DNA of 64,000 nucleotides, from positions 744,001 to 808,000 of the forward strand of contig NZ_JAXIVS010000002.1 of NCBI RefSeq assembly GCF_034259325.1. Direction: 5' to 3'. The first letter of the stretch is position 1; the number at the start of each line of letters is the position of its first letter. Both the position numbers and the translations under genes were made by a program. Below are positions 1 through 64,000 of the stretch, in pieces. The DNA is from Hyalangium ruber. GTDB lineage: Bacteria; Myxococcota; Myxococcia; Myxococcales; Myxococcaceae. Below the pieces are notes generated by a model. It was not told the origin of the DNA. It worked only from the letters and a program-made list of their open reading frames with translations, and searched no databases.

Positions 1-6
1 GAGACC

Positions 7-291
7 TTAGAGGGGGCCTTGGACGCCCAGGCAGTCATCGACGCAATCGTCGAACGACGCCGCGCAGGTGCGCGTGTCCACGCAGCTGGCGCACTCCTCC
101 ACCTTGGACTCGTGGTCACGGTCGGCCTCGGAGGCCGCCTCGCACCGATCGGTGCAGGCGTCCACCTCGATGTCGTCCTCGATGCACTGCTGGTACCGAT
201 TGCAATAGACCCTGCACTCGCTGGTGCTGCAGCCGGTCAGTCCGAGAAGGATCAGGGCCGCGAAGAGCAACCCTGGAGCTGTGCGTCTCAT
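7..291 (-). CDS. Small Cys-rich lipoprotein
   Basis: A 94-residue predicted lipoprotein. The start at 291 is chosen because a GGAGG ribosome binding site lies just upstream and the protein then opens with a basic stretch, a hydrophobic segment and a lipobox (LGLTGC, lipid Cys at residue 21). The longer reading frame to 387 would bury this signal. The mature part is acidic and carries ten further cysteines, several in CxxxC-like spacing (VYCNRYQQC, DACTDRC), so a small disulfide-rich fold outside the cytoplasm is likely. Such small Cys-rich lipoproteins are common in myxobacteria; I do not recognise a characterised family. It is divergent from the acyl-CoA dehydrogenase-like gene at 482. Confidence 0.75.
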   Translation of the reverse strand: MRRTAPGLLFAALILLGLTGCSTSECRVYCNRYQQCIEDDIEVDACTDRCEAASEADRDHESKVEECASCVDTRTCAASFDDCVDDCLGVQGPL

Positions 292-481
292 CGTGTTCCT
301 CCGTGTCTGGAAGCCTCCCGTGCGCGAGGCACGGCCGGCGAACAATGCCAGCGCGCGAGCGGGGTGTGCGAAAGGAGTGTGTTGCATAGGAGCTTCGCGA
401 ACACTCCAGGCCGCACTTCCTGGCGGGAAGCGCAGGGGCTCCGGCTAGGGTGCTCCACCACGCCTTCAGGAGGAACCGACC

Positions 482-1600
482 ATGATGGATGCCCTGGCTC
501 GAATCATCTCGGAAACCATCGAGCCCAACGCCCTCGCCGTCGACCGCGACGGCACCTTCCCCCACGCCGCCATCGAGGCCCTGGGACGCGCGGGACTGCT
601 CGGGTTGATCAGCGCCAAGGGCGCGGGCGGCATGGGAGAGGGCCTGCGGGCGGCGGCCTGGGCCGTCGAGCGGGTGGGCGAGGCGTGCGGCTCCACGGGC
701 ATGGTGCTGTGCATGCACTACTGCGCCGCGGCGGTCATCGAGCAGCACGGGCCATGGGCCACCCGGCAGGAGATCGCCGCCGGTCGCCACCTGTCGACGC
801 TGGCCTTCTCCGAGGTGGGCTCGCGCAGCCACTTCTGGGCGCCCGTGAGCACCGCGAAGCTCGTGGACGGGAGCGACTCCATCCGGCTGGACGCGGACAA
901 GAGCTGGGCCACCTCCGCGGGGCAGGTGGACAGCTACGTCTGGTCCAGCCGCTCCCTGGCCAGCCCGACCAAGAGCACGCTCTGGCTGGTGCCGGGCAAG
1001 GCCCCCGGGCTGACGTACCCCGCGCCCTTCGACGGACTGGGCCTGCGCGGCAACTCCTCCTCCCCCATCCAGGCGCGCAACGTCCTCGTGCCGCGCACGG
1101 CGATGCTGGGGCCGGATGGCGGCGGGTTCGACATCATGATGGGCAACGTGCTGCCCCACTTCCAGGTGCTCAGCTCGAGCTGCTTCCTGGGCATCATGGA
1201 TGCGGCGACGAAGAAGGCCGCGGCGCACGTGGCGAAGACACGCCTGTCGCACCTCTCGCAGTCGCTGGCGGACCTGGCCACCATCCGCGCGTACCTGGCG
1301 CGCATGCGGCTGAAGACGGACATGGTGCGCGGGCTGCTGCGCGACACGCTGGACGCGATGGAGGAGGGGCGCGAGGACACCCAGCTGCGCGTGCTGGAGG
1401 TGAAGGCCGGGGCGGCGGAGATGGCCACCGAGGTGACGGAGCTGGCCATGCGCGTGTGCGGCGGCGCGGCCTTCCGCAAGGAGGCGGGGCTGGAGCGGCA
1501 CTTCCGCGACGCGCGCGCGGCCTCGGTGATGTCGCCGACGACGGACCTGCTCTACGACTTCATCGGGAAGGCGGCGGCCGGAATGCCCCTGTTCGAATGA
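482..1600 (+). CDS. Acyl-CoA dehydrogenase-like flavoprotein
   Basis: A 372-residue protein with the three-part acyl-CoA dehydrogenase layout: N-terminal helices (about 1-110), a central beta domain with FSEVGSRSH (about 112-225) and a C-terminal helical domain. The start at 482 follows a strong AGGAGG; ATG 485 is an alternative. Family members normally have a catalytic Glu near the C-terminus in a YEGT-like motif after R-D-A. Here the equivalent stretch after FRDARAAS reads VMSPTTDLLYDFIG, with no Glu in that position. The protein may therefore use another base or belong to the flavin-dependent oxidase/monooxygenase branch of the superfamily. It overlaps the 3' end of the convergent AraC gene by 41 bases. 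Confidence 0.85.
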   Translation: MMDALARIISETIEPNALAVDRDGTFPHAAIEALGRAGLLGLISAKGAGGMGEGLRAAAWAVERVGEACGSTGMVLCMHYCAAAVIEQHGPWATRQEIAAGRHLSTLAFSEVGSRSHFWAPVSTAKLVDGSDSIRLDADKSWATSAGQVDSYVWSSRSLASPTKSTLWLVPGKAPGLTYPAPFDGLGLRGNSSSPIQARNVLVPRTAMLGPDGGGFDIMMGNVLPHFQVLSSSCFLGIMDAATKKAAAHVAKTRLSHLSQSLADLATIRAYLARMRLKTDMVRGLLRDTLDAMEEGREDTQLRVLEVKAGAAEMATEVTELAMRVCGGAAFRKEAGLERHFRDARAASVMSPTTDLLYDFIGKAAAGMPLFE

Positions 1601-2681
1601 GCGAAGCGCTGCGCGCGGCCCTGCCCCGCTCCCGGAGCCCCCGCCGCGTCCTGCCCGTTCCCTGAGCGGCGGGAGGCGGGACGAGGAGCCGGGAAGCAGC
1701 GTCCGGACGTGGCGCCAATACCTCACCGCCCGGGCGGGGCGTCCGTGCGTCCCGCGCCTGCTCGCGGTAGCGGCCTGGAGGCACGCCCCGGACGCGGTGG
1801 AAGGTGCGGTTGAAGGCGAACTCGGAGGCATAGCCCACGCGCTCGGCGACGGCGGCCAGGGGCTGATCGCCCTCGCGCAGCAGGCGCGCGGCCACATCCA
1901 TGCGCAGGCGAGTGAGATAGACGAGGGGTGGCTCGCCCACCAGCTCCCGGAAGCGCCGCGAGAAGGTCGCGCGAGAGCAGGCCACCTCCGCGGCGAGCGC
2001 ATCCACCGTCCAGTCGCGGCGGGGCTCGCCATGCATCAGCGCCAGCGCGCGGCCCACCTGGGGATCCCTGACCGCGCCGAGCCACCCGGCGCTGCCCTCG
2101 GGCTGGCGCTCGAGCCAGCAGCGGATGACGTGGATGAAGAGCACGTCCACGAGCCGCGCGGTCACGGTGACCGAGCCGGGGCCAGGCTGGGCGTACTCGG
2201 ACACCAGCAGGCGCAGCACCGCCTCCAGGGGCCCGGCCACCTGTCCCCCATCCGCAGGGATGTGGATGAGCGGCGGCAGCAGGGACAGCAACGGGTGGAC
2301 GCCCTCGTGCTCGAAGCGGTAGGCGCCGCACAGCAGCACGGTGGAGGGCCCCTTGCCCTCCATGCTCAAGCTCATGCCATTGGGGCCTTCGGACACCTGG
2401 CAGCGCTTGATGATCTGATCGAAGGGCAGAGGCTGGACGCTGGGGTCGCTGGTGATGCCGTGACCGGCGCCATGGGGCAGCAGGACGACGTCTCCCTGGG
2501 CCAGGTGCAGGTGCGAGCTCCTGCCCTTCAGGCGCAGCCAGCACGAGCCGCGCGCCACGATGTGGAGCCCGGCCCGGGAGGCCGGCTCGAAGGCCATGCC
2601 CCAGGGGTTCGTCAGCTCGGAGCGACAGAACACCGTGCCGCCGATCCGGGTGGCGGAGAGAACATCGGCGAGGACGTCCAT
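1560..2681 (-). CDS. AraC-family regulator with cupin sensor
   Basis: A transcription factor of about 373 residues. The N-terminal half (starting MDVLADVLSATRIGG) matches the cupin_6-type ligand-binding domain. The C-terminal AraC/XylS DNA-binding domain runs from WTVDALAAEVACSRATFSRRF to YASEFAFNRTFHRVRGVPPGRYR, giving both helix-turn-helix units. I place the start at 2681 by family N-termini; ATG 2705 is possible, and neither has a clear ribosome binding site. After the DNA-binding domain comes a tail of about 70 residues rich in Arg, Pro and Ala that runs antisense into the end of the acyl-CoA dehydrogenase-like gene. The convergent layout suggests, but does not show, that it regulates that neighbour. 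Confidence 0.85.
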   Translation of the reverse strand: MDVLADVLSATRIGGTVFCRSELTNPWGMAFEPASRAGLHIVARGSCWLRLKGRSSHLHLAQGDVVLLPHGAGHGITSDPSVQPLPFDQIIKRCQVSEGPNGMSLSMEGKGPSTVLLCGAYRFEHEGVHPLLSLLPPLIHIPADGGQVAGPLEAVLRLLVSEYAQPGPGSVTVTARLVDVLFIHVIRCWLERQPEGSAGWLGAVRDPQVGRALALMHGEPRRDWTVDALAAEVACSRATFSRRFRELVGEPPLVYLTRLRMDVAARLLREGDQPLAAVAERVGYASEFAFNRTFHRVRGVPPGRYREQARDARTPRPGGEVLAPRPDAASRLLVPPPAAQGTGRTRRGLRERGRAARSASLIRTGAFRPPPSR

Positions 2682-2813
2682 GACGTGGGGTTGCTGGCGC
2701 TGCATGGTGCGCGGAAGGCTAGCACGCGCGTTCGGTGCGAGAAGAACACCCCAGGTCCCACCCTCTCCGCCGAATGTCCTGCGAGCAGGCGGAACCTGGG
2801 GCTGATCCGTAGC

Positions 2814-4469
2814 CTACGGGTTGGCGAGGGCCGCCAGATCCGCGATGGGCGCCGTGGCGCCGTGCCCACCCGCCACCGTGTCCACCGTCAGGTTGTGGGT
2901 CTGGGTGATGGACTTGTAGAGCTCCTTGGGACCGTTGCCGATGCCGCCCTGGCCCGGGTTGAAGAGGTCCGAGGAGAAGGCGACCTTCGCGCTGGGCACG
3001 TGGAACAGCAGCATGTCCGCCGCGTGTCCCGTCTCGAGGCTGTAGGCCCCCACCGGGTGGGTGGCATCCGGCAGGGTGACGGAGCCGCCGGCGGGCACCG
3101 TGATGAGGGTGGGCGTGGGCGCGGTGGGCTTCAGCGCCAGGGGATCCGGGCGGATGGTGGACGGGTTGCGGAAGATGTGTCGGAAGTGGGGCGCGGAGAC
3201 CTCATGCACCACCACCTTGGCGCCCTCGGCGACGAAGGCGCGCAGGCCGGCCGAGTGGTCATCATGGTGGTGCGTGGCCAGCACGTGGGTGATGCGCTTG
3301 TTCTCGAACGAGGGCTCGTTCTTCACCCAGTTGATGATGGCCGTGCTGCGCTCGGGGTACAGCGGCGCTTCGAGGATGACGACGCCGTCGGCCTGCTCGA
3401 TGGCCATCGAGTTGTGCGAGCCCCCGCCGAGGAACCACACGCCTTCGGTCAGCTTCGTCGGCTGGATGAAGGTCTGCAGCCCCTCCAGGGGGATGCCGAT
3501 GGAGGCATAGGACATGAGGAACTGGTGATTGGCCAGGCCGCGCGAGGCATCGTCGGCGTTGTAGCCGGGCGAGGCCGCCGCGGGGAACGCGAAGACGGCG
3601 CTGTCCAGGGCGCCGTTGACGGTGACCGACTTGCGCGTCTCGGCATGCAGCAGGTGCCCATCGACGGCGATGGCGACCTGCTTGGGGAAGAGCAGCCCGC
3701 CGCTGCCGGCCGCCTCCCAGCCCGAGTAGTAGACCTCGACGGGGACGTCGCGGTGCAGCGGGTCATTCTCCAGGGTGACGAGCTTGGAGAGCTTCCCCGT
3801 CTGCGCGTTGACGTAGAGGCTCAAGGGGTAGACCGGGTCATTGACCACCAGGAGCTGGTGCAGGCTGCCATCGAGCACCGCCGGGCCACCATCGCGCGCG
3901 CTACTGGGGTTGGCCGCTACGTCCTTGAGGATGAGGTGCGGGTTGAGCAGCCGCTGCTGACGACGGATGGCGGCGGTGCGATCCGGGAGCAGGTTGCCGC
4001 CCGGAGCGCCGAAGATGCTCTCGGATCCTTCGAGATAGCCCAGGTTCTCGTTGATGATCTCCGTGAAGGTCTGCGGAGCGTTGAAGCCCAGGAAGTTGAC
4101 GGTGCGCTGGCTGCGGATGGACAGGCGGTTGCCCTGCACGTCATAGCGGACGAGGTTGCCGTCCGAGGTGTTGCCCAGGACGATGTCGTCCGGCTTGAAG
4201 CCCTCGCCGAAGACGTAGCGCTGGCCGGCGGTCTCCAGGGCGAAGTTCTGCAGACCCTGGATGGCGGCCTTGCCACCGATGCCAGCGAAGGCCTTGTCCG
4301 GGGTGCTCAGCGCGGGGTCGACGGTGGCCGAGTCGCCCTTGGGGCCCTGCTCGCCCGGATCACCTTTGGGGCCCTGGTCACCTTCACAACCGGCGGCGAC
4401 GAGGGCAAAGCTCAGAGCGGCGGTACGCAGCGCGCGCAGCGTGAAGGGGTTGCGGTTCAGCGTTCTCAT
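2814..4469 (-). CDS. Lipoprotein MBL-fold hydrolase with collagen-like linker
   Basis: A 551-residue protein. Residues 1-28 are a lipoprotein signal ending in LVAAGC. Directly after the lipid Cys comes a collagen-like stretch of Gly-X-Y triplets (GPKGDPGEQGPKGD), then an N-terminal domain, and from about residue 325 a metallo-beta-lactamase fold. The metal-binding signature is THHHDDHSAGL, with further ligand candidates in ETGH and SSDLF. The protein is probably anchored to a membrane and acts on the outside. The MBL fold covers many hydrolases, including quorum-quenching lactonases and sulfatases, and I cannot assign a substrate. A GGGAGAG ribosome binding site supports the start. It sits 112 bases downstream of gyrB on the same strand. 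Confidence 0.85.
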   Translation of the reverse strand: MRTLNRNPFTLRALRTAALSFALVAAGCEGDQGPKGDPGEQGPKGDSATVDPALSTPDKAFAGIGGKAAIQGLQNFALETAGQRYVFGEGFKPDDIVLGNTSDGNLVRYDVQGNRLSIRSQRTVNFLGFNAPQTFTEIINENLGYLEGSESIFGAPGGNLLPDRTAAIRRQQRLLNPHLILKDVAANPSSARDGGPAVLDGSLHQLLVVNDPVYPLSLYVNAQTGKLSKLVTLENDPLHRDVPVEVYYSGWEAAGSGGLLFPKQVAIAVDGHLLHAETRKSVTVNGALDSAVFAFPAAASPGYNADDASRGLANHQFLMSYASIGIPLEGLQTFIQPTKLTEGVWFLGGGSHNSMAIEQADGVVILEAPLYPERSTAIINWVKNEPSFENKRITHVLATHHHDDHSAGLRAFVAEGAKVVVHEVSAPHFRHIFRNPSTIRPDPLALKPTAPTPTLITVPAGGSVTLPDATHPVGAYSLETGHAADMLLFHVPSAKVAFSSDLFNPGQGGIGNGPKELYKSITQTHNLTVDTVAGGHGATAPIADLAALANP

Positions 4470-4581
4470 GGAGCGACTCTCCCGGGAGTGGGTGAAGTGA
4501 CTGCGAGCGCATGAGTAGCGCTGGAGCCACTTCGCGAGCCATGCCCGGGAGAATCAATGTTTTGTCCGTTCGTCTCAGAAC

Positions 4582-7107
<2,526 letters not shown>

Positions 7108-7180
7108 TTAACGAGCGGGTGCAAGACAGCGGAAATATTCAGAAAAGTTGCTCGGCCGCCTGCCCGGAGCACGGCTCCGT

Positions 7181-7639
7181 TCAGGCGTCGTAACGAGGGG
7201 CTGGAACCCGCTCCTCCAGCGCTGAGGCCAACTCTTCAAAAACAGCTCGGCGCGGGAACAGATGCCGGGAAACGAGCACCCGGCCCTGCTCGTGGAAGAA
7301 GAGCCCCAGCACGCTCCCCTTGCGGCCGAGCCGGCGGATGGAGCCGATCTGCGACCACATCAACTCCATGGGTTTCGCGTTGCTGAAGGGCCGGGCCACA
7401 TGCACCCCCAGGGGCCCCAGGGTGACGCCCCAGCCGGGCCGGGGCCGCAGCCGGTGAAAGGCATAGAGGAAGACGAGCATCAGCCCGGCGGTGATTCCGG
7501 CGCGGGCCTCGGAGAAGGGCTCTCCTCCTTGCTGCGCGGAGGCCAGCGCCCAGGCGGTGAGCACCGCGAGCACGCATGCCCCGAGGAAGAGGGCGATGCG
7601 GGTCGGCAGGGGATTGAAGGCGAAGAAGCGCGAGTCCAT
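7181..7639 (-). CDS. Small PH-like membrane protein
   Basis: A 152-residue protein with two predicted membrane helices (about 13-34 and 48-62) followed by a cytosolic domain of about 90 residues containing WGVTLGPLGVHVARP and GLFFHEQGRVLVSRHLFP. This layout of two helices then a beta-rich domain resembles bacterial PH-like (YcxB/DUF304-type) membrane proteins, but the match is by eye and weak. The start at 7639 (MDSRFFAFNP) lies inside a much longer open frame whose upstream part is a shadow of the GNAT gene on the other strand. It lies divergent from, and about 100 bases before, that GNAT gene. Confidence 0.65.
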   Translation of the reverse strand: MDSRFFAFNPLPTRIALFLGACVLAVLTAWALASAQQGGEPFSEARAGITAGLMLVFLYAFHRLRPRPGWGVTLGPLGVHVARPFSNAKPMELMWSQIGSIRRLGRKGSVLGLFFHEQGRVLVSRHLFPRRAVFEELASALEERVPAPRYDA

Positions 7640-7735
7640 GCGAAGGCCGCACCCTAGCCGCCCGATCGAGGGCGCGGGGACTTTCCACGCCGTCGCTGTT
7701 CTCCGCGTGGCGCTCCGTTTATACCTGGACGCCTC

Positions 7736-8497
7736 GTGACGGATGCCGAACTTGTCGCGCGCCTGCGGGCCAACATGGTCGCCTACAAGCGCTTCCAAGC
7801 GGAGCTGGGCCCCATGCGCGCCCTGGTTCTCCCCGGCGTCTGGGCCTTCGCCCAACCCCAGCTGCCCGACCAGCCCCATCCGCAGCAGGTGCTCTACGAG
7901 GACGTAGGGGCGCTGGAGGCCGCGCTCCCCGAAATCGAAGGCTTCTATCGCGAGCACCGCGTGCCGCTCTGGCGCGTGCAGGTCCCCATCGGAGACACCG
8001 CCGCCGCGCACCTCCTGCGCCACGCGGGCATGCATCCCCGAGAGACCGACGCGACCCCCGCCATGGGCCTGAGCCTCACCGAGGGGACGCTGCCCGCCCC
8101 GCGCGTCCCCCTGGAGCGGCTGCGCAACCAGGAGGAGCTGATCCCCCTCAACGCCAAGGCGTTCGAGGCCCACTCGAGGATTGTCTCCCACCCGTGGCAC
8201 GTCCGCTCCTTCCCCCAGCTCCACATCCTCGGGCTGCGCGAGGGCAACCGGCTGCTCTCGGCGGGCATGGCCCACGACCTGGGGGAGACCGCTGGCATCT
8301 ACCTGGTGGCCACCGCCAACGAGGCCCGGGGCCGGGGGCTGGCCTCCGAGGTGATGCGCGGCCTGCTCGCCGACGCCCAGGCCCGGGGGTGTACCGCCGC
8401 CGTGCTCCAGGCCACCGAGCTGGGCTACGGCGTCTACCGCCGCCTGGGCTTCCGGGACCTGGGCAGGTGGATCAGCTGGGTATTCCCCCCGCGGTGA
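7736..8497 (+). CDS. GNAT-family acetyltransferase
   Basis: A 253-residue protein with a GTG start. The C-terminal half is a GNAT fold: beta strand AGIYLVATANE, then the acetyl-CoA pyrophosphate loop in ARGRGLASEVMRGLL, then LQATELGYGVYRRLGF, the conserved motif B region. The N-terminal half (about 1-120) looks like a degenerate second GNAT-like domain, as in tandem GNAT proteins. The acceptor substrate cannot be read from the sequence. A short stem followed by eight T residues directly downstream suggests a monocistronic unit. Confidence 0.85.
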   Translation: MTDAELVARLRANMVAYKRFQAELGPMRALVLPGVWAFAQPQLPDQPHPQQVLYEDVGALEAALPEIEGFYREHRVPLWRVQVPIGDTAAAHLLRHAGMHPRETDATPAMGLSLTEGTLPAPRVPLERLRNQEELIPLNAKAFEAHSRIVSHPWHVRSFPQLHILGLREGNRLLSAGMAHDLGETAGIYLVATANEARGRGLASEVMRGLLADAQARGCTAAVLQATELGYGVYRRLGFRDLGRWISWVFPPR

Positions 8498-8500
8498 CGC

Positions 8501-8524
8501 CCCGGCGGGTTCCGGGTTTTTTTT
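8501..8524 (+). terminator. Intrinsic terminator after GNAT gene
   Basis: Four bases after the GNAT stop codon there is a 5-bp all-GC stem (CCCGG, loop CGGGTT, CCGGG) directly followed by eight T residues, a textbook intrinsic terminator and rare in such GC-rich DNA. Confidence 0.8.
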
Positions 8525-8636
8525 CACCCGGCCGGCGTTACTTTCTTCACAGGTCCACGTTCCCCGCGCCCAAGTGCCCGAGATCGCAACGGATGGCATT
8601 GGCACAGGATTCGCAATCCCCGGGGCCTGGATTCCT

Positions 8637-8930
8637 ATGTTTCGTCAACATGCACGCGTCGCGGGCGCCTACCGCGTCACCTTCGCTCCAGAGGCTTGGA
8701 AGGAAATCGGGCGACTCTCCAGCGGCACCTTCCTGGTGCTGCAGCAGGCGCTGGAGCAGCTCGCCCACCAGGACAAGCCCACTTCGTCCGAGGAGGCGTC
8801 TTGTACGCACCTCACCTTCACGATTCGCTCCCTCGTCATCCATTGCGAGCGGGATGAGCGGACGCACACGCTGACCCTGCACCGCCTCACCTCCCTCTCG
8901 GATGACAAGGGCGGCGGCGGCCCGCGCTAG
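8637..8930 (+). CDS. RelE/ParE-like small protein
   Basis: A 97-residue protein whose core (AYRVTFAPEAWKEIGRLSSG, then LVLQQALEQLA, then THLTFTIRSLVIHCERDERTHTLTLHRL) follows the RelE/ParE toxin layout: beta strand, two helices, then three beta strands. The start at 8637 is chosen because the fold begins there; ATG 8574 would add 21 residues. No antitoxin-like gene lies on either side, and the C-terminal catalytic or gyrase-binding residues cannot be verified by eye. It may be a solitary RelE-superfamily protein with another role. Confidence 0.6.
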   Translation: MFRQHARVAGAYRVTFAPEAWKEIGRLSSGTFLVLQQALEQLAHQDKPTSSEEASCTHLTFTIRSLVIHCERDERTHTLTLHRLTSLSDDKGGGGPR

Positions 8931-9032
8931 CACACGGTCAGCCAACGTCCGCGCGAGCGCTTCCACCTCAGCCCCCTCGCTCCTCGGGCAGCCGAGCCTT
9001 GCCCCTACAGCCTGGAGGTTGTTGATTGCCGA

Positions 9033-9761
9033 ATGAAAGGGCGCTGGCTTTCCTTAAATGAGCCAGGGAACCCGCCTACCGTGCAGACCTTGCTCAACCC
9101 ACACATCGAGACCCCCGACTCGCTCGCGTCGATGCGGCAGCGCTACCTCGCCGCCCAGCTTCGTGGAGACCGCCGCGAGGCGCTGCGCCTGCTGGTGGAC
9201 GAAGGCCTTCTCCAAGGCATTCCCCTTCAGGACATCCACCTCAAGGTCATCCAGCCGGCCCAGTACGAGATTGGCCGACTGTGGCAGGAGAACATCATCT
9301 CCGTGGCCCAGGAGCACCTGGCCACCGCCATCTCCCAGCTCGCGCTCTCCCACCTCTACCGCCACCTGCCCAGGGACCCCGCCAACGGCAAGGTCATCAT
9401 GCTCTCGTGCGTGGAGGGAGAGCTGCACGAGGTGGGCGCGCGCATGGCCAGCGACTTCCTGGAGATGGCGGGCTTCGACGTGCGCTTCCTGGGCGCCAAC
9501 GTCCCCACCGACCACCTGGTGCGCATGGTGCGCGAGCAGCGGCCGGACCTGCTGGCGCTCTCGGTGAGCATGACCTACCACCTGCCTGCCCTGCGCCTCG
9601 CCGTGGCGGCGGTACACGCGGTGGCACCTCGCCTGCCCATCGCCGTGGGGGGACTGGCCTTCACCTGGGCGCCCGGCCTGGAAAAAGAACTCGACATCTC
9701 CTTCCATGGTAGGGACGCGCGAGAGCTGGTCGCCTCGGCCTGCCGGACCCTCGGAGTCTAG
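9033..9761 (+). CDS. Stand-alone B12-binding protein, CarH-like sensor module
   Basis: A 242-residue protein with no DNA-binding or catalytic domain. Residues about 30-115 form the four-helix B12 cap and 118-240 the Rossmann B12-binding domain. Seen directly: W84 then nine residues then E94-H95, exactly the Wx9EH spacing of CarH/LitR photoreceptor caps; the base-off cobalamin motif ELHEVG (His132); then SVSM and VGGLAF, matching the SxL and GG elements of the B12 loop. The residue after the Trp is Gln, whereas Thermus CarH has the His that forms the light-state adduct. A GGAGG lies 14 bases before the ATG. It is the first gene of an operon with a helical protein and two hybrid kinases, so I infer a sensory rather than catalytic role. 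Confidence 0.9.
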   Translation: MKGRWLSLNEPGNPPTVQTLLNPHIETPDSLASMRQRYLAAQLRGDRREALRLLVDEGLLQGIPLQDIHLKVIQPAQYEIGRLWQENIISVAQEHLATAISQLALSHLYRHLPRDPANGKVIMLSCVEGELHEVGARMASDFLEMAGFDVRFLGANVPTDHLVRMVREQRPDLLALSVSMTYHLPALRLAVAAVHAVAPRLPIAVGGLAFTWAPGLEKELDISFHGRDARELVASACRTLGV

Positions 9762-9767
9762 TCGCCC

Positions 9768-10481
9768 ATGGATGACCTCAGCCGCCAGCTACAGGCCCAC
9801 GCCGACCGCCTCGCCGCCTCCTCCGTGGAGTGGATGTACCAGGACCCCTTCTGGGAGGCGCGCTACGGCATCGAGCGGGCCCGTCGCTTCGGCTCGGAGG
9901 ACGCGCACTTCCACGTGCGCTACCTGGTGCAGGCGCTCACCGAGCAGCGCCCCTCGGTGCTGGAAGGCTACGCGGTGTGGCTGCGCACCCTGCTCGTCTC
10001 GCGGGGCATGTGTACGCTGCACCTGGACCAGAACTTCGCCGGCCTCCAGGCGGCGCTGGCCGCCGAGGGCTTTGGCCCCGACTCTCCCGCCCACGGCTAT
10101 GTCCAGGCGGCGCGCGATGCGCTGCGCTACGCTCCTGGCCCCGCGCGCACCTTGCAGGACAGCGCCGTGGACCTGGCCCACCACGCCGTCCAGGTGCTGG
10201 GAGCGGAGGTGCCTGCCCCGTTCCAGGCCCGGCTGGAGCAGGAGCTGATGCTGCACCTGTCCTACCTCGCGGACGCGGTGGGCACCGGACACCCGGAGTT
10301 CTTCGCGCAGCACCTGAGCTGGTACGCCACCTTCTGGCCCCGGCGTGAGTTCGGCGTCCTTCCCTTCGCCCGTCTGCTGGAGGCGCTGGAGGCCGCGCTG
10401 GCCCACAGCCCCTCGGGCCAGGATGAAGTCAAAGCGGTGTTCAGCGCGGCGCGTACCCCCTCCGAGGCGTCCCCATCATGA
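9768..10481 (+). CDS. Helical protein with internal duplication, B12 operon
   Basis: A 237-residue protein starting 6 bases after the B12-binding gene and overlapping the following kinase gene by four bases (ATGA), so its translation is coupled to both. I do not recognise the family. It is predicted almost entirely helical and rich in Trp, His and Tyr. Residues about 48-100 and 162-212 align with each other: FHVRYLVQAL against LHLSYLADAV, then a Pro-containing turn, a conserved Trp, Arg-Gly/Arg-Glu, and L--ALEAAL-type ends. This indicates two copies of one helical unit. It has no signal peptide or membrane segment. Position suggests it links the B12 protein to the kinases. Confidence 0.8.
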   Translation: MDDLSRQLQAHADRLAASSVEWMYQDPFWEARYGIERARRFGSEDAHFHVRYLVQALTEQRPSVLEGYAVWLRTLLVSRGMCTLHLDQNFAGLQAALAAEGFGPDSPAHGYVQAARDALRYAPGPARTLQDSAVDLAHHAVQVLGAEVPAPFQARLEQELMLHLSYLADAVGTGHPEFFAQHLSWYATFWPRREFGVLPFARLLEALEAALAHSPSGQDEVKAVFSAARTPSEASPS

Positions 10482-12526
10482 CGACGACACCTTTACCTGG
10501 GCGCGTGTTCGACGCGCTCAGCCGGGAGGTAGCGCTCGTCTGCGACGCCTCGGGAACCATTACCTGGGTGGACGAGCGCGCCGAGCGGGTCCTCTCCGCG
10601 AGCGTGGGGCAGAAGCTGCGCGCCCTGGCCGCCCAGGGCACCGAGGAGAAGGTGGACCGACTGCTCACCCAGGCGCGGGATGAGCGCGTGGAGGGCTGGG
10701 AGCTCATCCTCTGTCGCGGAGGAGAGAAGCCCACCACCTTCGCCTTCAGCGTCCAGCCCTATGAGGGCGTGCTGGTGATGATGGGCAGCCTGGTGCCCGA
10801 GGACTACGGCAACGCGCTGGGACAGGTGAGCTCCACGCTGAGCGAGCTGGCGGCGCTCCACCGCGAGACGGAGCGCCAGCAGCGCGAGCTGCAGCGCCGC
10901 GCCGACGAGCTGCAGCGCCTCAACAAGGACCTCGAGGAGTCCAACCGCGGCGTGCGCAGCCTCCATGACGCGCTGGACGAGAAGGCCGAGAGCCTCCAGC
11001 GTGCCTCCGAGGTGAAGAGCCGCGTGGTGGCCAACGTCAGCCACGAGTTCCGCACCCCGCTGCACTCCATCCTCGGCCTGTCCAAGGTGCTGCTCAACCC
11101 GCTCAACGGCCAGCTCTCCGGCGAGCAGGAGAAGCAGGTCCACTTCATCCGCACCTCGGCCGAGGCGCTCTACGAGCTGGTCAATGACCTGCTGGACCTG
11201 TCCAAGGCGGAGGCCGGCAAGGCGGTGCTGCGCCACACCCGCTTCGCGGCCGGCGAGTTCCTGAGCGCGCTGCGCGGCATGATGCGGCCGCTGCTGCCCC
11301 CCGAGTCGTCCGTGGAGCTCATCTTCCCCGAGCCCCAGGAGGAGCTGGAGCTGGAGACGGACCAGGCCAAGCTCAGCCAGGTGCTGCGCAACCTCGTCTC
11401 CAACGCGGTGAAGTTCACCGAGAAGGGGAGCATCACCGTCAGCGTGGCGCCAGGCCCGCGCGACACCGTGGCCTTCTCCGTGAAGGACACCGGCATCGGT
11501 ATCCCCCCGGAGCACCAGGAGCGCATCTTCGAGGAGTTCATCCAGGTGGAGACGCCCCTGCACCGCAAGGTGAAGGGCACCGGCCTGGGGTTGTCGCTGG
11601 CGCGGCGCCTGGCGGAGATGCTGGGCGGCACCCTCACCGTGCAGAGCACGCCCGGCCAGGGCTCCACCTTCACCCTCACCGTGCCCCGGATGCACCCGGA
11701 GGTGAAGGAGATGACGGGGCTCTCCGAGCGCGCCGAGAAGCTGGATCCCGCGCGCGCGCCCGTGCTGGTGCTGGAGGACGACCGGCAGACGCTCTTCCTC
11801 TACGAGAAGTACCTGGAGCGCTCTGGCTTCCAGGTGCTCCCGGTGCGCACCGTGGAGGACGCCCGTCGCACCCTGCAGCGCGTGCGCCCGGCCGCCATGG
11901 TGCTGGACGTCATGCTGGAGGGCGAGACGAGCTGGAACTTCCTGGCGGAGATGAAGACGAAGGAGCAGACGCGCGACATCCCCATCCTCGTCGTCACCAT
12001 CACCGACCGCGAGCAGAAGGCGCGCGCCCTGGGCGCCGATGAGTTCTGGCTCAAGCCGGTGGAGGCCACCCAGCTGCTCCGCAAGCTGGGAGAGCTGGCC
12101 AACCGCGGCCCCGTCGAGCGCATCCTGATCATCGACGACGACGAGGTCCACCGCTACCTGCTCAAGCAGTTGCTCAAGGACACCCCCTACGCGCTGCTGG
12201 AGGCGCGGGGAGGCCGCGAAGGCCTCCTCATGGCCCGCGAGCAGGCCCCACACCTCATCTTCCTGGACTTCCTCCTGCCGGACATCACGGCCTTCGACGT
12301 GCTGGACGAGATGAAGGCGGACCCCCGCACGCGGGAGATACCCGTCATCCTCCAGACGGCCCATGAGCTGAAGGAGGACGAGCGCACGCGGCTGGGCCGC
12401 GAGACGGCGGCCATCCTCGCCAAGCACACCCTGAGTCGCGAGGTCGCCATCTCGCGCATCCGTGACGCCCTGTCCAAGGCCGGTCTGGGCTCGCGCGTCG
12501 AGGAACGGGAGGTTCGCCGTGGTTGA
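10478..12526 (+). CDS. PAS hybrid histidine kinase with two receiver domains
   Basis: A 682-residue soluble kinase. The order is a PAS-like domain (about 8-105), a coiled coil (about 115-180), HisKA with VSHEFRTP (phospho-acceptor His189), HATPase (NAVKFTEKG, DTGIGIP, GTGLGLSLARR), a receiver domain (Asp477 in VLDVML, Lys in LKP) and a second receiver (Asp597 in FLDFLLPD). There is no membrane segment, so it senses something in the cytoplasm, consistent with input from the B12-binding protein encoded two genes upstream. The start ATG overlaps the previous stop. Two receivers imply a multi-step phosphorelay. Confidence 0.95.
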   Translation: MTTTPLPGRVFDALSREVALVCDASGTITWVDERAERVLSASVGQKLRALAAQGTEEKVDRLLTQARDERVEGWELILCRGGEKPTTFAFSVQPYEGVLVMMGSLVPEDYGNALGQVSSTLSELAALHRETERQQRELQRRADELQRLNKDLEESNRGVRSLHDALDEKAESLQRASEVKSRVVANVSHEFRTPLHSILGLSKVLLNPLNGQLSGEQEKQVHFIRTSAEALYELVNDLLDLSKAEAGKAVLRHTRFAAGEFLSALRGMMRPLLPPESSVELIFPEPQEELELETDQAKLSQVLRNLVSNAVKFTEKGSITVSVAPGPRDTVAFSVKDTGIGIPPEHQERIFEEFIQVETPLHRKVKGTGLGLSLARRLAEMLGGTLTVQSTPGQGSTFTLTVPRMHPEVKEMTGLSERAEKLDPARAPVLVLEDDRQTLFLYEKYLERSGFQVLPVRTVEDARRTLQRVRPAAMVLDVMLEGETSWNFLAEMKTKEQTRDIPILVVTITDREQKARALGADEFWLKPVEATQLLRKLGELANRGPVERILIIDDDEVHRYLLKQLLKDTPYALLEARGGREGLLMAREQAPHLIFLDFLLPDITAFDVLDEMKADPRTREIPVILQTAHELKEDERTRLGRETAAILAKHTLSREVAISRIRDALSKAGLGSRVEEREVRRG

Positions 12527-14051
12527 GCCGCATATCGTCACCGTCCTCAACGTCAACGACGACGACGCCAGCCGCTACATGGTCACCCGCATCCTGGAGA
12601 TGTCGGGGCACCGGGTCATCGAGGCCGGTACGGGAGGCGACGCCCTGCGCCTGGCCGCGGAGCTGCGGCCGGAGCTCGTCATCCTGGACGTGCGGCTGCC
12701 GGACCTCAGCGGCTACGAGGTGGCCGCGCGGCTGCGCGCCAACCCCGAGACGGCCTCGCTCTCGGTGATGCACACCTCGGCCACCTTCGTCACGGCGGAC
12801 AAGCGGGTGCAGGGCCTGGACAGCGGCGCGGACGCCTACCTCACCGAGCCCTTCGAGCCGGCCGAGCTGCTGGCCACGGTGAAGAGCCTGTTGCGCCTGC
12901 GCCACGCCGAGCGCGAGCTGCGCCAGCGCGCCGACCAGCTCGCCGAGGCGGACCGCCGCAAGGACGAGTTCCTGGCCATGCTCGCCCACGAGCTGCGCAA
13001 TCCGCTGGCCGCCATCATGACGGCCATCGGCATCCTCGAGCGCAAGTCCACCGAGGACGCCAAGGAGACGCGCATGCGCTCCATCATCCACCGGCAGACG
13101 CACCACCTGGCGCGGCTGGTGGATGATCTGCTGGACGTCAGCCGCATCACCCGCGGCAAGGTGGAGCTGCGCCGCACGCGCCTGGACCTCGTGGAGGTGC
13201 TGCGTCAGGCGCTCACCCTCATCCGCCCGGTGGCCGAGGGGCGCGGGCTGAGCCTGGAGTCCACGCTGCCCGAGCAGCCGCTCTGGCTGGAGGCGGATGG
13301 CACCCGCCTGGAGCAGGTCTTCACCAACCTGCTGGACAACGCCGCCAAGTACTCGGACGCCGGCGGCAACATCCGCGTGCAGCTCTTCCAGGAGGGAGTG
13401 GACGGCAGCGCCCGGGCGGTGGTGCGCATCACCGACACGGGCATCGGCATCCCCGCCCACAAGCTGCCCACCATCTTCGAGCTCTTCGCCCAGGCGGATG
13501 AGACGCTGGAGCGCTCACGTGGGGGCCTGGGCATCGGGCTGACGCTGGTGCGCAACCTCGTGGAGATGCATGGCGGCATCGTCTACGCCAACAGCCCGGG
13601 AGCGGGCCGGGGCAGCGAGTTCGTGGTGAAGCTCCCCCTGGCCGCGCACCAACTGGCGCTGAAGGGCGACTCGCTCACGGCGCCCGAGCGCCCGCGCCAG
13701 CGCCGCATCCTCCTGGTGGAGGACAACTCGGACGCGCGCCAGGCGCTCCAGGACCTGCTGGAGCTGTGGGGTCACCAGGTGCAGGTGGCGCAGGACGGCA
13801 TGGGCGGCGTCGCCACCGCGCTGGAGATCCGCCCGGAGCTGGCGCTGGTGGACATCGGCCTGCCGGGGCTGGACGGCTACCGCGTGGCGCAGGAGCTCCG
13901 GGCTCGGGTGGGGCAGGAGATCCGGCTGGTGGCCATCACCGGCTACGGCGGGCCCGAGGACCGTTCGCGCGCGCTTCAGGCGGGCTTCGACCACCACCTG
14001 GTCAAGCCGGTGAAGCCGGACGAGCTGAACCGGCTGCTGACGAACCTCTGA
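12519..14051 (+). CDS. REC-HisKA-HATPase-REC hybrid kinase
   Basis: A 510-residue protein read from GTG 12519, preceded by GGGAGG; the upstream in-frame ATG at 12462 lies inside the previous gene and is less likely. The order is an N-terminal receiver (Asp57 in ILDVRLPD), HisKA (AHELRNP, His157), HATPase (NAAKYSDAG, DTGIGIP, GGLGIGLTLV) and a C-terminal receiver (LVEDN, VDIGLPG, KPVKP). In the first receiver the conserved Lys is Glu (LTEPFEP), which may alter phosphorylation-dependent switching. It overlaps the previous kinase gene by 8 bases and is the last gene of the B12 operon, presumably accepting signals from the upstream kinase. Confidence 0.93.
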   Translation: MVEPHIVTVLNVNDDDASRYMVTRILEMSGHRVIEAGTGGDALRLAAELRPELVILDVRLPDLSGYEVAARLRANPETASLSVMHTSATFVTADKRVQGLDSGADAYLTEPFEPAELLATVKSLLRLRHAERELRQRADQLAEADRRKDEFLAMLAHELRNPLAAIMTAIGILERKSTEDAKETRMRSIIHRQTHHLARLVDDLLDVSRITRGKVELRRTRLDLVEVLRQALTLIRPVAEGRGLSLESTLPEQPLWLEADGTRLEQVFTNLLDNAAKYSDAGGNIRVQLFQEGVDGSARAVVRITDTGIGIPAHKLPTIFELFAQADETLERSRGGLGIGLTLVRNLVEMHGGIVYANSPGAGRGSEFVVKLPLAAHQLALKGDSLTAPERPRQRRILLVEDNSDARQALQDLLELWGHQVQVAQDGMGGVATALEIRPELALVDIGLPGLDGYRVAQELRARVGQEIRLVAITGYGGPEDRSRALQAGFDHHLVKPVKPDELNRLLTNL

Positions 14052-14063
14052 GTCGAGGCGCGC

Positions 14064-14432
14064 TCAGCGCCTCAGCAGCGCCTTGGCTACCAGTCCCAGC
14101 AGCTTGATGTGCGCGGACTCGAGCTGCCGCAGGCTGCGCAGCAGCCGGCGGATCTCAGGCCGCTCGGCGGGAACCGAGGGGGGCTCCGCCGCCGTGCTGC
14201 GGGCCGGAGGCCCGTGCTGAGCCAGGCCCAGCAGCTCATCCGAGGAGACGTTCAGCTCATGGCACAGCTTGAGCAGTGTCTGAACGCTGGGGAGCATGCC
14301 GCCGCGCTCGAGACGTCCGTACACCTCCGTCGCCACATCGATCCGCTCCGCCACGTCCGCTTGCGTAAGCTCCAGGCGCATCCGGGCGGAACGTGCCGCA
14401 GCGCCAATTGTCGTTGCGAGTTTCTTGTCCAT
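14064..14432 (-). CDS. XRE-family transcriptional regulator
   Basis: A 122-residue protein with an N-terminal Cro/CI-type helix-turn-helix (ARMRLELTQADVAERIDVATEVYGRLERGG, about residues 14-45, and continuing to LNVSSDELLGL). It also has a short Pro/Ala-rich linker and a basic helical C-terminus (RRLLRSLRQLESAHIKLLGLVAKALLRR), possibly for dimerisation. An AAGGA ribosome binding site precedes the ATG. It is convergent with the kinase operon, ending 13 bases from it; no operator can be assigned. Confidence 0.88.
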   Translation of the reverse strand: MDKKLATTIGAAARSARMRLELTQADVAERIDVATEVYGRLERGGMLPSVQTLLKLCHELNVSSDELLGLAQHGPPARSTAAEPPSVPAERPEIRRLLRSLRQLESAHIKLLGLVAKALLRR

Positions 14433-14935
14433 GCTTCCTTGCCCGACCCGAAAGGTGCGGTTGACGGCTTAGGACGTATGGAGGCAGACGCACAGAACTT
14501 GCCGGGTAGATCTCCGCGTCTTCACCTGGCAGGTCGCGAACTGGAACAGGATGGCGCACCGCGGCGTCCGAGTCCCGAGGGGGACGCACCACGTCGGGTC
14601 TCTCACCCTACGGGGCAAGACACCTCCGGCGCGCTCTCATCGGAAGCCCTTTTCCCTCGGGGCGCGGGCTTTTTCCGAGCGTGACGTCCCCCCGTCCCAA
14701 CCCAGGAAGACCCGTCCACTGTCCACATCCGGGAGGTCACCTGCCCGAGAAGTGCCTGTCATCGCTCGGAACCCGAAAACGCGGATCCGACCCGTCAGGT
14801 TCTCACGTCTCCGCGTGTTGGAGCCGTATCGGACGTGAACCTGCTACGTCTGGAACAGATCCACCCATGCAGGGCAAGCGTGCTCGAAGCGGGCGGGCGA
14901 GCACCCGCGACAGCCCGGAGTGCCCTAGGCTGTAG
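14433..14935. other. 503-base intergenic region, no gene seen
   Basis: This lies between the divergent XRE regulator and chemoreceptor genes. Open frames here have no ribosome binding sites or recognisable products. A stem with arms AGCCC (14645-14649) and GGGCT (14666-14670) followed by T residues may be a weak terminator on the + strand, but no gene reads into it. It presumably holds both divergent promoters; I could not identify them. Confidence 0.5.
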
Positions 14936-16597
14936 GTGATGGCGCTGGCATTGGGACGTCGCAGCTTGCTGCTGAAATTGTACCTCGCGATGGGAGTGGT
15001 GACGCTGCCACTGCTCCTGCTGCATCCCCTGTACGTCCTGCCCGCGGTGCGGGAGCAACTCCACCAGGACCGCGTGCATGCGATGCGGCAGGTGGTCGAA
15101 ATGGCGTACGGCGTGCTGGAGAGCTACGAGGCTCGCGTGCGCAAGGGCGAGCTGACGACAGTCCAGGCCCAGGCCGAGGCGGCGCGACTGCTCCAGGTGC
15201 TGCGCTACGACAACGGCGCCGAGTATTTCTGGGTGAACGACCTGTCGACGCGGCTGGTGATGCACCCATACCTGCCCGCGATGCTGGGCAAGGACCTGAC
15301 CGACTACCAGGACGTGGACGGCAAGCGCGTCTTCGTGGACATCGTCACGCTGGCGCGCGAGCAGGGCGAGGGCTTCATCCGCTACCGCGCCACGCGCCCC
15401 GGCGAGGAGCGGGCGCTGCCCAAGGAGTCCTACGTGAAGCTCTTCACCCCATGGGGCTGGGTGGTGGGCACGGGCGTGTACCTGGAGGACATCGAGCGGG
15501 AGGTGGTGGAACTGCAGCGGCGCCTGGTGATGGCGGCCTTCGCGGCGCTGCTGCTGGTGGGGCTGGTGGGGCTGGTCTTCTCGCGGCTGGTGGTGCGTCC
15601 GATCGGCGCGCTGTCGGAGGCGGCGCGCCGGGTGGCCCGGGGAGACCTGCGCTTCACGGTGCCGGTGAGCTCCGAGGACGAGGTGGGCCAGCTGGGGCAG
15701 GCCTTCAACACCATGGTGACGGGAATCCGCGAGACGGTGCGGGGCATCGCCGACGTGGCGGTGTCCACGGTGGCGGACGCGGAGCGCATCCGCCACTCGG
15801 CGGACATCCTCTCCCATGCCACCCGCGAGCAGTGTGACCAGCTCCAACACCTGGCGGATGCCGTGCAGGAGATGAGCCGGGACCTGTCCCAGGGCGCGCA
15901 GCGGGCTTTGAACACCGCCGAGGCAGCGGCCAACAACGGCCGCGTGGCGAAGGAGGGCGGGGAGACGGTGGACCACGCCTCGCGGAAGATCTCGGAGATC
16001 GTCCAGGTGGTGCAGCACTCGGCGCAGACGGTGGCGCGGCTGCAGGCCTCCAGCGAGGTGGTGACGCAGATGCTCCGGCTCATCCAGGACGTGTCCAACG
16101 AGACGAACATCCTGGCCGTCAACACCGCCATCGAGGCGGCCCGGGCCGGCGAGCACGGCAAGGGCTTCGGGGTGGTGGCCAGCGAGGTTCGCAAGCTGGC
16201 CCACCGCTCGCACATCGTGGTGCTGCAGATCGAACAGCTGCTCAAGCAGAACCAGGAGGACACCAGCGCTGCGGCGACGCTGATGCGTCAGGGCACGGCG
16301 AAGGTGGAGGAGGGCATGCGGCTGTCGTCCGCCACGGGCGAGGCGCTGGCGCGCATCGTCACCGGGGTGCGGGATATCCACATGAAGGTGGGAGACATGG
16401 CCGCCGAAGGCTCCCGGCAGAGCATCACCGGGGAGAACATCTCCGAGCGCATCAAGTCGCTCTCCATCAACTCCATGGAGTCGGTCGCGGGCGTGGAGCA
16501 GATCGCCCAGGCGGTGGTGGACCTGCACGCCCAGGCCAAGCAGCTCTGGGCGCTGTCGGAGCGCTTCTCCTCCCGGAACGAGAAGAAGCGCTTCTGA
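14936..16597 (+). CDS. Methyl-accepting chemotaxis protein with Cache sensor
   Basis: A 553-residue chemoreceptor. The order is TM1 (about 12-33), a periplasmic single Cache domain (about 35-188, with the sCache_2 hallmark [16 protein letters not shown] and [10 protein letters not shown]), TM2 (about 193-214), HAMP ([17 protein letters not shown]) and a cytoplasmic signalling hairpin whose tip [33 protein letters not shown] is the conserved CheA/CheW contact. It has no C-terminal CheR-binding pentapeptide. Start is GTG 14936 or ATG 14939; the ribosome binding site is weak. No che genes are nearby, so it would feed one of the chemosensory systems encoded elsewhere. sCache_2 domains often bind small carboxylates, but the ligand is unknown here. 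Confidence 0.95.
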
Positions 16598-16606
16598 GGG
16601 CGCGGT

Positions 16607-18124
16607 TCAGGGCGTGCCGTGTCGGGTGGCCAGCGCGCGCCGGTCCACCTTCCCCGCGGCGGTGCGAGGCAGCGCGTCCACGAAGGACACGCTCTTGGGC
16701 GTCTTGTAGCGGGCCAGTCGCCCCTGGCAGTACGCGAGCAGGGTCTCGGCCGTGGGAGCCGTGCCCGGCCGCGAGACGATGAGCGCGCGCGGCACCTCAC
16801 CCCACTTCGGATCCGGCACGCCAATGACGGCCACCTCGGCCACCTCCGGGTGGCCCGCGAGCACGCTCTCCACCTCGGATGGGTAGATGTTCTCGCCGCC
16901 GGAGATGATGAGGTCCTTCACGCGGCCGACGATGCGGTAGCAGTTGTCCGCGTCACGCTCCGCCAGGTCTCCCGTGTGGAGCCACCCGCCCGCGAACGTC
17001 TTCGCGGTCTCCTCGGGCCGGCGCCAGTAGCCCGCGCACAGGTGCGGGCCGCGCAGGAGCAGCTCACCCTCCTGCCCATCACCGTCCAGCCGCGCATCGA
17101 CATGAAAGAGCGGCACGCCCACGGCGCCCGGCTTGCTCCGCACGAGCCCCGGCGGGAGCCAGAAGTTGTTGGGCCCCGCCTCGGTGAGCCCGTAGCCCGT
17201 CTTGAACGGCACGCCCCGGGCGAAGAAGCGCTCGAAGACGGGGCCGGGACACGGCGCGCCGCCGCTGATGAGCAGCTTGAGGCGCGAGAAGTCCACCGTG
17301 TCGAAGCGCGGGTGGCGCTGCATCTCGATGAACATGGTGGGCACGCCGAAGACGAGGCTCACCGCGCCTCGGTGTACCAGGTCGAACACCTGCTCCACCT
17401 CGAAGCCACGGCACACCACGGACGCGCCGCCCACGTACACCAGGGGCGTGGTGAAGACGTTGAGGCCGCCGGTGTGGAACAGGGGCGCGTTGAGCAGCGC
17501 CACGTCATCCGCGGTGAGGCCCCAGCTCAGCACGGTGTTGGCCGCGTTGGCGGTGATGGAGCCGTGGGTGAGGATGGCGGCCTTGGGCAGGCCGGTGCTG
17601 CCGCCGGTGTAGCAGAGCACCCACGGGTCGCTCGCCTCCAGCTCCAGGGGCGGCAGCGGGCTGTCGGGCTGCGCCTCCCGGGCGAAGAACAGGACATCCG
17701 TGGAGGGCCTCGAAGGCGAATCCTCCAGCGCCACGATGTGGCGGACGCTGGAAGCGTGGGGACGCACGGCCTCCACCTGCGCCTGGAAGTCGGGCCCATA
17801 GACGAGGACGAGGGGCTCGGCGTCCGCCAGCAACCCCTTGAGCTCCTCGGGGCTCAAGCGCCAGTTGAGCGGCTGGAGGATGGCGCCCAGCTTGGCGCAG
17901 GCGAAGAGCAGGTCCAGGTACTCCACGCAGTTCATCGCGAGCACGGCGACGCGGTCCCCACGCCGCACTCCGAGCGTGTCATGCAGCAGGTGGGCGGTAC
18001 GTTGGGCGGTGGCGTTCCACTCGCGGAAGGTGATGGGGCGCTCGCCACGCAGGGCGTCGATCAACGCGACACGATCGGGAGAGAGCTGGGCCCGCCGGGC
18101 CAGCCAGTCATGAGCGATGGGCAT
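16607..18124 (-). CDS. Acyl-CoA synthetase (AMP-forming)
   Basis: A 505-residue member of the ANL superfamily, which activates a carboxylic acid with ATP and then transfers it to CoA. Motifs in order are the P-loop YTGGSTGLPKAAILTHG, the A5 motif GYGLTEAGPN, A8 with HTGDLAERD, A9 SGGENIYPSEVESVL, and the C-terminal TAAGKVDRRAL with the catalytic Lys. Length fits medium/long-chain fatty acid ligases; the substrate cannot be fixed. It is divergent from the 3-hydroxybutyrate dehydrogenase gene, with only 62 bases between start codons, so the two probably share a control region. Confidence 0.93.
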   Translation of the reverse strand: MPIAHDWLARRAQLSPDRVALIDALRGERPITFREWNATAQRTAHLLHDTLGVRRGDRVAVLAMNCVEYLDLLFACAKLGAILQPLNWRLSPEELKGLLADAEPLVLVYGPDFQAQVEAVRPHASSVRHIVALEDSPSRPSTDVLFFAREAQPDSPLPPLELEASDPWVLCYTGGSTGLPKAAILTHGSITANAANTVLSWGLTADDVALLNAPLFHTGGLNVFTTPLVYVGGASVVCRGFEVEQVFDLVHRGAVSLVFGVPTMFIEMQRHPRFDTVDFSRLKLLISGGAPCPGPVFERFFARGVPFKTGYGLTEAGPNNFWLPPGLVRSKPGAVGVPLFHVDARLDGDGQEGELLLRGPHLCAGYWRRPEETAKTFAGGWLHTGDLAERDADNCYRIVGRVKDLIISGGENIYPSEVESVLAGHPEVAEVAVIGVPDPKWGEVPRALIVSRPGTAPTAETLLAYCQGRLARYKTPKSVSFVDALPRTAAGKVDRRALATRHGTP

Positions 18125-18186
18125 CGCGACGCAGGGTAGACCTTCGGAGCGGCATGCTCCACCATGCCGCTCAGCGAGAGAGGGAC

Positions 18187-18957
18187 ATGGGCGAACTGAC
18201 GGAGAAGTGCGCGGTGGTCACGGGAGCGGCGAACGGCATCGGCCTGGCGGTGGCCGAGGGGCTGAGCGCCCAGGGCGTGCGGGTGCTGATGGCGGACATC
18301 GACGAGGAGCGGGGCCAGGCCGCGGCGCGGAAGCTGCCGGGCGCGGTGTTCCAGCGGGCGGACATGGCCTCGCGGGAGGACTGCCGAGCCCTGGTGACAC
18401 GGGCGGAGCGGGAGTGGGGCCGGCTGGACATCCTGGTGAACAACGCCGGGCTGCAGCACGTGTCGCCCATCGAGGAGTTCCCCGAGGATCGCTGGGAGCA
18501 CCTGCTGCGCGTGATGCTCATCGGCCCGTTCCTGCTGACGAAGTACGGGCTGCCGCTGATGTACGCGCGAGGCTGGGGGCGCATCATCAACATCTCCTCG
18601 CTGCACGGGCTGGTGGCCTCGCCGTACAAGTCCGCCTACATCTCGGCCAAGCACGGCCTGATGGGGCTGACGAAGACGGTGGCGCTGGAGGCGGCGTCCA
18701 AGGGAGTCACCGTCAACGCCGTGTGTCCCAGCTACGTGCGCACCCCGCTGGTGGAGAAGCAGATCGCCGACCAGGCGCGCGTACACGGGCTGACCGAAGC
18801 GGAGGTCATCGAGAAGATCATGCTGGCGCCCGCGGCGGTGAAGCGCCTGCTGGAGCCCAGCGAGGTGGCCGCCTACGTGACGTTCCTCTGCTCCGAGGCG
18901 GCGGGCGGCATCACCGGCGCCGCCCAGGTCATCGACTGCGGCTGGACCGCGCGCTGA
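18187..18957 (+). CDS. bdhA: 3-hydroxybutyrate dehydrogenase
   Basis: A 256-residue classical SDR that oxidises 3-hydroxybutyrate to acetoacetate with NAD. The start at 18187 follows AGAGAGGG; an upstream ATG at 18154 lacks one. It shows the cofactor motif TGAANGIG, NNAG and the catalytic S-Y-K set (SSLHGLVASPYKSAYISAKH). The substrate-specific residues of bacterial 3-hydroxybutyrate dehydrogenases also appear: Gln in GLQHVSPI, His and Lys in SSLHG...YKSAY, Gln in VEKQI, and Trp in the C-terminal DCGWTAR. These support the specific call over a generic SDR. It probably serves use of polyhydroxybutyrate or ketone-body-like acids together with the flanking acyl-CoA ligase. Confidence 0.92.
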   Translation: MGELTEKCAVVTGAANGIGLAVAEGLSAQGVRVLMADIDEERGQAAARKLPGAVFQRADMASREDCRALVTRAEREWGRLDILVNNAGLQHVSPIEEFPEDRWEHLLRVMLIGPFLLTKYGLPLMYARGWGRIINISSLHGLVASPYKSAYISAKHGLMGLTKTVALEAASKGVTVNAVCPSYVRTPLVEKQIADQARVHGLTEAEVIEKIMLAPAAVKRLLEPSEVAAYVTFLCSEAAGGITGAAQVIDCGWTAR

Positions 18958-18995
18958 GGCTCCCCGCGCAGACCGCCCCCTCCGCGAAGCCAGGC

Positions 18996-20354
18996 TCAGG
19001 CCGCGTCGTGCCCTCGTGAAGCCTCCTGCCCCGAGGAAGCCGTGCTCGGCGCCTCTTCCACGAGGTGCGCGCGGAAGGTCTCCGCGGAGAGGAACACGGA
19101 GACGAGGGTGATGACCGCCAGCCCCACCATGTAGACGGAGATGGGCCAGGACTGGCCCCCGGACTTGGCGAGCAGGGCGGTGGCGACGACGGGCGACAAG
19201 CCGCCCGCGAACACCGAGGCGAGCTGGTAGCCCAGCGACGCGCCGCTGTAGCGCACGCGAGTCCCGAACAGCTCGGAGAAGAAGCTGGCCTGGGGCCCGT
19301 ACATGGCCGCGTGGGCGATGATGCCCAGGGTAATGGCCAGCCAGATGAGCCCCGTCTCCTTGGTGTTGATGAGCATGAAGAAGGGGAAGGCCAGCAGCCC
19401 GCACGCCGCGGCGCCGGCCAGGTACACCGGGCGGCGGCCCAGCACGTCCGAGAGGGCGCCGAAGCTGGGAATAGCCACCAGGTGGACGGCGGTGGCCACC
19501 AGCACGCCATTGAGCAGGGTGGTGCGCGGCAGCCCCAGCCGCTCGGTGCCGTAGGTCAGGACGAACGTGGTGATGATGTAGAAGAACCCGTTCTCCGCGA
19601 AGCGGGCCCCCATGGCGAGGAGGATCTGCTTGGGATAGTTGCGGATGGCCTCGAGCACGGGAATGCTGGGCTGCTTCGCCTCCTCCTTGCGGTGCGCGAA
19701 GACGGGAGACTCGGCCACGCTCAGGCGGATGAAGACGCCGATGCCGATGAGCACGGCGCTGAGGAGGAACGGGACGCGCCAACCCCATGAGAGGAACGTC
19801 TCCTCCGGCAGCCGGGAGAAGAAGGAGAAGACGGCGGTGGCCACCAGCAGGCCCGCGGGAGCGCCCATCTGCGGCCAGCTCCCGTAGAAGCCACGCCGGT
19901 GGGCAGGCGCATGCTCCACCGCCATCAGCACCGCACCGCCCCACTCCCCTCCCAGCCCGAAGCCCTGCAACAACCGCAGGATGACGAGCAGCGCGGGAGC
20001 CCAGGCACCGATGCTCTCGTAGGAGGGCAGCAGCCCCACCGCGAACGTCGCCGCGCCCATGATCATCAACGTGGCGCTCAGCATCGTCTTTCGGCCGATC
20101 TTGTCGCCGAAGTGGCCGAACACCACGCCCCCGAGCGGGCGGGCGATGAAGCCGACGGCGAAGGTGCCGAAGGCGGCCAGCGTCCCCGTCAGCGGATCGA
20201 ACGAGGGAAAGAACAGGCGGTTGAAGACGAGCGCCGCCGCGGTGCCATAGAGGAAGAAGTCGTACCACTCGATGGCCGTGCCGATGAAGCTGGCCGCGGC
20301 CACCTTCACGATGGAGTTCTTCGAGTCCTGCGAAGCGGTCTGCGCGCCTGACAT
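18996..20354 (-). CDS. MFS transporter, metabolite:H+ symporter family
   Basis: A 452-residue, 12-helix carrier. It begins with the MHS-family signature SFIGTAIEWYDFFLYG and has GHFGDKIGRKTML between helices 2 and 3, LQGFGLGGEWGGA in helix 4, ESPVF before the central loop, and GALSDVLGRRP in the second half. MHS transporters carry small organic acids or osmolytes such as alpha-ketoglutarate, shikimate, citrate and betaine by proton symport. The adjacent 3-hydroxybutyrate dehydrogenase suggests an organic acid, but that is inference. An operator-like palindrome shared with the fatty-acid genes lies 54-77 bases upstream of its start. Confidence 0.92.
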   Translation of the reverse strand: MSGAQTASQDSKNSIVKVAAASFIGTAIEWYDFFLYGTAAALVFNRLFFPSFDPLTGTLAAFGTFAVGFIARPLGGVVFGHFGDKIGRKTMLSATLMIMGAATFAVGLLPSYESIGAWAPALLVILRLLQGFGLGGEWGGAVLMAVEHAPAHRRGFYGSWPQMGAPAGLLVATAVFSFFSRLPEETFLSWGWRVPFLLSAVLIGIGVFIRLSVAESPVFAHRKEEAKQPSIPVLEAIRNYPKQILLAMGARFAENGFFYIITTFVLTYGTERLGLPRTTLLNGVLVATAVHLVAIPSFGALSDVLGRRPVYLAGAAACGLLAFPFFMLINTKETGLIWLAITLGIIAHAAMYGPQASFFSELFGTRVRYSGASLGYQLASVFAGGLSPVVATALLAKSGGQSWPISVYMVGLAVITLVSVFLSAETFRAHLVEEAPSTASSGQEASRGHDAA

Positions 20355-20407
20355 GGGGTGGCTCCTTGTCTTCTCTCTACAGCACCCTGCGCGAGGGGAC
20401 GAAGTCT

Positions 20408-20431
20408 AAGGTGAACCGTCATTCATCTTCG
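20408..20431 (+). promoter_or_regulatory. Operator-like palindrome, site D
   Basis: Shows TGAA (20412-20415), six bases, TTCA (20422-20425), with 5' AAGG and 3' TCTTCG flanks. It matches three other sites in the window in core and flanks. It lies upstream of the MHS transporter (minus strand) and before the TPR-like gene. Proposed target of the TetR regulator encoded at 30627. Confidence 0.6.
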
Positions 20432-20541
20432 CGCTGCGTCAAGAAAGGGCGTTGAGGAGGACCGGCTCGCCGTGTGTAAATCGTGCTTTCCATGAGAGCG
20501 GCTGGCGCGTTGCCGGAAGAACCTGTTCTCAGAAAGGAGCC

Positions 20542-21120
20542 ATGAAGCGCCGCAAGCCCACGCAGCACATGTCTCTGAGAGAGGTGGCCACGCTGCACCG
20601 CCGGGCCTCTCGGATGAAGAAGCCCGGAGAGGCGCCGCGCTCCCTGGAGATGCTGGACGAGGCGCTGGAGGCGTGCCCGGCATACGTGCCCGCGCTGCTG
20701 CTGGCGGGGCGAAGGCTGCAGACGAGTGAGTCAGCGGGCCCGGCGGAGACGCGGGCCGGGCTGCGCAAGGCACGCCGGTACCTGCAGCAGGCGGTGCTGG
20801 CCTCGGATCGCTCGGCGGCGTCCATGGTGGAGCTGGGCTATTTCCTCCACGTGGCGGAGGGCTCGACGGAAGCCTCGGAGCGCTACCTGCGCGCGGGGGT
20901 GGAGAAGGCGCTGAGCGTGCTGGAGGACGGGTGGAGCGGGCTCATTGACGTGCTGTATGCGCAGGGCCGGCTGGAGGAGGCGGCGGCACTGGGCAAACAG
21001 GCCCAGCAGCTCTTCCCCGGCTCGGTGCGCATCGCGACGGCGTTGACGCCGGTGCTGGCGGACCTCATGCAACCGAAGGAAGAGCCCGCCCGGCCCATGA
21101 AGCGCCGACGCACCTTCTGA
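20542..21120 (+). CDS. TPR-like protein
   Basis: A 192-residue soluble protein. The start at 20542 follows AAAGGAG. Helical hairpins such as RSLEMLDEALEACPAYVPALLLAGRRL, LGYFLHVAEGSTEASERYLRAGVEKA and GRLEEAAALGKQAQQLFPGSVRIATAL have the spacing and small/large pattern of tetratricopeptide repeats, about three to four units. The N-terminus (MKRRKPTQHM) and C-terminus (PMKRRRTF) are both basic. TPR proteins act as interaction scaffolds; no partner is evident. It is convergent with the reductase gene, 7 bases apart. Confidence 0.75.
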   Translation: MKRRKPTQHMSLREVATLHRRASRMKKPGEAPRSLEMLDEALEACPAYVPALLLAGRRLQTSESAGPAETRAGLRKARRYLQQAVLASDRSAASMVELGYFLHVAEGSTEASERYLRAGVEKALSVLEDGWSGLIDVLYAQGRLEEAAALGKQAQQLFPGSVRIATALTPVLADLMQPKEEPARPMKRRRTF

Positions 21121-21127
21121 GTCCCGC

Positions 21128-22165
21128 CTACGGGACGAGCACGAGCTTGCCGACCGTGGTGCCCGACTCGATGGCGCGGTGAGCCTCCGCCACCTGGTCG
21201 AGCGGGAAGCGCTTCACCGGCGGCGCGACGAGCCTGCCCTCCTCCACCCACGACAGCAGCCGCGTCATCGATTCGGTCAGCAGCGCGTGCTGGTCGAACA
21301 GGTAGGAGAGGTTGAAGGCGAGCACGCTGGTGTTGTCATTGGTGAGGGTGAGCGGGTTGTAGCGTGGGGTGCGCAGCCAGTCCCACGCGAGCTTCAGCCA
21401 GTTCGGCCGCCCGCCCCGCCGAGGCATCATGGAGTGGAAGCCATAGATGATGAGCTTCCCGGTCGAGCCCAGGTGCGCGTAGCTCTGCCGCAGGGTGGAG
21501 ACCCCGTTGGCATCGAGCACGACGTCATAGCCCTGGGGCGAGGCCTTCTCCGCCGCCTTCCACAGGTCCTCGCTCGACTTGTCGATGACGACGTCGGCGC
21601 CCATGGCGCGCGCGGTCTCCACCTTGTGCGAGCTGCCGACGATGCCCACCACCCGGCACCCGGCGATGCGGCCCAGCTGCACCAGCGCGCTGCCCACTCC
21701 CCCCGCCGCGGAGTGAACGAGGATGCTCGCCCCGGGCCTCGGGTGGGCCAGCTCGAAGAGGGCGTAGTACGCGGTGAGGAACACCGTGGGAAACCCGGCC
21801 GCCTGCGCCATGTCGAGCTGGGACGGCACGGGGAAGAGCTGGTGCCTGGGCACGGCGATGTGCGTGGAGTACCCTCCGAACCGGGTCACTCCGAGCACCC
21901 TCGCGCCCGGCGCGAGGTCCGAGACGCCCTCCCCCACGGCGGCCACGGTGCCGGCGAACTCGAAGCCCGGGGTGATAGGCCAGCCCACATACTCCTTGGC
22001 GGAGGCATACAGGCCCATGCGGATGACGCAGTCGGCGTAGTTGACGCCAATGGCCTCGGTGGCGACGAGTACCTCGCCAGCCTTCGGAACGGGAACCGCC
22101 AGCGGCTCGAGCGTGAGCCGCTCGTACCCACCGGCGCGATGAATGAGCACCTTGCGCGCTGTCAT
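21128..22165 (-). CDS. VAT-1-like quinone oxidoreductase (zinc-free MDR)
   Basis: A 345-residue medium-chain reductase/dehydrogenase, taking ATG 22165 (MTARKVLIHRAGG); a GTG at 22198 is the alternative. It has the GroES-like N-domain (GVNYADCVIRMGLY) and the NADPH-binding loop AAGGVGSALVQLG. It lacks the structural zinc Cys cluster, as expected for quinone oxidoreductase-type members. The C-terminal segment (YGFHSM, NWLKLAWDWLRTPRYNPLTLTNDN, NLSYLFDQ) closely follows the VAT-1 homologue subgroup. Likely an NADPH-dependent reductase of enones or quinones. A shared operator-like site lies 70-93 bases upstream. Confidence 0.9.
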   Translation of the reverse strand: MTARKVLIHRAGGYERLTLEPLAVPVPKAGEVLVATEAIGVNYADCVIRMGLYASAKEYVGWPITPGFEFAGTVAAVGEGVSDLAPGARVLGVTRFGGYSTHIAVPRHQLFPVPSQLDMAQAAGFPTVFLTAYYALFELAHPRPGASILVHSAAGGVGSALVQLGRIAGCRVVGIVGSSHKVETARAMGADVVIDKSSEDLWKAAEKASPQGYDVVLDANGVSTLRQSYAHLGSTGKLIIYGFHSMMPRRGGRPNWLKLAWDWLRTPRYNPLTLTNDNTSVLAFNLSYLFDQHALLTESMTRLLSWVEEGRLVAPPVKRFPLDQVAEAHRAIESGTTVGKLVLVP

Positions 22166-22234
22166 GGAGGACCCAGGCCTATCACGAAATTGACGCACCC
22201 CGACAACGCGACGCGTCCAGGCGACGCACTGCGA

Positions 22235-22258
22235 AAGGTGAATCAGGTTTCAACTTCG
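22235..22258 (+). promoter_or_regulatory. Operator-like palindrome, site C
   Basis: TGAA (22239-22242), six bases, TTCA (22249-22252), with AAGG before and ACTTCG after. It lies between the divergent VAT-1-like reductase and lipase genes and could control both. Same motif as the sites near 20412, 31332 and 32466. Confidence 0.65.
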
Positions 22259-22310
22259 CGGCCATTTGCCTGACAGCGCTCGCCACGAAAGTCCGTACAC
22301 TCCTTGGCGC

Positions 22311-22333
22311 GCTCGCTCCTTCTCCGAGCGAGC
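22311..22333 (+). promoter_or_regulatory. Hairpin in the lipase leader
   Basis: A perfect 8-bp inverted repeat: GCTCGCTC (22311-22318), a 7-base loop, then GAGCGAGC (22326-22333). It ends 12 bases before the AAGGAG ribosome binding site of the lipase. There is no T tract, so this is not a classical terminator; it may protect the mRNA 5' end or affect translation. Confidence 0.45.
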
Positions 22334-22355
22334 GATCCCCCCAACAAGGAGAACC

Positions 22356-23384
22356 ATGATGCGTTTGCGCTCTTCGCTATCGATGCTGGGTGCGCTGTGC
22401 CTGGGTCTGCTGTCCGCCGGATGCGGCGAGGGCATGGAGCCTGTGGAGCCCGCCCTCGAGGTACCCGCGGAGGACCTCGCCACGCAGGAGGCGGCGGCCG
22501 TATCGACCTCCGGCGTCACCTCGCACTTCCGCCAGTGGCTGTCGGCCAACGGCTATGACTCGTACAACCTGGTGCGCGCCGACATCACGGGCGGCAGCTA
22601 CGGCGGCAAGGCGAGCAGCACGGACACCGTGGTGAACCAGCCGGTCATCTTCATCCACGGCAACTCGGACAAGGCCATCGGCACGGGCACCGCGGGCCAG
22701 TCGGGCTGGAATGCCTCCATCGAGTACTTCCAGTCCCAGGGCTACAAGACGAGCGAGCTGTACGCGACGACGTGGGGCCCGGCGGACGTCTCGATGTCGG
22801 CGTACCAGTACCACTCGAAGACGTACGTGATGAAAGTGCGCAAGCTCATCGAGGCGGTGAAGGCGTACACCGGCGCGGCGAAGGTGGACATCATCGCGCA
22901 CTCGATGGGTGTGACGCTGGCGCGCAAGGCCATCCTCGGCGGCTACGCCACCGACTCGCTGGAGGGCGGTCAGTACTACATCGGCCCGCCGCTCACCTCC
23001 TCGGTGGATACGTTCGTGGGCATCGCGGGCGCCAACCGGGGCCTGACGAGCTGCTACCAGACGGCAGGCAGCACGCCCACCTGCGGCGCCACCAACGGCC
23101 TGTACCCGGGCTATTGGAACGGGCTCGGAGTCTCCGGCCTCTCGTCGTATCTGGCGAACCTGGGCTCCAGCAGCAAGTACGAGGGCGCGTACCGCTACAG
23201 CATCTTCTCCACGGCGGACGAGGTCATCGGCTACGGCGTCGTCGTCTACTACGAGTACACCTCGCGCATCCCAGGACAGACGGGCGAGAAGGTGTACTCG
23301 GGCTATCCGTACGGCCACTTCAACTCGAAGGATCTCACCGCCAGCGTGCAGCACAGCATGGTGAAGAGCCACGTCGTCCCGTAG
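22356..23384 (+). CDS. Class 2 lipase, lipoprotein
   Basis: A 342-residue alpha/beta hydrolase with a lipoprotein signal (LGLLSAGC, Cys 23). AAGGAG precedes ATG 22356; ATG 22359 is equally possible. The nucleophile elbow is AHSMG, the AxSxG variant typical of Bacillus LipA and the lipase class 2 family, after FIHGNSDKAIG, the oxyanion-hole strand. A WGPADVS-type loop and YGHFNSKDLTASVQHSM, holding the likely catalytic His, follow. It should hydrolyse esters or lipids at the cell surface. An operator-like site shared with fatty-acid genes and a leader hairpin lie upstream, tying it to the lipid-use regulon. Confidence 0.88.
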   Translation: MMRLRSSLSMLGALCLGLLSAGCGEGMEPVEPALEVPAEDLATQEAAAVSTSGVTSHFRQWLSANGYDSYNLVRADITGGSYGGKASSTDTVVNQPVIFIHGNSDKAIGTGTAGQSGWNASIEYFQSQGYKTSELYATTWGPADVSMSAYQYHSKTYVMKVRKLIEAVKAYTGAAKVDIIAHSMGVTLARKAILGGYATDSLEGGQYYIGPPLTSSVDTFVGIAGANRGLTSCYQTAGSTPTCGATNGLYPGYWNGLGVSGLSSYLANLGSSSKYEGAYRYSIFSTADEVIGYGVVVYYEYTSRIPGQTGEKVYSGYPYGHFNSKDLTASVQHSMVKSHVVP

Positions 23385-23489
23385 CGGCTGCGCGAGGAAG
23401 CGCGCCCGCGCCGCGTCCCTGACCGTAAGGTGGTCCCCACGGCAGGCGCGGCGCGGCCGGTGCATAATGGATGTTCGGAGAGGACATCC

Positions 23490-24491
23490 ATGGGACTCCT
23501 GTCACTCGCGTCCACGATGGTGCGTACCGGACTGGCGACGAGCTTCCGGCGCCTGAGACGCGGCCCGCTGCGTCCGGGGTGGAGCTTCCAGTACGAGGCG
23601 ACGGTGGCCTTCATGAAGGCCACCAACGAGCGCATCGTCCAGCTGGACGCCCCCGCGCAGCGCGCGGAGACGGAAGCCATGGCCATGAGTACGCCGGCGC
23701 TCGAGCGGGTGCGCCGTGAGCCCGTGGAGGCGGGCGGCGTACCCTCCGAGTGGTTCACTCCCCCCGAGGTGAAGAACGAGGGGGTGGTGGTGTACCTGCA
23801 CGGCGGATCATACGTCTATGGCTCCACGCGCACCCATGGGGACCTCATCGCGCGGCTGGCGGAGGGGACGGGCCTGCGGGTGCTGGCGCCCAACTACCGG
23901 CTCGCGCCGGAGCACCCCTTCCCCGCGCAGGTGGAGGACGCGGTGGCGGTGTACCGCTGGCTGCTATCCACCGGGGTGAAGCCGGAGCAGGTGGTGCTCT
24001 CGGGAGACTCCGCGGGTGGAGGGCTGGCGGTGGCCACGATGCTCTCCCTGCGCGAGCAAGGCCAGCCGCTGCCTGCGGGCGGCGTGCTCCTCGCGCCGTG
24101 GATGGACATCGAATGCAGCGGCGAGAGCATGCTGTCCAACGCCCGGTATGACTGGGGAGACAAGCCCATGCTGCTGCACTGGGCGAAGTGGTTCATCGGT
24201 CAGGGAGATCCCCGCCACCCACTGGCCTCGCCCATCCACGCGGACTTGCGAGGCCTGCCGCCGCTGTTCCTTCATGTGGGCAGCGCCGAGCTGCAGCACG
24301 ATGACGTGACGCGCTTCGCCCAGAAGGCGCGCGCCGCGGGAGTCCGAGCGGAGCTGGTGGTGTGGCCGGAGATGGTCCACAACTTCCAGGTCTTCGGTGA
24401 GCGCTTCCCGGAGTCGGTGCGTGGGACGGCACGGCTCATCCAGGACATCCACTCGGTGCTGCGGCGCGAGGTCTCCGCCCCGGCACGGTGA
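23490..24491 (+). CDS. HSL-family esterase
   Basis: A 333-residue alpha/beta hydrolase of the hormone-sensitive lipase (type IV) family. It shows the HGGSYVYG oxyanion-hole motif, the nucleophile elbow GDSAGGGLA, the acid region SAELQHDDVTRF and the catalytic His in EMVHNFQVF. Also present is the family hallmark YRLAPEHPFPAQVEDAV. The start at 23490 follows GGAGAGGA. There is no signal peptide, so it probably acts on short or medium acyl esters in the cytoplasm. It lies about 105 bases after the lipase on the same strand. Confidence 0.93.
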   Translation: MGLLSLASTMVRTGLATSFRRLRRGPLRPGWSFQYEATVAFMKATNERIVQLDAPAQRAETEAMAMSTPALERVRREPVEAGGVPSEWFTPPEVKNEGVVVYLHGGSYVYGSTRTHGDLIARLAEGTGLRVLAPNYRLAPEHPFPAQVEDAVAVYRWLLSTGVKPEQVVLSGDSAGGGLAVATMLSLREQGQPLPAGGVLLAPWMDIECSGESMLSNARYDWGDKPMLLHWAKWFIGQGDPRHPLASPIHADLRGLPPLFLHVGSAELQHDDVTRFAQKARAAGVRAELVVWPEMVHNFQVFGERFPESVRGTARLIQDIHSVLRREVSAPAR

Positions 24492-24519
24492 CGGAGACCT
24501 CAGCCCGAGTGGCGCTCCC

Positions 24520-25614
24520 TCAAGGAGCGGGCGGCGGCGACTCCACGGCCGCGGGAGGCGCCTCTTGCTCCTGCTTGGGCGCACTGTCCGCGGGAGCGGG
24601 CAGCTTGCGCAGGAACGTGCTCACCGCCGCGTTGTACTCCTCGGGGCAGTCGAGCTGCACCGAGTGTCCGCAGCGCTCGAACCCCACCAGCTCGGAGCCA
24701 CGGATGCCCGCGTGGCCGTACTCCATGACCTCTCGCGCCCGCCCGCCGTGCATGAACGGGTTGGGGATGAGCCGGTCGTCCTCGCCGAAGACGATGATCG
24801 TCGGCGCCTGGATGCGGCCGAGGTTTTCACGCACGAAGTCGTTGTGCGCCAGCCCTTTCACGGTGCGCACGTTGGCGTAGGCGTAGGAGTCGAAGTCCTG
24901 CGAGCCCACCACGCGCACGCGCTCCTCGACGAGCCACTCCAGCTCCGGGCGCCAGCGTGAGAAGTTGGACTGCGCCACGCTGCCCCAGATGCCGTACTCG
25001 GGCGCGGACTTGACGAGCGTGGTGCTGAAGGCGCGCGTGAGCCACGCCTTCTCCTTCCAGGAGAACTTCTCGAAACCCGCGGGCGCGGTGAGCACCAGCG
25101 CGCCGGGCTCCTCCGGGTAGCGGATGGCGTAGGAGAGCGCCGTCATCCCTCCCATCGAGTGTCCCACCAGCACCGGCTTCTCCACGCCCAGCAGGGTCAC
25201 CAGCTCGCGCACCGCGTCCGCCATGGCCTCCATGGAGTACGGGAACGTGGCCAGCTTGTCGGACTTGCCATAGCCGGGCAGATCGACGGCCACCACGCGG
25301 TAGCCCTGGGCGGCGAAGGCATCCAGTTGGTAGCGCCAGAACTTCAGGTACGAGCCCAGCCCATGGATGAAGACGAGGGTCTGCTTGCCCTCGGGGTTGA
25401 GCTCCACGTAGGCCACCTCGGGCACGGTGGCCACCTGGTAAGCCTCGGCCGTCTTTGGCAGGGCCACGCGCTTGAGCGGCCAGGCCTGGCCCTGGGTGGA
25501 GGTGTAGGGGAACTCCTGGAAGGGGAGCGTCGGCTCGGACTTGTACGAGCGGACGCAGCCCGAGGCGAGCGTGGCGGAGAGCAGCAGGGCCGTGGCGGCG
25601 CGAGGAGTCTTCAT
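24520..25614 (-). CDS. Alpha/beta hydrolase lipoprotein
   Basis: A 364-residue hydrolase with a lipoprotein signal (LLLSATLASGC). It shows FIHGLGSYLKFWRYQ, DLPGYGKSD, the nucleophile elbow GHSMGGMTAL, the acid in FGEDDRLIP and His in ERCGHSVQ. The C-terminus is a Pro/Ala/Glu-rich tail. The ATG at 25614 lies 2 bases after the stop of the outer-membrane barrel gene, so translation is coupled. An esterase or lipase on the outer membrane, last in a TetR-led operon, fits release of fatty acids from extracellular lipid. Confidence 0.9.
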   Translation of the reverse strand: MKTPRAATALLLSATLASGCVRSYKSEPTLPFQEFPYTSTQGQAWPLKRVALPKTAEAYQVATVPEVAYVELNPEGKQTLVFIHGLGSYLKFWRYQLDAFAAQGYRVVAVDLPGYGKSDKLATFPYSMEAMADAVRELVTLLGVEKPVLVGHSMGGMTALSYAIRYPEEPGALVLTAPAGFEKFSWKEKAWLTRAFSTTLVKSAPEYGIWGSVAQSNFSRWRPELEWLVEERVRVVGSQDFDSYAYANVRTVKGLAHNDFVRENLGRIQAPTIIVFGEDDRLIPNPFMHGGRAREVMEYGHAGIRGSELVGFERCGHSVQLDCPEEYNAAVSTFLRKLPAPADSAPKQEQEAPPAAVESPPPAP

Positions 25615-25616
25615 GA

Positions 25617-27275
25617 TCAGAACGCGTACCAGGTGAAGGTGGTGAAGGCCGCGAAGGGGTTCTTCGTCACCCGCTCCGCCCCGTCGTAGAAGCTGCCCTT
25701 GAACATGTAGCCGGTGTGCAGGCCGACCGTCATGAGGTAGCGGATGTGGTACTTCAGCTCCGCGTTCACCTCGGCGCCGATGAAGCGCCCGCGCGGCACG
25801 TCCGTGTTCCAGCGCGGCGGCGTCACGTCGCTGGTGGCCAGGGCGGTGCCCAGCTTCAGGTTCAGCTTGTTGGGGATGAGGTCCATGGCGCCGGAGGCGA
25901 TGGCGGCGCGCAGGCCGTAGCCCTGGTTGGAGATGTCCGTCACCGCGCCCGTGTAGTTGTTGGCGGTGCTGGTGAAGGGGAACAGCAGCAGGGTCTTGTG
26001 GTTGAACCACACCGCGCCCGGCAGGCCGTACATGTTGAGGGTGAAGGCGCCCTTGTACTTGCCGTCGTTCAGGTCCTCATCGCCCGTGGTGTAGATGCCC
26101 TCGAGCGTCACCACGTCGTTGGGCGTACGGCCCCAGTTGTAGATGAGCTCCAGGTTCGCGGACAGGCCGCTGATGTCCACCGTCGGCTCCTTGTCGGTGT
26201 CCACCTCGGTGCTGCGGTAGCTGCCCCCGTTGTACATGAGGAAGCCAGAGGCGCCGAAGCGCCCGGTGCGCAGGTCGATGTTGTGATTGAAGTGCGCTCC
26301 CGCCCAGAACACCGTGCCGGTAGGCAGGTCGATGTTGAAGCGCCCGGTACCCGTGAAGCTGCTCAGGCCCGCGGAGCCCGGACCGCTCTTCACCAGGCCC
26401 TCGAAGGCGAAGGCATCGCCCTTGGTGTCGTCCCGCAGGCCCCAGACAGAGACGCCCACGTTGGTCCCTGGCCGCACCGGGTATACGTAGTCGCCGGTGA
26501 GCAGCCAGATGTACTTCAGGCGCGGATCATCCTGGGTCGCCCTGTCCGGCTGCGCGCTGCCCAGAGGCAACAGGCTCAGCTTCGCGTTTCCCTTATAGGA
26601 GCTGAAGACGGACAGTCCCGTCGCGTCGCTGCCCAGGAAGGTGAGCTTGTAGCCGGTACGGATGATGTCGTTGAGCGGCGAGCGCGTCGGATCGAAATAG
26701 GAGTCGTAGACAGGCTGGGCGCCGATGAGCAGCGTCAGCTTGGTGGGGTCCCGGAAGGGATAGAAGGCGACATTGATGTTCTTGGTCTGGAGGTTGATCA
26801 TGTCGGCGTTGAAGCCGCCACCCTCGTTGGGCTGGACGCTGTTGGCCGACCGCCCCCAGAGGAAGTCCACCTCGAACTGGGCCCGGAAGCTGGCCAGCCC
26901 GTCCACGAACCACGGGCTGTACTCGATGACGGGGATCCAGCGCTGCTCGACGTAGTACGCCGTCAGGCTCTCCACGCGCACCGCGCTGCCGGTGGGGCTC
27001 CCCATGGGCCCCAGGGACACGCCCTTGAGGCCACTGGGGTCTCCCACCTGGTTGGTGACGGTGCCACGCGAGAAGAAGTAGTTGATGAGGGTGAACTCGC
27101 GCGGTTCCGCATCCTTCTCGCGCTCTTTCTCATCCTGCCATTCGCCGTAGTACGCCCCCGGCACCGTGGTCGGGCTCGCGTTCGCGGAGAGCGAAAGCCC
27201 GAATGCCACCAGGGCGAGCGCCACCGCTCCGCCTCGCCTCGCCCTACCTGCTTCAGCCATGAACCACCACGTCAT
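25617..27275 (-). CDS. Outer-membrane beta-barrel protein
   Basis: A 552-residue exported protein with a signal peptide (AVALALVAFGLSLSANA). Its body alternates polar and aromatic residues, for example YLMTVGLHTGYMFKGSFY, and ends in Phe (FTTFTWYAF), as required for barrel insertion. Start at 27275 follows AGAGGGG; ATG 27260 is possible. I cannot name the family with certainty; it resembles large barrels encoded beside lipid or hydrocarbon catabolism genes. In this operon a lipoprotein precedes it and a lipoprotein hydrolase follows. I infer a surface platform or channel for hydrophobic substrates. Confidence 0.85.
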   Translation of the reverse strand: MTWWFMAEAGRARRGGAVALALVAFGLSLSANASPTTVPGAYYGEWQDEKEREKDAEPREFTLINYFFSRGTVTNQVGDPSGLKGVSLGPMGSPTGSAVRVESLTAYYVEQRWIPVIEYSPWFVDGLASFRAQFEVDFLWGRSANSVQPNEGGGFNADMINLQTKNINVAFYPFRDPTKLTLLIGAQPVYDSYFDPTRSPLNDIIRTGYKLTFLGSDATGLSVFSSYKGNAKLSLLPLGSAQPDRATQDDPRLKYIWLLTGDYVYPVRPGTNVGVSVWGLRDDTKGDAFAFEGLVKSGPGSAGLSSFTGTGRFNIDLPTGTVFWAGAHFNHNIDLRTGRFGASGFLMYNGGSYRSTEVDTDKEPTVDISGLSANLELIYNWGRTPNDVVTLEGIYTTGDEDLNDGKYKGAFTLNMYGLPGAVWFNHKTLLLFPFTSTANNYTGAVTDISNQGYGLRAAIASGAMDLIPNKLNLKLGTALATSDVTPPRWNTDVPRGRFIGAEVNAELKYHIRYLMTVGLHTGYMFKGSFYDGAERVTKNPFAAFTTFTWYAF

Positions 27276-27329
27276 AAACCCCTCTTGACTGGGAAGAAGA
27301 CAGGGCGCCCGAGGCGCTCGCTGCCCACG

Positions 27330-27953
27330 CTACTGCGCGGAGACCGTGTAGACCTGAACGGCGTTGCCGGTGAACGGCTGGCCGAGGTGGACAATGTTGC
27401 CGGAGCCCACCCCACCGGCCTCACACGTGGCGCCCGTGGCCCGGCCCTCGAAGAACAGCTCCAGGGAGAGCGTCTTGCCATCCGCGCTCAGGCTGCCGCG
27501 CCCCTGCTGCTTGAAGCTGGTGTAGGTGAAGAGCACGTCGAAGCAGCTGGCATCCTCCTTCACCTTGTCGATGAGGACGGCGTTGGTGGTGAAGACCTGC
27601 GGGGCGCCGTTGGCCTGGGAGTTGTCGCAGGTACCCACCTTGGTCGTCGGGTTCACGTCCTTCAGGCTGCCCGCGGTGCTGCTCACCTGGAAGGCGCCCG
27701 CGCCTACGACCATCTCCACCTTGTTGTAGCACTGTGAGTTGGGCCCGAGGTCCAAGTTCTCGTCAAACCCGTTGGGATGGGTGGGGATGTTGGTCCCATC
27801 CATCAGCATCTTCTTGCCCTCGAGGTAGTTGCGAATGTTGTCGGACGTGTTGAACTTCGGCACCACCGGCGGCTTGTTGGTGTTGTCATCCCCTCCACAG
27901 CCCACGATCCCCAGCGAGCACAGCACCACCGCGGACAGCAGCTTCTTCTTCAT
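27330..27953 (-). CDS. Lipoprotein of the TetR/KAS III operon
   Basis: A 207-residue lipoprotein. The start at 27953 follows GAGGAG; MKKKLLSAVVLCSLGIVGC is a clear signal with the lipid Cys at 19. The mature part has pairs of Cys (SQCYNK, GTCDNS, ASCFDV, ATCEAGG) and an N-terminal helix (DNIRNYLEGKKMLMDGTNIPTHPNG) that looks conserved for a function, but I do not recognise the family. It sits 54 bases before the outer-membrane barrel gene and may be its partner. Confidence 0.82.
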   Translation of the reverse strand: MKKKLLSAVVLCSLGIVGCGGDDNTNKPPVVPKFNTSDNIRNYLEGKKMLMDGTNIPTHPNGFDENLDLGPNSQCYNKVEMVVGAGAFQVSSTAGSLKDVNPTTKVGTCDNSQANGAPQVFTTNAVLIDKVKEDASCFDVLFTYTSFKQQGRGSLSADGKTLSLELFFEGRATGATCEAGGVGSGNIVHLGQPFTGNAVQVYTVSAQ

Positions 27954-28041
27954 TCGGATACTCCTCATTTCACCGGCGGGACTGCCGGGAACGACGTGAC
28001 GCGAGAGAGCACCCCCGGCGTGCGCTCTCCCACACAAGGAC

Positions 28042-29592
28042 TCAGTGCCGCGCATCCGCCGCGATGGCGGCCTCGCGCAGCTCCCGCTTGAGAATCTTTC
28101 CCGCCGGCGACACCGGCAGGCGCTCCATCAACTCCACCTTCTTGGGCACCTTGAAGCGCGCTACGCGCTCGCGCAGGTGCTCGAGCAGCGCCTCGGGCGT
28201 GGCGCTCTCGCCGGGCTTGAGCACTACGAAGGCTCGCCCCACCTCGCCCCACTTCGCGTCGGGCACGCCCACCACGGCGCACTGCTGCACAGCGGGGTGC
28301 TCGTAAAGGACCGTCTCCAGCTCCAGCGGGTACACGTTCTCGCCACCCGAGATGAACATGTCCTTCTTGCGCCCGGCGATGGTGAAGAAGCCGTCCGCGT
28401 CCTTGCGCGCCAGGTCCCCGGTGTGGAACCAGCCCTGCGCGTCGATGGACTCCTTCGTGGCTGCCTCGTCGTTGAAGTAGCCCGAGCACATGGAGGGACC
28501 CTTGAGGACGAGTTCGCCCACCTCGCCCGTGGGCACCTCGCGACCGTCGTCATCCACCAGCCGCGCGTCGACGAAGTAGTTGGGCCGACCGATGGAGCCC
28601 GCCTTGGAGATGGCGTACTCCGGGCCCATGCTGAAGAGACCCGGGCCGAACTCTGTCATGCCGAAGCCCTGCTTGAAGGGCACCGAATGCACGGCCTGCC
28701 AGGCCTGGATGAGGGGCACGGGCATGGCCGCGCCACCGCTGGTCATGAAGCGCACGGTGGAGAAGTTCGTCTCGCGGAAGCGCGGCGCGTCGTGCAACTG
28801 CTGGTACTGCGTGGGCACCGCGAAGAAGAGCGTCACCTTCTCGCGCTCGAGCAAGGTGAGCAGCTCCTCGGGGTCCCACCGGCGCATGATGACGACGGCG
28901 CCGCCCACGGTGAGCAGCGGGACCGAGTAGACGAGCAGCCCGCCCGTGTGGAACATGGGCGTGTGGGTGATGGTGACGTCCCCAGGCCGCACCTCGTGGA
29001 CCAGGGTGTTGAGCGTGTTCCACGCCACCATGCGGTAGGAGACCTTCGCGCCCTTGGAGCGACCCGTGGTGCCGCCGGTGAAGAGCAGGCAGAGGATGTC
29101 CTCGGCGTCCACCTTGTCGTTCGTCACCGGAGCGGCGGGACGGTGCAGCAGCGTCTCCGCGTACGGCATGCTTCCCGGCAGGCTCTTCGTCTCCAGATGC
29201 ACCAGGCGCAGCGAATCGCCGAGGCGATCCTTGACCTGGGCCACGTTGTCGCGGAAGTCATCTCCGAACAGGAGCACGCGCGGTGTGGTGTCACGCACCG
29301 ACTCCGTGAGCTCCTGGGCGTGCAGGCGCCAGTTGTAGGGGACGAAAATGGCGCCGATCTTCCCGCAGGCGAAGAGCGCGTCCAGGTACTCCACGCCGTT
29401 GTGGGCCACCAGCCCCACCCGGTCTCCTGGCTTCACTCCGGCCACGTCGCGCAGCCATCCGCCCAGGGCCTCGGCCCGGGCGTTCAGCGCGCGGTAGGTG
29501 AAACGGCCCGCCTCACCCTTGGCCACGTCCACCACCGCCAGGGCCTCTGGCCAGTACAGGGCTCCGCGCCCCATCCAGTCGCCGATGAACAT
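28042..29592 (-). CDS. Long-chain acyl-CoA ligase (AMP-forming)
   Basis: A 516-residue ANL-family ligase with a P-loop at FTGGTTGRSKGAKVSY, A5 at GFGMTEFGPG, A8 with HTGDLARKD, A9 SGGENVYPLELETVL, and the C-terminal SPAGKILKREL with the catalytic Lys. It is the third gene of a TetR-led operon and follows a KAS III-like gene by 42 bases. It would activate fatty or other organic acids taken up through the membrane proteins encoded downstream. It is a close relative in layout to the ligase at 16607 but clearly a separate paralogue. Confidence 0.93.
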   Translation of the reverse strand: MFIGDWMGRGALYWPEALAVVDVAKGEAGRFTYRALNARAEALGGWLRDVAGVKPGDRVGLVAHNGVEYLDALFACGKIGAIFVPYNWRLHAQELTESVRDTTPRVLLFGDDFRDNVAQVKDRLGDSLRLVHLETKSLPGSMPYAETLLHRPAAPVTNDKVDAEDILCLLFTGGTTGRSKGAKVSYRMVAWNTLNTLVHEVRPGDVTITHTPMFHTGGLLVYSVPLLTVGGAVVIMRRWDPEELLTLLEREKVTLFFAVPTQYQQLHDAPRFRETNFSTVRFMTSGGAAMPVPLIQAWQAVHSVPFKQGFGMTEFGPGLFSMGPEYAISKAGSIGRPNYFVDARLVDDDGREVPTGEVGELVLKGPSMCSGYFNDEAATKESIDAQGWFHTGDLARKDADGFFTIAGRKKDMFISGGENVYPLELETVLYEHPAVQQCAVVGVPDAKWGEVGRAFVVLKPGESATPEALLEHLRERVARFKVPKKVELMERLPVSPAGKILKRELREAAIAADARH

Positions 29593-29634
29593 CCGCGTCC
29601 CCTTCTCGCGTGCCTCGGTGAAGTGAAGTACGGC

Positions 29635-30630
29635 TCAGGCCGTCCAGCGGTAGAGCGCGGAGGCCATGGACAGACCGCCCCCGCTGGCACAGAAGGCCAC
29701 GAGGTCCCCGCGCCGCACCTTGCCCTGCTCCACCGCGTCATCCAGCGTCATGGGGATGCAGGCCGAGCCCGTGTAGCCCCACTTGTCCATGGTGTAGTGC
29801 GCCTTCTCCATCGGTTGGCCCAGCACCTTCATGGTGGCCTCGATGGTGCGCAGGTTGAGCTGGGTGAAGACGAAGAGCTTCACGTCGTCCAGCGACTGGT
29901 TGGCGCGCTTGAGCAGCACGTCCAGAAGCTGCGGCCAGCGCTCGGTGTTGAAGGTGGAGGGGAACTTGCGGACGAACTGCACCGCGGGCTTGCCTCCGGT
30001 CAGCTGCAAGCTCTCGGCGGTGGCCGGGCGGAAGGTGCCGCCGGTGTAGACGCCGAGCGCGTCATGGTACTCGCCGTTGGCCAGCAGCTTGGCGCCCAGG
30101 AAGCCGGACTTGTCGCCGGCACCCAACACCACCGCGCCCGCGCCGTCCGCGAACAGCGTGCATGTCTTCTTGTCCTTCCAGTTGATGTAGCGCGACATGC
30201 CGTAGGCGCCCACCACGAGGATGCGCTTGTAGCTCTCGTCCGCGGCGATCGTCTTGCTGGCTACGTCCAGCGCCGTCACCCATCCAGCGCAGGCGCAGTT
30301 CAGGTCATACGTACCCGCGTTCGGCGCGCCCAGCTTGGCCTGCACCACCGAGGAAGTGGCCGGGCTGAGGTAGTCCGGCGTGTCCGTGGCGACGACGATG
30401 AGGTCCAGTTCCTCGGGTTTCGTGCCCGAGCGCTGCAGGGCCTGGCGCGCCGCGGCCACGCACAGGTCCGAGGTGGCCTGGTCGTCGGCCATCATGTGCC
30501 GCTCCCGGATGCCCACGTTCTGCACGAGCCAGTCGCTCACCGACTCGCCGAGGATGCGGTCCACATCCGCGTTGGTGAGGACTTTCTCGGGGACGTAGCG
30601 TCCGGTGGAGAGGATCTGGGCGTATCTCAT
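29635..30630 (-). CDS. KAS III-like protein with altered catalytic triad
   Basis: A 331-residue thiolase-fold protein of the FabH type (DLNCACAGW, FADGAGAVVL, FCASGGGLSMASALYRW). The nucleophile Cys is present (Cys114 by alignment with E. coli FabH; Cys112 lies two residues earlier). The FabH His in PHQAN is Thr256 here (FTQLN), and the Asn in GNTSAA is Tyr286 (GYTGSA). A standard decarboxylating condensation needs His and Asn, so this enzyme probably does something else, for example acyl transfer. Its ATG overlaps the TetR stop by four bases (ATGA). Confidence 0.9.
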   Translation of the reverse strand: MRYAQILSTGRYVPEKVLTNADVDRILGESVSDWLVQNVGIRERHMMADDQATSDLCVAAARQALQRSGTKPEELDLIVVATDTPDYLSPATSSVVQAKLGAPNAGTYDLNCACAGWVTALDVASKTIAADESYKRILVVGAYGMSRYINWKDKKTCTLFADGAGAVVLGAGDKSGFLGAKLLANGEYHDALGVYTGGTFRPATAESLQLTGGKPAVQFVRKFPSTFNTERWPQLLDVLLKRANQSLDDVKLFVFTQLNLRTIEATMKVLGQPMEKAHYTMDKWGYTGSACIPMTLDDAVEQGKVRRGDLVAFCASGGGLSMASALYRWTA

Positions 30631-31346
30631 GCGTTGCTCCGGAGGGTGTTACGCGCGGAACGGGTCCCGCGCTTCGAGGAGGCGGTGGAGGTCTTGGGAG
30701 GAGCCTTGGCGGAGTCCTTGCCCGGACGAGGCGCGGGGCGCGGATCCAAACCGTGACGAATGAGCGCCATCGCCGTGTCCAGCACGCGCTCGATGCCGGG
30801 GTCCTCTTCCCAGATGACCCAGCGCATGCCGAGGAAGTCTCCGATGCCCATGAGGCAGTAGGCCAGCGACTCCGCGTCCATGCGGCGCACCTGCCCCGCG
30901 TCCATGGCCTGCGAGAGGCCGCGCACGTACCCCTTGGCGAAGCGGTCGTAGTAACGGCGGTAGCAGGCCTCATCGACGAACTCGGCCTGGCGCACCACGC
31001 GGTAGAGGTTGGGGTGCTCGCGGGCGAACTCGAAGAAGGTGCGCAGGCCCTCACGCTCCACGTCGAGCCGGTTGGGAAGACCCGCTACGGCTTCGGCGAT
31101 GAGGCGGCGCAGGCGCTCGCCCAGCTCGTCAACCACCTCCACGAAGATGGACTGCTTGTCCGGGAAGTAGACGTAGAAGGTGCCCAGCGCCACGCCGCTC
31201 TTGCGGGTAATGTCCGCGATGGATGCGCGCTCGTAGCCCTTCTCACCGAAGATGGCCTCGGCTGCCCTCAGCAGCTTCTGGCGCGTCTTCTGGCCTCGCG
31301 GCGTGACGGGGAGGAGGCGCTCTGACGAAGTTGAAGGGCGATTCAT
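30627..31346 (-). CDS. TetR-family regulator of lipid operon
   Basis: A 239-residue repressor. The N-terminal helix-turn-helix is clear (TRQKLLRAAEAIFGEKGYERASIADI, then SGVALGTFYVYFPDK). The helical ligand domain follows (FFEFAREHPNLYRVVRQAEFVDEA), as in fatty-acid-responsive TetR members, and the tail of about 40 residues is basic and Ser/Thr/Pro-rich. It heads a six-gene operon. The only plausible start codon, ATG 31346, lies within an operator-like palindrome, so the mRNA leader is very short and autorepression is likely. Matching palindromes elsewhere suggest it controls several lipid genes. Confidence 0.92.
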   Translation of the reverse strand: MNRPSTSSERLLPVTPRGQKTRQKLLRAAEAIFGEKGYERASIADITRKSGVALGTFYVYFPDKQSIFVEVVDELGERLRRLIAEAVAGLPNRLDVEREGLRTFFEFAREHPNLYRVVRQAEFVDEACYRRYYDRFAKGYVRGLSQAMDAGQVRRMDAESLAYCLMGIGDFLGMRWVIWEEDPGIERVLDTAMALIRHGLDPRPAPRPGKDSAKAPPKTSTASSKRGTRSARNTLRSNA

Positions 31347-31349
31347 GTT
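31326..31349 (-). promoter_or_regulatory. Operator-like palindrome, site A
   Basis: Read on the minus strand: AACA, TGAA, six bases, TTCA, ACTTCG. The half-sites are 31332-31335 and 31342-31345, overlapping the TetR start codon. Of the four sites it is the one that would give autoregulation. Confidence 0.65.
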
Positions 31350-31522
31350 TCAGCTTCTGGTAGCACCCCCTCGAAGCCCTTGTCAAAACCCTCGTGCGCT
31401 GGAAAGGCTCGTGACCTTCCGCGTCAGGGCGGCAACGCACCGCGTCGCTTTCCGTGACGCGATGGCCCTGCTTCCACCGGGGACATAGGCTCGCTTCCAC
31501 CTCTCTACCCGGTTCTCGCTCC

Positions 31523-32410
31523 ATGCTCCAGACCGCCCTGCTCGTCGTGCTCGCGGTAGCTCCCTCCAGCCCTGAGGCTCTCCGGGGTGCGCTCCAGGAG
31601 CGCATCTCCCAGGTGAAGGGCGCGACCGTGGCCGTGGCCTATCAGGACTTGGGAAACGAGAAGGACTCGCTGCTGCTGGCGGCCGACCGCTCCTTTCATG
31701 CGGCCAGCACCATGAAGGTGCCGGTGATGGTGGAGTTCTTCCGGCAGGTGGACGCCGGCAAGCTGTCGCTCGACCAGCCCATCCCCCTCGTCAACCGCTT
31801 CTCCTCCATCGTGGACGGCTCGTCCTACTCGCTGGACCCCAAGGAGGATGAGGACGCCGCTCTCCACGAACAGCTGGGCAAGCCGGTGTTGGCGCGCGAG
31901 CTCGTCGAGCGGATGATCACCCGCTCGAGCAACCTGGCGACCAACTCGGTCATTGCCCTGGTGGGAGCCACGAAGGTCACCGAGACGCTCCGCGGACTGG
32001 GCGCGAAGCAGATGACCGTTTTGCGCGGCGTGGAGGACGGAAAGGCGTACGCGAAGGGGCTCAACAACAGCGCCACGGCGAGGGATCTCGCCACCTTGCT
32101 AGCCGCCATCGAGCGCGGGCAGGCAGCCTCGGCCAGCTCCACCCAGGCCATGCGCACCATCCTCCTGGCCCAGGAATTGAACGACTTGATTCCCGCGGGC
32201 CTGCCCTCGGGGACACGCGTGGCCCACAAGACCGGGCAGATCACCTCAGTCCTTCATGACGCGGCCATCGTCTACCCGAAGGGCCGTGCGCCCTACATCC
32301 TAGTGGTGCTCACCAGCGGCATCTCCGATGAGAGGGTGGCCCGCGCTCTCATCGTGGACATCTCCCGGAGCGTGCATGCTCACGCGGCCCGGAACGCGCC
32401 CAGCCCCTGA
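31523..32410 (+). CDS. Class A beta-lactamase-like serine hydrolase
   Basis: A 295-residue protein with an apparent short signal peptide (MLQTALLVVLAVAPS). It has the active-site tetrad STMK (Ser62, Lys65), a SSN motif (ITRSSNLATN) in place of SDN, a possible omega-loop Glu in RGVEDGK, and the KTG box in HKTGQIT. These place it in the class A beta-lactamase fold (Beta-lactamase2 family). Whether it hydrolyses beta-lactams or acts on peptidoglycan-related or other esters or amides cannot be told. It is divergent from the TetR operon. Confidence 0.88.
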   Translation: MLQTALLVVLAVAPSSPEALRGALQERISQVKGATVAVAYQDLGNEKDSLLLAADRSFHAASTMKVPVMVEFFRQVDAGKLSLDQPIPLVNRFSSIVDGSSYSLDPKEDEDAALHEQLGKPVLARELVERMITRSSNLATNSVIALVGATKVTETLRGLGAKQMTVLRGVEDGKAYAKGLNNSATARDLATLLAAIERGQAASASSTQAMRTILLAQELNDLIPAGLPSGTRVAHKTGQITSVLHDAAIVYPKGRAPYILVVLTSGISDERVARALIVDISRSVHAHAARNAPSP

Positions 32411-32460
32411 GAGCACGGTGCGCCTTGCACGAAGAGCACGGGTCTCATCCACGCTCATGG

Positions 32461-32483
32461 GAAGTTGAAGACCGATTCAGGTT
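32461..32483 (-). promoter_or_regulatory. Operator-like palindrome, site B
   Basis: On the minus strand: AACC, TGAA, six bases, TTCA, ACTTC. The half-sites are 32466-32469 and 32476-32479. It lies about 110 bases before the FabG-like SDR start and differs from site A only in the N6 and two flanking bases. Confidence 0.65.
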
Positions 32484-32588
32484 TCATCCGCTTGCCACTG
32501 GCCAGCACCCTGGTCTTGGGCGTAGGTTCCGCGTCACTTTCTCCGGTGGCCCGGGCCTCCCGCGCCGCCGCACTTCCAGGAGAGGCAC

Positions 32589-33335
32589 ATGCAGTTGAAG
32601 GACCTGAAGATCGTGGTGACCGGCGGTGCCCAGGGTATGGGTGCCCACTTCGCGCAGCGGCTCCTCGAGGCCGGTGCCCAGGTGGCCGTGGGTGACATCA
32701 GCGAGGAGAAGCTCGCCGCGCTGCCCGCAGGCATCCACCGCCGCCGCCTGGATGTGTCCAACGAGGAGGACTGCGTTGCCTTCGTAAACTGGGCGCACCA
32801 GGCCATGGGCGGCCTCAACGGCCTCATCAACAACGCGGGCATCCTCCGCGACGGCCTGCTTGTGAAGAAGGATCGCACCACCGGCCAGGTGAAGAAGATG
32901 ACCACCTCGGACTGGAACGCCGTCATCGGCGTCAACCTCAACGGCGCCACCGTCATGGTGCGCGAGGTGGTGGCGAAGATGGTCGAGACCGAGCAGAAGC
33001 CCGGCGTCATCGTCAACATGTCCTCCATCGCCCGGCACGGTAACCGCGGTCAGTCCAATTACGTGTCCGCCAAGGCGGCCCTGGCTGCCAACACCGTCAC
33101 CTGGTCGCGCGAGTTCGCTCCGTTCGGCATCCGCGTCGGCGCCGTCGCTCCGGGCATGATCGAGACGCCGATGACCCAGGGCATGAACCAGAAGGCCCGT
33201 GATGCGCTGGTGGCCTCCATCCCCGTGGGCCGCATCGGCGTGCCCGAGGACATCTGGGTCGCCGTGAAGTTCATCATCGAGTGCGAGTACTTCAACGGCC
33301 GCACCATCGACGTGGACGGCGGACTCAACTTCTAG
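32589..33335 (+). CDS. FabG-like short-chain dehydrogenase
   Basis: A 248-residue classical SDR. It has the cofactor loop TGGAQGMG, an Asp (VGDIS) at the end of beta-2 suggesting NAD preference, NNAG, and the catalytic S-Y-K (NMSSIARHG...QSNYVSAKAALAA). It ends in VDGGLNF like FabG and 3-hydroxyacyl-CoA dehydrogenases. An insertion (LVKKDRTTGQVKKM) after NNAGILRDG is typical of a subgroup of 3-oxoacyl reductases. GGAGAGG precedes the ATG. The upstream operator-like site links it to the TetR fatty-acid operon, so a beta-oxidation-type role is likely. Confidence 0.9.
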   Translation: MQLKDLKIVVTGGAQGMGAHFAQRLLEAGAQVAVGDISEEKLAALPAGIHRRRLDVSNEEDCVAFVNWAHQAMGGLNGLINNAGILRDGLLVKKDRTTGQVKKMTTSDWNAVIGVNLNGATVMVREVVAKMVETEQKPGVIVNMSSIARHGNRGQSNYVSAKAALAANTVTWSREFAPFGIRVGAVAPGMIETPMTQGMNQKARDALVASIPVGRIGVPEDIWVAVKFIIECEYFNGRTIDVDGGLNF

Positions 33336-34506
33336 GCGGGAAGTCCTCCTGCGGTTTCTCCCACATTAGAGAGCCGGCAGTTCCCAAGCCCAATGCCCCT
33401 GGGGGAGGACCGAAACTGACAAAGGCCGCCCTCCACCAGGGCGTCCCGTTGCCAGCGCCTGACAGAAAGCTGTCTGACAACCAGACAGCTTTGGGAAGCC
33501 CGCCCCCGACCGGGGCCCTCCGGGGGGAGTGGGCACAGTGGCATCCCACGGAGCCGGGATGTGGTGGTGACTGAGGTACAGCCCCCTGCGCTGCAATCTC
33601 GTGGTGCTCAGGTGCATCCGGAGTTGTGGCACCTTCTACGCGCGGTTCCTCCTGGGCTGGCTCAGTAGCACTTGCCGCAGTGCAGGCAGGGAGCTGCTCG
33701 GAGGCTGCCGCAGGAGGCTCACTCTCGGCGGGCTCAAGCCCTGCGTGGGGATGAGGGCCTGGCGGCACTTCAGTGGGAAGGGACTGGGGGGCTTCGTGAG
33801 TCGCCCACACGTTGCGCAGCAGGTGCTCATCGCTGGCCTGGAGGAGTGCCGGGAGCTGACGCCTCAGGGCCTGCGCGTCCCGCTGAGTCAGGCCTTCATA
33901 AGCACACTTCGCCCATTGCAGGACGGACTGGTTGTCCGACTGGAGCACCACCCGGTCCACCATGCCCCAGAAGGAGCGCTCCAGGGACTGCAGCAGCAGC
34001 AGGTGTCCCGAACGCTTGGCCACGCGTGCCGCCAGCCGCAGCAACTCGAACTCGAGCTGGGCCCAACGCGCTTGCGGCTCCCAGCGCACCGCATCCTCCA
34101 GGTGCAGGCAGGCCTCCTGCAGCCGCTTCAAGTCCGCCTCGCTGGCGCATTCGCAGCAGGCACTCAGCAGCTCCACCGCGGTTTCGCGCTTGAGTGCCCA
34201 GAAGCCTTCCAGCAGCTGGCGACTCTGGGTGGGGGCTTGTTTCCTCGCGTGCAGGGCCACGCTCAGGTTCTCCAGCGTCAGCGCCTGCTCCAGCGCCACC
34301 GCGCGGCTTCTGCGCCCAGGGTGCTGCACCACCAACCCTCGGGCGGCCAGCTTCAGCAGCGCCTCTCTCACCGTGGCTCGGGAGACACCATAGCGCTGCG
34401 CCAGCGTGTGCTCGGCGGGCAGGTGTCCACCTTGAGGTAGCTGGCCCTGCGAGATGACTCGCTCCAGCTCCTGCTCCACTTGCCAAACGAGCCCCATCCG
34501 TTCCAT
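33325..34506 (-). CDS. GntR-family regulator with long low-complexity tail
   Basis: A protein of up to 393 residues. The N-terminal winged helix is a clear GntR domain (SQGQLPQGGHLPAEHTLAQRYGVSRATVREALLKLAARGLV), followed by an FCD-type helical ligand domain (about 90-230), giving the FadR subfamily. ATG 34506 follows GAGGAGGG. From about residue 235 onward the frame is a Pro/Ala/Glu-rich tail of some 160 residues ending in an unconvincing sequence. A perfect 11-bp inverted repeat lies within this part. The true protein may end earlier through a sequence error or recent frame change, or the tail may be genuine. It overlaps the convergent SDR by 11 bases. Confidence 0.75.
   Translation of the reverse strand: MERMGLVWQVEQELERVISQGQLPQGGHLPAEHTLAQRYGVSRATVREALLKLAARGLVVQHPGRRSRAVALEQALTLENLSVALHARKQAPTQSRQLLEGFWALKRETAVELLSACCECASEADLKRLQEACLHLEDAVRWEPQARWAQLEFELLRLAARVAKRSGHLLLLQSLERSFWGMVDRVVLQSDNQSVLQWAKCAYEGLTQRDAQALRRQLPALLQASDEHLLRNVWATHEAPQSLPTEVPPGPHPHAGLEPAESEPPAAASEQLPACTAASATEPAQEEPRVEGATTPDAPEHHEIAAQGAVPQSPPHPGSVGCHCAHSPRRAPVGGGLPKAVWLSDSFLSGAGNGTPWWRAAFVSFGPPPGALGLGTAGSLMWEKPQEDFPPRS
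33466..33492. repeat. 11-bp perfect inverted repeat in GntR 3' region
   Basis: Arms AAAGCTGTCTG (33466-33476) and CAGACAGCTTT (33482-33492) are separated by ACAAC. It could be a terminator hairpin between the convergent genes. It also contains TGTCTGACA, which resembles FadR/GntR-type operators, so the regulator might bind it. Confidence 0.6.
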
Positions 34507-34633
34507 GTCCGCCACCCTCCTCGTTGCAGCTGCCTCCTATCTCACCACCTCGGTCTGACATCGCTGGCGAGCGTGCCCATTCCTCAGGAGTTCGCTGAGA
34601 GATTCGGGCCCCTTCATCGTGTGAATGGGGCCC

Positions 34634-35236
34634 ATGAAGTGCGGCGCGGTAAGCCTGATAGCAGCTCTCTTCCTGGCAAGCTGCGGTGTCGAGGAGGGTC
34701 CTCAGGATCCCTCGGGCCAGCCCAGTGCGGATTGCTTCTTTCCAGAGGGCATCGCCGTCACCTAGGACGGCACCGCTTTCGCCGGCAGCATCGGCACCGG
34801 CAAGGTGGTTCGCTTCGCCTCCGGCGCTTCCTGCTCCGTCCCTTCATCACCGAGGGCCTGAGCAACGTCGCCAGCCTGAGCGCGGATCCCCGTGCGGCCC
34901 GAGCTCACCTCCGGTGTGGTGGCTTCTGCTGCGACATGACACTCGACGAGCAGGGCACAGACTCCGTCAATTCACGCGTCGACAAGCTGCCCGCTGGCGG
35001 CTCCGCGTGGCTCTCCTTGTCCAAGAACACCACCTACCTCAGCGGCCAGCGCTCACCCTCAATGGCATCGCCTGGGACGGCCAAGGCGCCCTCTACGTCA
35101 CCAAGTACAACAGCGGGCAGATGTTCCGCTCTCGCCCACCCCTGTGGGCGTCGTTGGTGACACCGCCTGGGTCGTCGAGGGTCAGCTCGGTATCCTCTTC
35201 GGATTCGAGAGCATGTACCGCGTCTGCTTGCCCTGA
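34634..35236 (+). pseudogene. Decayed NHL/SMP-30-like lipoprotein gene
   Basis: ATG 34634 opens a lipoprotein signal (MKCGAVSLIAALFLASC) and runs to FFPEGIAVT, where an in-frame TAG at 34763 interrupts it. The protein-like sequence continues: DGTAFAGSIGTGKVVRF in the same frame, then FITEGLSNVASLSAD in a second frame, NGIAWDGQGALYVTKYNSGQ in a third, and TPVGVVGDTAWVVEGQLG after another shift, ending at a TGA at 35236. The phrases FPEGIAVT, GKVVRF and NGIAWDGQGALYVTKY are typical of SMP-30/NHL beta-propellers. One nonsense codon and at least three frame changes make it a clear pseudogene. Confidence 0.75.
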
Positions 35237-35567
35237 GAGCAGCCAGGCAGACATGTTTCATACTTTCCCATCCGTCAGATGGACGCACCTGTGAAACGTG
35301 AGAAAATCGCAGTCCTTGAGAGAACCAATCTCTCTCTCAAGCGTCTAATGATAGACAGGAAGACTGTACTTCCTGCTCCCTAGCGGGTTGCCGGGACAAT
35401 CACGAGTTTCTAGATTATTCAGGAAGGCGGGGGCAGGGCGTCGGTTCAGTGAGACGAGAACGCGTAACCCCGCAGACTTCCGGGAAGCGGCCCCCGCAAA
35501 AGCGCCGCACGGGCCGTCCTCCTCGCAGAGGGAGGAGGGTCCGCAGAAGACCGGGTGGAAAAGTGCC
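35237..35567. other. 331-base intergenic region
   Basis: No gene seen. The first half is markedly richer in A/T than the surroundings. It contains an inverted repeat with arms CTTGAGAGA (35315-35323) and TCTCTCAAG (35333-35341), separated by 9 bases and without a T tract. It lies between the 3' ends of a decayed gene and the subtilase operon. Confidence 0.5.
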
Positions 35568-35978
35568 TTACGAGTGAAGCTCGAGGGGCATGGAGGAGCC
35601 CGCTTCGAACTCGGGAGCGCGACGCAGCTGATCCAGCACGCGCGGCGCGCAACGGAGGGTCAACATGGGCAGGGAGCCGCCCGGCTCGCTGACCGACCGT
35701 ACCGCGCCCATGAGCTTGTGGGACTCGAGCCAGCGCATCAGGTCGTCGCGAAACCGCGCGCTCTCCGCCAGGCCTGCCTGGTAGAGAGCCGCTCGGTTGG
35801 CGGATACCTCGCGCGGGGCACGGCGCCGGGGCGTGCTGCTCTCACGCGGCATGACCGTGACGTCAATCCACTCGGACGTGGACTCCTCGCCACCCGAACC
35901 TGGCAGGCTTCGGACCGAGGGAACCGCGCGCGGCAAGGCGTACAGGGTCTTCCCCGGTCCGTTCTGCTTCCTGCTCAT
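35568..35978 (-). CDS. Small protein of subtilase operon
   Basis: A 136-residue protein encoded 59 bases after the second S8 peptidase gene, same strand. I do not recognise it. The N-terminal 60 residues are basic and Pro/Ser-rich. The rest (SEWIDVTVMP, then a helix FRDDLMRWLESHKLMGAVRSV, then LPMLTLRCAPRVLDQLRRAPEFEAG) has a beta-helix-beta-helix pattern reminiscent of I9-type subtilase propeptide domains. If so it might be a free-standing inhibitor or folding partner for the neighbouring peptidases; this is inference from pattern and position. Confidence 0.65.
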   Translation of the reverse strand: MSRKQNGPGKTLYALPRAVPSVRSLPGSGGEESTSEWIDVTVMPRESSTPRRRAPREVSANRAALYQAGLAESARFRDDLMRWLESHKLMGAVRSVSEPGGSLPMLTLRCAPRVLDQLRRAPEFEAGSSMPLELHS

Positions 35979-36037
35979 GGCCCTTCTCCTCCCCCAGGCC
36001 CGGCGCTCCTGTGGCGCCGGCCCCGGACCTACCGTCG

Positions 36038-37444
36038 TCAGCGATACACAGCCAAACCCTTGCCCGTTCGGTGTCCCGGCGAGCGCTTGAGCTTGACTGC
36101 GTTGGCCATAATCAAATCCTTCACCTCGAGCGCCGTCAAGTCAGGAGCACGGCAACGATACAGTGCTGCAATACCAGCAACATAAGGGGCAGCCATGCTG
36201 GTGCCACTCATTCTCTCATAAAACGCCTGGTTGTTGCAGCGCCGTTCCGTACTTGAATAGATGTTAACACCGTAGCCCATGACGTCTGGGACGGAGCGCT
36301 TCTCCACCACACCGCTGGCCGAGAAGCTGGCCACTTTCCTGTCGAAGTCGACTGCACCGATGGCCAGTGCCTCCGGAAAGCCTGCTGGGTAACCAACCGT
36401 GTTCGGTCCACTGTTGCCTGCCGCAACAACGGGCAGCACGTTGCTGTCCAGCAGCCGACGCAGCATGGTGCGCAGGGCGCGCAGGTTGAGCCGGTAGTCG
36501 GCTTCGGTGATCCCCGGAGGGCAGACCACCGGGAAGCCCAGGGACAGGTTCACCACCGCGGGCCGCGTCGCGTTCTCCGGGCGGGAGAACTGGTGCAGCA
36601 GCCACTCCATGCCGGCGGCCACGCGGCCGAGGCTGGTGCGGATGGTCTCCGACTCAATCACCGAGGCGACGTAGAGGTCCACCTCCGGGGCCACACCGTG
36701 GTGGACCCCCGCGGCGATGCCGCACACGTGCGTGCCGTGGCCATCCGGATCGAAGCCGCGGATGTCCCGCGCCGGGGTGTGGGGCGAGTTGGGGAACAGC
36801 GAGACGTAGCGGAACTGGATGACCTTGCTGGCGTGCTCGGGGTGGTCGGCGTCCACGCCGGTGTCGAGCACGCCGAGCATGACTCCAGCGCCGCGGATGC
36901 CCTGAGCGTGAGCCAGCGGCACGCCGCACTCGTCAGGCCACTCTCGCTCGGCCAGCGAGGACATGCCTCGGTTGCGCGGGCCCGTCTCTCCAGCCACCGG
37001 GCCAGGGAAGGACAGCGGCACCACGTCCGGGATGAACTCGAACTCTCCGGCCAGCTCTCCGCGCGCGGAGTGCTCGGCCTTGTCCGAGTAGAAGTGCGCC
37101 ATCGTCGCGCCGATGAGCGGCATGTAGCGGTAGCTGCCCGCCTCCGAGCCGGTCAGCTCCTGCACCGGGCCGCCGGGCATGACCGTGGCCTGGGCCCGGA
37201 CGACATTGCCCCGGCTGCCCTTGCCTCCCTTGCCCTTGGGCTGCTTGCTGACGGAGGGACGCGCGCCCGGCAGCGTGGCCGAGCGCAGCCCGAGCTGCTG
37301 CAGCGTCTCGGCCGCTCGCTCGGCGCCGGCGAACCGCAGCGCCGTGGAGCGCTGGAGCTGCCGCTCACCCCGCGCAGTCCCCCGTACCCCATCGCGCGCC
37401 TGGGTCTCGATGCTCTCCTTGGGAACCAACAGATAGGACCTCAT
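36038..37444 (-). CDS. S8 subtilisin-like peptidase, second of pair
   Basis: A 468-residue subtilase. The catalytic Asp lies in GVLDTGVDADHPEH, His in DGHGTHVCGIAAG, the oxyanion Asn in VVAAGNSGPN and Ser in MSGTSMAAPYVAG. All are intact. The N-terminal 170 residues hold a predicted prodomain and a Gly/Lys-rich stretch (QPKGKGGKGSRG). There is no signal peptide. The start at 37444 (MRSYLLVPKESIETQ) has AAGGAG 10 bases upstream; GTG/ATG codons up to 37489 are alternatives. It follows the first peptidase gene by 87 bases. Confidence 0.92.
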   Translation of the reverse strand: MRSYLLVPKESIETQARDGVRGTARGERQLQRSTALRFAGAERAAETLQQLGLRSATLPGARPSVSKQPKGKGGKGSRGNVVRAQATVMPGGPVQELTGSEAGSYRYMPLIGATMAHFYSDKAEHSARGELAGEFEFIPDVVPLSFPGPVAGETGPRNRGMSSLAEREWPDECGVPLAHAQGIRGAGVMLGVLDTGVDADHPEHASKVIQFRYVSLFPNSPHTPARDIRGFDPDGHGTHVCGIAAGVHHGVAPEVDLYVASVIESETIRTSLGRVAAGMEWLLHQFSRPENATRPAVVNLSLGFPVVCPPGITEADYRLNLRALRTMLRRLLDSNVLPVVAAGNSGPNTVGYPAGFPEALAIGAVDFDRKVASFSASGVVEKRSVPDVMGYGVNIYSSTERRCNNQAFYERMSGTSMAAPYVAGIAALYRCRAPDLTALEVKDLIMANAVKLKRSPGHRTGKGLAVYR

Positions 37445-37531
37445 GGACCGTTCACTCCTTACTGGGACCTCCGACTGCTTGGGGACCACAGGACTGCATA
37501 CGGGAGGGTGGGGGAAGGCCCCTCCCCGGGT

Positions 37532-39214
37532 TCATGGCAACTCCAGCCGCGCCCGGAGCCTCTCGGACACGACAGAAGCAATAGAAGTCTGGACGGCCCG
37601 CTGCACGCCCACCGTGTGCGTGGCCCAGAGCAACTCCACCTGGTCCGCGTCCACCGGTGCGCCTGCAGGGGCCACGGGGCGCCCCACTCCGAGCAGCTTC
37701 AAGAGCGCCCAGCTCACGTCATCCCTCGGCTGGGGCTGCAAGCCCCGAATGGGCTTGATGCGCAGGGTCGCCTCCACATTCAAACGGCCGTCTCCGAAGT
37801 ACTCGTTGTACTTGCGCGCCGGCTCCTCCGGCCGAGGATGATACGGGTAGGGTCCCACGTCGCTTGCGCCCAGCAACAGCGCGCGACGGCAGGCCTCCAC
37901 CCGCTCTACGGGTGAGAAGTCCTCCAACGTCTGGCGGTGGTAGGACAACCAGAGCGCGGCGGCTCCGGCCACCTGGGGCGTGGCGGTGGAGGTGCCCCTG
38001 CCCGGACGGTAGTCCTCGGGCGGCAGGGCCCACAGCACGTCGGGGGTCGGCGCGCACAGGTCCACCTCCGGCCCGTCGTTGCCCGACATGCGATCATTGA
38101 AGCGGTAACGCTTCAGCCCCTGAGTGATTCCGGACACGGCCAGCACCCGGTGGAAGCGCGCCGGGTAGACGACACTCGTCGGCGTCCGCAGCGAGCCGCC
38201 GAGCGGGAAGTGGTTGCCGGCCGCCGCGCACACCACCACGCCCTGCTCGTATGCGTGGTTGACCGCGTCCGCCCAGAGCCGGCTGGGCAGCCCTCCCATG
38301 CTGATGCTGATCACCTGCGCGCCCTGGCTCACGCAGTGGAGGATGCCCAGCGCCAGCGCGTGGCTGCCCACCTGCACCACCGAGGGCGACACGCGCACCG
38401 GCAGCACCGAGGCGTAGGTGGCCACTCCCTGGTAGTCCTCGTGGTTGGCCGCCAGCAGGCACAGCGTCGCCGTGCCGTGCCCTGGCGACAGGCCCATGCC
38501 CGACTCGAGCGGATCCCTCGCGTCGGGGCGGTGCCGGTCCCACAGGTCCACCCCGGGCAGGAGCCGATCCGGTCCGGGCACCGCGGGGTGCGCCGACCAG
38601 CCGGTGTCCAGGTGCCCGATGAGGATGCCCTCTCCGGGCAGGCGCCCCGCCTTCTCGAAGAGCCGCCACGCCTGCGGCGCCCGGATGGCGCGCAGGTGCC
38701 AGTCCCTCGGGAAGTTCTTCCCCGGGGGCTCGGGGAGCTCGACGGTGGGGTGTACCAGCACCGCGTCCGGCTCGGCGTACTCCACCTCCGGCTGCTCCAT
38801 CAGTGCGTGTACCGCGTTCCACACCTCGTCCGGGGACGGGCCGGCGGGCATGGCGGGCGCGGCGCTTCCCCGCATCGCCATCGCCACGCCCTGGGGAGCC
38901 CCAGACGGCCGCGCGCCCTTGGGCTTCTTCGAGCCGCCGCTTCCCGGCAGCTTCACGGTGTGCCAGCGCGCCAGCTCGCCCCCCGGCACCACCCGGGGCA
39001 GGTCCGCCGACATCCGCGCGCCGCGAAAGGTGGGGGCCGGCAACCCGTCCACCACCGCGCCCACCGCGCGCACTCCCGCGGACCGGGCGATGGCCGTGAG
39101 CGTGCGACGGCTCGGCGCTCGCGCCATCGCCAGGCGCGTCCCCGAACCGGTCTCTCGCAGCTTGACGTGGATCTCTCCCGTGTAATGCACACCGGGCGGC
39201 AGCACGGCCTTCAT
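37532..39214 (-). CDS. S8 subtilisin-like peptidase, first of pair
   Basis: A 560-residue subtilase with Asp in IGHLDTGWSAHPA, His in LSPGHGTATLCLLA, Asn in CAAAGNHFP and Ser in RGTSTATPQVAGAAA. It is divergent from the second peptidase, so this is not a recent duplication. An N-terminal region of about 170 residues, ending QPEVEYAEPDAVLV, looks like an I9-type prodomain. The C-terminal 100 residues form an extra domain. There is no signal peptide from ATG 39214 (GGGGGA upstream) or from GTG 39247. A cytoplasmic role or non-classical export is implied. Confidence 0.92.
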   Translation of the reverse strand: MKAVLPPGVHYTGEIHVKLRETGSGTRLAMARAPSRRTLTAIARSAGVRAVGAVVDGLPAPTFRGARMSADLPRVVPGGELARWHTVKLPGSGGSKKPKGARPSGAPQGVAMAMRGSAAPAMPAGPSPDEVWNAVHALMEQPEVEYAEPDAVLVHPTVELPEPPGKNFPRDWHLRAIRAPQAWRLFEKAGRLPGEGILIGHLDTGWSAHPAVPGPDRLLPGVDLWDRHRPDARDPLESGMGLSPGHGTATLCLLAANHEDYQGVATYASVLPVRVSPSVVQVGSHALALGILHCVSQGAQVISISMGGLPSRLWADAVNHAYEQGVVVCAAAGNHFPLGGSLRTPTSVVYPARFHRVLAVSGITQGLKRYRFNDRMSGNDGPEVDLCAPTPDVLWALPPEDYRPGRGTSTATPQVAGAAALWLSYHRQTLEDFSPVERVEACRRALLLGASDVGPYPYHPRPEEPARKYNEYFGDGRLNVEATLRIKPIRGLQPQPRDDVSWALLKLLGVGRPVAPAGAPVDADQVELLWATHTVGVQRAVQTSIASVVSERLRARLELP

Positions 39215-39556
39215 GTCATCCCCCACTTCGGACTTCTTTGGGCCCACGGTGGAACTAGACGCGGACCCCCTGACAAAAAATCACGGTTTTCCCTTAGTAG
39301 ACGCCAATCCGTGACGTTCAGGTCCTTCGGCTCCTTCCCGGAACGTCGGGAAGTTGGAAGCATTCCGTGCCACGTGCGTTGAAGTGACCAATGGCGTACA
39401 CCCGGTGTGTCGGCTCGTTGAAGCTGGTGTAGGTAAAAGGAGCCAACTGGACGCCCTGCCAGTAGCCAAGCCGAGGATGATTCGGCGTTACGAATTGTTC
39501 GTCAGCTTCATGACATGCGGGTAAGGGAAGGCTCCCTGCCTGCTGGAGAGCCGCCT
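39215..39556. other. 342-base region before subtilase operon and Lgt-like gene
   Basis: This presumably holds the divergent promoters of the subtilase operon and the Lgt-like gene. A short A/T-rich tract lies near 39275-39296. I could not fix -35/-10 boxes. Part of it encodes a possible gene remnant, listed separately. Confidence 0.4.
39318..39510 (-). pseudogene. Possible C-terminal gene remnant
   Basis: One minus-strand frame reads protein-like sequence (EQFVTPNHPRLGYWQG, then FTYTSFNEPTHRVYAIG, then HFNARGTECFQLPD) to a stop at 39318, with codon use less GC-biased than real genes nearby. It has no start or ribosome binding site and its 5' side runs into the Lgt-like gene, so at most it is the tail of a lost gene. 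Could be chance. Confidence 0.25.
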
Positions 39557-40360
39557 TTGATTCCCTACGTCAACCCGCACTCGCTGAAGATCGGCCCCAT
39601 CGAGCCCTTCGGCATCTTCGTCGCGCTCGGCATCTTCCTGGCGGCCCGCATCATCGTGAAGCAGTCGGAGCGGCAGGGGCTCGACCCCAACCCCATTCAT
39701 GACTACGCGCCCTGGGGCGTCGGCGTCGGCGTCGTCGTGGGGCACCTGGTCCACCTGCTCTTCTACCACCCCGAGGAGCTCTCCAAGAGCCCGTTCCAGA
39801 TCCTCAAGGTGTGGGATGGCCTGTCCTCCTTCGGCGGCCTGCTGGGCGGCATCATCGCCGCCATCGTCTTCTTCCGGATTCGCAAGGTGAGCTTCGCCAA
39901 GTACGCCGATGCCTTCGCGCTCGGCGTGGCCCCCGGCTGGGCCGTGGCCCGCATCGGCTGCTTCATCGCCCACGACCACCCGGGCCTGCGCACCGACTTC
40001 TTCCTCGCCGTGAACTTCCCCGTCGAGCGCTACGGCGGGCCCCGGCACGACCTCGGCCTCTATGACGCCGTGCTGCTGTTCGCCATCACCGGTCTGCTCT
40101 TCGCCCTGCGCAACTCCGGCAAGCTGCAGAACCGCCTGCTGCACCTGTTCGCGATCATCTACGCCGCCGGCCGCTTCTTCTTCGACTTCATGCGCGCCAC
40201 CGACTTGAGCTACGTCGACGCCCGCTACCTCGGCCTCACCCCCGCCCAGTTCGGCTGCATCCTGCTCGTCATCTACGGCGTCTGGGGGCTGGTGACGAAG
40301 CGCTCGCCCCAGGGCGGAGCCTCGGCGGCCTCGGGCGGCGCCGTGGGGAGCACTCGGTAG
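39557..40360 (+). CDS. Divergent Lgt-family membrane protein
   Basis: A 267-residue, seven-helix protein of the prolipoprotein diacylglyceryl transferase family. I favour TTG 39557, after GGAGAG, because it gives the family N-terminus MIPYVNPHSLKIGPI; ATG 39515 is the alternative. The family block WDGLSSFGGLLGG aligns with GGMSFHGGLIG of E. coli Lgt, with the essential His103 replaced by Phe. ARIGCFIAHDHPG aligns with GRLGNFINGE, keeping Arg143 but replacing Asn146 by Cys. True Lgt attaches diacylglycerol to lipobox Cys; loss of these residues suggests another transferase or lipid-related function, with the housekeeping lgt elsewhere. Confidence 0.85.
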   Translation: MIPYVNPHSLKIGPIEPFGIFVALGIFLAARIIVKQSERQGLDPNPIHDYAPWGVGVGVVVGHLVHLLFYHPEELSKSPFQILKVWDGLSSFGGLLGGIIAAIVFFRIRKVSFAKYADAFALGVAPGWAVARIGCFIAHDHPGLRTDFFLAVNFPVERYGGPRHDLGLYDAVLLFAITGLLFALRNSGKLQNRLLHLFAIIYAAGRFFFDFMRATDLSYVDARYLGLTPAQFGCILLVIYGVWGLVTKRSPQGGASAASGGAVGSTR

Positions 40361-40376
40361 CGCTCGGGCCTCTCCG

Positions 40377-40955
40377 GTGAAGGCGCTGCTCTATGACGCG
40401 CTGATGGCTCCTCTCGGGTGGATGGGCCTCACCGAGGCCCGTCAGCGCCTCGTGGCCGGGGTCCACAGCAAGGTCCTCGAGGTGGGCGCCGGCACCGGGC
40501 TCGCCCTGCCCGGCTACCCCGAGGATGTCGACTCCATCACCGCCCTCGACATCGACCCCGACGCCCTGGTGCGCGCCCGCAAGCGCCGCCCGGGCGTTCA
40601 AATCGCCCTGGCCAATGTGCAGGACCTGCCCTTCCGCGACAGGTCCTTCGACTTCGTCATCGCCAGCCTCGTCTTCTGCAGCGTGGAGGATCCGGCGCGC
40701 GGCCTGGCGGAGCTCCACCGCGTCCTGCGCATCGATGGCCAGCTGCGCATGCTCGAGCATGTGCGCTCTCCCAACCCCAAGGTCTCCCGCCTCCAGGAGC
40801 GACTCACCCCCGCCTGGTGCCGCATGACGGGCGGGTGCCGGCTCAACCGCGACACCTTTCCGCTCGTCCAGGCCGCGGGTTTCTATGTGACCCGCCGCGT
40901 CTCGCTGCTCGACGGATTGGCCGAGGAGATCACCGCCGTCCGCGTGAAGAAATGA
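40377..40955 (+). CDS. Class I SAM-dependent methyltransferase
   Basis: A 192-residue methyltransferase with a GTG start 16 bases after the Lgt-like gene. It has motif I VLEVGAGTGLALPG, an acidic residue ending beta-2 (LDIDPDALVRA), motif II NVQDLPFRDRSFDFVIASLVFCSVEDPARGL, and EHVRSPNP. This layout is that of UbiE/phospholipid N-methyltransferase-like proteins. The tight spacing behind an Lgt-family membrane protein hints at a lipid substrate, which is inference. Confidence 0.88.
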   Translation: MKALLYDALMAPLGWMGLTEARQRLVAGVHSKVLEVGAGTGLALPGYPEDVDSITALDIDPDALVRARKRRPGVQIALANVQDLPFRDRSFDFVIASLVFCSVEDPARGLAELHRVLRIDGQLRMLEHVRSPNPKVSRLQERLTPAWCRMTGGCRLNRDTFPLVQAAGFYVTRRVSLLDGLAEEITAVRVKK

Positions 40956-41010
40956 AGTCTCCGCCACCGAGCCGGCGTCGCAGCTCGCGGCGGATTCCAG
41001 GGAGCGTTCC

Positions 41011-41790
41011 GTGCAACTGAGCACCGGTGTCGAGCTGAGATATGTGGAGCAGGGCAGCCCCGGCGGAGAGGCCGTCCTCTTCCTCCACGGATATACGGAC
41101 TCCCATCACTCCTTCGATTTGTCCCTGCCGCACCTGCCAAGTCGCTACCGCGCCTATGCGCTGGACCAGCGCGGCCACGGTGACTCGCAGCGCCCCGCGT
41201 GCTGCTACACCCAGCAGGACTTCGCCGCCGATGTGGCCGCCTTCATGGATGCGATGCGCATCTCGCGCGCCACGCTCGTGGGCCACTCCATGGGCAGCTT
41301 CATCGCCCAGCAGGTAGCCTTGGCCTTTCCCCAGCGCGTCGAGGCGCTGGTCCTCATCGGCTCGGCCCCCACTGGCAACAACGCGGTGATTCGCGGGCTC
41401 AACGACTTCGTCGTCACCCTGGAGGACCCCGTCGATCCGGGCTTCGTTCACGAGTTCCAGGCGAGCACCGTCTTCCAGCCCGTCCCCGACTCCTATCTGA
41501 ATACCCTCGTCTCCGAGAGCCTGAAGGTCCCCGCCCGCGTCTGGAAGGACGCGCTGGCCGGCCTCATCGCCGAGGACCACTCGGCGCGGCTGGGCCAAAT
41601 CGCCGCGCCCACGCTCATCGTCGGCGGAGACCAGGACTCCATCTTCTCCGTGGCCGAGCAGCAGGCGCTCGCGGCCGCCATCCCCGGCGCCCGGCTCGTG
41701 CTCTACCCTCAGGTCGGCCACGCCCCGCACGCCGAGGTGCCTCAGCGCTTCGTGAAGGACCTCACGGACTTCCTGCACGCGGTGCGCTGA
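41011..41790 (+). CDS. Alpha/beta hydrolase
   Basis: A 259-residue soluble hydrolase from GTG 41011. It has the oxyanion region LFLHGYTDSHHSFD, DQRGHGDSQRP, nucleophile Ser in VGHSMGSFIAQQ, the acid in GGDQDSIF, and His in VGHAPHAEVPQRF. The triad is complete. It resembles hydrolases acting on small esters or lactones. It is the third gene in a run starting with the Lgt-like protein. Confidence 0.92.
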   Translation: MQLSTGVELRYVEQGSPGGEAVLFLHGYTDSHHSFDLSLPHLPSRYRAYALDQRGHGDSQRPACCYTQQDFAADVAAFMDAMRISRATLVGHSMGSFIAQQVALAFPQRVEALVLIGSAPTGNNAVIRGLNDFVVTLEDPVDPGFVHEFQASTVFQPVPDSYLNTLVSESLKVPARVWKDALAGLIAEDHSARLGQIAAPTLIVGGDQDSIFSVAEQQALAAAIPGARLVLYPQVGHAPHAEVPQRFVKDLTDFLHAVR

Positions 41791-41799
41791 GCGCGCGGC

Positions 41800-42081
41800 C
41801 TACCAGTACGCGACGGATTTCAGGTCGAAGACGTCCTGGTAGCCGCTGCGGTTCAGAAAGCTGGTGGCCATCGCGCTGCGGCCCCCGCTGGCGCAGTACA
41901 CCACCACCTTGGTGCCCGGCGGCCCCAGCTCTCCCAGCCGCTGGGGCAGTTCCTGCACGGGGATGTTGCGCGCCTGCTCGGGGTGGCCCTGCCGGAACTC
42001 CTCCGGCGTGCGCACATCCAGCAGCACCGCGCCTTCGGAGACGAGCTGCCGGGCCTTCTCGGAGAGCTCTTTCGGAGTCAT
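41800..42081 (-). CDS. Rhodanese-domain protein
   Basis: A 93-residue single-domain rhodanese. It shows LLDVRTPEEFRQGHPEQARNIPV and the active-site loop YCASGGRS with the persulfide-forming Cys. Such proteins (GlpE/PspE type) move sulfane sulfur. ATG 42081 marks a compact domain; the much longer open frame upstream is antisense to the kinase gene. It is convergent with the hydrolase gene. Confidence 0.93.
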   Translation of the reverse strand: MTPKELSEKARQLVSEGAVLLDVRTPEEFRQGHPEQARNIPVQELPQRLGELGPPGTKVVVYCASGGRSAMATSFLNRSGYQDVFDLKSVAYW

Positions 42082-42225
42082 GGGCCCGGCACTGTAGACC
42101 AAGACGGCCAGGGGATGAGCCCAATGCCGCGCGGTACACACTCGCGCCGCGTTCCCTGTCGCGCCCTCAACGATGGACCCCAGGGTGATGGTCGGCGGAG
42201 GGCCGGGAGCGCCCAATCCGTCGGA

Positions 42226-44763
42226 ATGCCCCCGCACTCCGAGCCGCGGACTCTGCCGCCTGACGCCACTCCTCCGTTGGCCATCACCTGGCCCGCGGCG
42301 CTCATCGGCCTGACGTTCGGCGTGATGATGGCCTACGTGCCCTACGAGTTCGGCGTGGCCTCGTTCCGGCCCCTCTACCCCTATGTGAGGCAGATAGGCA
42401 TCACCTACCTGGCCAGCAGCCTGGCCCTGCTGGGTGCCATGCTCTACCCCCACGCGCCCCGCTGGCTGGATGTGCTGGGCCGCCTGGGCTTCATCGCCGT
42501 CACCACCGTGTACTGGTGGGTGCTCAATGTCCTCAGCGGCAGCTTCACGGGCACCCTCCTGTATCCCCTGCTCTTCACGGGCCTCGCGCTGGAGGCCCGG
42601 CCCGCGATGCGGCGACAGCCGCTGTTCCGCCTCTTCGCCGCCGTCGTTGGCGTGCTGTTCGGCGGGACGATGGTGCTGGCTCCCGAGCGCTTTCCGGCCG
42701 CCATCTATTCGCACCTGTCTCCCGTGCTGGAGCTCACGGGCCTGCTCTTCATGGCCTCGGGGTTCGCCCTGCTGCTGCCGCGCAACCCCTCTCGCCCGTG
42801 GCTGCCCCGCGCGGCGGCGGGCGCCCTGGCCGTGCCCTTCGGCCTGCTGGCCTGGGCCCTCGGCCGAGGCCACTTCTGGATGGGCATGGCCGTGTACGTC
42901 ATCCTCGCGCTCGGGTGCGTGGCCGAGGCGGTGACCTGGCGGCCTCGCGCGCCTCGCACCGTGGGCTGGAAGCTGCTGCGCGGCCTGGCCTTCGCGGGCC
43001 TGGTGCCGCTGCTCGCGCTGGGGGGGCTCGCCTCGTTCCTTGCCCAGCGCGCCATCGAGGCCCAGGTGCGCGACGACACGGTGCGCGCGGCCTTGAGCGA
43101 GGCGGACTTCCTGCGGCGCCACGTGGAGGCCTCGCGCGAGGCCCTGCTGCTGCTGCGCGACTCTCCGGGCTTCAGCGCCGCCTTCGCCCAGGGGGATCGC
43201 GCCCAGCTCGAGCCCTACCTGTCCAACTTCGCCTCGCACAAGAGAAGCTTCGACGCCATCCTCGCCCTGGATGCGCGAGGCTCGGTGCTGGCCAGCTCCT
43301 CCTCGAGCCCGGAAGGACTCCGCGTCCTGCCGCTGCTGGGCCCCGGCACCACCGTCTCTCCTCCCTTCATGGGCCCGGGTCGTCGCCCTCAAGTCGCCGT
43401 GCCCTTGCCCCTCACCGTGGGCGGCGAGCACCAGGGACTGCTGGTGGCACTGCTGTCGCTGGAGCGGCTGTCATCGGCCCCCTCTCCGACCGCCAAGCGC
43501 TTCCGAGTGCAGGTGCTGGACCGGCGCACCCTGCGGGTGCTGCGCGATACCACGGGGGGAGCCCCGCTGCTGAGCGAGGCCCGGCTGCCCACACCCCTGG
43601 CCGCGGCGGTGGCCCACTCGGGCCTCCGGGCGCTGGAGGCCTTCGACGCGGGGGACCGTCACATCCTCGGCGCCGCCGCGCCCGTGCCCAATACTCCCTG
43701 GAGCGTGGTGGTTACCCAGGAGCTGAACGTGGCCTATGCCGCCATCACCGAGATGAGCGCCGCGGTCGTGGGGCTGCTGGTGTCGGGGGTGCTGCTGGCG
43801 CTGGCGCTCTCGCAGGTGGTGGCCCGGGATGTCATCTGCCGCCTGACGGCGCTGCGCGAGGCCACCGCCGCGCTGGCCGCTGGTGACGTAGAGCGGCGCG
43901 TGGAGGCCGAGGAGGATGACGAGCTGGGCGAGCTGGCCGCCGGCTTCAACGAGATGGTGGCTCGCATCGGCACCGCCCAGGCGGAGCTGCGCGAGGCCGT
44001 ACGCACCCGCGAGGAGTTCCTCTGCGTGGCCAGCCATGAGCTGCGCACCCCGCTCACGCCCCTCAAGGGCTTCGCCAGCCTCACGCTGCAGCGGCTGGAG
44101 AAGTGCGCGGACTTCCCCGAGCGCGAGTGGCTGCTCAAGGCCCTGCGCTCCATGTCCCGGCAGACCCAGCGGCTGGGACGGCTGGTGGATGATCTGCTCG
44201 ACACGGCCCGCATCCAGTCCGGGCGCCTGGAGCTGAACTGCCAGCCGGTGGATCTGCTCCCCGTGGTGCATGAGGTGCTCGAGCGCTTCGAGCCCCGTGG
44301 CTCCCAGGGGCTGCGCTTCGAGCTCGAGCCCCCGCCCGGCTCGCTCCAGGGTGTCTGGGACGAGGCGCGGTTGGATCAGGTGCTCACCAACCTGCTCAGC
44401 AACGCCGTGCGCTACTCACCGCAGGGCGGCACCGTGCGCATCTCCTTCGACCTGAGCTCCTCCCACGTGGAGCTGCGCGTGCGTGACGAAGGCATCGGCA
44501 TTCCTCCGGAGAGCGTGACGCGGCTGTTCCACCCCTTCTGCCGCGCCTCCAACGCCACCCCTCGCCACTTCGGAGGGCTCGGCCTGGGCCTGTTCATCTG
44601 CCGGGAGATCATCGAGCGCCATGGCGGCACCATCTGGGCCGAGAGCCCTGGCCCCCAGCAGGGCAGCTGCTTCCACGTCCGGCTGCCGCGCGTGGCGCCC
44701 CGCGCACCTTCGCCGCCGCCGGAGACATCCTCCTCGTCCGGCACCGCCTCCCGGGCGGCGTGA
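42226..44763 (+). CDS. Multi-pass membrane sensor histidine kinase
   Basis: An 845-residue kinase from ATG 42226. The order is about eight N-terminal membrane helices (20-240), a further helix (about 246-270), an extracytoplasmic Cache-like region (about 270-505), a final helix (about 508-530), HAMP (RLTALREATAALAAGDVERRV), HisKA (VASHELRTPLTPLKG, phospho-acceptor His604) and HATPase (NAVRYSPQG, DEGIGIP, GGLGLGLFICRE). The eight-helix block joined to a Cache region gives two potential inputs, membrane-embedded and extracytoplasmic. No response regulator gene is adjacent, as is usual in myxobacteria. Confidence 0.93.
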   Translation: MPPHSEPRTLPPDATPPLAITWPAALIGLTFGVMMAYVPYEFGVASFRPLYPYVRQIGITYLASSLALLGAMLYPHAPRWLDVLGRLGFIAVTTVYWWVLNVLSGSFTGTLLYPLLFTGLALEARPAMRRQPLFRLFAAVVGVLFGGTMVLAPERFPAAIYSHLSPVLELTGLLFMASGFALLLPRNPSRPWLPRAAAGALAVPFGLLAWALGRGHFWMGMAVYVILALGCVAEAVTWRPRAPRTVGWKLLRGLAFAGLVPLLALGGLASFLAQRAIEAQVRDDTVRAALSEADFLRRHVEASREALLLLRDSPGFSAAFAQGDRAQLEPYLSNFASHKRSFDAILALDARGSVLASSSSSPEGLRVLPLLGPGTTVSPPFMGPGRRPQVAVPLPLTVGGEHQGLLVALLSLERLSSAPSPTAKRFRVQVLDRRTLRVLRDTTGGAPLLSEARLPTPLAAAVAHSGLRALEAFDAGDRHILGAAAPVPNTPWSVVVTQELNVAYAAITEMSAAVVGLLVSGVLLALALSQVVARDVICRLTALREATAALAAGDVERRVEAEEDDELGELAAGFNEMVARIGTAQAELREAVRTREEFLCVASHELRTPLTPLKGFASLTLQRLEKCADFPEREWLLKALRSMSRQTQRLGRLVDDLLDTARIQSGRLELNCQPVDLLPVVHEVLERFEPRGSQGLRFELEPPPGSLQGVWDEARLDQVLTNLLSNAVRYSPQGGTVRISFDLSSSHVELRVRDEGIGIPPESVTRLFHPFCRASNATPRHFGGLGLGLFICREIIERHGGTIWAESPGPQQGSCFHVRLPRVAPRAPSPPPETSSSSGTASRAA

Positions 44764-44777
44764 GGGCTCGAGGCCTC

Positions 44778-46604
44778 TCAGCGCACCGAGGGTACCGGCA
44801 GCGCGCCGCGGGGCAGCTCCAGCGTGAAGGTCGAGCCCTGGCCCGGCTGGCTGGAGACGCGCACCGTGCCGCCGAACGCCTCGACGATCTGCCGGGTGAT
44901 GTAGAGCCCCAGCCCCAGACCGCCGTAGTGCCGATCACTCACCGCTCGCTCGAAGCGCTCGAAGATGCGCCCCAGGTCCTCCTCCGCGATGCCGATGCCC
45001 TGGTCCCGCACCGTCAGCCGCGCCCGCTCGCCGTCCTCCTCCACCCGCACCACCACCGGCCGCCCCGCCCCGTACTTGATGGCGTTGGACAACAGGTTCG
45101 TCACCACCTGCTCCACCCGCAGCCGGTCCCACCGGCCGAACACCGGCTCCGGCGCGTGCAGCTCCAGCGCACAGCCCAACTGCGCCGCCGAGGGCGCGAA
45201 GCGAGACAGCAGCTCGGCCGCCACCGAGGCCAGGTCCAGCTCCTCCAGCTCCAGCCGCAGCCGGCCCGCGGTGATGCGCGAGACATCCAGCAGGTTGTCC
45301 ACCAGGTCCGTCAGCTTGCGCACCTGCCGCAGCGACACATCCAGCGCCTCGGAGATGCGCTCGGCCGACAGCGGCTCGCCCTCCAGCCGCGCCCCGTTCA
45401 CCTGGCGCTGGAGCATCTGCAGCTTCAGCCGCAGCGGCGTGAGCGGCGTCTTCAGCTCGTGGCTGGCGATGCCGAGGAACTCGTCGCGCAGGCGCACCGC
45501 CGCCTGGGCCTCGCCGTAGAGTCGGGCGTTGTCAACCGCCGCCACCGCGCGCCGGGACAGCTCCTCCACCATCTCCAGGTCTTCCGAGCCGTAGCGCCGC
45601 CCCGGCTCCGAGGTCGCGAAGGTGAACAGCCCCACCGCCTGCCCGCGCGAGCGCATGGGGACGAGCATCAGCGAGCGCGCGCCCAACCGCTCCAGGATCG
45701 CCTGCTGCTCCGGAGCCCGCGCCATCTGCCGGCGGTGCTCCGCGAGGAAGTCCGGGTAGAGGCGCGACTCGCCCCGCGCCAACGCCTGGAAGAGCGGACT
45801 GGCCGCGTCCGTGACGGGCGGGTAGCGCGGGGCCTCGCGCAAGAGCGCCTCGCGCTCGCTGTCCCGGTGCGCGGCGGCCACTCGCCGAAAGGAGCCGTCC
45901 TCCTGCAGCACATCCACGAGGCACCAGGTGGCCACCGAGCTCGCCGCCAGGTGCGCCACCCCCGTGAGGATGGCATCCGGCTCGGCGCCCACCTCGGCCA
46001 GCTCGCGGCTGGCATCCGAGAGGAAGCGCAGCGCCTCCTCAGCCCGGCGCCGCGGCGTGAGGTCCTGCACCATCACCAGCAGCCGCTCGGGCGCCTCCAG
46101 CCCCATCACCGCCAGCGACACCGGCACCCGCGCGCTGTCGGCGCGCACGTACTCCGTCTCCAGCGGCCCGGCGGTCCCCCACCGGCGCAGCATGTCCACC
46201 GCCTGCGCGCCCGCGGAGGGCGTCTCGGGCGCAGCCAGCGCGTCCCACTGCACCCCGCCCGCCTCCACCTCCTCGCGCGAGAGGCCCGCGAGGCGCAGGA
46301 ACGCATCATTGGCGTCCAGCACTCTGCCCGCACCATCCGTGACGAGCAGCGCCGGCAACGGCACGCGCAGCAGGCGCCGCACCAGGGCCTCCGCGCCTTC
46401 CTGCGCGCTCAAGGCACTCCGGGCAGGCTCCAGCTCCCCCTCCGCGTCAGGCGCGTCGGGGTTGGAATCCTCTGCTTCTGTCGCTGACGCGTCGGCCTCT
46501 ACCGAAGCAGCCAGGGCGCGATTCAAGGCCATCCGCACGTTCCCCACCGGGGCTGCATCTTGCTCGACAACCCAGGGGTTCCGAAAGTCACCCCTGAGTC
46601 TCAT
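44778..46604 (-). CDS. PAS-GAF sensor histidine kinase
   Basis: A 608-residue soluble kinase. The order is an acidic Ala/Glu-rich N-terminus (to about 70), PAS (about 75-185), GAF (about 195-362), HisKA (IASHELKTPLTPLRLKLQ, His382), HATPase (NAIKYGAGR, DQGIGIAEED, GGLGLGLYITRQ). There is no membrane segment. It is convergent with the preceding kinase gene, 14 bases apart, and divergent from the next kinase, with 236 bases between starts. Nearly identical SHEL-TPLTP phosphorylation motifs suggest this and the 42226 kinase belong to one subfamily. Confidence 0.94.
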   Translation of the reverse strand: MRLRGDFRNPWVVEQDAAPVGNVRMALNRALAASVEADASATEAEDSNPDAPDAEGELEPARSALSAQEGAEALVRRLLRVPLPALLVTDGAGRVLDANDAFLRLAGLSREEVEAGGVQWDALAAPETPSAGAQAVDMLRRWGTAGPLETEYVRADSARVPVSLAVMGLEAPERLLVMVQDLTPRRRAEEALRFLSDASRELAEVGAEPDAILTGVAHLAASSVATWCLVDVLQEDGSFRRVAAAHRDSEREALLREAPRYPPVTDAASPLFQALARGESRLYPDFLAEHRRQMARAPEQQAILERLGARSLMLVPMRSRGQAVGLFTFATSEPGRRYGSEDLEMVEELSRRAVAAVDNARLYGEAQAAVRLRDEFLGIASHELKTPLTPLRLKLQMLQRQVNGARLEGEPLSAERISEALDVSLRQVRKLTDLVDNLLDVSRITAGRLRLELEELDLASVAAELLSRFAPSAAQLGCALELHAPEPVFGRWDRLRVEQVVTNLLSNAIKYGAGRPVVVRVEEDGERARLTVRDQGIGIAEEDLGRIFERFERAVSDRHYGGLGLGLYITRQIVEAFGGTVRVSSQPGQGSTFTLELPRGALPVPSVR

Positions 46605-46840
46605 ATCACCCGCCGTGCATGCTCGACACCCACCCCGGCCGACATGCCTTCATGCCAGGGCTCGCTCTCCCGCATGCCATGCTGCGCCGGCGGCTCCCGC
46701 TTCTCTTCACTTGCCGCCACCGCGCTTCTCGGGGGACGTTTCGCCGCGGACAGCATGCGGCGCGTCATACGGGGGTGTGCAGCCGCTGCTCCTGGAATTC
46801 ATGGAATAATGGTGCTCCGCCTCCGAGGCCTTCACGCGCG

Positions 46841-49735
46841 ATGTCTCCGGTCACTTCCGAGTCCAGCCCCAGCGAGCGCCTCCACCAGCAGATCATCGAC
46901 AGCCTCAAGGAGGTGGTGTTCCAGACGGACACCCAGAGGCGGTGGACGTTCCTCAACCCCGCCTGGGCGGAGCTGACGGGCTTCAGCCCCGAGGAGAGCC
47001 TGGGACGCGACGCCTTCGAGGCGCTGCACCCGGACGACCTTCCGAGCAACCGAGAGCTGTTCCGGGAGTTGCTCGCGGGCCAGCGCGAGCACTGCCGGCA
47101 CGAGGTGCGCTGCCTGCGGCGCGACGGGAGCTTCCGCTGGGCGGAGGTGTACGTCCGGCAGATGCTGGATGAGGCCGGCCGCGTGGTGGGCACGTGTGGA
47201 ACGCTCACGGACGTGAGCGAGCGTCGCAGCACCCGCGAGGCGCTGGAGCGACGCGAGCGCTACCTCACCGCGCTGGTGGAGATGCAGCAGCGGCTGCTGG
47301 CCGTCGCGCACGACGAGAATCCTTATAAGGATGTGCTGGAGCCCATCGGCCGGGCCTCGGGCGCCAGCCGCGTCTACGTATTCGAGGTACACAAGGGCGA
47401 GAGCGGGCAGCTGTTGATGAGCCAGCGCTCCGAGTGGTGCGCCCCCGGGGTGAAGCCGGAGATCGGCAACCCGCAGCTCCAGGGCCTGCCCCTCGAACCG
47501 GACCTCCGTCGCTGGGGCGAGCTGCTCTCGCGCGGCGAGGTGGTGACGGGCCTGGTGCGGAACTTTCCCCAGGCGGAGCGCGACATCCTCGAACCGCAAG
47601 GCGTCCTGTCCCTGCTGGTGCTGCCGCTGCGCGTCAACGACACGTGGGCGGGCTTCATCGGCTTCGACAACTGCGACGAAGCGCGGGAGTGGGACCGGCT
47701 GGAGGTGGATCTGCTGTCGGCGGCGGCGGGCGCCCTCTCGCTGGAGCTGGAGCACCGCCACTCGGAGAGCGCGCTGCGCGAGCGGGAGAAGCGCTACCGG
47801 CAGCTGGCCGAGAACGCCTCGGACATCCAGTACCGCTACCGGCTGGAGGCCCCGCGCGCCTTCGCCTACATCAGCCGCGTGGTGAGCGACCGGCTGGGCT
47901 ACAGCCCGGAGGAGCACTACGCGGACGCCGAGCTGTGGCGGCGGCTGGTCCACCCGGGAGATCTACCCTCGCTGCAGCAGCTCCTGGAGGCCCCCCTCCA
48001 GCTCGGGGACAAGCCGGTGGTGCTGCGCTTCACCGCGCGCAACGGGCGCACCCGGTGGCTGGAGCACTCGGTGGCCCCGGTGCGCGACAGCGGCGGTCGG
48101 GTGGTGCTGGTGGAGGGCATCGCCCGGGACATCACCGAGCGGCGCGAGGTGGAAGAGGCCCTGAAGCTGTCGGAGGCCAGCTTCCGCATCCTGCTCGAGG
48201 GCGTGCCGGACGCGTCGGCCATCCAGCGCGAGGGGCGCATCGTCTACGCCAACATGGCGCTCGTCACCACGCTGGGCTTCGATCGGCCCGAGCAGTTGGT
48301 GGGCCGCTCGCTCTCGCACTTCATCGAAGACGACATCGAGGCCATCCCCGGCCCTCCGCCGGACCCGAGCGGCATCAAGGGAATGATTTCCGGCGAGCGG
48401 CGGCTGGTGCGCCGAGACGGCAAGGCGCGCGTCGCGGAGCTCGTCTCGCTGCCCCTGCTCTTCGATGGAGAGCCCGCCGTGGTCACCATCGCCCGGGATG
48501 TGACCGAGCAGCGTCAGTTCCAGGCGCGGCTGGCGCAGGCGGACCGGCTCGCCTCGGTGGGGACGCTGGCCTCGGGCATCGCCCACGAGATCAACAACCC
48601 GCTGGCCTTCGTCATCGCCAACCTGGGCTTCCTGTCCGAGGAGATGCGCCGCAGCCAGCTGTCGCTGGAGAGCGCCCATGCCAATGGGACGAGCGCCTCG
48701 AGCGGCCCCAGGCAGCGCCAGCGCTCGGAGACGGAGCTGGCGGAGTGGCAGGAGGTGCTCAGCGAGGCGTACCAGGGCGCCGAGCGGGTCCGCCAGGTGG
48801 TCCGCGAGCTGCGCACCCTCTCGCGCCCAGACGATGAGCGCCTCTCGCCGGTGGACGTCCACCAGGTGCTCGACTCGGTGGTGACGATGGCGGCCAATGA
48901 AATCCGCCACCGCGCCGAGCTGCACCGCGACTACGGCACCGTGCCCCAGGTGATGGCGAACGAGGGCCGGCTGTCCCAGGTGTTCCTCAACCTGGTGGTG
49001 AACGCCGCGCAGGCCATCCCCGAGGGCGACGCGCACCACAACGCCATCCGGCTCGTCACCCGGCGGCTGGACATGAGCCGCGTCGTCATCGAGGTGCAGG
49101 ACACCGGCTCGGGGATTCCGCGCGAGGCGCTCAGCCGCATCTTCGATCCGTTCTTCACCACCAAGCCGATGGGCGTGGGCACGGGGCTGGGGCTGTCCAT
49201 CTGCCACGGCATCATCACCAACATGGGCGGGGAGATCTCCGTCGAGAGCGAGCCGGGCAAGGGCACCACCTTCCGCGTGGTGCTGCCGTCGCTCGACCCC
49301 CGGCCGCAGCAGCGCCCCCAGGTGGCGACGACTCCCGTCCCCGTGGAGGCACGCCGCGGGCATGTGCTGGTGGTGGATGACGAGCCCGGGGTGGGCAAGG
49401 TGCTGCGGCGCATCCTCAAGGAGCATGAGGTGGAGGTGGCCGCCGGCGGACGCCAGGCGCTGGAGCGGCTGCAGAGCGAGCCGGACCTCTTCGACGCGGT
49501 GCTGTGCGACGTGATGATGCCGGACTTCGGCGGCAAGGACCTGTACGAGGCGGTGCGGCGCACCCACTCCGGGCTGGAGCGGCGCTTCATCTTCGTCTCC
49601 GGTGGCGCCTTCACCGCCAACGCCCGCGAGTTCCTGGAGGCCATCCCCAACCCGAAGCTGGAGAAGCCCTTCAACGAGCCCGCGCTGCGGCAGATCGTCC
49701 AGGACCTGGTGAGCCGGCGACCCTCCCCCCGTTGA
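46841..49735 (+). CDS. Multi-PAS/GAF hybrid histidine kinase
   Basis: A 964-residue soluble kinase from ATG 46841. The order is PAS/PAC (about 12-135), GAF (about 150-315), PAS/PAC (about 320-450), PAS (about 455-570), HisKA of the AHEINNPLAF type (His582), HATPase (VVNAAQAIPEG, DTGSGIP, GTGLGLSICHGI) and a C-terminal receiver (VVDDEPGVG, Asp890 in LCDVMMPD, EKPF). The frame extends upstream to 46619 but that part looks non-coding. Several sensor domains imply integration of cytoplasmic signals, passed intramolecularly to the receiver. Confidence 0.94.
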   Translation: MSPVTSESSPSERLHQQIIDSLKEVVFQTDTQRRWTFLNPAWAELTGFSPEESLGRDAFEALHPDDLPSNRELFRELLAGQREHCRHEVRCLRRDGSFRWAEVYVRQMLDEAGRVVGTCGTLTDVSERRSTREALERRERYLTALVEMQQRLLAVAHDENPYKDVLEPIGRASGASRVYVFEVHKGESGQLLMSQRSEWCAPGVKPEIGNPQLQGLPLEPDLRRWGELLSRGEVVTGLVRNFPQAERDILEPQGVLSLLVLPLRVNDTWAGFIGFDNCDEAREWDRLEVDLLSAAAGALSLELEHRHSESALREREKRYRQLAENASDIQYRYRLEAPRAFAYISRVVSDRLGYSPEEHYADAELWRRLVHPGDLPSLQQLLEAPLQLGDKPVVLRFTARNGRTRWLEHSVAPVRDSGGRVVLVEGIARDITERREVEEALKLSEASFRILLEGVPDASAIQREGRIVYANMALVTTLGFDRPEQLVGRSLSHFIEDDIEAIPGPPPDPSGIKGMISGERRLVRRDGKARVAELVSLPLLFDGEPAVVTIARDVTEQRQFQARLAQADRLASVGTLASGIAHEINNPLAFVIANLGFLSEEMRRSQLSLESAHANGTSASSGPRQRQRSETELAEWQEVLSEAYQGAERVRQVVRELRTLSRPDDERLSPVDVHQVLDSVVTMAANEIRHRAELHRDYGTVPQVMANEGRLSQVFLNLVVNAAQAIPEGDAHHNAIRLVTRRLDMSRVVIEVQDTGSGIPREALSRIFDPFFTTKPMGVGTGLGLSICHGIITNMGGEISVESEPGKGTTFRVVLPSLDPRPQQRPQVATTPVPVEARRGHVLVVDDEPGVGKVLRRILKEHEVEVAAGGRQALERLQSEPDLFDAVLCDVMMPDFGGKDLYEAVRRTHSGLERRFIFVSGGAFTANAREFLEAIPNPKLEKPFNEPALRQIVQDLVSRRPSPR

Positions 49736-49847
49736 CCGATACCGCGAGGGGCGTGGAACTGGGACTGTCCTCCCGCTGTCCGATGCGGCGGGGCGGCAAA
49801 GCCCCTTAACCTGCGCCTCACCCGCCCCCCTTTAGAGGTGTGTCTTC

Positions 49848-51260
49848 ATGAACCGCACCACCCTGCTGCTGTCCGCCGCCGGACTGCTCGCGCTCACCGC
49901 CCTGGCGCTGGGCCTGCCCAAGCCCCCGCCCGTCACCGACACCACCCACACCGTTGCCCAGCCCGACGAGCAGGCGGCCACGCGGGTGCTGCCCGTGGTG
50001 ACTTCGGGAGCGGGCGCGCTGACGCTGGAGGGCAAGCTGTCCGGCGAGTGGGTGCAGTCGGGGCCCAGCGAGGCGTTCGCCGTGCTGGAGATGAAGGCCC
50101 ACCACGCCCAGGAGCGGCGCCGGGTGCCGGTGAACATGGCGCTCGTCATCGATCGCTCCGGCTCCATGCGCGGGCAGAAGCTGGATGACGCCAAGCGCGC
50201 CGCGCGCGAGTTCGTCCTGCGCGTCACCGAGGGGGACCGGCTGGCGCTGGTCCACTACGGCACCAACGTCACCACCTACCCCAGCACCCTCATGAACGAG
50301 GAGGAGCGGCAGCGCATGCTCCAGTTCGTGGACGCCATCGAGGATGACGGCTCCACCAACATGAGCGGCGGCCTGGAGGCGGCGGCCCAGCAGCTTCGCC
50401 CCTACGTGGGCCAGTTCCGCGTCAGCCGCGCCATCCTCCTGAGCGACGGGCAGCCCACCGCCGGCGTGGTTCGCGAGGAGGAGCTCACCGCCCTGGCGCG
50501 CACGCTGCGCACCGGCGGCATCGCCGTGAGCGCCCTGGGCGTGGGCGAGGACTTCAACGAGAACCTCATGCAGGGCATCGCCGAGCAGGGCGGCGGCTTC
50601 ACCGGCTTCCTCAACTCCAGCCAGCTGGCCGAGGTGTTCAACCGCGAGTTGGAGCAGGCCACCGGCACCGTGGCGCGCGGGGTGGAGGCGCGCCTGGAGC
50701 TGCCCCCGCAGGTGGTGCAGGCCGAGGTGATGGGCGCCAACACCATTCGCGAGGGCCGCATCGTGCGCGTGCCGCTGTACGACATGGCCGGCGGCCAGTC
50801 GGCGCGCATGGTGGTGAAGCTGACGCTGGACACCCAGCCGTCCGAGCAGGCGCTCGAGCTGCTGTCCGCCTCGGTGCATTACATCGACGTGGAGAAGGAC
50901 CGGCCGGCCGAGGCCCGGGTGGCGCTGCTGGCGCGCTCCACCGAGGACGCCGCCGTGGTGCGGGCCAACCTGGACAAGGATGTGCGCGTCCACGCGGTGC
51001 GGGCGCTGGGCACCCAGCAGATGCGCGCGGCGGCCGAGGAGATGAAGCGCGGCAACCGCGCCGCGGCCCTGGGATTCATGGACAACGCTCGCACGCTCTT
51101 CGGCACGTCGCCCTCGGCGCTCGCAGGGGACATTGCGGACCTGGACCAGACTCGGGCAGCCTATGAGAACGCGCAGAGCGAGGGCGAGCAGAAGCAGAAC
51201 GCCCGGCAGCTCCAGCGCAAGACGATGAAGAGCTTCGGCTACAACAACAGCTACGAGTAA
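49848..51260 (+). CDS. Exported VWA-domain protein
   Basis: A 470-residue protein with an N-terminal signal or anchor helix (about 4-23). The von Willebrand factor A domain (about 95-275) has a complete MIDAS metal site: DRSGSM (Asp102, Ser104, Ser106), a Thr/Ser in DDGSTNMSGG and Asp in LLSDGQPTAG. The rest is a beta-rich region (ARLELPPQVVQAEVMG) and a charged helical C-terminus (QKQNARQLQRKTMKSFG). VWA proteins bind partner proteins through the metal. The next gene follows after 15 bases, so they form an operon. Confidence 0.92.
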   Translation: MNRTTLLLSAAGLLALTALALGLPKPPPVTDTTHTVAQPDEQAATRVLPVVTSGAGALTLEGKLSGEWVQSGPSEAFAVLEMKAHHAQERRRVPVNMALVIDRSGSMRGQKLDDAKRAAREFVLRVTEGDRLALVHYGTNVTTYPSTLMNEEERQRMLQFVDAIEDDGSTNMSGGLEAAAQQLRPYVGQFRVSRAILLSDGQPTAGVVREEELTALARTLRTGGIAVSALGVGEDFNENLMQGIAEQGGGFTGFLNSSQLAEVFNRELEQATGTVARGVEARLELPPQVVQAEVMGANTIREGRIVRVPLYDMAGGQSARMVVKLTLDTQPSEQALELLSASVHYIDVEKDRPAEARVALLARSTEDAAVVRANLDKDVRVHAVRALGTQQMRAAAEEMKRGNRAAALGFMDNARTLFGTSPSALAGDIADLDQTRAAYENAQSEGEQKQNARQLQRKTMKSFGYNNSYE

Positions 51261-51275
51261 CCCAGGACCGACCCC

Positions 51276-52379
51276 ATGGCCTTCTCCCTGCAACTGCTCC
51301 ACCGCGAGGACTTCGAAGGGCGCACGCTGCGCGCGCTCGCGGGAGGAGCGGCCGTGGGCGTCGTGGCGGCGCTGGGCGAACGCTTCGGCATCCCCATCAA
51401 CCCGGGCTTCGCGGTGGTGGCGGCGGCGCTGGCCGGCGCTCGGCCCGTGCTGGGCTACAGCGCGGCGCTGCGGCTCAGCCTGGCGGTGCTGCCCACCCTG
51501 CCCTACTTCTTCGACGGCACGGCGCCGGTGCCCCAGGCCTTCTCCGGCGCCATCGCCGCGGGGCTGGTGGGGTGGATCGGCCAGGGCGGCGAGCGGTTCG
51601 GCAAGCCCTCGGAGATCATCGCGGGTGCCGTGGCCTCCGGGGCGCTGGTGCCGCTGGGCATGTACGTGCAGCAGGTGATGGACGCGCGCTTCTTCCCCAA
51701 CGGAGGGCTCTTGGGCGCGCTGCTGGGCTTCACCGCCGTGGCGCTCTTCTGGAGCGTGGGCACGCTGGCCTCGCATGTGACGTTCCACGTCGACCCGGTG
51801 GAGTCTCGCGGCGGCGTGCTGGAGAACACCCTGAGCGGCGAGGCGCTGGAGCTGGTGGGGCGCACCCTCACCCTGTACCGGCAGTGCCGCTCCGTGGCGA
51901 TGAAGATGGCGCCGGGGGCCGGACGCAACGAGCTGGTGGAGGTGCTGCGCAAGATGGCGCGCGAAGCCTTCACCCTGGCCGAGTCCCACGCGGGCCTGAC
52001 GGCGCAGCTCCAGTCGGTGGCCCAGGGCGATGTGGATGCGCAGGTGAAGGACCTCCGCACCCGGGCCGCGGCGGCCGAGGACCCCGTGGCGAAGCGGCAA
52101 CTGGAGCTGGCGGCCTCCTCGCTGGGCGAGGAGCTCAACCGGCTTAATACCCTGTCTCGCAAGCAGGAGCGGCTGCTGGCCCAGCTCCACGCGCAGGTGG
52201 CGCTGATGGAGCGCGCGCGCGTGTCCCTGGTGGGCGCGGCGGGCACCGAGGCCAGTGCCAAGGGCGCCCAGGCGGCCCACCTGGCCAAGCGGCTGGCGGC
52301 GCTGGGCGAGGACGTTCCTCCCGCGCCCGAGTCGGAGCAGGCCGCGCAGCCCGTCTCCTCCACGCGCGTCTCGAGCTGA
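51276..52379 (+). CDS. Membrane protein with coiled-coil tail
   Basis: A 367-residue protein. The N-terminal half has about five membrane-associated hydrophobic segments (RALAGGAAVGVVAAL, PGFAVVAAALAGA, SGAIAAGLVGWIG, IIAGAVASGALVPLG, LLGALLGFTAVALFW). The C-terminal half is a long, cytoplasm-facing coiled coil (about 195-335). I do not recognise a family; the first half has some resemblance to FUSC/aromatic-acid-exporter-type membrane domains. It is co-transcribed with the VWA protein and 60 bases before the SecY-like gene. Confidence 0.8.
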   Translation: MAFSLQLLHREDFEGRTLRALAGGAAVGVVAALGERFGIPINPGFAVVAAALAGARPVLGYSAALRLSLAVLPTLPYFFDGTAPVPQAFSGAIAAGLVGWIGQGGERFGKPSEIIAGAVASGALVPLGMYVQQVMDARFFPNGGLLGALLGFTAVALFWSVGTLASHVTFHVDPVESRGGVLENTLSGEALELVGRTLTLYRQCRSVAMKMAPGAGRNELVEVLRKMAREAFTLAESHAGLTAQLQSVAQGDVDAQVKDLRTRAAAAEDPVAKRQLELAASSLGEELNRLNTLSRKQERLLAQLHAQVALMERARVSLVGAAGTEASAKGAQAAHLAKRLAALGEDVPPAPESEQAAQPVSSTRVSS

Positions 52380-52439
52380 AGCGCGCCACGGTGGGGTGAC
52401 GCACTGCCGGTCCATTGTCAGTGAGAACACGGTGCGCGC

Positions 52440-54047
52440 ATGCTCGCGCCTGCATCCATGGCCGCCCGTCACTGTCCCAATCCCGAGTGCCCCTTCTTCA
52501 AGAAGTTCAACGCCCCCGCTGAGTACCGAGAGGGCTTCGAGAGCTGCAGCGACTGCGGGAGCGCCCTGGCCGATGGGCCCGTGCCCACGCTCGCCTCCGC
52601 GGTGGCGGTGGCGGTGGCTGACCCGGCCATGGTGGCTCCCGCCGAGGCGGTGACAGGCTCGGGAGAGTTCCTGCGCCCGGCCGCCGTAAGCCTGGTGGCC
52701 CTGATCCTCGCCGCCCTGTGTGACCAGGTGCTGCTACCCGGGATTGATCCATCGATCCTGTCGTTGCTCGCGGAGGGCGGTGCGCGCCCCGACAACGCTT
52801 CGATGATGATGAGCGTGTTTTCACTGGGGCTGAACCCGTTCCTGTCGGCCTTCGTCCTCGTCGAGTTCGTCGCCTTGCTCATCCCTTCCTGGCGTCGCCT
52901 GCGCACGGGCGGGCCCACGGGCCGCGCTCGTCTGCGAACCGCCACCGTGGTACTCGCTGTGGTCTTCGCGTTCGTCCAGGCGTGGGGGATGGGCCGGTTC
53001 TACGCGGACTTCGGCTCCGGCCCCGCCTTCGAGGGACAGCCCTTCTTCTCGGGAGAGGGCGCGCTGCCCATTCCTGTCATCATCCTGCTGCTGGCGGGCG
53101 CCGTGCTCCTGCTCCATGGGCTCACCGTGGTGGTGGACAAGCGGGGACTCGGCAACGGCTATGCCGTCGTCCTCCTGGGCATGTCGCTGGCCCCCGCTTT
53201 CCGCCTCCTGGCTCAGGCCGTGGAGTACATGAGCCTGGGAGTGGTGGACTCCCTCTCCGGGCTCCTGGGGCTGCTCGGCCTCGTCGGGCTCGGCTGGGCC
53301 ACGGTGAAAATCCTTCGTGGGCAGTTGCCAGGGATGAGCCGTGGTACCGAGCAACCCTCCTGGCTGCCCCTGCCCGCCTCGGGGCTTGCTCCCATCTCCT
53401 TCGCCGGAGCGCTGCTGAGCCTGCCCGCGACGCTCGGCACGCTGTTGGGTGTCTCGGAACTGGCCTCGCTGAGCCGGGCGCTGGAGAGCAGCCTCTGGGT
53501 CTACTCTCTGGTGTTCTTCGTACTGCTGACGTTGAGCTCCGCCGCTTTCTCGGTGCTCTTCTACTCGCCGCAGCGGGTGGGCGCCGTCTGGGCCGCGCTC
53601 ACGGCGAAGGATGCCGCGGAGCGACCCGTGGTGCATGGACGCGCGGCACTGCGTACCCGCGAACTGCTGCCCGTAGCGGCGGCGTGGAGTGTGGTGCTCG
53701 GGACGATGGCGTGGCTGCCCGCGAGCCTGGCCGGCCCCCTGCTGGCCCTTCCCCTGCCCAGCATGGTCGCCCTGGTGACGGGCGTGGCCATCGCGATGGA
53801 CCTGGTAGAGGAGGCGCGCAAGCGCCGTGAAGCGACTTGGGTACCCGTGTGGCCCGTACACCGGAGCTACGAGGTGGAGCCGGCGATTGTCGCGCTCTCG
53901 GCGGCGGGCATTCCCGCCTGGGCGCGCGGGGTACACGCACGGACCCTGCTGCAGTTCTTCGGGCCCTACTTCTCCATCGATCTGATGGTGCCTCCGGAGC
54001 GGACCGCTGAGGCCCGTACCCTGCTGGAGAAGGCCCAGCAGGCATAG
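52440..54047 (+). CDS. SecY-like protein with zinc ribbon and DUF2007-like tail
   Basis: A 535-residue three-part protein. Residues 1-45 form a zinc ribbon (Cys12, Cys17, Cys36, Cys39). Residues about 78-460 follow SecY block by block. LGLNPFLSAFVLVEF and LIPSWRRLRTGGPTGRAR match helix 2 and the next loop. KRGLGNGYAVVLLG matches RGIGNG. LPLPASGLAPISFAGALLSLP matches SecY helix 7. FSVLFYSPQRVGAVW matches FNPEEVAENL, and TRELLPVAAAW plus VALVTGVAIAMDLVEEA matches the last two helices. Residues about 468-535 resemble the DUF2007 signal-transduction domain. It is not the housekeeping secY, which lies in ribosomal operons. Start is 52440 or ATG 52458. Confidence 0.85.
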   Translation: MLAPASMAARHCPNPECPFFKKFNAPAEYREGFESCSDCGSALADGPVPTLASAVAVAVADPAMVAPAEAVTGSGEFLRPAAVSLVALILAALCDQVLLPGIDPSILSLLAEGGARPDNASMMMSVFSLGLNPFLSAFVLVEFVALLIPSWRRLRTGGPTGRARLRTATVVLAVVFAFVQAWGMGRFYADFGSGPAFEGQPFFSGEGALPIPVIILLLAGAVLLLHGLTVVVDKRGLGNGYAVVLLGMSLAPAFRLLAQAVEYMSLGVVDSLSGLLGLLGLVGLGWATVKILRGQLPGMSRGTEQPSWLPLPASGLAPISFAGALLSLPATLGTLLGVSELASLSRALESSLWVYSLVFFVLLTLSSAAFSVLFYSPQRVGAVWAALTAKDAAERPVVHGRAALRTRELLPVAAAWSVVLGTMAWLPASLAGPLLALPLPSMVALVTGVAIAMDLVEEARKRREATWVPVWPVHRSYEVEPAIVALSAAGIPAWARGVHARTLLQFFGPYFSIDLMVPPERTAEARTLLEKAQQA

Positions 54048-54150
54048 CATTTACCCCTATGACGATGGGGCAGCACCGGGGACGAACTCCAACCTGGAGC
54101 TGCATGGCAGGCGAATGGCGGAGGAGTTCTTCCGGATGATCAGCTTCTGA
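54046..54150 (+). pseudogene. Possible 3' remnant of an effector gene
   Basis: A frame without a start codon reads SIYPYDDGAAPGTNSNLEL then HGRRMAEEFFRMISF and stops at 54150, 14 bases before the next start. It looks like the C-terminus of a real protein and is followed at once by a small pentapeptide-like gene, an arrangement seen at polymorphic toxin/immunity loci. No upstream part remains. Could also be chance. Confidence 0.3.
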
Positions 54151-54164
54151 GCGCGGAGCAGGGC

Positions 54165-54770
54165 GTGAGCCAGGTCAACCTCGAAGACAGGGAGCTCACG
54201 AACGAGCGGCTGGAACTGGGCTCCGGGACCACCTACTTCCTGGGGCCGAACCTGACGCTCAAGAACTGCACCCTCGTTCTGAAGGTGTCCTCGAGAAGCC
54301 TGATCGTTCCTCAAGCACGGTTCATCGACTGCACCCTCGATGTGCGCAAGGAACTGAAGGGCTTTCGTTGGGAGCACGCCATCTTCAAGAGCTGCCGGTT
54401 CACCGGGCGCCTGCGTGGCAATGACTTTGGGCGGTGGCCGGACTCCCTGGGAGCACAGGGTGGAATCGAGGATTGCGACTTCACCGGGGCGCACCTGGAC
54501 GGATGTCGGTTCATCGGCTGTGACACCAGGACCTTGCGCTTCCCTGAGTGGCCTTGCTTTACCCTCCTGGACCCTGGCCAGAGATGGCGCGAGTGGAGCG
54601 CGGTTGCGTGGCCTGGGGACATTGGACGTGTCGTGATCCGAGGCTTCGAGGAGTACCCACCCCTGACGGTAGCGGTGACGTACTCGGCCCCGGACCTCGC
54701 GAAGCGGAGCGGCACCACCCCAGAAGCCATCAAGGCCACGCTGCAACACCTGGACGGCGTGAAGTACTGA
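54165..54770 (+). CDS. Pentapeptide-like beta-helix protein, possible immunity protein
   Basis: A 201-residue protein from GTG 54165 with GGAG 8 bases upstream. The central part is a right-handed beta-helix of the pentapeptide type: LTLKNCTLVLK, ARFIDCTLDVR, HAIFKSCRFTGRLRGNDF, GIEDCDFTGAHLDGCRFIGCD. A C-terminal domain without repeats follows. There is no signal peptide. I do not know its function. Position after a possible effector remnant suggests an orphan immunity protein; similar proteins are also encoded alone. Confidence 0.75.
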   Translation: MSQVNLEDRELTNERLELGSGTTYFLGPNLTLKNCTLVLKVSSRSLIVPQARFIDCTLDVRKELKGFRWEHAIFKSCRFTGRLRGNDFGRWPDSLGAQGGIEDCDFTGAHLDGCRFIGCDTRTLRFPEWPCFTLLDPGQRWREWSAVAWPGDIGRVVIRGFEEYPPLTVAVTYSAPDLAKRSGTTPEAIKATLQHLDGVKY

Positions 54771-54813
54771 CCGAGTTGACCTACACTTCCGCAAGGAAGA
54801 AGGAACCTCGCGC

Positions 54814-55605
54814 ATGTCCTGGGCCATCGACTGGCTGCACACCGTTTCCCTGTGGCAGGCGACCGGGGTCTTCCTGATCATCAACGTGCTGGTCGTCGCG
54901 CTGACCGTGGCGCTGGGCGAAGGACTGATGCGCCGCTTCGCTCACCGCCGCGTCGCCCCCGAGGCTCCCGCCCTCGAACGCCAGGAACTCGTCCTCGCCT
55001 TGGCGTGCGTGCTGATCAACACCGGCGTCACCTTCGCCGGCCTGCTGCTGTGGCGCGCGGGGTGGATCCGCTTCCGGCTCGACTGGGGCCCGCGCGTGCT
55101 AGTGGACCTCGCGGTGCTCGTGGCGATGATGGACCTGGGCATGTACCTGCTGCACCGTCTCGCCCACGCGCCCTGGCTCTACGGTTGGCTGCATGCGCCC
55201 CACCACCGCTACGAGCGTGCCCGGCCCCTCACCCTCTTCGTCCTCAATCCCCTCGAGGTGCTCGGCTTTGGCTCACTGTGGCTCACCGCCTGCGTCGTCT
55301 ACGAGGCCTCGTGGGCCGCCATGTTCCTCTACCTCTTCTTCAACACCCTCTGGGGCGTGCTGGGGCACCTCGGGGTGGAGCCCTTTCCGGATGGATGGGT
55401 GCGCTGGCCCGTCGCCCGCGCCGTGGCCACCACCACCTTCCATGCCCGGCACCACCTGGACCTGGCCCACCACTACGGCTTCTACACCGTCATCTGGGAC
55501 CGCCTCTTCGGCACGCTCGCGCCGGACTATGAGGCCTCGTTCGCGCGCTCCCAGGTGGTGACGCCGGATGCGCCCGTCCCAGCCCCCACGCCCCACGCTC
55601 AGTGA
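54814..55605 (+). CDS. Sterol desaturase/fatty-acid hydroxylase family enzyme
   Basis: A 263-residue membrane di-iron enzyme with about four membrane helices. The histidine boxes are HRLAH (HX3H), HAPHHRYE (HXXHH) and, near the C-terminus, FHARHHLDLAHH (HXXHH). These are the metal ligands of the fatty-acid hydroxylase superfamily, which hydroxylate or desaturate lipids or carotenoids using oxygen. AAGGAA precedes the ATG. The specific lipid substrate is unknown. Confidence 0.93.
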   Translation: MSWAIDWLHTVSLWQATGVFLIINVLVVALTVALGEGLMRRFAHRRVAPEAPALERQELVLALACVLINTGVTFAGLLLWRAGWIRFRLDWGPRVLVDLAVLVAMMDLGMYLLHRLAHAPWLYGWLHAPHHRYERARPLTLFVLNPLEVLGFGSLWLTACVVYEASWAAMFLYLFFNTLWGVLGHLGVEPFPDGWVRWPVARAVATTTFHARHHLDLAHHYGFYTVIWDRLFGTLAPDYEASFARSQVVTPDAPVPAPTPHAQ

Positions 55606-55647
55606 CACCGCGCACGCACGACTCCTCACCCCGCTCCTGGGAATGCC

Positions 55648-55992
55648 ATGACCGATGAGCCCACTCCGCGCGCCTGGCCGGCCCTGACCGGTGAAGCCGC
55701 GGGCTATGCCCTGCTGCGCTCCATCCTGGGCCTCAACATCTTCATGCATGGAGCGGTGCGCCTCGCCGTGGGCCCCTCCACCTTCGCCGAGACGATGGCG
55801 AAGGGCTTCGTGGACACCCCGTTGCCAGCGCCGCTCGTCTTCGGCACCTCCCTGCGCAGTCAGTGGGACACGCTCGGCACCCAGATGATCTACGTGGCCC
55901 TCTATGCCGCCCTGCTGGGCACCGAGCGCTTCAACACGCTCTCCGTGGACGGCTGGCGCCAGCGTCGCGCCGCGTCGACACCGAAGAGCTGA
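55648..55992 (+). CDS. DoxX-like membrane protein with internal deletion
   Basis: A 114-residue protein. The N-terminal part (LLRSILGLNIFMHGAVRL, then ETMAKGFVDTPLPAPLV) and the C-terminal part (FGTSLRSQWDTLGTQMIYVALYAALL, ending LSVD) match the two ends of four-helix DoxX-like proteins. The middle two helices, normally between PLP--LV and the next FGT--R, are absent. The join is in frame, so it could be a short natural variant or a deletion product. It lies 42 bases after the hydroxylase gene. Confidence 0.65.
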   Translation: MTDEPTPRAWPALTGEAAGYALLRSILGLNIFMHGAVRLAVGPSTFAETMAKGFVDTPLPAPLVFGTSLRSQWDTLGTQMIYVALYAALLGTERFNTLSVDGWRQRRAASTPKS

Positions 55993-56004
55993 GCCGCCCC
56001 GAAC

Positions 56005-56298
56005 TCAGGCCTTCGCGCGACGGCGCCGGCCCCCAAGGCCCGCCGTCGTGGGCGCCACCGAAGCGGGCCGGTTGTGCCACTGCTGCTCGATGCGCGCCTC
56101 GATCTCCTCGCGCGTCCGGCGGGCATCCGCCAGGGCCGCGTCGATCTCCTCCCGCACCCGCGAGGCCTGCTCCTGGGCAGCGGCCCGGTACTCCGCGGTC
56201 TCCCGACGCACTTGAATCCGTCCCGTGTCGCGCGGGGTGCCCGCCTTGCGCCTGCCCTTCGCCCGCTTCGTTGCCTTGTGGGTGTTCGTCTCCGACAT
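56005..56298 (-). CDS. Small basic coiled-coil protein
   Basis: A 97-residue protein; the start at 56298 follows GGAGG at good spacing. It has a Lys/Arg/Thr-rich N-terminus (THKATKRAKGRRKAG), a charged coiled coil of about 45 residues (ETAEYRAAAQEQASRVREEI, then LADARRTREEIEARIEQQ) and a basic tail ending RRRRAKA. Possibly a nucleic-acid- or polyanion-associated protein; no family recognised. It is divergent from the BlaI-type regulator. Confidence 0.65.
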   Translation of the reverse strand: MSETNTHKATKRAKGRRKAGTPRDTGRIQVRRETAEYRAAAQEQASRVREEIDAALADARRTREEIEARIEQQWHNRPASVAPTTAGLGGRRRRAKA

Positions 56299-56419
56299 CG
56301 ACGCCTCCAAGTCCGCTGCTCTCCGAAAGGTGTGCTCGGGCTGTGCCTCGCGGAACCCCCTCCTCCAGGCCACCCCAACCTGCGCCTGGTGGACAGAGGA
56401 CCAGGCGACACTCCCCATC

Positions 56420-56461
56420 TACGAAAGCCTTCGTTGACATCTACGAACGACTTCGTATATC
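56420..56461 (+). promoter_or_regulatory. Promoter with two BlaI-type operators
   Basis: Two palindromes, TACGAA-AGCC-TTCGTT (56420-56435) and TACGAA-CGAC-TTCGTA (56442-56457), have centres 22 bp apart. Between and over them lie a -35 box TTGACA (56434-56439) and a -10-like TATATC (56456-56461) with 16 bp spacing. A dimeric repressor on both sites would cover the promoter, fitting autorepression of the following BlaI-family gene. Confidence 0.75.
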
Positions 56462-56492
56462 TCTCCTGGAGACGATGGGACTCGAGGAAGCC

Positions 56493-56879
56493 ATGAGCGA
56501 CACGAAGCTGCCGCGCCCCACGGATGCCGAGCTGGCCATCCTCCGGGTGCTCTGGGCGCGCGGGCCTAGCACGGTGCGGGACGTACACGCGTCGCTCCAG
56601 GACGGGAGCGGCTACACCACCGTGCTGAAGATGATGCAGATCATGACGGAGAAGGGGCTGGTGGTGCGCGACGAGTCCCAGCGGGCCCACATCTATAGCG
56701 CGCGGGCCACGCAGCAGAAGACGCAGCGCCAGCTGGTGACGGATCTGGTGGACCGCGCCTTCGGCGGCTCGCCGGCGCAGCTGGCCATGCAGGCGCTGTC
56801 CTCGAAGAAGACTTCCCCCGAGGAGCTGGCCGAGCTGCGGCGACTCCTCGATTCACTGGAGCAGGAGGGAGAGCAATGA
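56493..56879 (+). CDS. BlaI/MecI-family repressor
   Basis: A 128-residue winged-helix repressor (PRPTDAELAILRVLWARGPSTVRDVHASL, then GYTTVLKMMQIMTEKGLVVRDE). The helical dimerisation part (VTDLVDRAFGGSPAQLAMQAL) holds the region cleaved in BlaI/MecI proteins. I choose ATG 56493 (GAGGAA upstream) because the proposed promoter ends only 14 bases before the alternative ATG 56475. It overlaps the following M56 peptidase gene by four bases (ATGA), the usual repressor-sensor pairing in which the membrane peptidase triggers repressor removal. Confidence 0.93.
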   Translation: MSDTKLPRPTDAELAILRVLWARGPSTVRDVHASLQDGSGYTTVLKMMQIMTEKGLVVRDESQRAHIYSARATQQKTQRQLVTDLVDRAFGGSPAQLAMQALSSKKTSPEELAELRRLLDSLEQEGEQ

Positions 56880-58936
56880 GCGGTCTCGTCCTGGAGTCCC
56901 TGGGTTGGGCGCTGGTCCACCTGCTGTGGCAGGGTGCGCTCGTGGCGGTGGTGCTGGCGCTGGCGCTGCGCGTGCTCGGACGACGGGCCGCCGCCGCGCG
57001 CTACGCCCTGGCCTCTGGCGCACTGGGGATGATGCTCGTGCTCCCCGTGGCCACCTTCTGGCGTCACTCCGCCACGGCGAGCCCTCCGGCCTCCGAGCCC
57101 GCCGTCACCTTCGCGCCAGCGACGGCTCCCGCAGTCCACGCCCGGGCTGTCGCGGTGCCTCGAATCAGCCTCGCCGCTCCCGAGCCCCTGCCCGTCTCCG
57201 TACCCACTCCCGAGCCCGTGCTGCCGCGTGTCCTCGCGTTCGTCTCCGAGCACATGGCGTGGCTGGTGCTCGCCTGGGGCCTGGGCGTGGCGTTCTCCTC
57301 GCTGCGGCTGCTCTCTGGGTGGCTGCGCCTTCGCCGGCAGGTGCGCGAGGCCTCCGCCGCGCCCACGGAGTGGCAGGAGCGCCTCGACACCCTCTCTCGC
57401 CGCCTGGGGCTGAAGCGCGCGGTGCGCCTGCTCCAGTCCGCGGCGCTGGATGTGCCCGCGGCCGTGGGCTGGCTGCGCCCCGTGGTGCTGCTGCCCGCCT
57501 CCGCGCTCACCGGCCTGTCCGCGCGACAGCTGGAGATGATCCTCGCGCACGAGCTGGCGCACATCCGCCGCTATGACTTCGCGGTGAACCTGGCGCAGAC
57601 GCTGGTGGAGACGCTCCTCTTCTACCACCCGGCCGTGTGGTGGGTGTCCCACGTCATCCGCGTGGAGCGCGAGCACTGCTGCGACGACATCGCGGCCGGC
57701 ACCAGCGGCAGCTCCCTGTCCTACGCCCGCGCGCTCACCGCGCTGGAGGAGCTGCGCGTGCTGCCCGCGCTCGCGCCGAGCCCGGCCCTGTCCGCGCTGG
57801 GAGGCTCGCTGCCCGAGCGCGTGCGCCGGCTGGTCGTCTCCCCCGCCGCGCGGTGCTCGTCGCGCTGGGTGGCGGGCGCCTCCGTGCTCACCCTGATGAG
57901 CAGCCTCGCGGTGGCCGCGCCCATCACCGCGCTCGTGCTGCCGGTCGAGTCCCTGAAGGCCGCCGTCACCGAGCCTCAGCCCTCCACCGCGGAGACGCTG
58001 GAGGCCCTGACCGCGCCCTCCGTCATCGCCCCGGTGCCCGCGCCCCAGCCCCCCCCGCTGCCCATGGCCTCTCCCGCGCCCAGGGTCTCGCCCCTGCTTC
58101 CCCCCCAGCCCCTGATGGCCGCGAACCCGCGTCCGAACCCGAACCCCAATCCGAACCCGAACCCGAACCCGAATCCCAACCCGCGGCCATTCCAGGACGA
58201 GGACGAGGACGAGGTGGATGGGAACACCCGCGTGGGTGACGGCAAGCTGTCGGTGAATCAGCTCGTGGCGCTGAAGGTGGCGGGCGTCACCCCGGACATG
58301 GTGGACACGGTGAAGGGGATGGGCATCGACCCCACGGTGCGCAACCTCACCCAGTTCGGCCACGCCGGCATCACCCCCGAGTATGTGAAGGAGATGAACG
58401 CCCGCTTCGGCCAGCAGCTGCCCGCCGAGGACCTGGTGAAGCTGAAGCACCTGGGCGTCACCCCCTCCTGGATGGAGATGATGAAGGCCCAGGGCTTCGC
58501 GAAGGCGAGCCCCCAGGCCCTGGCCTCCGCGCGCGCGGTGGGCGTGGATGAGGCGTACCTGCGTGGGATGAAGGACGCCGGCTACACGGGCCTGGACCTG
58601 GAGACGGTGACGCAGATGCGCGCGGTGGGCGTCAAGCCGGAGACCCTCTCCGAGCTGGCCAAGGCGGGCTACACGAAGCTCGATGCGCACACGGCGGTGC
58701 AGCTCCACGCCATGGGCGTCACCCCGAACTACATCCGCGGGCTGCGAGAGGCGGGCATGAAGGATCTGCCCGTCGACGACCTCGTGGAGCTGCGCGCCAT
58801 GGGCGTGGATGCGGACTTCATCCGCCAGATGCGCGAGGCCGGCCTGGAGTCGCTGACCACCGAGGAGCTGATCCGCCTGCGCGTCAGCGGCATCAGCCCC
58901 GACTTCATCCGCGGCATGAAGCAGCCCCGCAAGTAA
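56876..58936 (+). CDS. M56 (BlaR1-like) metallopeptidase with 29-residue repeats
   Basis: A 686-residue membrane peptidase. There are helices near 10-32, 42-60 and 125-150. The zinc site is HELAH (225-229) with a downstream acidic ligand in VEREHCCDD, then a fourth helix near 328-350. In BlaR1 a penicillin-binding sensor follows. Here there is instead a Pro-rich linker, a Pro-Asn repeat, an acidic stretch (DEDEDEVDGN) and about eight 29-residue repeats with GVTP-YI--L--AGY--L--D-LV-L-type pattern. It has no SxxK site, so beta-lactam acylation is unlikely. It is translationally coupled to the BlaI-type repressor. Confidence 0.92.
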   Translation: MSGLVLESLGWALVHLLWQGALVAVVLALALRVLGRRAAAARYALASGALGMMLVLPVATFWRHSATASPPASEPAVTFAPATAPAVHARAVAVPRISLAAPEPLPVSVPTPEPVLPRVLAFVSEHMAWLVLAWGLGVAFSSLRLLSGWLRLRRQVREASAAPTEWQERLDTLSRRLGLKRAVRLLQSAALDVPAAVGWLRPVVLLPASALTGLSARQLEMILAHELAHIRRYDFAVNLAQTLVETLLFYHPAVWWVSHVIRVEREHCCDDIAAGTSGSSLSYARALTALEELRVLPALAPSPALSALGGSLPERVRRLVVSPAARCSSRWVAGASVLTLMSSLAVAAPITALVLPVESLKAAVTEPQPSTAETLEALTAPSVIAPVPAPQPPPLPMASPAPRVSPLLPPQPLMAANPRPNPNPNPNPNPNPNPNPRPFQDEDEDEVDGNTRVGDGKLSVNQLVALKVAGVTPDMVDTVKGMGIDPTVRNLTQFGHAGITPEYVKEMNARFGQQLPAEDLVKLKHLGVTPSWMEMMKAQGFAKASPQALASARAVGVDEAYLRGMKDAGYTGLDLETVTQMRAVGVKPETLSELAKAGYTKLDAHTAVQLHAMGVTPNYIRGLREAGMKDLPVDDLVELRAMGVDADFIRQMREAGLESLTTEELIRLRVSGISPDFIRGMKQPRK
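58127..58189 (+). repeat. Hexanucleotide repeat encoding Pro-Asn
   Basis: A near-perfect tandem run of AACCCG/AACCCC units inside the M56 gene encodes about nine Pro-Asn dipeptides. It is an in-frame microsatellite, able to change length without frameshift, forming the linker between membrane and sensor repeats. Confidence 0.8.
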
Positions 58937-59030
58937 CCCCCTCTTCTCCTCTCTCACGCGTGCTCACGGCCGCGCTCCTGTCAGAGCGCGCGCCGCAGGG
59001 CCGCGCCTTGCCCGAAGGAGCCTCAACGCC

Positions 59031-60023
59031 ATGAAGACCTTGCTTCCTCTGTCCCTGCTGTTCGCGGCCCTGCTCCTGGTGGCCGCGCCCGTACACGCCA
59101 GCCCCACGCACACCGGCACCTGGACCGCCTCCGTCCGGGAGAAGGAGAGCCAGCTCCAGCTCTCGCTGCACCCGAAGTCCGAGAGGGGCGAGCAGATGAG
59201 CATGCCCATCCCGCTGTCGGCCTTCCAGGGCCTGTCCACCTCGGACGGCAGCACGGCGCCGTTCCAGCTTCAGCGCGAGGCGGGCACCTTCCAGTTCGAG
59301 GGCCGCTTCAACGAGGGTGACGGCGCAGGTCACTTCCGCTTCGAGCCCAACGAGGCGTACCTCCGCACCATGGCGGGGCTGGGCTACCCGAAGCTCACCC
59401 CGGACGAGCACTTCAAGCTGGCCATCTTCGACATCTCCACCGCACGCATCAAGGAGTTGGCGGCGCTCGGCTACAAGGACATCCCCCTCAAGGAGCTGAT
59501 CGAGGTGGCCATCTTCCAGGTGACGCCCGAGTACATCCGCTCCCTCTCCGCGCTGGGGTACTCGAAGCTGACGCTCAAGCAGTTGGTGAAGACGCGCATC
59601 CACCAGGTGACGCCCGAGCGCATCCGCGCGCTGGCGGCCGAGGGCTACAAGGACCTGCCGCTGGAGACGCTGCTGGCCATGAGCATCCACAACGTGTCGC
59701 CGGAGTTCATCCGCGAGATGCGCGGCCTGGGCTTCAAGGACCTCCCGGCCGACGAGCTGATCCCCCTGCGCATCCACGGCGTGACTCCCGCGTTCGTCAA
59801 GGAGATCGGGGACCTCGGCTTTACCTCCCTCACCCGGAAGCAGCTGGTGGCGTTTCGCATCCACGGGGTGACGCCCGCCTTCATCCGGGAGATGCGCGAG
59901 GCGGGTTACCCAAATGTGACGGCCGACGAGCTGGTGAAGCTGCGAATCCACGGTGTGGACTCGGTCTTCGTGCGCTCCGTGTCGGGCGACAAAGGCAAGG
60001 GTGACTCGCGCAAGAAACCGTGA
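59031..60023 (+). CDS. Exported protein of 29-residue repeats
   Basis: A 330-residue protein with a signal peptide (LLFAALLLVAAPVHA). After a beta-rich N-domain (about 25-105), seven tandem 29-residue repeats run to residue about 315. Each has a pattern such as YIRSLSALGYSKL then TLKQLVKTRIHQVTPE. The same repeat unit and length form the sensor region of the adjacent M56 peptidase. A basic tail follows. The two proteins could pair through like-with-like repeat contacts in the periplasm. It lies 94 bases after the peptidase gene, same strand. Confidence 0.88.
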   Translation: MKTLLPLSLLFAALLLVAAPVHASPTHTGTWTASVREKESQLQLSLHPKSERGEQMSMPIPLSAFQGLSTSDGSTAPFQLQREAGTFQFEGRFNEGDGAGHFRFEPNEAYLRTMAGLGYPKLTPDEHFKLAIFDISTARIKELAALGYKDIPLKELIEVAIFQVTPEYIRSLSALGYSKLTLKQLVKTRIHQVTPERIRALAAEGYKDLPLETLLAMSIHNVSPEFIREMRGLGFKDLPADELIPLRIHGVTPAFVKEIGDLGFTSLTRKQLVAFRIHGVTPAFIREMREAGYPNVTADELVKLRIHGVDSVFVRSVSGDKGKGDSRKKP

Positions 60024-60094
60024 AATGGATGGGGCGCTGGCGCGTTCTCGGTGCCGCGTGCCTGAGGAGCGCACGCCCGGGTGGGGGTCACGAC

Positions 60095-62683
60095 GTGAAG
60101 ACAGTGGGAATGGAAGCGGTGCGTCAGGCCGGAGGGCTGGCGGTGCTGCTGTGCTCCATCGTGGCGGAGGCGGCGGTGGAAGGCCCTGGCCGTGACCAGT
60201 TCCTCCGCGCGGCGGCCGCCCGGGGCGACATCCGCACGGACGGCAGGCTGGATGAGCCCGCCTGGGCCGAGGCCCCCGTCTTCGATGCCTTCGTGCAGCG
60301 CTTCCCCACCGCCGGAGCCGCCCCCAGCGAGCGCACGGAGCTCCGCATCCTCTATGACTCGGAGCGCGTCTACATCGGCGTCACCGCCCGAGACTCCCAG
60401 CCGGCGCTCGTCGACCGGCGCCTGGGCCGCCGCGACAGCACGCTCACCACGGACCTGGTGCAGCTCATCATCGACTCCACGCATGACCACCGCACCGCGT
60501 ACTCCTTCTCCCTGAGCGCGGGCGGAGTCCAGGGGGATGGGCTCTTCTACGACGACCGCAACTACACCACCGACTGGGACGGGGTGTGGGACGGGGCTAC
60601 GAGCCACGGGGCGGAGGGCTGGGTGGCCGAGTTCTCCATTCCCCTGTCCCTGCTGCGCTTCCCGGACACCTCGGTGCAGACGTGGGGCTTCTCGGTGCGC
60701 CGGCAGATCGCCCGCCTCAACGAGGAGAGCGAGTCGGTGGACAACCCGCGCACCAGCAACGCCAATGTCTCGCGGCTGGGCCACCTCACGGGGCTGGAGG
60801 GGCTCCAGTCCCGGAGCGGGGTGGAGCTGGTGCCGTACGTGGCCACGCGCGGGACGATGCGGCCGCAGTTCTCGGACAACGCCCTGCCCTACCCCCGGCT
60901 GATGGAACCCACGCTGGATGTGGGGCTGGACTTGAGGGCGGCGCTCACGAGCGAGCTGGCGCTCAACGCCACCTTCAACCCGGACTTCGGGCAGGTGGAG
61001 GCGGATGAGCTCATCCTCAACCTGAGCACCTTCGAGGCCTTCTTCCCCGAGAAGCGCACCTTCTTCACACAGGGGATGGAGCTGTTCCAGCCGGTGGGCG
61101 GCAGTTTGGAGAACGTGCCCCAGGGGCTCTTCTACTCGCGGCGCATCGGCCTGACGACGCCCATCCTCGGCGCGGCGAAGCTGACGGGCACCCTCACCAA
61201 GGGCGTGGAGGTGGGCGTGCTGAACGCGCTCGTCACCGGGCCCTGGCAGGAGCAGGACGAGGAGCGCCCGGACCGGCGCTGGCGCCTGCACTCCACCCGG
61301 CCGCTGCACCTGGGCCCCAACAGCTCGCTGCCGGGCACGCCGCAGCCAGCCACCAACTTCCTGGCGGCGGTGGTGCGCGGCTCGGTGGGCGCCAACTCGC
61401 GGGTGGGCGGCAGCTTCGCGGCGGCCACGCCCCTGGTGGGCGGGTGTACCGAGGAAGAGGCGGCGCTGGACGAAGAGGACCAGCCAGCCGAGTGCCTCGC
61501 CCGGGGCGGACAGGGCGCGGCGATGGACTTCGACTTCAAGACGGCCGACAGCGAGTACGGGGTGCTGGGGCAGGTGGATGCCAGCCGCGTCTCGGACGGG
61601 CCGCCCGAGCGCACCAAGGCGGATGGCACGGTGCTGCGCCGGGGCTCCACCGGCTATGGCGGCTACCTGCGCGCGGGCAAGTTCGGTGGGGACGGCTTCC
61701 GGTGGGACGTGAGCTACGACTTCTCCTCGCCCACGCTGGACCTGAACGCCACGGGCTTCCAGCAGACGCAGAACGTACACTCGCCCTATGCTTGGCTGCA
61801 CTACACCCGCCCCAATGGCGCGGGGCCCTTCAAGGGCGTCGAAGTGAACCTCGGCGGGGGCTCGAACTGGACGACGGATGGGCGGGGCGTCAACCGGGGC
61901 AGCTGGTTCAACTTCAACGCCGCGGTGGATCTGCCCAGCTTCGACATGGTGGGCGTGGAGACGGGGGCGAACCTGGGCGGCTACGACGTCCGCGAGCTGG
62001 ACGGCACCGGCATCCCCCTGGAGCGGGAGCACTCGAGCTTCTTCGTCTTCTTCTGGGAGACCAACGGCAAGCGGATGCTCTCGCTCAGCGGCTTCGCGGC
62101 GCTGGGCCACCATGACCGGGGCCCCGCTCCGGGCGCGTGGGGCTGGGGCGCCGAGGCGGCCCTGTCGCTGCGTCCGCACCCGGCGCTGGAGACGCGCCTG
62201 GAGGTCATCTCCGACCGGACCCCCTTCGCGCCTCGCTTCGTGGAGAACCTGGGGGACCAGCGCTTCCTGCTGGCCAACCTGGAGTCCAACTTCCTGTCCC
62301 TCACGCTGCGCCAGCAGTGGGTGCTGCGCCCCAACCTGACGCTGCAGGGCTATGCCCAGCTCTTCAGCGCGTACGGCGTCTATGGCCCCTTCTTCGAGGC
62401 CGCCTCGGACGTAGCGCGCACCCCCATCCGCATCTCGAGGATGCGGCCCACCGAGGGCCGGACGGACGAGGACTTCTACGACGTGGCGCTCAACCTCAAC
62501 GTGGTGCTGCGCTGGGAGTACCGGCTGGGCTCCACGCTCTTCCTCGTCTACTCGCGCTCGCAGCAGGGGCTGGCCACGCCCGAGGGTGCGCGGGTGCCGG
62601 CCACGGTGCTGCCGCGGCGGCTGCTCTCCGGGCCCGCCACCGACGCCGTGCTGCTCAAGTGGAGCTATTACTGGCACGCGTGA
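60095..62683 (+). CDS. DUF5916 outer-membrane protein with CBM9-like domain
   Basis: An 862-residue protein from GTG 60095 (MKTVGMEAVRQAGGLAVLL, a signal peptide); ATG 60020 or 60110 are alternatives. Residues about 30-220 form a carbohydrate-binding family 9-like domain (DGRLDEPAWAEAPVFDAFVQ, YDSERVYIGVTARD, WVAEFSIPLSLLRF). The remainder is a large beta-barrel (NATFNPDFGQVEADELILN, FFPEKRTFF, ending LLKWSYYWHA), the DUF5916 layout. In proteobacteria such proteins sit in the outer membrane; the role is unknown. It is 71 bases after the repeat protein gene and probably in the same operon. Confidence 0.88.
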   Translation: MKTVGMEAVRQAGGLAVLLCSIVAEAAVEGPGRDQFLRAAAARGDIRTDGRLDEPAWAEAPVFDAFVQRFPTAGAAPSERTELRILYDSERVYIGVTARDSQPALVDRRLGRRDSTLTTDLVQLIIDSTHDHRTAYSFSLSAGGVQGDGLFYDDRNYTTDWDGVWDGATSHGAEGWVAEFSIPLSLLRFPDTSVQTWGFSVRRQIARLNEESESVDNPRTSNANVSRLGHLTGLEGLQSRSGVELVPYVATRGTMRPQFSDNALPYPRLMEPTLDVGLDLRAALTSELALNATFNPDFGQVEADELILNLSTFEAFFPEKRTFFTQGMELFQPVGGSLENVPQGLFYSRRIGLTTPILGAAKLTGTLTKGVEVGVLNALVTGPWQEQDEERPDRRWRLHSTRPLHLGPNSSLPGTPQPATNFLAAVVRGSVGANSRVGGSFAAATPLVGGCTEEEAALDEEDQPAECLARGGQGAAMDFDFKTADSEYGVLGQVDASRVSDGPPERTKADGTVLRRGSTGYGGYLRAGKFGGDGFRWDVSYDFSSPTLDLNATGFQQTQNVHSPYAWLHYTRPNGAGPFKGVEVNLGGGSNWTTDGRGVNRGSWFNFNAAVDLPSFDMVGVETGANLGGYDVRELDGTGIPLEREHSSFFVFFWETNGKRMLSLSGFAALGHHDRGPAPGAWGWGAEAALSLRPHPALETRLEVISDRTPFAPRFVENLGDQRFLLANLESNFLSLTLRQQWVLRPNLTLQGYAQLFSAYGVYGPFFEAASDVARTPIRISRMRPTEGRTDEDFYDVALNLNVVLRWEYRLGSTLFLVYSRSQQGLATPEGARVPATVLPRRLLSGPATDAVLLKWSYYWHA

Positions 62684-62696
62684 GCGGCGCGCTCCG

Positions 62697-63173
62697 TCAG
62701 AAGCTGTCGCAGTGGCCCTTCAGCAGGGTGCGCGGACCGTTCATCGAGGCGGCATGATCCACCAGCCGGCGGCTGAGCCGGTCGCGTGCCTGCGCATCTT
62801 CCTCCGGGCGCTTGTCCGGGCGCGACCGGTACGCGGACGCCAGCTGGGCGTAGTGCTCGGAGAGGCTCTCCAACTGGGTGCGGTAGGAGTCCATCGCCAT
62901 GCGCAGCGAGGCGTCTCGAATCTCGAGGCCGCGCAGCTCCTCGGAGAGCTCGCGCAGCCGCCGCGCGTGCCGCGCACAGGCGTGCGGATCCAACACGTGG
63001 CGCGGCGCCTCCTCGGTGATGCGCTGCTCCTCCAGCACCCGCGTGTGGACGGTGGCGCAGAGATCCGAGCGCACGGTGCTGCAGGCGAGCACCCCACTGA
63101 GCAGCAGCGCGCCCAGACTCCCGAGTCGCGCGAGGACACTCCTTCGGCGAGACGACACGCCACGGCTCCGCAT
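62697..63173 (-). CDS. Putative lipoprotein with helical domain
   Basis: A 158-residue protein with ATG 63173. It has a strongly basic N-terminus (MRSRGVSSRRRSVLAR), a hydrophobic segment and a lipobox-like LSGVLAC. The mature part is mostly helical and heptad-rich (LRELSEELRGLEIRDASLRMAMDSYRTQLESL), with Cys residues near each end (SDLC, HACARH, GHCDSF). No family recognised. It is convergent with the DUF5916 gene. Confidence 0.75.
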   Translation of the reverse strand: MRSRGVSSRRRSVLARLGSLGALLLSGVLACSTVRSDLCATVHTRVLEEQRITEEAPRHVLDPHACARHARRLRELSEELRGLEIRDASLRMAMDSYRTQLESLSEHYAQLASAYRSRPDKRPEEDAQARDRLSRRLVDHAASMNGPRTLLKGHCDSF

Positions 63174-63332
63174 GGATATGGCTCCCCCAGCACCCCGCGG
63201 TCTCCTACGGGGCGCCCACGTGGCTACCGTAGGGAACTCCTGGCCGGGCTCCCATGACCTCCCAGGTCCAATCCGTAGCGGATTCACTTCCCGTGACGCG
63301 TGGTTGACACGAAAAGTCTGGAGGCCCCCGGG

Positions 63333-64000
63333 CTACTCCAGTGACGGCGCGGTGTCTCCCGGCATCAGCGCCTGCCGCGCCAGGGTCATGGGGAGCCCCA
63401 GCCGAAGCAGCCGGTCATGGAAGTCGCGCAGCGAGTAGGGCTGACCGAGCGCCTGCTGCCGGGCTCGGTAGTCCTCGCGCAGCTTGAGGATCTGCATGCG
63501 CCCCAGCGCGTAATAAAGGTAGGTGGGGTTGAAGGTGCCGCGCTGCACCTCGCGCAGCGCCGGGAAGGGCTCGAAGTAGGCGATCTCCGCGTAGCGTTTG
63601 GCCACCTGCTCCACCGGCTCGCCGAAGACATGGAGCGCCAGGGCCGCATGCCAGCGCGCGTGCCGCTGGAGCGCCCGCCGCAGCTGGCCGAGCCGGATGG
63701 CGGGGTCTCCTCCGCCCAGCCCCTCATCCACCATCATCTGCTCGGTGTAGTGCGCCCAGCCCTCCACCAGCGAGGCGGGGGTGAACACCTTGCGCACATC
63801 GGTGGGAATCTGGGCCTCGTACAAGAGCTGCACGAAGTGGCCCGGAATCGCCTCGTGGACGGTGATGCCCAGGAGCCCCGCGCGGCTGAAGTACGTGAGG
63901 TGCTGCGCCTTCTGCTCCGGCGTCCAGTCGGGCTCCACGTTGGTGATGTTGTAGTAGGCCTCGGTGGCGCGCTCTTCGAAGGGACCGGGCGAGTCCATGG
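63333..64000 (-). CDS. DUF885 metallopeptidase, 5' end beyond window
   Basis: The C-terminal 220-odd residues of a DUF885-family protein. It shows the zinc motif HEAIPGH (HExxxxH type), then [13 protein letters not shown], which supplies the third ligand Glu in EGWA, then a helical C-terminus ([23 protein letters not shown]). DUF885 proteins are usually exported peptidases of 550-620 residues, so about two thirds lies off the right edge. Its true start is not visible; the ATG at 63998 is internal. Confidence 0.9.

Follow-up and report, generated by a model that had tools for sequence, protein, structure and literature searches.

The closest described relatives of the locus analyzed here are the photocobilins, in which a B12 module with a light signature and a bilin-binding globin with a pocket Asp and Trp form one chain, as in SasPcob (8J2W/8J2X) and AbDPcob (8J2Y) (Nat Commun 2024, PMC10979010). 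Their adenosyl-B12 makes them sensitive to green light, and with biliverdin bound they also react to red; illumination removes the adenosyl group and alters quaternary structure. A diguanylate cyclase fused to a photocobilin is activated more than 10-fold by light, and a standalone photocobilin regulates an enzyme outside its own chain through protein-protein contact (PMC10979010). The second close match is in Myxococcales, where BBAG-2 proteins, which are bilin-biosynthesis-associated globins with an RGMC motif, bind biliverdin and lie beside B12-binding proteins in genomes that have heme oxygenase (Rockwell et al., PNAS 2023, PMC10151467). This pairing is already published, and the function of BBAGs was left open. 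Two characterized BBAG-2 globins bound biliverdin, yet were photoinert on their own. The experimental BBAG-2 members adjoin a bilin reductase, and Myxococcales members without one were also described (PMC10151467). CarH/LitR proteins have a W-x9-EH motif and the lower His of an adenosyl-B12 site, together with a fused MerR DNA-binding domain. A photoglobin family described by Schneider et al. in 2022 is said to have the same globin fold, and a signal-transduction role in partnership with B12 light-sensor domains was reportedly proposed for it. That work is said to treat photoglobins mainly as B12-globin fusions, and its gene-neighborhood survey may list histidine kinases.

We analyzed a window of 64,000 nucleotides from Hyalangium ruber (contig NZ_JAXIVS010000002.1, positions 744,001 to 808,000), in which four genes on the forward strand are arranged as an operon. 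The first two almost certainly correspond to the BBAG-2 gene and B12 partner of PMC10151467. Relative to that pair and to the published photocobilins, the split, tandem-globin, kinase-coupled form may be new, within the limits set by the 2022 photoglobin survey. Histidine kinases do not appear as partners in the main texts of PMC10151467 and PMC10979010.

The B12 protein and its globin neighbor

The first gene (9033..9761, + strand) encodes 242 amino acids. The start codon at 9033 is uncertain, since homologues align only from about residue 30 onward and translation could instead start from a GTG at 9081. Pfam placed a four-helix cap (B12-binding_2) at residues 35 to 108 (E 4.6e-14) and a Rossmann B12-binding domain at residues 122 to 221 (E 9.3e-21), and these E values mean that the domain call is not due to chance. 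No other Pfam family was assigned (PF02607 and PF02310 only), in agreement with the original prediction of a B12 protein without a DNA-binding domain. The sequence features that it had named are also there: Trp84 is followed after nine residues by Glu94-His95, and then come ELHEVG (G129-E-L-H132-E-V-G) and VGGLAF (residues 205 to 210). The motifs GxxW, EH, GxxH, and GxxxP mark light-responsive cobalamin-binding domains (PMC11796333). By the SignatureFinder criterion, the protein has the full set (GRLW84, E94-H95, GELH132, and GANVP158), a photocobilin-type signature of GRLW-x9-EH / GELH / GANVP. All four motifs are kept across the operon homologues examined, and W-x9-EH is present in 35 of the 35 operon proteins compared.

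A likeness to CarH/LitR had been proposed, and it holds for the signature and for the lower His of the adenosyl-B12 site, but not for the nearest characterized relatives, which are photocobilins. A phmmer search of the PDB gave SasPcob at 1.7e-29 (8J2X) and 2.1e-29 (8J2W), CtMerR at 1.3e-25, AbPcob at 3.1e-25, and Thermus CarH at about 3e-10. The NCBIfam CarH model scored 63.9 bits against a cut-off of 400. Unlike CarH/LitR, the operon protein has no MerR domain, and it has Gln instead of the bis-His residue. This Gln follows the signature Trp in every myxobacterial operon protein compared and had been raised as a caveat. However, SasPcob also has WQ, and its lit state carries a water or hydroxide ligand, unlike the bis-His state of CarH (PMC10979010). 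Therefore, the Gln after Trp84 is no objection.

CarH, CarA, and CtMerR fell apart from the operon proteins in a B12-domain tree of 21 sequences. We did not use this tree as proof of descent because it was poorly resolved, with modest support and long branches that included both photocobilins. A canonical CarH (WH...EH) and a CarA are encoded elsewhere in the same genome, on contig C23, next to genes that appear to be for carotenoids. Therefore, the 9033 protein is a separate paralogue. Its B12 cofactor is probably adenosyl-B12. We also considered His161, which corresponds to SasPcob His137, a biliverdin contact on the B12 side, as a diagnostic residue. It was rejected because it is kept in most Myxococcaceae but not in deeper branches.

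The second gene (9768..10481, + strand) encodes 237 amino acids. Its product had been described as a helical protein coupled to the B12 gene, which was right but incomplete, since fold and motif identify it as a tandem globin of the bilin-binding type. Sequence searches of Pfam, NCBIfam, and the PDB returned nothing significant; the protein was named from its structure and motif. An AlphaFold2 model built with 25 homologues had a pLDDT of 92.5 and a pTM of 0.89. Foldseek ranked photocobilins first among PDB entries, with phycobiliproteins close behind; the E values were weak, for which the two-domain architecture of the model is a plausible reason. With VIA, model residues 1 to 120 superposed on the bilin domain of SasPcob (residues 227 to 340) with a Z score of 16.3 and an rmsd of 1.9 Å over 113 residues, and phycobiliproteins came next (Z about 15). 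The printed SasPcob chain was tied to the published numbering through Trp61, Glu71-His72, and His108. On this basis Asp45 and Trp71 of the globin correspond to the SasPcob biliverdin contacts Asp270 and Trp296, with a 26-residue spacing in both proteins. Both residues are invariant in the 25 homologues.

An SRGMC motif is also present, with RGMC at residues 79 to 82 (PMC10151467); its Cys is replaced by Ser or Ala in 4 of the 25 homologues. The motif lies in repeat 1 (residues 1 to 120) of an internal duplication, which was evident when profiles of the two globin halves were compared (P 7e-12). Repeat 2 (about residues 120 to 225) is divergent: the Trp is kept (W185, 24 of 25 homologues), and the key Asp position is occupied by Glu in 20 of 25. 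The main texts of PMC10151467 and PMC10979010 do not mention a duplication of this kind. The features of BBAG-2 found here are the RGMC motif, a B12-binding neighbor, and a heme oxygenase in the genome; the adjacent pre-2 bilin reductase of the experimental members is missing, as no PF05996 match occurs in the window's genome. The modeled fold and the motif indicate that the 9768 protein is very probably a bilin-binding globin of the BBAG-2 or photoglobin type. The sensor would therefore very probably be a two-pigment one. Compared with photocobilins, the pair has the B12 domain, a globin of the SasPcob fold, and the counterparts of Asp270 and Trp296, but it is encoded by two open reading frames with a 6-base gap rather than as one polypeptide. 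Therefore, it is not a photocobilin in the strict sense, although it would function like one. It also differs in its tandem globin, unlike the photocobilin globin domain, and in being paired with hybrid histidine kinases, whereas the output of photocobilins, where there is one, is a fused diguanylate cyclase.

Two hybrid kinases and a conserved gene block

The third gene (10478..12526, + strand) encodes HK1, with 682 amino acids arranged as PAS, coiled coil, HisKA (H189), HATPase, REC, and REC. The fourth (12519..14051, + strand, GTG start) encodes HK2, with 510 amino acids arranged as REC, HisKA (H157), HATPase, and REC. This domain content confirms the two hybrid histidine kinases that had been predicted behind the sensor genes, and the predicted gene gaps of +6, -4, and -8 bases are exact (9761/9768; HK1 ATG at 10478 against a stop at 10481; HK2 GTG at 12519 against a stop at 12526). 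In HK1, a long helix connects the PAS fold (best PDB E 1.3e-6) with HisKA, and no DNA-binding domain was found in this kinase. The N-terminal REC domain of HK2 has its conserved Lys replaced (LTEPF), and the other catalytic motifs examined are present in both kinases. The operon has no Hpt domain, DNA-binding output domain, or DNA-binding response regulator, so one or more additional partners must be encoded elsewhere.

An XRE-family HTH regulator gene (14064..14432, - strand) is convergent with the HK2 gene, and it is syntenic with the operon in Hyalangium, Myxococcus, Pyxidicoccus, and Corallococcus. The downstream XRE and chemoreceptor genes were considered as outputs and rejected because they either run against the direction of the operon or are missing from some loci. 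Directly upstream of the operon is a small GTG-start open reading frame (8574-8930, + strand), which is 72% identical to its counterpart in Hyalangium (L050 6913-7152) and has no significant Pfam match. Rfam found no B12 riboswitch or other RNA element within the window.

The original prediction had proposed a synteny comparison across myxobacteria. When this was run, the B12-globin-HK1-HK2 block proved to be conserved. The globin was found in 11 of 60 relatives (own genome included), one copy each, and the genes for the B12 protein, BBAG, HK1, and HK2 were neighbors in all 11, with HK1 truncated in G034. Searching with the PAS region of HK1 alone returned exactly the same 11 of 60 genomes, always inside the operon. 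In a wider sample the globin occurred in 60 of 195 genomes, nearly all from one family, and in all listed genomes of genera g23 and g26, which we infer to be Myxococcus and Corallococcus by comparison with named loci. The block is present in nearly all of the 26 named myxobacterial loci (29 named loci in total).

Some loci were irregular. In L021 and L051 (Myxococcus sp. CA023, G034), HK1 is without the core from HisKA to the first REC domain, and in G034 the phytochrome after bphO is also truncated (L086); each could be a real loss or a misassembly. In L067 (Myxococcus sp. RHSTA-1-4) the globin gene is intact, the B12 and HK2 genes were detected as fragments only, and HK1 was not detected, through decay or an assembly gap. 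The globin gene at G106:C1:2717950-2718510 is in two reading frames and is apparently a frameshifted copy. A full Myxococcus-type operon with its flanks was found in L060 (BNCN01000009.1), which is labeled Comamonas sp. and is probably a mislabeled or contaminated genome.

Bilin supply

Heme oxygenase makes biliverdin, and the bilin-supply genes are the strongest independent evidence for the putative bilin ligand. A heme oxygenase gene lies directly 5' of the B12-globin pair in Nannocystis pusilla (L078) and in a member of the Kofleriaceae (L073); in L073 it shares 4 bases with the B12 gene. The HK1 and HK2 genes are divergent beside these three. One relative (G005, locus L027) has a bilin reductase gene (PF05996, 1.9e-30) placed after the globin gene and ahead of HK1, and it is the only genome with PF05996 among the 60 relatives. 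Upstream of the same operon (L027 985-1323) is a heme oxygenase remnant of 112 amino acids in which both ends of the enzyme are preserved and the middle is missing. Beyond Myxococcota, three Thermomicrobia loci (L072, L075, and L076) combine the globin with a bilin reductase and are without these kinases. The B12 gene is present in L075 and L076, in which Glu, not Gln, follows the signature Trp.

Heme oxygenase of any type occurred in all 11 globin genomes versus 4 of 49 others, and the BphO type, which is the type most like the Nannocystis operon enzyme, in 10 of 11 versus none of 49; the counts and the co-occurrence P values take no account of shared ancestry. The window's genome has two heme oxygenases. 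The BphO-type gene precedes a phytochrome gene, and so its product may serve both systems. The co-occurring BphO-type gene is usually beside a phytochrome gene in the other genomes as well. We therefore rejected a heme oxygenase beside a phytochrome as proof of bilin supply, as it may serve the phytochrome. One sound case, G008, has the operon and a BphO-type heme oxygenase without any phytochrome, and in G028 phytochromes are present and neither the operon nor a BphO-type heme oxygenase is. With a truncated phytochrome and a truncated HK1, G034 was not accepted as a phytochrome-free control.

Proposed signaling and its alternatives

The reading that we favor, and consider fairly probable, is a split photocobilin, with adenosyl-B12 and biliverdin, that signals by phosphorelay. 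The original suggestion that B12, and possibly light, is read out through phosphorelay is supported by context, namely the conserved block, and was incomplete because the second protein is very probably a bilin-binding globin. We propose the following steps, from chromophore binding and complex formation through light response and kinase control to a downstream target. The 9033 protein would hold adenosyl-B12, with His132 below the cobalt and with the adenosyl group surrounded by Trp84 and Glu94-His95. Globin repeat 1 of the 9768 protein would hold biliverdin through Asp45, Trp71, and perhaps Cys82, and the biliverdin could come from the genome's own BphO-type heme oxygenase. The globin would dock on the B12 protein in the manner of SasPcob, its biliverdin edge-on to the corrin. 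The Co-C bond would be broken by green light, or by red light that biliverdin absorbs, so that the adenosyl group leaves, and the dimer of B12 domains would rearrange together with its contact to the globin. By analogy with standalone photocobilins, this rearrangement may be passed by protein contact to HK1 (PAS/coiled coil) and HK2 (REC-HK-REC), whose phosphorelay would take the place of the direct DNA binding of CarH. Counting against this reading are the photoinert behavior of isolated BBAG-2 globins, the replaced RGMC Cys in some homologues, the absence of His161 in deeper branches, a heme oxygenase that need not serve this system, the poorly resolved B12 tree, and the lack of an Hpt or DNA-binding response regulator in the operon. 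A more specific version, for which we put the chances at about even, is a two-protein photoreceptor in which the covalently linked globin repeats bridge the dimer of B12 domains and gate the dedicated hybrid-kinase phosphorelay, near-universal in Myxococcus and Corallococcus.

Of the alternatives, a light-independent cofactor sensor survives best and is still rather unlikely. The pair would tell the kinases how much adenosyl-B12 and/or biliverdin is available (heme breakdown, oxygen, and iron), and the light signature would be a by-product of binding adenosyl-B12. Heme oxygenase and bilin reductase neighbors fit sensing of tetrapyrrole status, redox state and ligands are common inputs of PAS domains, and the photoinert BBAG-2 holoproteins (PMC10151467) are consistent with such a role. 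However, all four motifs of light-responsive B12 domains are kept (PMC11796333), and the arrangement matches that of photocobilins, which do respond to light. Less probable again is a green-light sensor that uses B12 only, with a globin that has lost bilin binding and serves as a structural link from the B12 protein to HK1. There is a precedent in AbPcob, which retains its globin despite weak biliverdin binding and has His at the position of the key Asp (PMC10979010), and the Glu at that position in repeat 2 of most homologues points the same way. The invariant Asp45 and Trp71 of repeat 1, where AbPcob has His for Asp, and the heme oxygenase linkage argue against it. A corrinoid protein of a methyltransferase system would have the same common B12-binding fold, and NCBIfam gave weak matches to corrinoid methyltransferase proteins, but this is hardly credible: the matches are all far below cut-off, W-x9-EH is absent from the MetH B12 domain and the corrinoid protein (4JGI) compared, both of which form a separate long branch rather than the grouping that would have countered the prediction, and neither the window nor the operons examined in relatives showed a methyltransferase partner.

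The dedicated kinases of the conserved operon provide a testable role for BBAG globins. If the split photocobilin reading is correct, then the kinase output would be a new mode of action for B12 light sensing, and a kinase-coupled pair of this kind would be a starting point for green/red two-component optogenetic tools. Myxobacterial phytochromes have been linked to fruiting-body formation (PMC12048173) and myxobacterial CarH to carotenoids (PMC9304148). A further widespread myxobacterial light sensor using B12 and biliverdin would, if real, alter this phytochrome/CarH picture. H. ruber itself (G000) has two phytochromes (C2:471995 and C3:729211) along with CarH and CarA, which are other candidate light-sensing routes.
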